From: a virus
DNA: 29,960 nucleotides
Reading direction: 5' to 3' (one strand)
Virus record (IMG/VR): IMGVR_UViG_3300044799_000064
Span: 1-29,960 of that record
Numbering within the stretch: position 1 is the stretch's first letter; each line of letters starts with the position of its first letter. The translations under genes and the position numbers were made by a program. Below, piece after piece: positions 1 to 29,960 of the stretch. The notes under the pieces are model-generated. The model had not been told where the DNA came from, did not search any database, and was given only the letters and a program-made list of their open reading frames with translations.

Positions 1-127
1 AGGTAATTGGAGAGGTTGGGATCTTAAGATCTTCTATGGTTATCCTTATATTCATTATCAATCTACAACGACATTAGGAATTCAGAAGAGAACGACATCA
101 AAATATGTTGATGCAAACTGGCATCAT
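1..127. repeat. Terminal overlap, copy 1 (circular-contig joint)
   Basis: Bases 1-127 are identical to 29834-29960, so the ends of the window overlap by exactly 127 bases. An exact 127-base end overlap is what a de Bruijn assembler leaves on a circular contig when its last k-mer size is 127. The fibre gene reads in frame through the joint, which supports a continuous molecule of 29,833 unique bases. True short terminal repeats in the virion DNA are the less likely alternative; circular permutation from headful packaging would also give this map. Confidence 0.95.
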
Positions 128-2341
128 CTTGTAGTTACTTACAATGGAAATGGATTGTCAACTGGTATTATATTTTATATTGATGGCTCACCAGTTGCAA
201 TGACTACAAATCAAAATAGTAATGGAACTAATACCTGGATCAATACAATCAATTGTCAATTGGGTGGACATAATGCTATTTATTGTTACAAAGGATCTCT
301 TGATGAAGTTCTAATTTATAATAAAGTTCTGAGTGCTGCTGAAGTAACAACAAGATATAATAGTGGATCTGGAACTGAGACATTAGATTTTACTCAAGCA
401 TTATCAGAGAACTTAGGAACTGTTGAAGTAGTCTCACGACAAGTTGACTTTATTAGACAGTACAATGAGTCCCTTGGATTGGCTGATGCTTATTCTAGAC
501 AAATTGATTTCATTAGGTTATACTCTGAGACTCTAGGATTGTCAGACTCTTTTGCTAGAACTGTAGCATTTATTAGACTTATGACTGAGAATCTATCTTT
601 GTCTGATATTGAGAAGATTGATCTCTACAAACCATTACTTGAGAACTTAGCATTATCAGATGCTAGAAATCTTGATATCTATAAACCATTGTTAGAGACT
701 CTTCATCTGGTTAATGCAAGATCATATTCTATAGATAAGAAACTAACTGAGCTTCTATCCTTGTTGGATTCATTATCAAGACAAGTAGATTACAAGAGAA
801 CATTGCCAGAAGGAATAACTCTTACTGATGTAGAGAAAGAAGCATTCTCTAAGTCATTGAAAGAGACTATGACATTAACAAGTTCTCTCAAGAAAGATAT
901 TAGTAAGCAATTGAAGGAGACATTGCATCTAGTTGATGTCTATTCTAGGATAGTAACATACAAGAGAACATTCCCTGAGACATTACATCTTGTAGGTAAT
1001 CGTAAATACTTATTCACTAAATCACCATTAGAAGAAATTTTATTCCTTTATGGTAATAAGACTAAGATAGAATTTAGAAAGAAGATCTTGGAATCTTTGA
1101 TATTAACAAGTACAAGAAATCTAATTGAGACTAAGAAATTACTTGAGACCTTGACATTGACTTTGAATACTCCACCTTTCTATGATCCTCCAAATACTAT
1201 CAATGTTCAGGTCAATTTATATAGTGATGATTGTACAAGATATCCTACTTCAGTAGAATTGATTGATATAATTGAACAAGGAGCAGGAATGCAAAGTGGA
1301 ATGCGTTTTCAAAATATTCAAATTCCAAAGGGAGCAACTATTTTATCAGCTTATCTGAAAATTAAGTCTAATTATACACCAGATGAATGGTATCCTCCAT
1401 ATAATACTCTGATCAGAGGACAGAAATCACCTAATGCTTCAACTTTTGTTGCTTCAATAACAGATTATGATAATAGACCTAGAACTACTGCTGAAGCAAT
1501 TTGGTCTATTATGACTTGGAATTCTGGAGTATTGTATACTAGTTCTGATATTAAAACGATTGCTCAGGAGATAATAGATCAAAGTGCATGGATGAGTGGA
1601 AATTCAATGGCATTTTTCTGGTTTGGAGGTTCCAAACTTCTTGGTGGATATTCATTTGATTATCCTGGTTCTCCTCCTTCACCACCTCAACTTGAGATTA
1701 CTTATAAAGTTCCATCAGGATTTCTCAAAGTTGGAAAGAATCTAAAAGATACATTGAATTTAGTTGATTCCAAAACTTTAACTTCAATGAAGAAATTATC
1801 TCAGGTTCTTAGTTTCAGTGATAAACGAATATTTAGAGTTGATAAGAAACTCAAAGAGATCTTGACCCTTCTAGATCAGATTAATCGAAGCATAGTTTTC
1901 CTTAGATTTCTAACAGAAACTTTGAATCTAGATTCTCATCTTCAATTGGATACTTCCAAATCTCTATTGGAAACTTTATCTCTAATGGAAGAAAAACAAA
2001 TAGATTTTGTGAAGATGATTCTTGAAACTTTGACTCTAGAAGATAAATCAAGTAAGAATTTCTTCAAAGATCTCAAAGAACATCTCTTTGTAGTTGAAGA
2101 CTTCAAGAAGACAGTATACAAACTTCTGAAAGAGAATATGAGTTTCTCAGATACAGTTCAATTGATGGCATTCTTTATCATGTATGTCATAGGAGATATT
2201 TTACTTGGTTATCCTAAGATCTCAAGAAATATTATCAAATTGAGTTATTCTAAACTTCAGAGAAATACTATGTTACTAGCAAGAAGGATTCAAAGAATAA
2301 CTGCTAAGTTCTTGAAAAGAAGGAGAGTAAAGAAGATATGA
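1..2341 (+). CDS. LamG-domain tail fibre/adhesin, 3' part (starts at 29535 across the joint)
   Basis: This is the main part of an 879-residue protein that starts at ATG 29535 and crosses the contig joint; bases 2-4 are codon 101. Residues 1 to about 225 form a laminin-G/concanavalin-A-like domain (patterns such as WHHLVVTYNG and FYIDG), which usually binds glycans. About 14 repeats of 18-20 residues follow (residues 227-490, core E-[TNS]-L-x-L-x-D, then basic residues). Next comes a beta-sandwich of about 170 residues (MRFQNIQIPKGATILSAYLKI-like start; similar to DNRLRE/CBM-type modules), then about 8 more repeats and a basic C-terminus ending KFLKRRRVKKI. The layout fits a long fibre with two ligand-binding modules. 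TTG 155 is only the first start codon inside the linear window, not the true start. The stop overlaps ATG 2338 of the next gene. Confidence 0.85.
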   Translation, partial: GNWRGWDLKIFYGYPYIHYQSTTTLGIQKRTTSKYVDANWHHLVVTYNGNGLSTGIIFYIDGSPVAMTTNQNSNGTNTWINTINCQLGGHNAIYCYKGSLDEVLIYNKVLSAAEVTTRYNSGSGTETLDFTQALSENLGTVEVVSRQVDFIRQYNESLGLADAYSRQIDFIRLYSETLGLSDSFARTVAFIRLMTENLSLSDIEKIDLYKPLLENLALSDARNLDIYKPLLETLHLVNARSYSIDKKLTELLSLLDSLSRQVDYKRTLPEGITLTDVEKEAFSKSLKETMTLTSSLKKDISKQLKETLHLVDVYSRIVTYKRTFPETLHLVGNRKYLFTKSPLEEILFLYGNKTKIEFRKKILESLILTSTRNLIETKKLLETLTLTLNTPPFYDPPNTINVQVNLYSDDCTRYPTSVELIDIIEQGAGMQSGMRFQNIQIPKGATILSAYLKIKSNYTPDEWYPPYNTLIRGQKSPNASTFVASITDYDNRPRTTAEAIWSIMTWNSGVLYTSSDIKTIAQEIIDQSAWMSGNSMAFFWFGGSKLLGGYSFDYPGSPPSPPQLEITYKVPSGFLKVGKNLKDTLNLVDSKTLTSMKKLSQVLSFSDKRIFRVDKKLKEILTLLDQINRSIVFLRFLTETLNLDSHLQLDTSKSLLETLSLMEEKQIDFVKMILETLTLEDKSSKNFFKDLKEHLFVVEDFKKTVYKLLKENMSFSDTVQLMAFFIMYVIGDILLGYPKISRNIIKLSYSKLQRNTMLLARRIQRITAKFLKRRRVKKI

Positions 2342-3021
2342 GAATTCGAGTATCTGATCTAACTGAGATTCTCAATTGCCAGGAAAGAGCAAAGATTCTA
2401 TGTCTCAAGAAAGCAATCCCTGCTCAAGGTACTTCCAAGTATCGAGAGAAAGGGAAAGAAATGCATTCTGAACTAGTAAGAAAATCAACAACCTTTGATC
2501 GGGAACTTCTTATCTATCATCTTGGATTATCAAATTCTATCTTTGAAAGAATTCTTGGAGAACATGTAATTGCTGGAAGACCTGATGATCTAGAGATAAT
2601 CTATGAATATGGACCTGATGGAAAGGTTCAAAGTAAGAAAGTCTCTTTAATTGAGATTAAGACTACATCTAAGAATCGTCCATATCTCTTTGAACGAGAA
2701 AAGGCTAAGTTCCAATTACAACTTTATATTTGGATTATGGAACCTTATCTGACTAAACTTGGATATGTTCTATACTATAAACATAAAGTAAAGTGGTATT
2801 CTCAGAATACATTCCATTCTTCTATGGATAATGGTTTCATGATGGAAGATGAGGTTTCTTCTTTAGATGATATGGAGAACTTCTTATCATGTATCTTTGA
2901 ATCATGGAATGGATTGAGAGCAATCAAATATCCTCAACCAGAGTCTCTTAGAAAGAAAATATGTGCCAGATGTCCTAAGGAGGTCAAGGAGAAATGTCTA
3001 TTCCACAAGGGATTCCAGTAG
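2338..3021 (+). CDS. Cas4/RecB-like PD-(D/E)XK nuclease with probable Fe-S cluster
   Basis: This 227-residue protein has the ordered motifs of the Cas4/RecB exonuclease family: H43 (KEMHSEL), D83 in GRPDD, E106-x-K108 in LIEIKTT, and a QLQLYIW helix like the family's QxxxY motif. C14 near the N-terminus plus C209, C212 and C220 near the C-terminus match the four cysteines that hold a 4Fe-4S cluster in Cas4 and AddB. Such enzymes resect DNA ends. The gene lies directly before the terminase, overlapping it by 28 bases, so a role in end processing, recombination or packaging is likely. There is no CRISPR array or cas1/cas2 here, so it is a stand-alone viral version. The start overlaps the fibre stop (ATGA), with an AAGGAGAG-type site upstream. 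Confidence 0.85.
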   Translation: MRIRVSDLTEILNCQERAKILCLKKAIPAQGTSKYREKGKEMHSELVRKSTTFDRELLIYHLGLSNSIFERILGEHVIAGRPDDLEIIYEYGPDGKVQSKKVSLIEIKTTSKNRPYLFEREKAKFQLQLYIWIMEPYLTKLGYVLYYKHKVKWYSQNTFHSSMDNGFMMEDEVSSLDDMENFLSCIFESWNGLRAIKYPQPESLRKKICARCPKEVKEKCLFHKGFQ

Positions 3022-4319
3022 ATCTCATTGACTATTATAGATTCTTGACCACCTATAATCCTCCTACTCCTCTTGAGATCTTTCTGAAAGACATGGAAAA
3101 CTTAGATATTAAACATATTCTTTTATGTACAGGTAATAATTGTGGAAAGACTCTCTCTGTAGCAGTTCTTGTAATGTGGTTTCTTAAAGAACTTCCTAAG
3201 AAGATTGGAAGACCTATATCTGTTCTTGTTGTAACTGCTCAATCAAAGAAACTATTAGATTATCTTAGACAATTTGGAAGAGAACATCAGGAACTAGTAT
3301 CTGATCTTGAGCATTCTGGTCCTATCTTTGATCTAGCTGAAAGAGGATTCTCTTTCAAAGATGGAAGTGAATGTAAGATACGAGTTGCTACTTCCAAACA
3401 AGTTTCTGGAGAGAAAGCAGACCTTGTTATTATTGATGAGGCTGGATTGGTCAAAGATTGGATTGTAAAGAACTGTTGGAATAATCTCAATGGAAAAGGA
3501 ATAGATAGAGTTGTTCTAATCAGTACTCCTGCTAGAAATAGTCTTTTCAATGAATATTATAGTAATGCTTCTTCCAGACTATGGAAGGTATATCACTGGA
3601 CCCAATTTGATTGTCCTTGGAATAAAGCAAAGATTGAGGCTCAGAGATTGAATCAAGGTGAGAATTCTCCTGAATGGCAAATATCAGTCTTAGGAGAGAT
3701 TCCTAATATTTTGACAGAATTCATCTTTAGAGAAGAAATTAAACGATGTATTAAGATAGGTCCTGCATTTCAAGAAGGTGGCGAGACTATCGCTGGTTTA
3801 GATCTATCTGAAGGTGCTAGGGATAAGATTGCTTTAGTGATCTTAGAGAAGATTCAGAAGAAGAGAAAGATTCTTTATGCAAAAGAATATAATGGAGACA
3901 TTCAGAAAAATATTGATGAGATCAATAGAACTTTGGCTGACTTCAAAGTAACAATAGTAAATGTTGATTCCCAACCTCCAAAGGTTTGTCTCTATGTCCA
4001 AGAGACTTTGATTACTCCTTATAAGATAATTAGTCCAGAAGAATTCCACTTGAAAGGAAGATTGGTCCAGAATCTTAGGAGATTAATGAATTCAGGGAAC
4101 TTTGAGATTCCTGAACAACATGAAGATCTAATATCAGAATTCAAAGATTATCATCCAGAGAAATGTCATAGAGTAGATCTATGTGATGCTACTATGTTAG
4201 CAGCATTTGAAAAGAATAATGAAGTTACAGGAACAATCTTCATTAAGATTCCAAAAGAAGAAGAGAAGGTCTTCTTAACTAGAAGAGATAAAATATTACA
4301 TGAATTAGGAGAGATATAA
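2994..4319 (+). CDS. Terminase large subunit (packaging ATPase-nuclease)
   Basis: At 441 residues this is a normal-sized large terminase. The ATPase domain has a Walker A-type loop G47-N-N-C-G-K52-T and Walker B DLVIID148-E149. The C-terminal RNase H-like nuclease shows the expected acidic residues: D270 in AGLDLSEGA, D325 in VNVDSQ and D398 in DLCDATMLA. It cuts and pumps viral DNA into the prohead through the portal. A strong AAGGAGGTCAAGGAG site lies before ATG 2994, inside the end of the Cas4-like gene. No small terminase was recognised; one of the unknown small genes could supply it. The portal is 9 kb away, separated by the glycosyltransferase and minus-strand blocks, which is unusual. 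Confidence 0.93.
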   Translation: MSIPQGIPVDLIDYYRFLTTYNPPTPLEIFLKDMENLDIKHILLCTGNNCGKTLSVAVLVMWFLKELPKKIGRPISVLVVTAQSKKLLDYLRQFGREHQELVSDLEHSGPIFDLAERGFSFKDGSECKIRVATSKQVSGEKADLVIIDEAGLVKDWIVKNCWNNLNGKGIDRVVLISTPARNSLFNEYYSNASSRLWKVYHWTQFDCPWNKAKIEAQRLNQGENSPEWQISVLGEIPNILTEFIFREEIKRCIKIGPAFQEGGETIAGLDLSEGARDKIALVILEKIQKKRKILYAKEYNGDIQKNIDEINRTLADFKVTIVNVDSQPPKVCLYVQETLITPYKIISPEEFHLKGRLVQNLRRLMNSGNFEIPEQHEDLISEFKDYHPEKCHRVDLCDATMLAAFEKNNEVTGTIFIKIPKEEEKVFLTRRDKILHELGEI

Positions 4320-4320
4320 A

Positions 4321-4542
4321 ATGAAAGCATTCAAATCTGAAAAGGAATTCTCACAAATCTTCCAGGATCTTAGAAAGAAGTTTAAGATAATAGGAATAGA
4401 TGGAGAGACAATTAAACAGAATGGTAAAGAATATCTCCAGGTCTATATCCATAAAGATGCTGATAAGAAGAGTCTTCCTACAGAAATCAATGGGATTAAA
4501 TTAAAGTTCATAGTGTTAAAAGATATACCTTCTGCTTTATAG
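4321..4542 (+). CDS. Small domain partnered with the trypsin-like protease
   Basis: This 73-residue protein starts two bases after the terminase stop, behind a GGAGAG site. The pattern FKIIGID, then a short loop, YLQVYIHKDADKKSLP, EINGIKLKFIVL resembles the small alpha/beta domain found at the N-terminus of many bacterial and phage trypsin-like proteases (general form GVGIG...AIVVFV.KK.P...IP..I.G.PTDV). Here it is a separate gene just before the protease at 4554, so it is probably the split-off N-terminal domain, perhaps a chaperone, propeptide or inhibitor. That link rests on pattern memory and gene order; no direct function can be read. Confidence 0.6.
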   Translation: MKAFKSEKEFSQIFQDLRKKFKIIGIDGETIKQNGKEYLQVYIHKDADKKSLPTEINGIKLKFIVLKDIPSAL

Positions 4543-4553
4543 GAGATCTATTC

Positions 4554-5297
4554 TTGTCACGAAAGCGAAGGAATATCAAGATCAAAGTTCTCAGTCCTAG
4601 AGATAGATTTAGACCCCTTGTTGCTGGTATCTCTGGAACTCATTACCAATCAACTGCTTGTACGATCTCTGCATTCTTTAGAAAAGATGATAAGATTTTA
4701 ATAGCATCAAATATGCATTGCTTCGGAAGAGAGAATAATGCTCAGAAAGGAGATCCTATATTGCAACCAAGTCCTTATGATTTAGGAACTCTTGATGATA
4801 AGATTGGAACTTTTCTATTTGGAGTGGAACTTAATTTTATATCATTTAAATGTCCATATAGAAACTTCTTCCTGAGAAAGATTTGGAGACCCAAGGAATT
4901 ATATAACTTAGTTGACATCTCATTTGCAGAATTGACAATAGACTTTCTTCCCGAAGTGTTGAATCTTGGAACAATAAAGGGAAAGAGAGAAATCTCAGTT
5001 GGAGAAATAGTTAGAAAATGTGGTAGAACATCAGAAGTTACAACTGGAGAAGTTATCTCAACATCATGGAGTGGACAAGTTCAATATTCAAGAGGAATGG
5101 GTCTATTCACAGATTGTATCTTAATTCAAGGGAATAAGTTCTCTCAACCTGGAGATTCAGGAAGTCCTATTTTAGATGAAGATAATAACCTTATTGGAGT
5201 TCTCTTTGCTGGTTCTGATAACTATACCATAGTCTGTAAGATAGGAAACATAGAGAGAATAGCAGGAGTAACTTTAATAACAGGAGTTGTTTCTTAA
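4554..5297 (+). CDS. Trypsin-like serine protease (PA clan, S1-like)
   Basis: The 247-residue protein has a complete chymotrypsin-fold triad: H55 in ASNMHCFG, D121 in LVDISFAEL and S202 in QPGDSGSPIL. The stretch RPLVAGISG, ACTISAFF, ASNMHC, GDPILQP and DDKIGTF follows the layout of the phage/bacterial family written RPA.GGVS, GTLG, SNNHV, GDPILQPG, D.IG. There is no signal peptide; the N-terminus is basic (SRKRRNIKIK), so it probably acts in the cell or in the virion. The start is TTG with an AGGAGAT site seven bases upstream. It follows its likely partner at 4321 and precedes the glycosyltransferases. A second, unrelated protease at 26192 handles head maturation, so this one probably has another target. 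Confidence 0.88.
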   Translation: MSRKRRNIKIKVLSPRDRFRPLVAGISGTHYQSTACTISAFFRKDDKILIASNMHCFGRENNAQKGDPILQPSPYDLGTLDDKIGTFLFGVELNFISFKCPYRNFFLRKIWRPKELYNLVDISFAELTIDFLPEVLNLGTIKGKREISVGEIVRKCGRTSEVTTGEVISTSWSGQVQYSRGMGLFTDCILIQGNKFSQPGDSGSPILDEDNNLIGVLFAGSDNYTIVCKIGNIERIAGVTLITGVVS

Positions 5298-7274
5298 ATG
5301 CGAATTCTACTGCATTCTCCATTACATCCAAGTTACTGGATTTATCTAATGGAATGCATGCCAGAACATGAATGGTTCATAGAACCTAATGATGATTTTG
5401 AGGAAGGACAAACTCCAAGAAATCATATCAAGTATACTGTGGTTCCAAAAGATACAAAGATGAAATTTGATGCACAGATAATTCCTATCTGGTATCTAGA
5501 TAAGTTATATCAAATTCTTGAAGACTTTCCTATTCCTCCTGTCTTCCTCGATATTGCTGGATATCCTCTTCCCAAACTTGAAGTTAAATATCCTCTAATC
5601 TCTGGAACCACTTATCATTCAAATAATCAATATTCTAATATTCGATATTCCTATGTTCCTCCAAGTAAGATATTATGGGATAAAGAATGGATAGGAGATA
5701 TTGATTCTGTTCTTATTCCTGCTCAAAGATATCTTGATCCTGAATATAGTCATTCCAAGATGGCTCAGATTATTCCAATTCTAAAAGAAGCAGGTATTAA
5801 CATGGATATTGTAACAGGAAAGAGGATAATGCCTTTCAATGAATGGCAAGATAAATTTATCCATAATCGAGTACTCTTGGATTGTTCTCAGAAATATGCA
5901 TCTTTCATAGTTGAAGAAGCAATGATGATTGGTATGCCTATTGTCTGTTTGGATCAATATGAATCTTCTATTATGATTAGAGACAAGATTGATGGATTTA
6001 CAAAATGGACTGATAGTGAATTAATAGATCTGTTAAGACGATTCATAACAAATAAAGAATTCGCTGATGAATGGTCTTTGAAGTCAAAAGCACGAGGGAA
6101 AGAGATCTTAGATCCTGAAATGACAAGAAGAATTTTTAATCAAGCAATTTCTGATTCAATACAGTTATTCAATTCATCCAAAGATCCTTTCAAGAGGGAA
6201 ACAGAACATCCAACTGATCTAACCTTTATCTTCTGGGAATTGAAGAATAGAGAGAAGAATCTGGATTGGGGTTATCCTGTACGAGGATATCCAAGATCAG
6301 ATTATCTAATATCTGCTTTCAATAGATTAGGATTGAATATTCAGCCAATTGAATTCTGTGATTATGCCTCCGTTAAATTGGAACCTCAAATGGATAAACC
6401 ATTTCCATATAGAACCTTAGGTGCAAATATTAAATCAGATCATGTTCTCTTAGAATGGGATGGAATAACAGCAAAGAGAGATTATCCCAGTATCTTTGAC
6501 TGGAATAAGAAATTGTACATTATTCCACATCATGAAGGTAGAGTGGCTGGATATTATGCTACTCCAGAAGATGAAAGGATAATGAGAGCAAAGATTACCA
6601 AATATAGTACTAAAGTAATCTTTGAATTACAAACTCTTAGGAATCTTTGGAAAGAGTTTGAATGTGATAAATTTGTATTACTCTATCCTCCTGTTAGAAC
6701 AGGAATAAAGATTGATAAGAATAAGGCAAGAGAGATTCTTGGGATCAAAACAAAGTATGTCCTTATTGCCTGGGGAGAATATACTTCAGGAAAACATTAT
6801 GGTGATATCTTATTATGGCTCAAAGAATGGGGAGATACTTCTCTATTATTCTGTGGTTCTGGAGAACGTACTGAGAAGAAACATTTACAAGATAAAGTAA
6901 TAGAACTTGGATTACAAGATAGAGTATTTTTCTCTGAACATGGAATTTCAGATGAGGATGCTGATCTATGGTTCTCTGCAAGTGATCTTTGTTCTTGTCC
7001 AAGAACCTATTTTGGTACAGCAACTCCTGTCTATGTAATAGGACAAGGAAAGGTTATTGTTCTTCCTAAGAATACTTCATGGTTTGAAACTGGTAGTTAT
7101 GAAGAATTAGAGAAGATATCAGGAGTAGTTGTGTCTGAGAATGTTAAAAGAACAACAAGGATCTTGCTTATAGATGAAAGAAAGAGAAAGGATTTAGAGA
7201 AGAAATCTATTAAATATGCAAATGAACATTCATTTGATAATTATGCTAGAGAAATTAAGAAGCTGATGAAATGA
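5298..7274 (+). CDS. Tandem GT-B glycosyltransferase (two-domain)
   Basis: This 658-residue protein looks like two glycosyltransferase units in one chain. Residues 1 to about 300 (starting RILLHSPLHPS; later EEAMMIGMPIVC and a DGF motif) match the product of the gene at 8128 and resemble the donor-binding half of GT4-type enzymes. Residues about 310-658 form a second GT-B-like unit with LLFCGSGERTEKK, LQDRVFFSEHG, and a DLWFSASDLCSCPRTYFGTATPVYVIGQGK stretch typical of a sugar-nucleotide site. It probably adds sugars to virion or host-surface glycans or proteins. The donor and acceptor cannot be told. No membrane segment is obvious, so it is likely cytosolic. It starts directly after the protease stop with AGGAG upstream and overlaps the next gene by ATGA. 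Confidence 0.75.
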   Translation: MRILLHSPLHPSYWIYLMECMPEHEWFIEPNDDFEEGQTPRNHIKYTVVPKDTKMKFDAQIIPIWYLDKLYQILEDFPIPPVFLDIAGYPLPKLEVKYPLISGTTYHSNNQYSNIRYSYVPPSKILWDKEWIGDIDSVLIPAQRYLDPEYSHSKMAQIIPILKEAGINMDIVTGKRIMPFNEWQDKFIHNRVLLDCSQKYASFIVEEAMMIGMPIVCLDQYESSIMIRDKIDGFTKWTDSELIDLLRRFITNKEFADEWSLKSKARGKEILDPEMTRRIFNQAISDSIQLFNSSKDPFKRETEHPTDLTFIFWELKNREKNLDWGYPVRGYPRSDYLISAFNRLGLNIQPIEFCDYASVKLEPQMDKPFPYRTLGANIKSDHVLLEWDGITAKRDYPSIFDWNKKLYIIPHHEGRVAGYYATPEDERIMRAKITKYSTKVIFELQTLRNLWKEFECDKFVLLYPPVRTGIKIDKNKAREILGIKTKYVLIAWGEYTSGKHYGDILLWLKEWGDTSLLFCGSGERTEKKHLQDKVIELGLQDRVFFSEHGISDEDADLWFSASDLCSCPRTYFGTATPVYVIGQGKVIVLPKNTSWFETGSYEELEKISGVVVSENVKRTTRILLIDERKRKDLEKKSIKYANEHSFDNYAREIKKLMK

Positions 7275-8131
7275 AGATAACTTATATCAGTCATGGAACT
7301 CATTGGGAAGCATCCATAGAACCTGTCTTAGAGACATTGAAAGAAAGAGGACATGAGATAATTAGATGTGAACCCAAGATTAGAAATATAGAAGTAATTC
7401 CTAATGATATTGACATTGTCCTTCTTACTTCCAATGAGGATACTCCTGTGATTTGGAAGCAAACAAAACAGTTCTTTATCCCTCATGGTATAGGTGATGA
7501 AAGATGGAATCCAATAATGGATAATTATGACAAAATTCTATTAGCAGGAAAGAAACCCTGGTATTCTGATTCTAAGAATTCGAAGATTGTTGGATGGGCT
7601 AAATCTGATGTTTTATTTAATCCCAAGAAAGACAAAGAAGATTATGTTAAGAATCTGATGAGCAATCTTCCATATGATCAATCTGTTTTGTGCATCCCTT
7701 ATCCAGATGATATTGGTCCCAAACTCCATTTCTTAGTAGATTATTTCAATTCAAGAAAGATTAATGTTATTGCTTCCTATCCAGATTATTATCTTGAAGC
7801 CAAACAATATTTCAAGAACTATAATCATGTCATTATTTCAAAGATTTCAAATCTTTATTACTTTGTTCCTTATATTAAAATTTTAGTCTGTTCAGGTTTT
7901 ACATCTGTTGGAAGAGAGTTCTATATTACTCAGATACCAACAATGCACATTGGAAAAGGATTTGAAGAGAGTATCAATCTATCCAGTCCTGAGAAACAAT
8001 TTGATTCAATATTCTCTAAGATATGGGAAGATCCTAAATTGTATCTACAACCAGAATCTATAACAAAGCAATTTATTGAGATCAATGATGGTAAAACAGT
8101 AGAACGAATCATAAGGGAGATAGAACCATGA
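7271..8131 (+). CDS. Glycosyltransferase or glycerophosphotransferase-like protein (GT-B fold)
   Basis: The 286-residue protein opens with MKITYISHGTHW and has FFIPHGIGDERWN followed by DKILLAGKKPW. This resembles the HG-x-G region of GT-B enzymes of the CDP-glycerol glycerophosphotransferase and UDP-GlcNAc 2-epimerase type. Later, VCSGFTSVGREFYITQIPTMHIG matches the C-terminal donor-binding part, where a glycine/serine loop and a conserved acid usually sit. It overlaps both neighbours by four bases, so it is translationally coupled to the two glycosyltransferases around it and probably acts in the same pathway. The exact donor is unknown. Confidence 0.6.
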   Translation: MKITYISHGTHWEASIEPVLETLKERGHEIIRCEPKIRNIEVIPNDIDIVLLTSNEDTPVIWKQTKQFFIPHGIGDERWNPIMDNYDKILLAGKKPWYSDSKNSKIVGWAKSDVLFNPKKDKEDYVKNLMSNLPYDQSVLCIPYPDDIGPKLHFLVDYFNSRKINVIASYPDYYLEAKQYFKNYNHVIISKISNLYYFVPYIKILVCSGFTSVGREFYITQIPTMHIGKGFEESINLSSPEKQFDSIFSKIWEDPKLYLQPESITKQFIEINDGKTVERIIREIEP

Positions 8132-9051
8132 CTGAAAGATTACGAATATTAATCCATGGACCTATTCATCCTTCATGGTATTATGTTTGTGATAAGTTTC
8201 CAAAATATGATTGGACAATTTCTTATCCTCCTAGTCTAGATCCATGCACTGTTCCTTTTCCTGAAGAACTTTCTAAATTCAATGTATTAACTGATGAGGA
8301 AGTTCTGAAAGAAGATTATGATGTTCAGATTATCGTTCAACATTTAGCTGAAGAAAAGATGGATGATATCCTTGCTAAATTTAATTATCCTATTGTTTGG
8401 GTAACTTATTGGCATGTTCATACTTTCGCTATTGATAAGAAGTACTATCCTCTAATCTACACCTGCAAGACCTCATATCCAGTGAACTATCCAGGAAAGA
8501 AATACTTTACATATTTTATGCCCACAAAACATTTTTGGAAGAAAGATTGGATAGGAGATAAGAAAGTTGTTTTCATTCCATCACAGCAATATTCTCATTC
8601 ATTCTATACAACTGATATTTTACATGTTCTTCAAAAGAATAAAATCCCTATTATCTGTCCAGATACAAATAGACAGACATCTTTTGAGGAATGGAAAGAT
8701 CTTTTTGTTCATTCTAGAGTCTTCTTAGAAACACATCCTAAGAATTCATCTACTGCTTTGACAGAAGCAATGAATATAGGAATGCCAGTAATAGTTAGAA
8801 AAATAAATGATATGGGAGAAATTATAAGAAATGGTGTTGATGGATTCTCATTTGATGGTGAGATGGAACTTCCTAAATTAATACAACCATTTCTAGAAGA
8901 TCAGAACTTTGCTAGATCATTTGGTGAAAAAGCCAAGACACGAATAAATCAGGTATCATCAATAATAAATGAGATCAATGTCTTCAATCAAGCATTCCAA
9001 GATGCTTTGATCTTAGGAAAACAAAAAGGAAAAATAACGAATATTATCTAA
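8128..9051 (+). CDS. GT-B glycosyltransferase, paralogue of the N-terminal half of the gene at 5298
   Basis: The 307-residue protein is clearly related to residues 1-300 of the 5298 product. Both begin R-I-L-[LI]-H-[SG]-P-[LI]-H-P-S, both have KKDWIGD or DKEWIGD, an FxEWxDxFxHxRVxL block, and TEAMNIGMPVIV or EEAMMIGMPIVC followed by DGF. The duplication is therefore ancient but unmistakable. This copy has no second GT unit. It is probably another sugar transferase of the surface-glycan cassette. ATG overlaps the previous stop. Its own stop at 9049-9051 overlaps the stop of the convergent minus-strand gene (shared CTAA), so plus and minus operons meet with no spacer. Confidence 0.72.
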   Translation: MTERLRILIHGPIHPSWYYVCDKFPKYDWTISYPPSLDPCTVPFPEELSKFNVLTDEEVLKEDYDVQIIVQHLAEEKMDDILAKFNYPIVWVTYWHVHTFAIDKKYYPLIYTCKTSYPVNYPGKKYFTYFMPTKHFWKKDWIGDKKVVFIPSQQYSHSFYTTDILHVLQKNKIPIICPDTNRQTSFEEWKDLFVHSRVFLETHPKNSSTALTEAMNIGMPVIVRKINDMGEIIRNGVDGFSFDGEMELPKLIQPFLEDQNFARSFGEKAKTRINQVSSIINEINVFNQAFQDALILGKQKGKITNII

Positions 9052-9314
9052 GGATATTTTCCTAGATAACATTCCCAAGTCTTTATCTTATTCTGAGATG
9101 CTCTACTTCTTCTAATATTGACAGGAATACCTTTCTTCTTTAGATTAGCATATTTTTGAGCAGAATATTTCTTCTTCTGATGTAGAACTATATGATAGAG
9201 AAAGTTGTATTCTGTAAGAATAAGGAAATGATCTCCTCGAAGACCACATTTGGGACAATCAATCTGCTCTAGATATGTCTTAATTCTTTTTCTTGGTCTC
9301 TTGCATTTTAACAA
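9048..9314 (-). CDS. Small zinc-finger-like protein of unknown function
   Basis: The 88-residue basic protein has DCPKCGLRGDHF near residue 19 followed by LYHIVLHQKKK, giving a C-x2-C ... H-x3-H arrangement that could bind one zinc ion. The rest is rich in Lys and Arg and may bind nucleic acid. The start is TTG 9314, chosen because an AAGGAG site lies eight bases upstream within the end of the gene at 9280. It is the last gene of the minus-strand operon, and its TAG overlaps the stop of the glycosyltransferase at 8128. I do not recognise a family. Confidence 0.65.
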   Translation of the reverse strand: MLKCKRPRKRIKTYLEQIDCPKCGLRGDHFLILTEYNFLYHIVLHQKKKYSAQKYANLKKKGIPVNIRRSRASQNKIKTWECYLGKYP

Positions 9315-9579
9315 GTATCTTTCTCCTTATCTTTGCATTCTCAGTATCATCAAAGAGTCTATCATATTCTCTTTCTGTTGGACCTGCAATATCTCCTAAG
9401 ATCTTTCTAATTTTTTCCATTGATCCATATTTCATCAGATTCTTTACTAATCCTTTTGGTTCATGGTCTTCTAGGTATTTAGAATATTTCTTAGGATTCT
9501 TCTCAAAGTCATTAAGATCCTTAGTTAAATTCCTAAGAATCTCTTTCCTTGCTTTCTCCACATCATCTTCTCTTTTCAT
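9280..9579 (-). CDS. Hypothetical helical protein
   Basis: The 99-residue, highly charged protein is predicted helical throughout (KARKEILRNLTKDLNDFEKNPKKYSKYL, then a central loop and a second helical part with AGPTEREYDRLFDD). A near-perfect AAGGAGG site lies seven bases before ATG 9579, which makes the gene convincing. The plus-strand ORF over the same bases is a shadow rich in Phe, Ser and Leu. It overlaps its downstream neighbour by 35 bases and abuts the upstream one. Its function is unknown; small terminase or a regulatory adaptor are possible only as guesses. Confidence 0.7.
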   Translation of the reverse strand: MKREDDVEKARKEILRNLTKDLNDFEKNPKKYSKYLEDHEPKGLVKNLMKYGSMEKIRKILGDIAGPTEREYDRLFDDTENAKIRRKILVKMQETKKKN

Positions 9580-10052
9580 TCTTTTTCCTCCTTTTTCAAT
9601 TTATCTTCTTTCTTTGGAACATTGTATGATGGATCTGGTTCTTCTAACCATTCTCTAACTTTCAATCCCTGCATTCTTTGTTCCAATTTTGTAATATATT
9701 CTTCAATTAGAAGAATCTTGAGAGCTCGATTATATCTTTTAGCCTCTGCTTTAGAACAATGAAGTTCCTCCATGATATCTCGAAGGGGTAGTCCTGTGAT
9801 CCCTATCTGTTTAATCTTGGGTATTCCTTTCTTAGATCCTCTTTTATTTGCATGATTATGGGCTAAATTGAAAAGATCACAAAGATTCCGTAGAGACTTT
9901 GGTAAGGTTTTAGTTCTATATAATCTCAATGCTTCCATATGAAGTCTATTCCTATCTGCTTCAACTGATGCACTTGTATCTTTGGCTAAGTCACTAGTAA
10001 ATTTCTTGATCTGTTCTTCTATTACTTTCTTATTCTCAACCACATAAATCAC
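9576..10052 (-). CDS. Hypothetical protein with possible winged-helix segment
   Basis: The 158-residue protein has an N-terminal helical half (KKVIEEQIKKFTSDLAKD) and a segment around residues 85-120, GLPLRDIMEELHCSKAEAKRYNRALKIL, that reads like a helix-turn-helix followed by a second helix. A DNA-binding role is therefore possible. The C-terminus is strongly charged (KKEDKLKKEEKE). The start is uncertain: GTG 10052 overlaps the end of the upstream gene with GAGAGG only two bases before it, and GTG 10043 in the same frame gives better spacing. It overlaps the next gene by ATGA. No family was recognised. Confidence 0.65.
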   Translation of the reverse strand: MIYVVENKKVIEEQIKKFTSDLAKDTSASVEADRNRLHMEALRLYRTKTLPKSLRNLCDLFNLAHNHANKRGSKKGIPKIKQIGITGLPLRDIMEELHCSKAEAKRYNRALKILLIEEYITKLEQRMQGLKVREWLEEPDPSYNVPKKEDKLKKEEKE

Positions 10053-10638
10053 ATCCTCTCAATCTTCTAATCTGCCAACTTCTTGTCTTATATCTTCGCA
10101 TTATCCATTTCCTTAATCTTCTATTCTTTTGAACTTTATTCATATCAAGATGTTCTAAGATCTTCTTTGCTATCTTGAGACTATCATTCTCACAAGCATA
10201 AGTTTCTACAACATATTTCTGATTAGATTCTAGATCATCACTTGATTTCTCTGTTACCAATATTCTTCCTTCTCTCCACATCTTCATTTCTCTATCATGT
10301 TTCTCTCTTAATTGAGGAGTTAGATCATACCATGATAGGATACCATTCTTGATATATTCTTTGAATTGTATCTTCTTTGGATCAAATCCTTCCTGTACTA
10401 ATCTGTGCCATTGTTTATCTACTTCTTCATCTGATCTTCCTATCTTAGGTCTTGAAGTTATCTTGAGACGAACCTGGTTCTCAGTTCTAGAAAATCTAGT
10501 AGTATAACCAGGTGGAAGAAAAGGATCTATCTTTGAATCATGAAGACCTTCATCTTCCCAATCCTTCTGGATCTTCTCTTCTCCTTCATCATCATCATTA
10601 TCAGAATAACTACATTCCAAATCTTCATCTTCTACCAT
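10036..10638 (-). CDS. Hypothetical acidic-N-terminus protein
   Basis: I place the start at ATG 10638 because GGAGG lies eight bases upstream; the longer frame to 10662 starts inside that site and overlaps the previous stop. This gives 200 residues. The first 30 are very acidic (VEDEDLECSYSDNDDDEGEE) and the last 40 very basic (RRLRKWIMRRYKTRSWQIRRLRG), ending in a CDLCG pair of cysteines. Such a charge split is seen in DNA-mimic or nucleic-acid-handling proteins, but no family is recognised. It lies in the middle of the minus-strand operon. Confidence 0.65.
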   Translation of the reverse strand: MVEDEDLECSYSDNDDDEGEEKIQKDWEDEGLHDSKIDPFLPPGYTTRFSRTENQVRLKITSRPKIGRSDEEVDKQWHRLVQEGFDPKKIQFKEYIKNGILSWYDLTPQLREKHDREMKMWREGRILVTEKSSDDLESNQKYVVETYACENDSLKIAKKILEHLDMNKVQKNRRLRKWIMRRYKTRSWQIRRLRGCDLCG

Positions 10639-10658
10639 TTTTATTCCCTCCATATTAA

Positions 10659-11060
10659 TCAATCTTGTTTACCTTCAATTCTTACTTGGATATGATTCTT
10701 ACTAAGTTTCTGGAATTGTCTTGTTTCCAGATTTTCTTTGAAAGAAACTACAAAGATCTTTTCTATACCTGGAAATTGATCATAATAGTTTAGACTTTCA
10801 AGATACCTATTGAATTTATTGTCTAAGATATATTCCTGAGGATATCTATAATTGGTTACTTCCAATACCTTACAGATCTTTCCTGTCTGATCTAAGACAA
10901 TCATATCTATCCCTGCATTATAGTTCTTGTTGACTAGAACATAGAATCCTTGTTGTTCATATTCTCTCTGTATCTTCCTTATTCTTCTATATCCAATCTC
11001 TGTTGTATCTAGTCTAGTATTAGTACTGTAAACATATTGTAAACAGTGATGGTATGTCAT
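10659..11060 (-). CDS. PD-(D/E)XK-like (restriction-endonuclease-fold) protein, possibly inactive
   Basis: The 133-residue protein has an N-terminal helix (RRIRKIQREYEQQGFYV) then NAGIDMIVLDQTGKICKVLEVTNYR. The order helix, G-x-D-x-x-x, beta turn, E-V-x is the core of small PD-(D/E)XK proteins such as Holliday-junction resolvases and type II restriction enzymes. The aspartate (D in GIDMIV) and glutamate (LEV) are present, but the usual lysine of E-x-K is threonine. It could be a variant catalyst or a DNA-binding pseudo-enzyme, for example an anti-restriction or resolvase-like factor. ATG 11060 overlaps the previous stop, with GAGAGG eight bases upstream. Confidence 0.65.
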   Translation of the reverse strand: MTYHHCLQYVYSTNTRLDTTEIGYRRIRKIQREYEQQGFYVLVNKNYNAGIDMIVLDQTGKICKVLEVTNYRYPQEYILDNKFNRYLESLNYYDQFPGIEKIFVVSFKENLETRQFQKLSKNHIQVRIEGKQD

Positions 11061-11239
11061 TCCTTCTGCCTCTCATGGAACTTGATTAGAACTTCAGTAG
11101 CAATCTTATCACTTATCTCTTGAGCCAGATTCAGGCAATTATCTCTTTCCTTTCCTGGCATAGGATCCTTAGTAGCATGTTCCATTATATAATCAACAAG
11201 ATCTTTGATTAAGATATCAAGTTTGGACTCTTTCATCAT
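11057..11239 (-). CDS. Hypothetical small helical protein
   Basis: The 60-residue protein starts MMKESKLDILIKDLVDYI and is probably two or three helices with one cysteine. Either of the first two ATGs could be used; AAGGAT lies just upstream. It overlaps the gene before it by 23 bases and the one after it by four, so it is likely translated by coupling. Its size and charge fit a small regulatory or inhibitor protein, but no function can be assigned. Confidence 0.6.
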   Translation of the reverse strand: MMKESKLDILIKDLVDYIMEHATKDPMPGKERDNCLNLAQEISDKIATEVLIKFHERQKE

Positions 11240-11414
11240 CTATCCTTATTCCTGTTGCACTGAACTTATATTCTTCCTCAGTCCATCCTAGATCTTTGCT
11301 GAAATCAACTCGAATAGTTCCACAATGTTGGCACTTGAATCTTTGATAGTGTCCTGCTTTCTTGTGGTGTATTCCTGCTTTAACCATTTCTCTTTGACAT
11401 ATCTCACACTTCAA
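11217..11414 (-). CDS. Zinc-ribbon protein
   Basis: The start is set at TTG 11414, nine bases after an AAGGAGG site; an earlier in-frame TTG at 11423 touches that site directly. The 65-residue product opens MKCEIC and has YQRFKCQHCG at residues 26-35, so two C-x2-C pairs form a zinc ribbon. The middle, VKAGIHHKKAGHYQRFKC, resembles the N-terminal zinc ribbons of IS1-type InsA and many transcription-related proteins. It probably binds DNA, RNA or a transcription component. It overlaps both neighbours in the minus-strand operon. No transposase is near, so it is not an insertion sequence remnant on present evidence. Confidence 0.7.
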   Translation of the reverse strand: MKCEICQREMVKAGIHHKKAGHYQRFKCQHCGTIRVDFSKDLGWTEEEYKFSATGIRIDDERVQT

Positions 11415-11643
11415 TGGTTTCAACCTCCTTTATATTTCTCTTATATTCTCTATGTTTCTTAACTCCAATAACTGCACCATCTTGATACATCAATACCCAG
11501 ACAGAAGGAAATGCAGACTTTGCTGATTCCTTGTTTAATTTCTGACAGAGTTTGATCCAATCTTGTGTAGTTATAGAGAGTTCACTATTTTCATCATTCT
11601 TTGATTCCATGGTCTTTCTCACACTCTCCTCTAATATATACAT
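11404..11643 (-). CDS. Hypothetical protein
   Basis: The 79-residue protein starts at ATG 11643, nine bases after an AAGGAGG site. A second in-frame ATG at 11610 lies in a context copied from the start of the neighbouring 41-residue gene, so the shorter form (68 residues, MESKNDENSELS) is also possible. The C-terminal half, SVWVLMYQDGAVIGVKKHREYKR, looks like a small beta-sheet. No family was recognised. A plus-strand ORF covering these bases is a shadow. Confidence 0.6.
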   Translation of the reverse strand: MYILEESVRKTMESKNDENSELSITTQDWIKLCQKLNKESAKSAFPSVWVLMYQDGAVIGVKKHREYKRNIKEVETIEV

Positions 11644-11867
11644 ATGTCATTTCCTCCTTATTAACTTTGTGGTCTCCATCGACCATTGTCTCGCCTACTT
11701 GGATTCCACTTCAATTCATCTAAATGATCTTCATGTGGTTTATTCAAGATATGTTTGGTTACTTCCCAATCATATTTCTCACCCATGGTCCTACTCACAC
11801 TCCTCTATGTATATACTATGTCATCCGCCCTATTTAAGTCTTAAGGTCTTATTCTGATTCCTCCTTA
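11607..11867 (-). repeat. Duplicated translation-leader unit
   Basis: Two related leaders occur on the minus strand. One spans 11661 to 11607 and the other 11867 to 11783. Both begin with TAAGGAGGAA and share ATGACATA, TATATA, TAGAGGAG, TGTGAG and GACCATGG in the same order. The upstream copy carries about 32 extra bases containing GACCTTAAG and GACTTAAATAG, which look like the viral promoter block. A local duplication with insertion or deletion of the control segment explains this best. Confidence 0.6.
11661..11786 (-). CDS. 41-residue protein with NPSRRDNGR motif; first gene of the minus operon
   Basis: This small gene starts at ATG 11786, behind a GGAG/GTGAG leader, and ends at TAA 11661, just before the next gene's ribosome site. 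Its C-terminal part reads KWNPSRRDNGRWRPQS. The nine residues NPSRRDNGR recur in the small plus-strand gene at 13050 with several different synonymous codons, which argues that both are translated and selected. The function is unknown; the motif could be a short binding element for a host or viral partner. It is most likely the first cistron of the minus-strand transcript. Confidence 0.55.
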   Translation of the reverse strand: MGEKYDWEVTKHILNKPHEDHLDELKWNPSRRDNGRWRPQS

Positions 11868-11925
11868 CAGAAAATCATCTTAGTATAGAAATGGATTACC
11901 TATAAGGAACCAATCCCAAGGATGA

Positions 11926-12027
11926 AAAGTCTGTGCAGAGGAAGGTGAAAAATTCTATGGCAAGATTCCGATTAGTTTGATTAAAGAGGTCTGGATTGAT
12001 AAGGGCAAAAGTCTTGAGAGAATTTAG
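11926..12027 (+). pseudogene. Possible AbrB/SpoVT-like gene relic
   Basis: This open frame follows TGA 11923 and has no start codon before its TAG at 12025. It encodes EEGEKFYGKIPISLIKEV then WIDKGKSLERI. The run GKIPISLIKE...I.KG.SLE resembles the swapped-hairpin core of AbrB/SpoVT DNA-binding proteins (GKI.IP...I...G...GD.LE). The codons GGC and CCG, scarce in this genome, suggest a different origin. The frame stays open after the TAG as far as 12171 (MNDSKPKWSQDDP...). It could be a frameshifted remnant of a repressor, or chance. Confidence 0.25.
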
Positions 12028-12124
12028 ATGAATGATTCAAAACCAAAGTGGTCACAGGATGATCCCTTTAAAAAACAATCTAATACAAGTCTACGGAGGG
12101 ATCGGATGAAAGCAAGGAGAGGAG

Positions 12125-12229
12125 ATGACATGGCAACTAAAAATAATAACCTTGCTTCATCCTCAAGATCCTAAGTTCTTTCATGCTTATAAACTTTATC
12201 TTATTCATGAAGATCAAACAATAGGATAA
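12125..12229 (+). CDS. Possible 34-residue ORF
   Basis: ATG 12125 follows a purine-rich AAGGAGAGG site at 12114-12122 and encodes MTWQLKIITLLHPQDPKFFH and 14 more residues, ending at TAA 12227. The only strong support is the ribosome site. The same GGAGAGGAG motif recurs at 12381-12389, where it does not serve a gene, so it may instead be a repeat element. The frame upstream is broken by several TGA codons. Confidence 0.3.
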   Translation: MTWQLKIITLLHPQDPKFFHAYKLYLIHEDQTIG

Positions 12230-12250
12230 AAAAAGCCATATGGCATTATT

Positions 12251-12390
12251 GGAAGAGGGGTTGGGGTGTTCCTCATGCTACGCATAACATCTAAGATCCT
12301 CTTCCTCCTCTCCAACTCCTACAGGGATATCTTCATTCTCTAAGGACAATTATATACCTTATATAACCTAAGGGGATGAGGGAGAGGAGG
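12251..12390. repeat. Inverted-repeat cluster with purine/pyrimidine asymmetry
   Basis: GGAAGAGG at 12251-12258 is exactly complementary to CCTCTTCC at 12298-12305, enclosing a small palindrome ATGC-TAC-GCAT at 12275-12285. CCTCCTCTCC at 12304-12313 is exactly complementary to GGAGAGGAGG at 12381-12390. The two arms share the pyrimidine tract, so alternative hairpins or a cruciform are possible. Between them lie AT-rich TTATATA blocks. Such layouts are common at origins and at strong transcription stops, but neither role is shown here. Confidence 0.5.
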
Positions 12391-12434
12391 ATGTAGCGTT
12401 CAGAAAGAAGAATATGATAAAGAGAAACACAACA

Positions 12435-12459
12435 CTTATAAATGTGAAAGTCCTTTAAG
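12435..12459 (+). promoter_or_regulatory. Archaeal-type promoter, leaderless start of the gene at 12464
   Basis: CTTATAAA (12435-12442) is followed by TGTGAAAG and TCCTTTAAG. From a TATA centre near 12439, an archaeal start site 24-26 bases on falls at about 12464, which is the A of the ATG. No ribosome site precedes that ATG, in keeping with a leaderless message. The downstream block is shared with the promoters at 13391 and 26151. Confidence 0.6.
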
Positions 12460-12463
12460 ATTC

Positions 12464-12751
12464 ATGGCAAGGAATAGTAGCACTATGGAAGCAGTTCGAA
12501 GACAGGTTATGACTGCTCAAGGATCTGAGAAAGGAATTGTATTCAGATCAATCTCGAAAGATGGAAGTTCAAGATGGCATATCTTCTGGGATGAATCCTA
12601 TCTTGATTGTATCAGAGAAATGAATAAGTATCTTTTAGATTATAAGGTAACTACTAATGTAGTTCTAACAGAGAAAGAATTTCTCAGAGATTTTGAAGAT
12701 CTAAAGTTGAGATCCAATAAATTCAAGAATATACCAATTACCGAGTGGTGA
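12464..12751 (+). CDS. Hypothetical protein, first gene of the plus-strand small-gene block
   Basis: The 95-residue protein (MARNSSTMEAVRRQVMTAQG) has a compact alpha/beta look: a central beta segment KGIVFRSISKDGSSRWHIFW, then helical CIREMNKYLLDY and KEFLRDFEDLKLRSNKF. The start lies about 25 bases after a TATA box with no ribosome site, so it is probably leaderless. It overlaps or nearly touches the next gene. As the first gene after the control region it may be a regulator or early protein. No family was recognised. Confidence 0.65.
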   Translation: MARNSSTMEAVRRQVMTAQGSEKGIVFRSISKDGSSRWHIFWDESYLDCIREMNKYLLDYKVTTNVVLTEKEFLRDFEDLKLRSNKFKNIPITEW

Positions 12752-12753
12752 AG

Positions 12754-13047
12754 ATGACAACAACAAAATACAAACGAATTAAAGACAAACGAAAGAGACA
12801 ACATAATCGAGAATTGATAGATCAATATAATTGGAATTATGAGAACTTAGGCAATCTCAAGAGAGGAATCAGGAGAGAAAGAATAGATGGTCTCCAGATC
12901 CAGATAATAGAACTTTCTAATAAACTAGATATTCCTTTATCAGAATTATCAGAAGAAGATCTCTTTCTAACAATTCTCAAAATACATTATGATTGGACTG
13001 ATGAACAAATACTCAAGGAAGTCAAACGATTATCTAAGAAGAGATAG
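12754..13047 (+). CDS. Hypothetical basic helical protein
   Basis: Taken from ATG 12754, this is a 97-residue protein; GTG codons at 12745 and 12748 are alternative starts, and GGTGA overlaps them at 12748-12752. The N-terminus is very basic (KYKRIKDKRKRQHNRELIDQ), followed by DGLQIQIIELSNKLDIPLSE and a helical end (DEQILKEVKRLSKKR). The segment IELSNKLDIPLSELSEEDLF has the cadence of a small helix-turn-helix. A DNA- or RNA-binding role is possible, but no family is recognised. Confidence 0.55.
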   Translation: MTTTKYKRIKDKRKRQHNRELIDQYNWNYENLGNLKRGIRRERIDGLQIQIIELSNKLDIPLSELSEEDLFLTILKIHYDWTDEQILKEVKRLSKKR

Positions 13048-13049
13048 AA

Positions 13050-13166
13050 ATGGAAGATCGAGATTTCAATCCATCTCGAAGAGACAATGGTAGGTCAAGA
13101 AGAAGAAAGGGATATCTAACCCAAGAAGAATATCTTAGAGAAGTAAGGGAGAACAATCAACCATGA
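13050..13166 (+). CDS. 38-residue protein with NPSRRDNGR motif
   Basis: This very small gene begins at ATG 13050, two bases after the previous stop, and its TGA overlaps the ATG of the zinc-finger gene at 13163. The product starts MEDRDFNPSRRDNGRSRRRK and continues with GYLTQEEYLREVRENNQP. The nine residues NPSRRDNGR are shared with the minus-strand 41-residue gene at 11661. The codons differ at five of the nine positions (for example AGT AGG CGA against TCT CGA AGA), so conservation is at protein level. It is strongly basic in the middle. Function unknown. Confidence 0.55.
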   Translation: MEDRDFNPSRRDNGRSRRRKGYLTQEEYLREVRENNQP

Positions 13167-13381
13167 CATTTAAGATCAATCCAGAGAAAGATCTAAAGAA
13201 TGATTCTAAATATTGGTGTCCCATTTGCAAGAAAGATATTCTCTTCTCAGAATGGCATGATCATCTTAAGATCCATTCTACTATTGAAGAACAACAACTT
13301 ATAAGAGACTATATCAAGAAAAGATTGAAAGAAGTAGATGAGGAAATAATAAGAATCCAAACAAAAGGATACATAATATGA
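13163..13381 (+). CDS. C2H2 zinc-finger protein
   Basis: The 72-residue protein has a clear classical finger at residues 19-38: CPICKKDILFSEWHDHLKIH (C-x2-C ... H-x4-H). A helical tail follows (QQLIRDYIKKRLKEVDEEI). Single-finger C2H2 proteins are frequent in archaeal viruses and often act as small transcription regulators. It overlaps the 38-residue gene and ends just before the late promoter at 13391, whose control it may influence; that last point is inference. Confidence 0.75.
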   Translation: MTFKINPEKDLKNDSKYWCPICKKDILFSEWHDHLKIHSTIEEQQLIRDYIKKRLKEVDEEIIRIQTKGYII

Positions 13382-13387
13382 AGAAAC

Positions 13388-13415
13388 GAACCTTTATAAA
13401 GATGAAAGACCTTAA
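13388..13415 (+). promoter_or_regulatory. Late-type promoter before the portal operon
   Basis: GAACCTTTATAAA (13388-13400) is identical over 13 bases to 26148-26160, including the BRE-like GAACC. It is followed by GATGAAAG and ACCTTAAG. The portal TTG start lies about 50 bases downstream with GAGAGTGAAG before it. The shared downstream block (consensus ATGAnAG-nnCTTAA) suggests a common activator or repressor site. A start site near 13420-13425 is expected. Confidence 0.65.
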
Positions 13416-13445
13416 GAATAAGTAGATTATAGAGAGTGAAGTATT

Positions 13446-14621
13446 TTGCCAAACCTTAAATTTTGGAAAAGAACCAAGATAGAGAATACAAAGACAGAGA
13501 ATCAGGAACCTAAGACTACTATCATTCAGATTCCAATTACTGAAGAAAGATGGATTAAAGCCGAAGTTTCCTTTGAAGAGCAAGTAAAAGCACTTGAAGG
13601 AGATGCTCTTTTAAGACAAGCAGTTCTTTACAATACTGGAGAGATCGCTGAGAGATTTACTGTTCAGGGTTCTGAATATGCTAATACTTACAAGCCAACA
13701 GGAAAGACTGCCCTTGAATTGATCAATGATTTCAATGAGAGAATTGATATGGATTCTTTCTTAAGACAAGGAGCAGAATATCTTGTTGCTTTTGACAATG
13801 TTTTTATTGATATTTCAGATATAGAGAATCCTAAGATTGTCCCTCCATCTTCAGTTGATAGAATTGATGAGAAAGAGAAAGTTCTGATTCAAACTTCTAA
13901 ATTCAGTGGAACCAAGACACCTCTTACAAATCTTATCCATGTTAGATGTTATCCAAGATCTGGATCTCCTCTGGGTATAGGCATGGTAGAACCAATGCTT
14001 GTAACTTATGAGAAAGGTCCCAATATCTTGAAGAGCATGAATAGGATGAGAAAGTATGGGGTTGAAGCTTGGGAGAAACATGCAAATCCAATTGTTATTA
14101 TTAGTCTTCCAAATCATCCTACTGATGAAGTAAAGAAATTAAATGATGATCGAGATAAGATTCCCAAATCAGGAGAGACATATTTTACTACCACTGATCC
14201 TAAGATTGTCTCAACTTCAATAGATAGATCACCTGGTTGGGATAAGATCTCAGATGGGATCTTTGATCAATTTCTAATGGCTACAGGAAATCCATTCTTT
14301 AGAGCATTGATGTCTCCAAGTCTCTCACCAACAACTACTCAAGCCATTCAGGAACTTCATAGATATCAAATTGATCCATTGAAGAGAGCCATGAAGAGAG
14401 CAATTGAGAATGTCTGGGCTCTTTATCTTAAACATCATGCAATAGATCCAGATCAGGCTCATATTCGTTTACAATGGGGACAAGAAAAGAAAGTTGTATT
14501 AACTTTACAAGATATCTTAGCAGTTAAAGCTGCTGGTGGATTCAAGACAGATGAGGAATTTAGAAAGAATCTCAAAGTCTTGGGAATAGAATTAGATACA
14601 GAATCAACTCAGGTGAAATAA
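13446..14621 (+). CDS. Portal protein
   Basis: The 391-residue protein matches HK97/lambda-type portals in layout: a basic start (MPNLKFWKRTK), a central region with TALELINDFNERIDMDSFLRQGAEYLVAFDNVFIDI, LIHVRCYPRSGSPLGIGMVEPML (membrane-free wing/stem region), and the long C-terminal helix part TTTQAIQELHRYQIDPLKRAMKRAIENV. It forms the dodecameric DNA channel at one vertex. It is on the short side for the family. TTG 13446 is chosen because GTGAAG lies a few bases upstream and no ATG fits. It heads the structural operon, whose promoter is at 13391. Confidence 0.82.
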   Translation: MPNLKFWKRTKIENTKTENQEPKTTIIQIPITEERWIKAEVSFEEQVKALEGDALLRQAVLYNTGEIAERFTVQGSEYANTYKPTGKTALELINDFNERIDMDSFLRQGAEYLVAFDNVFIDISDIENPKIVPPSSVDRIDEKEKVLIQTSKFSGTKTPLTNLIHVRCYPRSGSPLGIGMVEPMLVTYEKGPNILKSMNRMRKYGVEAWEKHANPIVIISLPNHPTDEVKKLNDDRDKIPKSGETYFTTTDPKIVSTSIDRSPGWDKISDGIFDQFLMATGNPFFRALMSPSLSPTTTQAIQELHRYQIDPLKRAMKRAIENVWALYLKHHAIDPDQAHIRLQWGQEKKVVLTLQDILAVKAAGGFKTDEEFRKNLKVLGIELDTESTQVK

Positions 14622-14623
14622 AC

Positions 14624-14833
14624 ATGACAGAAAAGAAAGAAGAAATAAATGACCGTGATAAACCATTCATCCTAGCATTAGTAGCTTCTGCGATCACAAT
14701 ACTGAATATTGCACTTGCTGCTATTGGAGCATATACAGATAATCAATTGATGGTTACCACAAGTATTGACACTTTGAAGTTCACGTTCCCTCTCACAATG
14801 GCTGCATGGGTTTATTACTTTGGAAAGCAATAG
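14624..14833 (+). CDS. Two-transmembrane small protein (holin candidate)
   Basis: The 69-residue protein has two hydrophobic segments, about residues 14-36 (ILALVASAITILNIALAAIG) and 48-66 (TFPLTMAAWVYYFG), with a charged N-terminus (TEKKEEINDRDK). Size and topology fit a class II holin, but no lysin lies nearby and the gene sits among head genes, so a membrane anchor or injection role is equally possible. A GGTGA site at 14612-14616 lies seven bases before ATG 14624. Confidence 0.5.
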   Translation: MTEKKEEINDRDKPFILALVASAITILNIALAAIGAYTDNQLMVTTSIDTLKFTFPLTMAAWVYYFGKQ

Positions 14834-14844
14834 GTGATATTGAA

Positions 14845-15192
14845 ATGGGTTATTGTAGTCCAACAAATGTTAAATCTCTAAGAGGAATAGATCCTGGAGA
14901 TGCTACTTATGATGCATTGATAGCAGCAGGAATTCTTTATGCTGATGCAAAGATAGATGCAAAGTTAGCAGAGAATGGAGAAGATATTCCTTTAGATTCT
15001 CCCCCACAAGCAATTCAAGATATCTCATTGTATTATACATTGGGATATATAACTAGGAAGACTATGCCTCAAGACCAAACTCCTAATTATGAACTTACTG
15101 CTGATGCCATGCTAGAAACTTACATTAAATCTAAATACAAGAAACCATACTTCAACTTGGAACCTAGAAATCCAGAAGAGGCTACAGAATGA
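14845..15192 (+). CDS. Head-tail connector (gp6-like adaptor)
   Basis: I use ATG 14845, with GGTGAT seven bases upstream; a longer frame from 14806 would overlap the previous gene with no ribosome site. The 115-residue product (GYCSPTNVKSLRGIDPGDAT, helices with DALIAAGILYADAKIDAKL, later QDISLYYTLGYITRK) has the all-helical look of gp6/gp15-type adaptors, which usually open with a V...L.GI or similar turn and carry several short helices. It would bind the portal and extend the neck. Position right after the portal supports this. Confidence 0.6.
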   Translation: MGYCSPTNVKSLRGIDPGDATYDALIAAGILYADAKIDAKLAENGEDIPLDSPPQAIQDISLYYTLGYITRKTMPQDQTPNYELTADAMLETYIKSKYKKPYFNLEPRNPEEATE

Positions 15193-15521
15193 GTCATATA
15201 GAAATAACCATTGATACTTGGGATGTAGACAAATTCATTATGAGAGCAGAAGATCATAGGATCAATTACCTTAGTATCTTTAGGGATCAAATGATGATCC
15301 CTATTGTAGATATCTTGAAAGATGTATGTCCAGTATCTTCTGGAAAACTTAAACATAGTATTGAAGCAGTTCCAACCTCAGAAGGATTTGATATCTTGAT
15401 GTATTACTATGGAAGAGTTCTAGATGATAAAACCGCATGGATGACTTCACAGATTCCTAAGATAGAACGAACATTAGAAGATGCAGTTGAGGAATTGTTA
15501 GATAGAATAGCAGAGGAATAA
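15189..15521 (+). CDS. HK97 gp10-like neck/tail-completion protein
   Basis: The 110-residue protein has PVSSGKLKHSIEAVP at about residues 55-69, matching the PV.TG.L..SI signature of the HK97 gp10 family, followed by a beta segment (EGFDILMYYYGRVLDD) and a helical end. These proteins sit in the neck and help join head and tail. The ATG overlaps the previous stop by four bases. Gene order (adaptor, gp10-like, terminator, tail tube) is the usual siphovirus order. Confidence 0.7.
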   Translation: MSHIEITIDTWDVDKFIMRAEDHRINYLSIFRDQMMIPIVDILKDVCPVSSGKLKHSIEAVPTSEGFDILMYYYGRVLDDKTAWMTSQIPKIERTLEDAVEELLDRIAEE

Positions 15522-15523
15522 GA

Positions 15524-15937
15524 ATGACAGATGTAACTGATATAACAACTCAGATCTTAGCAATTATGGTAGCACAATGTCCTACTAAGAAATGGTGTCT
15601 AGGTAGACCTCCTAAAGGAAGGATCCCTGACTTTCCATTTGGGATTGTAGATTTCATTGGTGGAGAAAGTGATCCCAAACTTGGAACTCAATCTCATATT
15701 ACTGATATGTGGGACATTTATTATATTGCTAGATTCTTTGAAGAAGATATTGCTGAAAGAGATGCAATGTCTAAGATGAAGATAATTGAAGATGCCTTCA
15801 TAGCAAATCCTACTTTAAATGGAAAGGTAGAATCTGCTTGGATAGAAAGGAGAATAGTTGATAAGACTTTTACTCCTGAAGATTATTCCATTATATGTGT
15901 TAAACTCACACTCCATACAAGGAGAAAGAATGTATAA
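15524..15937 (+). CDS. Tail terminator-like protein
   Basis: The 137-residue protein (ITTQILAIMVAQCPTK, later GIVDFIGGESDPKLG, DMWDIYYIARFFEEDIAERD, EDYSIICVKLTLHTRRK) alternates helix and strand as tail-terminator proteins of the lambda gpU/HK97 gp11 type do. These cap the tail tube and join it to the neck. The call rests mostly on size and its place between the gp10-like gene and the tail tube gene. An AGAGGAATAAGA site precedes ATG 15524. Confidence 0.55.
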   Translation: MTDVTDITTQILAIMVAQCPTKKWCLGRPPKGRIPDFPFGIVDFIGGESDPKLGTQSHITDMWDIYYIARFFEEDIAERDAMSKMKIIEDAFIANPTLNGKVESAWIERRIVDKTFTPEDYSIICVKLTLHTRRKNV

Positions 15938-15955
15938 AATTAAAGGTGAATAAAA

Positions 15956-16891
15956 ATGGGAAGATATGTCAAAATTGGAAAAGAAACTGTCTATGGAACT
16001 CTCGGTGCTGGAGTCTGGACTTGGATAGAATCTAAAGAAACTATCATTCCTGATCAGGACTGGAAGATCTATGAATCAGTTGGAACCAGAACTCGAAGAA
16101 AGAAATCTCTAGGAAACTGGAGATCTAAAGGGAATATAGGAGACTTTCCACTTGAACCTGAAAATGGTGGAGAGTTGTTTGCTGGTGCAATAGGTCTAGA
16201 TACTGTTACTCCTGGAAGTGGTGGATCATATAAACACACTTTTGGAGTCAATGATATGTTGCCATCCTATTCTCTTAAGATTGGTACAGATGTCTATGCA
16301 AGACAACTTACTGGTTGTCTAGTAGATACTCTAAAACTTAGTTTCCCACAAGGAGAATCAATTAAAGCAACTGCAAGTATTCTTCAAGGTTTTGGATTAG
16401 AGACCCAAATTGCTATGGAAAGTCCAACATTCTCAACTCTTGAACCATTTGTCTTTCATACTGCTCAAGTTAAGATTGCAGGTTCTGATAAGACTGTTCA
16501 AGTATTTGATGCCGAACTGACAATAGCAAATAACTTGATTGATAGAGGATCTCTGGGTTCTAGATTCATGGATACCAAAAGAATTGGTGGAAGAGTAATA
16601 TCAGGAAAACTTAGCATGTACTTCATTGACAATGCAATGTTCACTAGATTCATTGCTGGAACAGAATTTGCTTTGGAGATAAATTATACTGGAGCATTGA
16701 TAGGTTCAGGAATCTATTATACTCTAAAGATAATAATTCCAAAAGTGATTCTAAAGAATGCTGTAGCACATGTTGCTCCTCAGAATGAACCTGCTGTACT
16801 TGAATGTCCATTTGAAGTATTCTATGACTCAGTTTCTGGGTATGATATTTCCATAGAACTAGTAAACACAATCTCAACAGCATATGCTTAG
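15956..16891 (+). CDS. Major tail tube protein
   Basis: The 311-residue protein starts GRYVKIGKETVYGTLGAG, typical of tail tube subunits, which often open with a K.E..YGT motif. It continues with beta-rich segments (NIGDFPLEPENGGELFAGAIG, TLKLSFPQGESIKATASILQ, SGKLSMYFIDNAMFTRFIAG) found in the phage tail tube fold. It would form the stacked hexamer rings of the tail. A GGTGA site lies six bases upstream. It is followed by the tail chaperone pair, as in most siphoviruses. Confidence 0.8.
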   Translation: MGRYVKIGKETVYGTLGAGVWTWIESKETIIPDQDWKIYESVGTRTRRKKSLGNWRSKGNIGDFPLEPENGGELFAGAIGLDTVTPGSGGSYKHTFGVNDMLPSYSLKIGTDVYARQLTGCLVDTLKLSFPQGESIKATASILQGFGLETQIAMESPTFSTLEPFVFHTAQVKIAGSDKTVQVFDAELTIANNLIDRGSLGSRFMDTKRIGGRVISGKLSMYFIDNAMFTRFIAGTEFALEINYTGALIGSGIYYTLKIIIPKVILKNAVAHVAPQNEPAVLECPFEVFYDSVSGYDISIELVNTISTAYA

Positions 16892-16902
16892 GTGAATTAG
16901 AA

Positions 16903-17322
16903 ATGGATTCTAAAACTTGGTATGCTCAGAGAAGGAAGAAAGTAGAAGGTCTCAGAGGAACCTATGAGATAGAGGTTCCTGATATCCTCACTTTAATGCA
17001 GGACTGGAAGGATGCTGGAGCAGATCTCACCAAGAAAGAAATGGAATTTGCTAAGGAAGTCTCCAAGCCAGAAGTCATGAGAAAACTTCTTTTGAAATAT
17101 GTTAAAGATCCTCCTCTATCTGATGTCCCAACAGAGAACTGTATCTTTGTAGATGATCTATTAAAAGATCAAGCAGAGACAATAGTAATCTATGGTGAAA
17201 TCACCAAACCTCTAAGAGAGGATCCAGATAAGGTAAAAGAATTTTTTCGAGACTTCTTTCCTCCAAGACCTAATGTTGGAAACAGGACTCCTAGCGATTC
17301 ATCTGCATCTTCTGCCAACTGA
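16903..17322 (+). CDS. Tail assembly chaperone G
   Basis: The 139-residue protein lies between tail tube and tape measure, the fixed position of the lambda gpG-type chaperone. It is helical and charged, with EVPDILTLMQDWKDAGADL, a small acidic middle and EDPDKVKEFFRDFFPPRPN near the end; the last residues are low in complexity (TPSDSSASSAN). GGTGA lies seven bases before ATG 16903. A slippery TTTTTTCGA at 17242-17250 near its end should give a longer G-T fusion. The chaperones coat the tape measure during tail building and are absent from the virion. Confidence 0.75.
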   Translation: MDSKTWYAQRRKKVEGLRGTYEIEVPDILTLMQDWKDAGADLTKKEMEFAKEVSKPEVMRKLLLKYVKDPPLSDVPTENCIFVDDLLKDQAETIVIYGEITKPLREDPDKVKEFFRDFFPPRPNVGNRTPSDSSASSAN

Positions 17323-17482
17323 GATTCTGGAGATCCAAGATCTTACTCCAATTGAGAAAGTTCATTTGAATCTTCAGATAGTCAATAAAGCTCTAGAGTT
17401 TGTTCAGACTGGTGGTAGAGACCTTAAATTCCAGAAAATGAAAGAATGGTATAAGAATAAAGAGGAAATAGAAAATGCCTAA
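17237..17482 (+). CDS. Tail assembly chaperone T extension (made by frameshift)
   Basis: This frame is open from 17237 to TAA 17480-17482 and encodes about 77 residues after the shift: LAIHLHLLPTEILEIQDL, PIEKVHLNLQIVNKALEFV, FQKMKEWYKNKEE. It has an ATG at 17273 but no ribosome site there, so it is best read as the C-terminal half of a GT fusion that contacts the tape measure. It overlaps the tape-measure ATG at 17475. Its helical, charged character and place are as in lambda gpGT. Confidence 0.65.
   Translation, partial: KNFFETSFLQDLMLETGLLAIHLHLLPTEILEIQDLTPIEKVHLNLQIVNKALEFVQTGGRDLKFQKMKEWYKNKEEIENA
17242..17250 (+). promoter_or_regulatory. Programmed ribosomal frameshift site (+1 or -2)
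   Basis: The bases TTT TTT CGA lie in the G reading frame. The downstream T frame is offset +1 (equal to -2), opens only after TAA 17234, and must be entered before TGA 17320. A slip on the T-run followed by an arginine CGA codon satisfies this. A +1 slip moves the Phe tRNA from TTT to TTC and gives about 192 residues; a -2 slip gives 193. As I recall, phage Mu uses a -2 shift on a G-run followed by CGA. Confidence 0.6.
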
Positions 17483-18659
17483 GGAAATAGAGATTCGAAT
17501 TAAGACATCATTTGATCCTGCGGGATTTGATGCTCTTAAGAATTCTTTATCTAATGCAGAAATAGTAACTAGAACTTCTAGTATGGGAATCCAAACTGCT
17601 TTAGGTGGAGTAGGAGCAACGGCTCTAACTACTTCTACCCAAGTAGAGACCTCTGGAAATGCTATGTCTTCATCTATTATTGGAGATTCTGCTAGAATCA
17701 TTACTTCAGAAAAAGAAGTTGAAGCAGAGAATGTGAAAGTTGGACAATCATATGATTGGCTTGCAGAGAAAGCATATAATTTTGCTAATTCTGCTGTTAA
17801 AGTTAAAATTGATACTGCAAGTTTGGGATCTTCACTAGAAAATGTTACTTCGATACAAGGAGATTACGCTAAGGAAGCACAGAATGTTGCTGAAGCAAGT
17901 AAAGCTGGAATTGCACCAGTATCTGATCTAGGAATTGCTCAAGCAAAATTAGGAGTAGAAACCACAAAGAGTGGATCTTCGGCTCTTAAGACATCTTCTG
18001 AATTTAGAATGTTATCACTAAGTTTTGCAAGTGTTATTGCAAATGGAGTTCAACTAGTTGATATTGGACAGAGAATGACTACAGGTCAAGTTGATCTGAC
18101 AAAAGGAACTTTCCTTTTAACAATGAATTTCCTTCAATTAATTCCTGCTATTATTCATCTAAGAGATGCTCACATTCTAAGTACTATTGCAGCTCGTGTA
18201 CATGGTCTAACCCTAACTACTCTTTCAGGAACTTTAGTTATAGCTGGAATGTCAGCAGCAGCAGCAGGTGGTAGCTTTGCAATTTGTTTTACAATCTTAA
18301 ATGCTCTATCAGGACCTACTAGAACAGCAGCAGCAGCAATAATGGTTCTTGCAGGATCTTTGATAGCTGCTTATGTTGCTTATTCAGCTTTCATTGGAAC
18401 TCTTTCAATGGGAACAGCTATTCCAATAATAGCAGCATCAGCAGCAGCAGCAATTGCAGGAGGAGCAGCATTAATGGGAGCATTTCCATCAAAACAGAAA
18501 GGTGGATTTATCTCAGAGACTGGTCCTTATCTACTTCATGCTGGAGAGTATGTGACTCCTAGAGGAACATCTCCTATTAATATTACTGTCTATGTTCCAG
18601 AACCAGAACTTGCAGGAAAAGCGATTGTTAGAGCATTGAAAGATGAAGGACTTGTATAG
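17475..18659 (+). CDS. Tape measure protein (short)
   Basis: At 394 residues this is small for a tape measure. At about 1.5 angstrom per residue it would set a tail of roughly 60 nm. It starts KEIEIRIKTSFDPAGFDALK, has a Ser/Thr/Ala-rich helical middle, hydrophobic segments from about residue 215 to 335 (FLLTMNFLQLIPAIIH, then three Ala-rich helices that could cross the host membrane during DNA entry), and ends with GGFISETGPYLLHAGEYVTP, a motif common near tape-measure C-termini. AGAGGAAATAGAAA precedes its ATG. Confidence 0.78.
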   Translation: MPKEIEIRIKTSFDPAGFDALKNSLSNAEIVTRTSSMGIQTALGGVGATALTTSTQVETSGNAMSSSIIGDSARIITSEKEVEAENVKVGQSYDWLAEKAYNFANSAVKVKIDTASLGSSLENVTSIQGDYAKEAQNVAEASKAGIAPVSDLGIAQAKLGVETTKSGSSALKTSSEFRMLSLSFASVIANGVQLVDIGQRMTTGQVDLTKGTFLLTMNFLQLIPAIIHLRDAHILSTIAARVHGLTLTTLSGTLVIAGMSAAAAGGSFAICFTILNALSGPTRTAAAAIMVLAGSLIAAYVAYSAFIGTLSMGTAIPIIAASAAAAIAGGAALMGAFPSKQKGGFISETGPYLLHAGEYVTPRGTSPINITVYVPEPELAGKAIVRALKDEGLV

Positions 18660-18661
18660 TA

Positions 18662-21600
18662 ATGCGATTAACTACTATCTCTTCACTAACTGGAAGTATT
18701 GGTGGAGGATTACAAACTAGACTTATCAGAACTTCTGATACTGTTCTTCATGTTTTTACTAGTTTTGCCGATAATAAAATTGTTCATTATTATAGTATCA
18801 ACAATGGAAAGACTTTTCTTTCTGAGAATCTATCAATTTATTCAAATACATTCTCACTTACAAAAGATTCCAATGATACTCTTCATCTTGTTTATCTAGG
18901 ATTAGATGGTAAACTTTATTATTCTAAAGGAACAAAAAATGGATATACTTTTTCATGGTCTGTTGCATCTATTGTTGATACTAGTCCTTCAGGAATCTAT
19001 TCTAGTTCTTTAACAATTCTACTTGATAATTATTCTAATATCCATATTTTTCTAGGGAGTAATAGTTTTGATTGGTATAGATCACCATCTGGTCTTTCTT
19101 GGACAAAAACAAGACTTATCTCATTACTCAACAATTCTAAGATCTCTGGAAGTGCTATTGTCGATCCAGATAACAATTTATTAGTAGTTTTCTTGGCTCA
19201 TTTTGATACTACGGGAGCAGGATATGCTAAGAGAGTTTATTCAGTTAAGATTTCTTATCCTTCATGGACTGTAGGGACTGTCAATTTGATTGAATCTAGT
19301 CCATTAAATATTGGAGATCCAAGTATGTGTGGAGCATTGGATCTTGAAGTTACTCCTGATGGAAAAATTGTTTATATTTATTTTTCTCAAGAAGGAGTTA
19401 TGCCAGTTCCTACTCATATCTATTTTAGAAAGTCTAGTAATCCATATGATATCTTAAATTGGGGAACAGTTAAGGATCTTAGTTCCTATACTTGTGGTAC
19501 TAGAAGTCAACCTGTTCTTAGTATTCTTTCTTCTCAACATTTTAGAATTTACCAAGAAGCAACCAATGGGAAAATATATTGTCGAGAAAGTTTAGATTCT
19601 GGAGTAGTCTGGACAGAAACAGAACTAATTGATGTTGGATCTCCAGCATCTATTGGTATTTCAATTGGTCAAGGAGATTGGGGCTATCTAGATCTAATGG
19701 TCTTGGGATCTTTACTTTATCTTTATCTTGGAAGAAATCCATATGCTCAATTTGGACTTGTTTATGAAGAAGATGAGACTGGAGATGCTCCTCTTGTTGA
19801 GATCTTTCCAGATACCATTAAGTATTCTGATAGATTTGATGATTGGACGATTTCTAATTGTCTAAGATATGAAGATCTAATTGAATTCAAGGCTACTGGA
19901 GCCCAGGCAACATTAGATTATGACTGGAATGTATCTGACTGGACATGGATTCACACAAGAGTCAAGTTTGATCAAGAAGGAATAGGAGGATCTCTAAAGT
20001 TAGAAATTAACATAGGAGGAAGTTGGTATGAACTTGAAACCTACACAACTTCAGGAAGATTCTCTCATGTCTGTACTCCATATGGAGATGGTATTAGATT
20101 AACAAGATCTGGAAACTCTAGCATCCAAGTTGATTACTGTATCTTATCAGAAAAAGAAAAGAGAACTCTTTCAGAGACAATAAGTGGTCTGAATGTCAAA
20201 CTTCAGACTTTGAATAAAGGAGTCAACTCTAGTGAGATAACTGTCTTCAATGAGAACTTCCAATATTCAACTGATAATCCAATGGACTTTGAAGTATCAG
20301 ATTATATGCTTGTTTGGATGGGTAAGTTAGGAACAGGTATTAGAAATAAGATGTTTGCTGGAAGAATCTCCAAAGTAGATTACACTGGAGCAGGGTATGG
20401 TACTCAGAAGATAATTATAGATGGACAAGGATTCTCTGCTGAATTGATAAAACCTCCAGTGATTCTATATAAACGATATGCGAATATTAATGCTGAAACT
20501 ATCTTGGATGAATATCTTGCAGGTCTTCTTCAAGTAAAGAAAAGTCAGTTCCCTGATGAGTGGTTCAATGGTGTTATAGTTACTAACTTCACTAAGAAAT
20601 TTACTGGTCAGAATCCATTGGGAGTATTCCAAGAGATCTTGGAGAATTCTTATGACTCAGATGATGAACGTGGTATGGAAGCAACAGAGATTCCTCCTGG
20701 TGTTCTTCTAGGTCATGAAAAAGATTCTACTGAATGGAAAGTAAAGACAACTCTGTATCCTAATAAATATGCAATTGAAGATGATCTAACTCCATTATAT
20801 AATGCAATTGATATCTTTGGAGATAGTTCTAAGATGTATCCATCAGATGGAGACTCTTGGACAGAAGGATCTTTAGTTGGATGGGAAGGACTCTATGGTA
20901 GTGTTCTAAGTCTAGTTACAACTCCTATTCCTAAAGCAGGAATAAAATCAGTCAAAGTTCTTGTTGCTCCCCAACCAATTGATTGGTATGGATGGAATCA
21001 TCCTGATGGATGGTGTCACTATGTTGTTCTATTTGGACCAGGATCATTAGAAGTAACCTTCCAATTCTCATGTCCTTCAGGTCAAGCAATTCTCTTCAAT
21101 AGAGCTGGATGTTATCAAGAACAAGAAGGTCATGCAGAAATATATTGGAAATTTGGAGAATCTGGTAGTTATACAAGACTCACTATTCCTGAAAATGAGA
21201 TTGCAGATGAATATGAAGAACTCTACACTAAAGTAGATCCAAATGGTTATGAGACTGGTTCAGTAAATACTGATCTCTTTGTGAAATGGAAACTTACTGG
21301 TATGGGATTATTCCAACAAGGATGTTTTAATAATTTCACAATCTATTACCGTTATAGTCCTGCTGGAATCCAAGAGAAGTTCTCTAGTCGATTCACTCTT
21401 CCAATTGCTGAATATCCAGATGGTCTAGACCTTGAACTTCCTGATTCTCCAACTAAATTAGAATTTGTCCTTGGATCAGTAATTCAAGAACCAAGTTCAG
21501 GAGAAGGATCTAAACCTACGATATCTATCAAATTAGTCTGTAAGGATGGAAGTTCAAAGACTTATAGAGGAGAATTCTCAGGAATTGGAGCAGGAGATTG

Positions 21601-22123
21601 GGCAACATTCTCTATCGATATTGGTCCCGATGCTAATAACAAAGGATGGTCTGCAACTCCAGTGGGAAAAGTAGAAAGTATTGAATTTGAATTCACAATC
21701 ACTACAGATTTCTTCCATGCCACAGATTATCTATTAATAGATTGGTTACACTTTGGATCTGCTAAGTTCTTTGGAACTTGGGAAGATACTACTTCAATAG
21801 CAAAATATGGAAAGAGATGGTCTGAACCAGTGGAGGATACAACTCTGTTATCAGATAATCAATGTGAATTAAAAGCAAAGACTTTGGTACTAATGAATAA
21901 AGATCCTGTTCTAACATTCTCTCCAATTGAGATAGATGGATCAGTTATCTTTGTTCCTTCATTTCTAATTAATGTCCAAGTTCCAAATGAGAACTTTAAT
22001 CAATGGTTGTCTATTTTGGAGATTGAACATAAGTTGGAAGGTACAGAATGGTTGACATCTCTAACAATAGGAGCAGAGCCAGTAACAATAGATTATGTTA
22101 TAAGATCATTGAGAGGAAAGTAG
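18662..22123 (+). CDS. Tail hub/baseplate protein with N-terminal beta-propeller
   Basis: In this 1153-residue protein, residues about 20-370 form a series of sialidase/BNR-like blades (DTVLHVFTSFADNKIVHYYS, DTLHLVYLGLDGKLYYSKG, KIYCRESLDSGVVWTETEL). A beta-sandwich follows (385-495). Residues 500-700 (TISGLNVKLQTLNKGVNSSEI, MFAGRISKVDY, KIIIDGQGFSAEL, INAETILDEYLAGLL) resemble gp27/hub proteins. A stretch of beta-rich, ligand-binding-like modules (about 720-1060) is inserted before the last hub-like part (CELKAKTLVLMNKDPV...LTIGAEPVTIDY). The catalytic residues of true sialidases are not apparent, so the propeller may only bind glycans. The gene follows the tape measure, the usual place for tail-tip genes. 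Confidence 0.72.
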   Translation: MRLTTISSLTGSIGGGLQTRLIRTSDTVLHVFTSFADNKIVHYYSINNGKTFLSENLSIYSNTFSLTKDSNDTLHLVYLGLDGKLYYSKGTKNGYTFSWSVASIVDTSPSGIYSSSLTILLDNYSNIHIFLGSNSFDWYRSPSGLSWTKTRLISLLNNSKISGSAIVDPDNNLLVVFLAHFDTTGAGYAKRVYSVKISYPSWTVGTVNLIESSPLNIGDPSMCGALDLEVTPDGKIVYIYFSQEGVMPVPTHIYFRKSSNPYDILNWGTVKDLSSYTCGTRSQPVLSILSSQHFRIYQEATNGKIYCRESLDSGVVWTETELIDVGSPASIGISIGQGDWGYLDLMVLGSLLYLYLGRNPYAQFGLVYEEDETGDAPLVEIFPDTIKYSDRFDDWTISNCLRYEDLIEFKATGAQATLDYDWNVSDWTWIHTRVKFDQEGIGGSLKLEINIGGSWYELETYTTSGRFSHVCTPYGDGIRLTRSGNSSIQVDYCILSEKEKRTLSETISGLNVKLQTLNKGVNSSEITVFNENFQYSTDNPMDFEVSDYMLVWMGKLGTGIRNKMFAGRISKVDYTGAGYGTQKIIIDGQGFSAELIKPPVILYKRYANINAETILDEYLAGLLQVKKSQFPDEWFNGVIVTNFTKKFTGQNPLGVFQEILENSYDSDDERGMEATEIPPGVLLGHEKDSTEWKVKTTLYPNKYAIEDDLTPLYNAIDIFGDSSKMYPSDGDSWTEGSLVGWEGLYGSVLSLVTTPIPKAGIKSVKVLVAPQPIDWYGWNHPDGWCHYVVLFGPGSLEVTFQFSCPSGQAILFNRAGCYQEQEGHAEIYWKFGESGSYTRLTIPENEIADEYEELYTKVDPNGYETGSVNTDLFVKWKLTGMGLFQQGCFNNFTIYYRYSPAGIQEKFSSRFTLPIAEYPDGLDLELPDSPTKLEFVLGSVIQEPSSGEGSKPTISIKLVCKDGSSKTYRGEFSGIGAGDWATFSIDIGPDANNKGWSATPVGKVESIEFEFTITTDFFHATDYLLIDWLHFGSAKFFGTWEDTTSIAKYGKRWSEPVEDTTLLSDNQCELKAKTLVLMNKDPVLTFSPIEIDGSVIFVPSFLINVQVPNENFNQWLSILEIEHKLEGTEWLTSLTIGAEPVTIDYVIRSLRGK

Positions 22124-22124
22124 A

Positions 22125-25100
22125 ATGGAAGAAGATACTCAGAAGACTTTTGTTCTAGACTTTGAGAAGATGGAAGTTAAGGAATTGGAAAGTAAACACC
22201 TTCTTTCTCATCTTAATAAGAATCTAGAATTACACAATCTAGTATTACAAGAACTTGTGAGAAGGAAACTTAGTCATATTTATCTAGATACTATGGATAG
22301 AGAACAAGAGTGGTTGATTCAAGATTATAAGACTTATGATCCAGAAAAAATGAGTGATCAAGTTCTGTTAGATGACCATAGAATAGTATCTGCTTGGCTT
22401 GTTACTCTGAAGACAGGTAAACGATTTGAGTCTCCTCAATTTAAAGATCTATCCCTAGAAGAACAACTCAAAGTAGTCTCAGATCTAGAAGATAAGATTC
22501 ATGAAGAGATGAAGAGACGAGGTTTTAAAGTAGATACAGCAGTTGATCCAAGAGATATTACTCCCAAGTTCCTAGAAGGAATCTCAGATAGTCAAGTCAA
22601 AGATATTGACTTTGTTCTACATAAATTGAAGATTAGTGAGAGTGTCATAGATGCTCACATATTTGTTTGGAATGAAATGATTAAGCGAGGAATCAAACAT
22701 ACAATTGATGATGAACTAACTAAGAAGAGTGCATTGCAAGTTATAGAATATCCAACTCCACAGGGACTAGCATTTGTAGAACTTTGGCATTGGGTTACAA
22801 TAGAAGGAAGACATTTCCAGATGCCAGATCCAGGTGATACAGGTGAAGCTCCAATAACTCCATCTGAAAGAGGACCAAGAGGACCAAGAATGGAAACTCC
22901 TCCACATATTGAGATTCCTAAACATCGTCCTGGTCATGAAGTAGTTCCTCCTGGAGAATCTACAGTATGGCAAGAGAGACCAATAGTTAATCCATCTATT
23001 AGAAAGAAACCTCCTAGAAAGAAGAAACCTAATCTTCCATTTGAAATAGGATCTACAGAGGAAAGGGATCAAGGGATGATCCCTACTGAGATTACATTAG
23101 AGAATGTTCTGGATGCATTTCCAGATGAGATTCCCAATGAATTGTTCCCTCCATATGTCTTTATTATAGGTCATATTGCTAATGAAGGGAAGATCCCAAT
23201 ATCTGAATTCCATGATATTGATATCCTAGTCAGAGGAACTTATGATCCAAGAGTAGAGAAGATGATTCTTGATCAGATAGAAGATCCTGAGATCAAGAAG
23301 AGACTTCATATCACTTTTGATCCTAAAGGTCCAAGCGTTGGTTGGGCATATCCATTATATGATTTAACTTATAAGAAGAATCCTAATCCAAGAAAGATGA
23401 GTCCTTGGGAACTTAGTGCTGATATTGAACTATTGAAATATCATCTAAACCAGAAACCTGCTAAGTTCTTAGAGATCTGGAATGTAGATGAATTGTGGAC
23501 TGAATGGGGTTCTAAGCATATTCAGAATACTGTCTATGTCCAGAAGAAGTTTGATGGAATGTACTTCCAGATTCATAGGAAAGGAAATGAAGTTAGATTC
23601 TTTACTGAAGAAAGTGCTCGGGATAGACAGGATGTATTCAAGAAATCAGTTAAAGAACTTCTAGAAGGTATCAGAGGAAGTTATATAATTCATACAGAGA
23701 TGGTGGAATACAAAGATGGAAAATCTCTTAGAAGAGAAGATATGATTCCATGGATTACTTCTACTGTCAAAGAATTAGATGATGAAGGAATAGTATTCCA
23801 TATTCATGATATTACTTATCTCAATAATGAGATCTTAGCAGATAAAGGATATACTGAACGATATGATGCTCTAAAGAAATTGATAGTTGAAGGGATGAAG
23901 CATTTCAAATTAGTTCCTTCCACTATAGTTCATTCTGAGAAAGAATTCAAGGATGCAGTATTCAAGAAAAGAACAGAACCTTTCTCTGAAGGAGCAGTAG
24001 TCAAAGATGATAAAGGAACATATTCTTACAGATGTTCAGGTCCCAAGTCTTGTAGAAGTACAGAGATGGCTAAGATAAAGAACTTGAAAGAAATAGATGT
24101 TATGATAATGAAAAGAGTTCCTAAGATGTCAGGTGGACAACCTCTAGATCAGTACACTTATATCTGTGGAATTCAGATTCCATATGAGAGATCTAAGGAT
24201 TTTAAGAATGTAGAAAATATTCATGGTACTTGTCTTGCTCAGATAGGAACATCTTATTCTACAGCATTGAAATTGGAGATAGGAGAAATCTTAGCAATTA
24301 GACCTGTTCAGGTTATAAGTTATATAGATCCATCTGATAAATTGATTAGTCTTGCATGGATGTTTCCAACTGTAGAAAGTAAAGGGTCAGAAGTGGATGA
24401 CTATGAGAAGTTCAAGAAACTAGAAGCAATTGGAACTTCATGGAGAGAAGGATTGAATGATGGTGATCTAGTCAAGACCTCTTACTTTGCTAAATGTCCA
24501 TATGCTTATGATAAAATTCTCTGTCCATTGAAGGAAAGATTCTGTAGACCTGAATATTGGTTAGAAGAGAATGACCTTAGATTCCCAATTAAATGTAAGT
24601 ATGCTGAATGCTTCAGGTGTCTTTATGCTAAACCTTATTATTATGGTCTCCAAGATACAACTTACCCAACAAAGGATTCTGAACGAAGATATGTCATGCA
24701 ATCTCACATCAGAGGAAAGAGTCAACATACTGATTGTAGATTTGAATGGAATGATCATCTTGTTGGATTTGAAGTAGTAGGTGGAAGTACTGAAGAACCT
24801 GTTACTCCAGATAAATGGGAGATCAATAAAGGATTCAGAGCAGAGTGGAAAGCATTACAACCTAAAGATTGGCTCAAAGTTCATGGTATAGTTCCTCCAG
24901 GTGGAGTAGGTGCAGGAGTAGAAGTAGAAGGAGAGTTCATTATTGTATCTCAGGGACACTTCAAAGAAGGAGTTCAGAAACCATACTTCAAAGAATTCTT
25001 TATCAAATCAGATAAGACTATTGGACCTTTGAAAGAAGGAGACTATATACGATTAGTCTTGAGAGGATTAAGATTACCATTACTAGATCCAGAGACAAAG

Positions 25101-26159
25101 AAAGAGATTCCAGGCAAGTTCGAGATAGTCTGGAGATTCATGATTCCATCAACTCAAGTACCATATACTATAGATTCAAGAGCAATCAAGGAAGGATTCA
25201 AACCTCCAAAGGGAGTCATACCTTTCCCTGAAGAATGGACTAAGACTAAGTTCCCAGAAGACTATAAGAAATGGGAAGAATATATGAAAGAGAAAATGTC
25301 TCTAAGTTCTGGATTTGTATTACATGAAGTAAGTTGGATGGGTCCAGTTCATGTTAGAGGTCTTCCTGAGAGAGAATACTATCTTAGAATAAATGATGGA
25401 AAGAGTAGACCACTAAGTTTCTTACTCACAGATAATCCATTATATAAGTTACCATCAGGTGCAATGTCTGAAGGACGAGTAGATTCTAAATGGTTTGATT
25501 ATGTAGGTAAACTTGGTTCCAATTCACCTTACAATCCTAATAAGGAATTAGAGGCTGAGATGACTATACTTGATAAAGGAGATCTGAACATTACTAAAGA
25601 TCTTGGAGATAGAGGTGAAGAGATCTTCACATTAGATCTTCATGGAAAGATATTGAAAGGACAAATGAAATTGGTCCAAGAAGAGAAAGGAATGGAGACT
25701 TATATATTTGAGAAGGGGTCACAGGATGACCACTTATCTTCATATCCATTTGTATTCCAACGTCATTATGGAGATCAGATAAAGACTCATTTTGATCTTA
25801 GATGGAAACTTAGCAATAATCATAAACAAGAATTGAATATCTACAAAGATCCTACAAGAGCAAAGGAAGGAGAGAAGATCTTTGCTAGATTCAAAGATAT
25901 AACTGAGGAACCTCAAGTTCTTGAATCATGGATGGTAATTGAAGGAAATCATCTTCTTAGAAAAGTAGGTCCATTAACAACTTATATTGACTGCATGGAT
26001 TCAGGAACTTTGAATGTAATAGAATTCTCTGAAGACTTTATTTCCCTAGAAATTAGTGGAAAGTTTCTTAAAGGTTTCTTTGTAGCCAAGAAAGATCCAG
26101 ATACTCATGAGTGGTCTTTCAGTAGAAGTAAGATAGCAACTCCAAAAGAACCTTTATAA
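22125..26159 (+). CDS. Giant nucleotidyltransferase-ATP ligase-double LigD-phosphoesterase-like protein
   Basis: The 1344-residue protein shows, in order: a helical N-terminus (1-210); a Pro/basic linker (225-310); a nucleotidyltransferase-like domain around 345-420 with FIIGHIANEG and HD364-I-D366-ILV; an ATP-dependent ligase domain with motif I K475-F-D-G, motif IV E622GAVVK627 and motif V MAK650IK652; a cysteine cluster from C791 to about 830, probably zinc-binding; and two LigD 3'-phosphoesterase-like units with HxDxR signatures, H868-T-D870-C-R872 (preceded by H861) and H1222-F-D1224-L-R1226 (preceded by H1214). Bacterial LigD joins phosphoesterase, ligase and polymerase modules; this fusion has a different order and two phosphoesterases. 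It lies between tail and head genes. End repair or genome sealing is likely but unproven. GAGAGG lies eight bases before ATG 22125. Confidence 0.8.
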   Translation: MEEDTQKTFVLDFEKMEVKELESKHLLSHLNKNLELHNLVLQELVRRKLSHIYLDTMDREQEWLIQDYKTYDPEKMSDQVLLDDHRIVSAWLVTLKTGKRFESPQFKDLSLEEQLKVVSDLEDKIHEEMKRRGFKVDTAVDPRDITPKFLEGISDSQVKDIDFVLHKLKISESVIDAHIFVWNEMIKRGIKHTIDDELTKKSALQVIEYPTPQGLAFVELWHWVTIEGRHFQMPDPGDTGEAPITPSERGPRGPRMETPPHIEIPKHRPGHEVVPPGESTVWQERPIVNPSIRKKPPRKKKPNLPFEIGSTEERDQGMIPTEITLENVLDAFPDEIPNELFPPYVFIIGHIANEGKIPISEFHDIDILVRGTYDPRVEKMILDQIEDPEIKKRLHITFDPKGPSVGWAYPLYDLTYKKNPNPRKMSPWELSADIELLKYHLNQKPAKFLEIWNVDELWTEWGSKHIQNTVYVQKKFDGMYFQIHRKGNEVRFFTEESARDRQDVFKKSVKELLEGIRGSYIIHTEMVEYKDGKSLRREDMIPWITSTVKELDDEGIVFHIHDITYLNNEILADKGYTERYDALKKLIVEGMKHFKLVPSTIVHSEKEFKDAVFKKRTEPFSEGAVVKDDKGTYSYRCSGPKSCRSTEMAKIKNLKEIDVMIMKRVPKMSGGQPLDQYTYICGIQIPYERSKDFKNVENIHGTCLAQIGTSYSTALKLEIGEILAIRPVQVISYIDPSDKLISLAWMFPTVESKGSEVDDYEKFKKLEAIGTSWREGLNDGDLVKTSYFAKCPYAYDKILCPLKERFCRPEYWLEENDLRFPIKCKYAECFRCLYAKPYYYGLQDTTYPTKDSERRYVMQSHIRGKSQHTDCRFEWNDHLVGFEVVGGSTEEPVTPDKWEINKGFRAEWKALQPKDWLKVHGIVPPGGVGAGVEVEGEFIIVSQGHFKEGVQKPYFKEFFIKSDKTIGPLKEGDYIRLVLRGLRLPLLDPETKKEIPGKFEIVWRFMIPSTQVPYTIDSRAIKEGFKPPKGVIPFPEEWTKTKFPEDYKKWEEYMKEKMSLSSGFVLHEVSWMGPVHVRGLPEREYYLRINDGKSRPLSFLLTDNPLYKLPSGAMSEGRVDSKWFDYVGKLGSNSPYNPNKELEAEMTILDKGDLNITKDLGDRGEEIFTLDLHGKILKGQMKLVQEEKGMETYIFEKGSQDDHLSSYPFVFQRHYGDQIKTHFDLRWKLSNNHKQELNIYKDPTRAKEGEKIFARFKDITEEPQVLESWMVIEGNHLLRKVGPLTTYIDCMDSGTLNVIEFSEDFISLEISGKFLKGFFVAKKDPDTHEWSFSRSKIATPKEPL

Positions 26160-26172
26160 ACATGATAGGACT
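26148..26172 (+). promoter_or_regulatory. Late-type promoter before protease and capsid genes
   Basis: GAACCTTTATAAA (26148-26160) is identical to 13388-13400 and overlaps the stop codon TAA (26157-26159) of the ligase gene. It continues CATGATAG then GACTTAAATAG, close to the block after the other promoters. A start near 26180-26185 would give a short leader with AGTGATGAG before ATG 26192. It gives capsid genes a supply separate from the long tail operon. Confidence 0.65.
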
Positions 26173-26191
26173 TAAATAGAAGTGATGAGAT

Positions 26192-27379
26192 ATGATAGAT
26201 GTACATTCTGCTGATTTTGAAAGAGTCTTTCTGTCCAGTCCATTGATTATAGAGAAGACAGGTGGAGATATCTTTATCTCTGGTGTTGCTCTATCAGTAG
26301 GAACATGGAAAGATGTGTTCTATACTCCAGAAGAACTTAAGAAAGTAGCAGATAAATTGAAAGGGATTCCTGTTAAGATTAATCATCAGCAAGATACTCA
26401 TGTTGGAGAAGTAGTCTCTTCAGAATGGAATGATTTAGTCAAAGCAATTCTCTTCAGAGCTAAGATAGATAAAGACTTTCCAATTGCTGAATGGGATGCA
26501 GTGTCCTGTGGTACATGGATGAAAAAGATAGAAGAGAATGGTAGAACTGTAGGACATGATTTCAATATTGATGAATTGAGTCTAACGAATACTCCAGCAG
26601 ATCCTCTTGCTATTATAATAACCAAGGAACAATTGAGTTCCGCTATTAAACCTGATCAAGGTGTAAACAAAATGAGTGAAAAGAAAGAAGAGAATCCTAA
26701 ACTATTTGCGATTGTGGAACTTAGCAATATGGATGAAGTAGAAGAATTAAAAAAGAAATATCCATATGTCCATCCTTACTATGGTTATGCTAATGTAAAA
26801 CCATTCTATTATAAGGATGAAGCAAGTGGAGAATACTATCCATACTATCCATATTACAAAGACAAGTATCCAAACTATCCATACAAAGGATATCCATACT
26901 ATCCAAAGGAGAAAGTAGCAGATATTATATGTCCAATAGAAGGAGACAAGTTTGCAACCTTCGAGGAATTCCAGAAACATTGGGCAGATAAACATGTAGA
27001 GAAATATGGTGAATATGCTCCTAAAGAACAGAAGACTGCTGAAATCCTATCTGCTGAACCTGCAAAGGAAGTTCCTAAGGAAGATCCAGTTAAGAAAGAG
27101 AATGAAGACTTGAAGAAAGAAGTAGAGAATCTCAAGAAATCAGTTCAATTGTCTTTAGATGCAACAAAGACTGCTGAAGCATCAAAAGAACAAGCAGTCA
27201 AAGATGCAGTCCAAGAGACTAAGACTAAGATCTTAACTGATTTTGAAGATGTTCATTCAAGAGCTTCTGAATGTGTCTCCCAATGGAAAGGTGGAGGTCC
27301 AAAGCGATTAGTTGAGGAAATCCATTCAACAATAAACAAGTATGATCCTAAATATAAATTGAAAAAGAAAGAACAATAA
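26192..27379 (+). CDS. Prohead protease fused to scaffold-like tail
   Basis: The 395-residue protein has a head-maturation protease domain (about 1-160). H65 in IPVKINHQQ and S130 in DELSLTNTPADP are the likely His and Ser of the HK97/XkdF-type catalytic set. Residues 195-245 contain a Tyr/Pro-rich stretch (EYYPYYPYYKDKYPNYPY). It is followed by a degenerate C2H2-like finger, C247-P-I-E-G...EFQKHWADKH, whose second cysteine is missing. The rest is a coiled coil (KKENEDLKKEVENLKKSVQ) typical of scaffolds. It would guide capsid assembly and then cut the scaffold away. AGTGATGAG precedes ATG 26192; a promoter lies just upstream. Confidence 0.8.
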   Translation: MIDVHSADFERVFLSSPLIIEKTGGDIFISGVALSVGTWKDVFYTPEELKKVADKLKGIPVKINHQQDTHVGEVVSSEWNDLVKAILFRAKIDKDFPIAEWDAVSCGTWMKKIEENGRTVGHDFNIDELSLTNTPADPLAIIITKEQLSSAIKPDQGVNKMSEKKEENPKLFAIVELSNMDEVEELKKKYPYVHPYYGYANVKPFYYKDEASGEYYPYYPYYKDKYPNYPYKGYPYYPKEKVADIICPIEGDKFATFEEFQKHWADKHVEKYGEYAPKEQKTAEILSAEPAKEVPKEDPVKKENEDLKKEVENLKKSVQLSLDATKTAEASKEQAVKDAVQETKTKILTDFEDVHSRASECVSQWKGGGPKRLVEEIHSTINKYDPKYKLKKKEQ

Positions 27380-27381
27380 AT

Positions 27382-27401
27382 CCAATCTCGAACAGAGTTG
27401 G
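27382..27401 (+). other. RNA hairpin before the capsid gene
   Basis: CCAATCTC (27382-27389) pairs with GAGTTGG (27395-27401) around the loop GAACA, giving seven base pairs with one bulged T. It lies just after the protease stop and about 30 bases before the capsid ATG, followed by an A-rich unstructured leader. It could protect or mark a processing point at the 5' end of a capsid message. Not a U-tract terminator. Confidence 0.45.
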
Positions 27402-27432
27402 TAACAAACAAAATAAAATAAAGTGATTAAAC

Positions 27433-28350
27433 ATGGAAAAGAAAGAGTATGAAACCTTGAGCAAGAAATTCTCAAAGAAAGAAGCAGATATTGATGACTT
27501 CCTTGCTAGACTGGAAAAGAACCCAGTGGTAAGAAAGTACAGAGAAAATCTGTCTATTACTCTTCCTGAAGCTGCAACTGCAATCATGGATAAAGTCATT
27601 GAAGCTGCTCAACCTGGTCTCATTGGTAGAGACTTGATGCCTATAGTAAATGTGTCTCAAGTAACTACTAAAGTTCCACTTGCTGCTGTTAGTACAGCAG
27701 AGGAAGGAGCTAGACCTTTGAGTTTTGCTGCAACAGATGGTGGGGAAACCCAGACTTATACCTCTGTCACAGTAGATAGAGAAATTCATGATAAAGCAAT
27801 TTGGGATCCATCAATCCTAAGTGAGATGCCTTTTGATCTGGTACAAAGAGAAGTAGCAGAAGTAGGCAGAAGTTGCAAGCAGAAAGAGACTCAAGTTGTA
27901 ATTGCAGCCTTGGATGCTGTTGCTGCTGGCGATCTGGCTAGTGGAGCAGAGATTACATTGGGTGCAACTTTGACTTGGGCTAACCTAGTATCAATGGTTA
28001 CTGCTGTCATGAAGGAGAATTTCTCACCTAAGATAATTGCCATGAACCCTGCTGAATTGGCTGATTTGATGAAACTGGATCAGTTCACATCAAGTCTATA
28101 TGCTGGTGTGGTAGGTGGATGGTTCAGTGAAGTTCTCAAAGTGAAGATTTTAGTATCTTCATTGATAACTGCTGGAACTGTCTATTGTCTAGATACTGAT
28201 GTATCTGGTAACCTCTTTGTGCTTCAAGATCTATCAGTTGATTCTTGGACTAAAGGAGATATCAGACAAGCAGGTATCATAGCATATGAGTTCATTAAGG
28301 CAAGTTGTCTAAGGAAGAAAGGTATTGCTCGTGGTAAGAAACCCACATAG
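27433..28350 (+). CDS. Major capsid protein (HK97 fold)
   Basis: The 305-residue protein has the layout of HK97-type capsid subunits. A charged helical N-terminus (1-40) lies where the family often has a removable delta domain. TKVPLAAVSTAEEGARPL is followed by TYTSVTVDREIHDKAIWDPS (E-loop/P-domain region). The A-domain has KIIAMNPAELADLMKLDQF, VLVSS-like strands (KVKILVSSLI) and TVYCLDTDVSGNLFVL. It forms the icosahedral shell. GTGAT lies five bases before ATG 27433. It is flanked on both sides by RNA hairpins and follows the protease/scaffold gene as expected. Its place far from the portal is unusual. Confidence 0.85.
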   Translation: MEKKEYETLSKKFSKKEADIDDFLARLEKNPVVRKYRENLSITLPEAATAIMDKVIEAAQPGLIGRDLMPIVNVSQVTTKVPLAAVSTAEEGARPLSFAATDGGETQTYTSVTVDREIHDKAIWDPSILSEMPFDLVQREVAEVGRSCKQKETQVVIAALDAVAAGDLASGAEITLGATLTWANLVSMVTAVMKENFSPKIIAMNPAELADLMKLDQFTSSLYAGVVGGWFSEVLKVKILVSSLITAGTVYCLDTDVSGNLFVLQDLSVDSWTKGDIRQAGIIAYEFIKASCLRKKGIARGKKPT

Positions 28351-28415
28351 GAGACCTAATACCTCCTGAAGAGTCTAGGAGAAATCCTAGACGAAATCCC
28401 CTATTTATCTGGGAT
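28349..28415 (+). other. Three RNA hairpins after the capsid gene
   Basis: AGGAG (28349-28353) pairs with CTCCT (28363-28367). GTCTAGGA (28373-28380) pairs perfectly with TCCTAGAC (28385-28392) around a GAAA tetraloop. ATCCC (28396-28400) pairs with GGGAT (28411-28415). The last stem ends two bases before the GAGG ribosome site of the gene at 28429. There is no T-run, so this is more likely a stability, processing or translation-control element than a simple terminator. Confidence 0.6.
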
Positions 28416-28428
28416 CGAGGACAATAAT

Positions 28429-28788
28429 ATGAACATACAGAAAGAATTCATCCTCATACAAGGAATGAAGAAAGTATCCTTGAAGTTCAGAATAAAGGAT
28501 GCTGATGGAGTAGTGGTTAGTCTGGTCTCTGCCACTGAAGTAAAGTTCCAGACTCAGAAGTTTGACTTTGTAGGAGAGGTTCCATTAGAAGGTACTCTAA
28601 CCTGGGATATAACTTGTACAGTAGATGATGCTGCAAATGGTTATGTCACATGTCTAATTGATGATGTTAACTGTGATATTGCAGAATATATAGGAATGTT
28701 CCAAATAACTTATACTGGAGGAGTAATAGACAAGAGCCCTGCTAACATTAAGGTAGTGATCCAATCAGGGCTTCCAATAACGTCATAG
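28429..28788 (+). CDS. Small beta-rich virion protein (BppU/Ig-like)
   Basis: The 119-residue protein is beta-rich: KKVSLKFRIKDADGVVVSLV, ATEVKFQTQKFD, then GYVTCLIDDVNCDIAEYIGM and FQITYTGGVIDKSPANIKVV. The run DADG..V.L..AT.V.F and the final G.Y..EF.ITY.DG-like end resemble the N-terminal domain of baseplate-upper/BppU proteins and related Ig-like phage domains. It may be a capsid decoration protein, given its place right after the capsid gene, or a tail-tip adaptor. GAGG lies nine bases before ATG 28429. Confidence 0.55.
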   Translation: MNIQKEFILIQGMKKVSLKFRIKDADGVVVSLVSATEVKFQTQKFDFVGEVPLEGTLTWDITCTVDDAANGYVTCLIDDVNCDIAEYIGMFQITYTGGVIDKSPANIKVVIQSGLPITS

Positions 28789-28794
28789 TTCCTT

Positions 28795-28829
28795 TGCCCT
28801 TTCTCACCTAATAAGTGGGACTGAAGGCA
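28795..28829 (+). other. RNA stem-loop between virion genes
   Basis: TGCC (28795-28798) pairs with GGCA (28826-28829), and CTCAC (28803-28807) pairs with GTGGG with one G-T pair around the loop CTAATAA, giving a two-part stem. It follows the stop of the gene at 28429 by a few bases. No T-run follows. A possible mRNA processing or stability element, like those around the capsid gene. Confidence 0.4.
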
Positions 28830-28870
28830 TTTGAATAAAATGCGGACCAGAAATGGGAGGAAATAAAAAT

Positions 28871-29335
28871 ATGAAATTCTTCAAAAGTAAAAAGAAAGAA
28901 TCTGCCAGACTATATGGTGAATTTTGGGTTCATCTCTATGGACCAGATGGTAAACTGAAAGACTATAGACATGTCAAGAACTTGACTACTCTAGTTGGTT
29001 TTACTGCTGTAACTAAGCAGATGTGTGATACTGCTGCTCAACCAGATGCATTCCATCATGTTGCAATTGGCTATGGTGTAGTAGCTGCTGCTGATACTGA
29101 TACAGCATTGGGTAATGAACTAGCAAGAGTCACAGGAGTCTTCACATCAGTCTCTGCTAAGGTTTGTACTGTTGTAGGAACCTTTGCTGCTGGTGTAGGT
29201 ACTGGTGCAGTCACTGAATCAGGATTGCTCAGTCTTGCTGCTGTAGGTATTCTATTGTGCAGACAAGTGTTTGCTGTAGTCAACAAAGGTGCAGATGACT
29301 CCATGGTAGTTACTTGGCAGTATACTTTGTCTTAG
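28871..29335 (+). CDS. Virion-associated protein (fibre-proximal)
   Basis: The start is ATG 28871, ten bases after GGGAGG; an earlier ATG at 28853 has no site. The 154-residue product begins MKFFKSKKKESARLYGEFWV and has LYGPDGKLKDYRHVKNLTT, then VAIGYGVVAAADTDTALGNE and GTGAVTESGLLSLAAVG, ending in TWQYTLS. This order (short G.DGK...N..T block, AIG.G......T.L..E..R, and E.GL....) is familiar from phage genes found next to tail fibres. The role is probably virion or tail structure. The next small gene repeats its GPDGK motif. Confidence 0.6.
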   Translation: MKFFKSKKKESARLYGEFWVHLYGPDGKLKDYRHVKNLTTLVGFTAVTKQMCDTAAQPDAFHHVAIGYGVVAAADTDTALGNELARVTGVFTSVSAKVCTVVGTFAAGVGTGAVTESGLLSLAAVGILLCRQVFAVVNKGADDSMVVTWQYTLS

Positions 29336-29370
29336 GAAACTACTAAGATCTAGTCTTGGAGGAAATGACT

Positions 29371-29541
29371 TTGCCAAAGAAAGATGAAGAACTTGGTCTT
29401 GAAGATGAATGTGGAATAGTTCTTATTGGACCTGATGGCAAAGTCAAAGAGACTAGAAAGAGAAAGCACAAATCCTCATTTTTTAATCATATATTAAAGA
29501 ACTTAATAGAGAGTATAATAGGTAAGGAAGAAGAATGCTAG
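29371..29541 (+). CDS. Small GPDGK-motif protein before the fibre
   Basis: I choose TTG 29371, eight bases after GGAGG (29358-29362); ATG 29365 is only two bases from that site and TTG 29356 overlaps it. This gives 56 residues: PKKDEELGLEDECG, then IVLIGPDGKVKETRKRK and a helical end (HILKNLIESIIGKEEEC). The IGPDGKVKE segment matches YGPDGKLKD of the preceding gene, so it looks like a truncated copy of that domain. Its TAG overlaps the fibre ATG at 29535, so the two are translationally coupled. Confidence 0.55.
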   Translation: MPKKDEELGLEDECGIVLIGPDGKVKETRKRKHKSSFFNHILKNLIESIIGKEEEC

Positions 29542-29960
29542 GATCTGATATTTATCTAAGATTGCATTTGAATGAATCCAGTGGTACAAATGTTCCTGAT
29601 ACAAGTGGTAATGCTAGAAATGGTACTTGTGTCAAGATGGAAGATGCTGATTGGGCAGCAGGTAAACTCAACAATTGTCTAGTATTCAACATGGATGCTG
29701 GAGAGACAAATGAATATGTTAATCTTGGTGCTATTGGTGGATTTGAATATAATCAACCATTCTCAATAGAATGTTGGTATATCTGCAATTCAGATGCTTC
29801 TGAATATACAATTATATCAAAGAAAGAGACATCAGGTAATTGGAGAGGTTGGGATCTTAAGATCTTCTATGGTTATCCTTATATTCATTATCAATCTACA
29901 ACGACATTAGGAATTCAGAAGAGAACGACATCAAAATATGTTGATGCAAACTGGCATCAT
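29535..29960 (+). CDS. LamG-domain tail fibre/adhesin, 5' part (continues at base 2)
   Basis: ATG 29535 lies inside the end of the previous gene (AATGCTAG) behind AAGGAAGAAG. It opens MLGSDIYLRLHLNESSGTNV with PDTSGNARNG, the standard beginning of phage LamG-3 domains (L.L.L.E..GT...D.SG....G), and NQPFSIECWY follows. Codons 1-99 lie before 29832; from 29834 the bases are the duplicated end, and codon 101 is bases 2-4 of the window. The whole gene is 2640 nt. It is not truncated in nature; the break is only where the circle was opened. Confidence 0.9.
   Translation, partial: MLGSDIYLRLHLNESSGTNVPDTSGNARNGTCVKMEDADWAAGKLNNCLVFNMDAGETNEYVNLGAIGGFEYNQPFSIECWYICNSDASEYTIISKKETSGNWRGWDLKIFYGYPYIHYQSTTTLGIQKRTTSKYVDANWHH
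29834..29960. repeat. Terminal overlap, copy 2
   Basis: Exact copy of bases 1-127. It should be counted once in a circular map, which then has 29,833 bp. Confidence 0.95.

Follow-up and report, generated by a model that had tools for sequence, protein, structure and literature searches.

An archaeal-virus protein joining a DNA ligase to LigD-type phosphoesterases beside the head genes: a candidate Ku-free DNA-end repair enzyme

The DNA analysed here (the window) is a 29960-base virus record from IMG/VR. It has a 127-base direct terminal repeat (positions 1-127 and 29834-29960), so that it very likely represents a complete genome of ~29.8 kb that is circular or circularly permuted. One gene, LamG/tail-fibre-like by eye, crosses the genome junction (29535-29960, continuing at 2-2341). 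A trypsin-like serine protease homologue with weak Pfam matches (4554-5297) sits between the terminase gene and two or three genes that appear glycosyltransferase-like by eye (5298-9051). On the plus strand, an uninterrupted open reading frame (ORF) at positions 22125-26159, stop codon included, encodes a protein of 1344 aa with the layout NT-ligase-OB-Zn-PE1-PE2-PE3, in which NT is a nucleotidyltransferase-like domain and PE a phosphoesterase domain. The ORF begins 1 base past a large late gene (18662-22123, plus strand, 1153 aa) that lies after the tail genes and has no family match, and it stops 32 bases short of the head maturation protease gene directly downstream (26192-27379, plus strand, weak match), which is followed by the major capsid protein gene (27433-28350, plus strand). 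Domain borders were mapped by iterated HMMs, all domains being read on the plus strand, and residue conservation was counted over a family ~20-55% identical to the window protein. The N-terminal part comprises a helical domain conserved across the family (residues 10-206, positions 22152-22742) and a disordered Pro/Lys-rich linker (residues 208-308, positions 22746-23048; pLDDT <50).

The ATP-dependent ligase adenylation core (residues 455-662, positions 23487-24110) matched PF01068 (DNA_ligase_A_M) in Pfam at 7.6e-17 over residues 465-652 and a PHROG ATP-ligase at 2.5e-16. Seven residues, K475, G478, E525, R537, E622, G623, and K650, were invariant in 31/31 sequences, and the features by which an adenylation domain is recognized, the motif I lysine plus motifs III, IV, and V, were all present. 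The family ligase profile matched archaeal Lig1 (4eq5) at 1.6e-30 and the LigD ligase (1vs0) at 1.3e-9, and comparison of the AlphaFold model with human Lig1 gave a Z score of 26.0 with an rmsd of 2.9 over 310 residues. Since the structural match to Lig1 reaches residue 774, an OB domain is present (residues 663 to about 750-770, positions 24111-24434); no ligase motif VI was recognisable in it by eye. The window protein had no Pfam match to PF04675 (the Lig1 DNA-binding domain) or PF04679. Among the relatives described below, PF01068 was found in 31/33, and several of them also matched RNA_ligase weakly.

The C-terminal part contains three PE folds in tandem, PE1 (residues 847-1054, positions 24663-25286), PE-M, the second (residues 1063-1193, positions 25311-25703), and PE3 (residues 1204-1338, positions 25734-26138), whose profiles detect one another. 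The first-pass annotation had proposed two phosphoesterase-like domains, and the two with an HxDxR motif proved real (HTDCR at 868-872 with H861 in PE1, HFDLR at 1222-1226 with H1214 in PE3); the count did not hold, as a PE fold without HxDxR lies between them. The Pfam family LigD_N matched PE1 of the window at 3.4e-5, by itself under the curated cut-off, and was found in 24/46 relatives with a best value of 1.2e-9. In searches of the PDB, the PE3 profile matched 3p4h (9.6e-10) and 3p43 (1.5e-9) over nearly the full length of both, and the PE1 profile gave a weaker match (0.0028). The AlphaFold model of the C-terminal region had a pLDDT of at least 90 at 361/565 residues, and all six of its Foldseek matches at E <=0.001 were LigD PEs; the best structural alignment was that of PE-M with the archaeal LigD PE 3p43 (Z score of 16.1). 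FGF chains, which the PE-M profile matched at an E value of 0.011, were judged to be chance matches.

In PE1, H861, H868, and D870 were kept in 42/42 sequences and R872 in 41/42, and in PE3, H1214, H1222, D1224, and R1226 were kept in 20/20, the H-H-D residues of both domains thus being invariant against a mean column identity of 30-47%. In LigD, His42, His48, and Asp50 are manganese ligands, while Arg52, His84, and Tyr88 hold the phosphate, and P. aeruginosa LigD mutants of His84 or Tyr88 are inactive, each residue being essential (PMC8656161). PE1 and PE3 carry the equivalents of the three metal ligands and of Arg52. At the His84 position, PE1 mostly has Q (23 of 42 sequences) or E (17 of 42), and at the Tyr88 position it has W in 42/42; PE3 likewise has W at the Tyr88 position and has no His at the His84 position. 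These replacements indicate that the phosphate site differs and that the chemistry of the viral PEs may differ from that of LigD. In PE-M the active site has been lost. The second PE of the two-PE relatives L031, L044, and L047 still has HWDLR, suggesting that PE-M decayed in the three-PE lineage. Overall, the ligase and LigD-type PE assignments of the first-pass annotation are supported by profile matches, fold, and conservation of catalytic residues, with neither a mismatch of fold nor a general loss of K475 or the HxDxR residues across close homologues.

The NT domain (residues 320-415, positions 23082-23369) has an hG[GS]...DhD motif in which G349, D364, and D366 are invariant in 35/35 aligned sequences. 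The motifs reported earlier for this protein, HDIDILV (363-369) in the NT domain and KFDG (K475), EGAVVK (622-627), and MAKIK (648-652) in the ligase, were all confirmed, and the Pfam, PHROG, and LigD_N matches together with conservation in the family place the motif set well beyond chance. By its sequence, the NT domain is likely a member of the Pol-beta nucleotidyltransferase family: its profile gave weak PDB matches (E values of 0.06-1.5) that were mostly to the Pol-beta superfamily, including terminal transferase (TdT) and Pol mu, and hhalign gave 84% over 23 columns with archaeal nucleotidyltransferases. The fold searches of the larger model returned no match for NT, the lists being filled by ligase matches, and the third carboxylate varies, with D in just 10/29 sequences, making catalytic activity less certain. 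The nucleotidyltransferase call is plausible on its motif and profile. Between the OB domain and PE1 lies a zinc cluster (residues 787-843, positions 24483-24653), for which about seven cysteines had been reported; the cluster, a C4 type, is present, but it has six (791, 800, 807, 824, 829, and 832), four of which (C791, C800, C824, and C832) are kept in relatives.

Scans of viral contigs with the window protein alone, or with the ANMV-1 ligase alone, found no relatives. ANMV-1, a virus of ANME archaea, had been found in the phages collection to encode a homologue of the window protein, and a profile built from these two sequences was needed to recover the family. This profile found 57 loci besides ANMV-1, 49 viral and 8 in metagenome-assembled genomes (MAGs), with L008 and L052 being one contig. 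The MAG loci were from Archaeoglobales, Thermoprotei, Methanosarcinales, Methanophagales, other archaea, one Omnitrophota, and one other bacterium. The Candidatus Omnitrophota locus (L054) points either to a host range beyond archaea or to mis-binning. At 1e-10, the PE1 profile matched 8 of 791 sampled archaeal species genomes, three already-known carriers among them, a rarity more in keeping with a mobile or viral gene than with a housekeeping one. In the phages collection, ANMV-1 was the sole true relative; the extra matches obtained with L043 as the query were mostly to its XkdF protease domain, and one was to a weakly matching ordinary phage ligase.

In many relatives the chain is divided into two adjacent genes between the zinc cluster and PE1, and six loci have the permuted order NT-PE-PE-LIG-OB (L033, L034, L041, L042, L048, and L050, the ligase part being unseen in L048 and cut off in L050). 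The parts of the module stay together, yet they are rearranged. Five relatives (L015, L021, L022, L025, and L053) carry a metallo-beta-lactamase domain at the N terminus (Lactamase_B_2, up to 1.6e-17), possibly an end-trimming nuclease in the same chain, and after it a domain that is ASCH-like by eye. Inteins, recognised in several cases by matches to Hint, Intein_splicing, or LAGLIDADG and in the rest by eye, were found in L012, L014, L020, L022, L024, and L025 and probably in L010, L015, and L021. They interrupt ligase motif I (L024), motif V (L022 and L025), NT (L014), and conserved sites of PE1 (L012 and L020).

The position of the ORF directly ahead of the head protease gene, as first described, is correct and is conserved. 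The order of module, protease, and capsid genes on the same strand was observed in 24 distinct relatives, sometimes with other genes interposed, and a portal gene lies directly upstream of the module in ANMV-1 and just upstream in L047 and L040. As the portal and terminase families vary among the lineages, the association of the module with the head genes has persisted while the head modules diverged. Two relatives have protease fusions, L043 with an XkdF protease as a continuation of the chain (Pfam, 7.4e-14) and L044 with a PE domain joined to a protease homologue. This link to the capsid suggests that the protein acts at the procapsid or after entry.

That the window protein is an enzyme combining a ligase with PEs is close to certain, and a function in DNA-end repair is probable. 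As the best explanation, with a probability of roughly 0.6, we propose that it is a multidomain enzyme of archaeal head-tail viruses that heals and seals DNA ends without Ku, is tied to the capsid, and is most likely packaged. Viral DNA, rather than other molecules, would be the substrate. By analogy with LigD, the two intact PEs would clean 3'-phosphates and 3'-blocked or 3'-ribonucleotide ends to restore the 3'-OH, with the NT domain possibly adding nucleotides and the Lig1-type core doing the sealing. The enzyme would be made with the procapsid and associate with it, and, most likely as a packaged protein, it would mend nicks or genome ends at about the time of packaging or entry. The first-pass annotation had seen no Ku gene, and Ku was likewise found in 0/20 related records, many of which are perhaps incomplete, with a positive control in B. 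subtilis. The XkdF fusion and the head-module position would make packaging and post-entry end sealing likelier. Late genes do not always encode virion proteins, and carriage within the virion, taken by itself, falls somewhat short of even odds. Depurination and strand breaks driven by heat give blocked 3' ends, so that a virus living in a hot environment would be well served by these activities, and mycobacteriophages, which circularise via Ku and host LigD, provide a precedent. More tentatively, a Lig1-type ligase, a Pol-beta nucleotidyltransferase, and LigD-type PEs may form, in archaeal and partly thermophilic viruses, a machine for Ku-free end joining and nick repair that is carried in the virion, mends or circularises the genome upon entry, and evolved independently of LigD, a version we would hold to be slightly more doubtful than not.

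The closest alternative is that the enzyme acts in assembly only, mending nicks, gaps, and blocked 3' ends before packaging at the procapsid or portal, without being carried into the cell. The placement of the gene between portal or tail genes and the protease and capsid genes fits this, as does fusion to the head protease, and packaging motors are sensitive to nicks. Nothing specific counts against it and timing alone separates it from the best explanation; we consider it unlikely, though clearly ahead of the remaining alternatives. A quite improbable one is that the protein repairs RNA, restoring tRNAs or other RNAs cleaved by host defence nucleases. Phage RNA ligases are accompanied by Pol-beta nucleotidyltransferases and phosphoesterases (PMC7824862), and the weak RNA_ligase matches of several relatives would agree, but DNA ligases are matched far better (PF01068 in 31/33; Lig1 Z score of 26), an OB domain is present, and the head module would be an odd site for an early function. 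Slightly less credible still is an ordinary replication or repair ligase that lies among the late genes by chance. No other ligase gene was found in 18/20 records searched, many being fragments, as would be expected of such a ligase; against it are the synteny across lineages with differing portal and terminase families, the protease fusions, and the unmatched Lig1 DNA-binding domain. Moreover, the genomes of L060 and L061 have a second, canonical Lig1-type ligase with the DNA-binding domain (PF04675 and PF04679), which argues against reading the window-type protein as just the replicative ligase. A structural protein without catalytic activity, built of ligase and PE folds, to which the lost active site of PE-M would correspond, can hardly be credited given the invariance of K475 and of H-H-D in two PEs at such low mean column identity.

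The preferred reading, a Ku-free end-healing enzyme tied to the capsid, invites comparison with Ku-LigD, the known case of multi-enzyme end repair on a single chain. Like bacterial LigD, the viral protein has a 3'-phosphoesterase, an ATP ligase, and a nucleotide-adding domain on one polypeptide and retains the PE metal residues H...HxDxR. In place of the AEP primase-polymerase of LigD, however, it has a Pol-beta-like NT, and no AEP or primase-type polymerase was matched in Pfam at E values up to 1. Its ligase is closest to Lig1, His84 and Tyr88 are replaced in its PEs, its order is NT-LIG-PE with two or three PE copies, and it is encoded in a head module with no Ku partner in the records searched. 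It is therefore LigD-like in working yet distinct from LigD, and the differences in polymerase, Ku, ligase type, PE phosphate site, and order suggest an assembly independent of LigD. Uncultivated archaeal viruses would thus have a LigD-like toolset that is put together differently and linked to the block of capsid genes. Were the protein active, it would offer a compact repair enzyme that needs no Ku, possibly heat-stable in some members, and would point to protection or mending of the genome by some viruses as a step of the virion cycle.

The C-terminal domains are closest in fold and sequence to the archaeal stand-alone LigD PEs (Korarchaeum and Methanosarcina, 3p43 and 3p4h; Methanocella, 5dmp), but those are single-domain cellular proteins, whereas the viral PEs are in tandem and fused to, or in an operon with, the ligase. 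The adenylation and OB core is shared with archaeal and eukaryotic DNA ligase I (Z scores up to 26), whose DNA-binding domain is replaced in the viral protein by the NT and helical domains, PF04675 and PF04679 being undetected. Polyvalent phage proteins (Iyer et al. 2017, PMC5512222) are similarly large and multidomain and are often fused to head proteins or encoded alongside them; LigD and XkdF go unmentioned in the searched text of that paper. In the open-access literature searched for an ANMV-1 ligase, an archaeal-virus LigD, or an XkdF-ligase, the fusion protein was undescribed. The ANMV-1 "ATP-dependent DNA ligase" (AJP62006), annotated as a ligase only, is a homologue with the layout NT-LIG-OB-PE-PE directly past the portal gene; it differs in having 866 aa and two PEs, without the N-terminal domain or zinc cluster. 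Another ANMV-1 protein, AJP62005 (L002, 1913-3193), is annotated as a MutT-like phage hydrolase and matches the portal family PF06381 at 3.2e-22.
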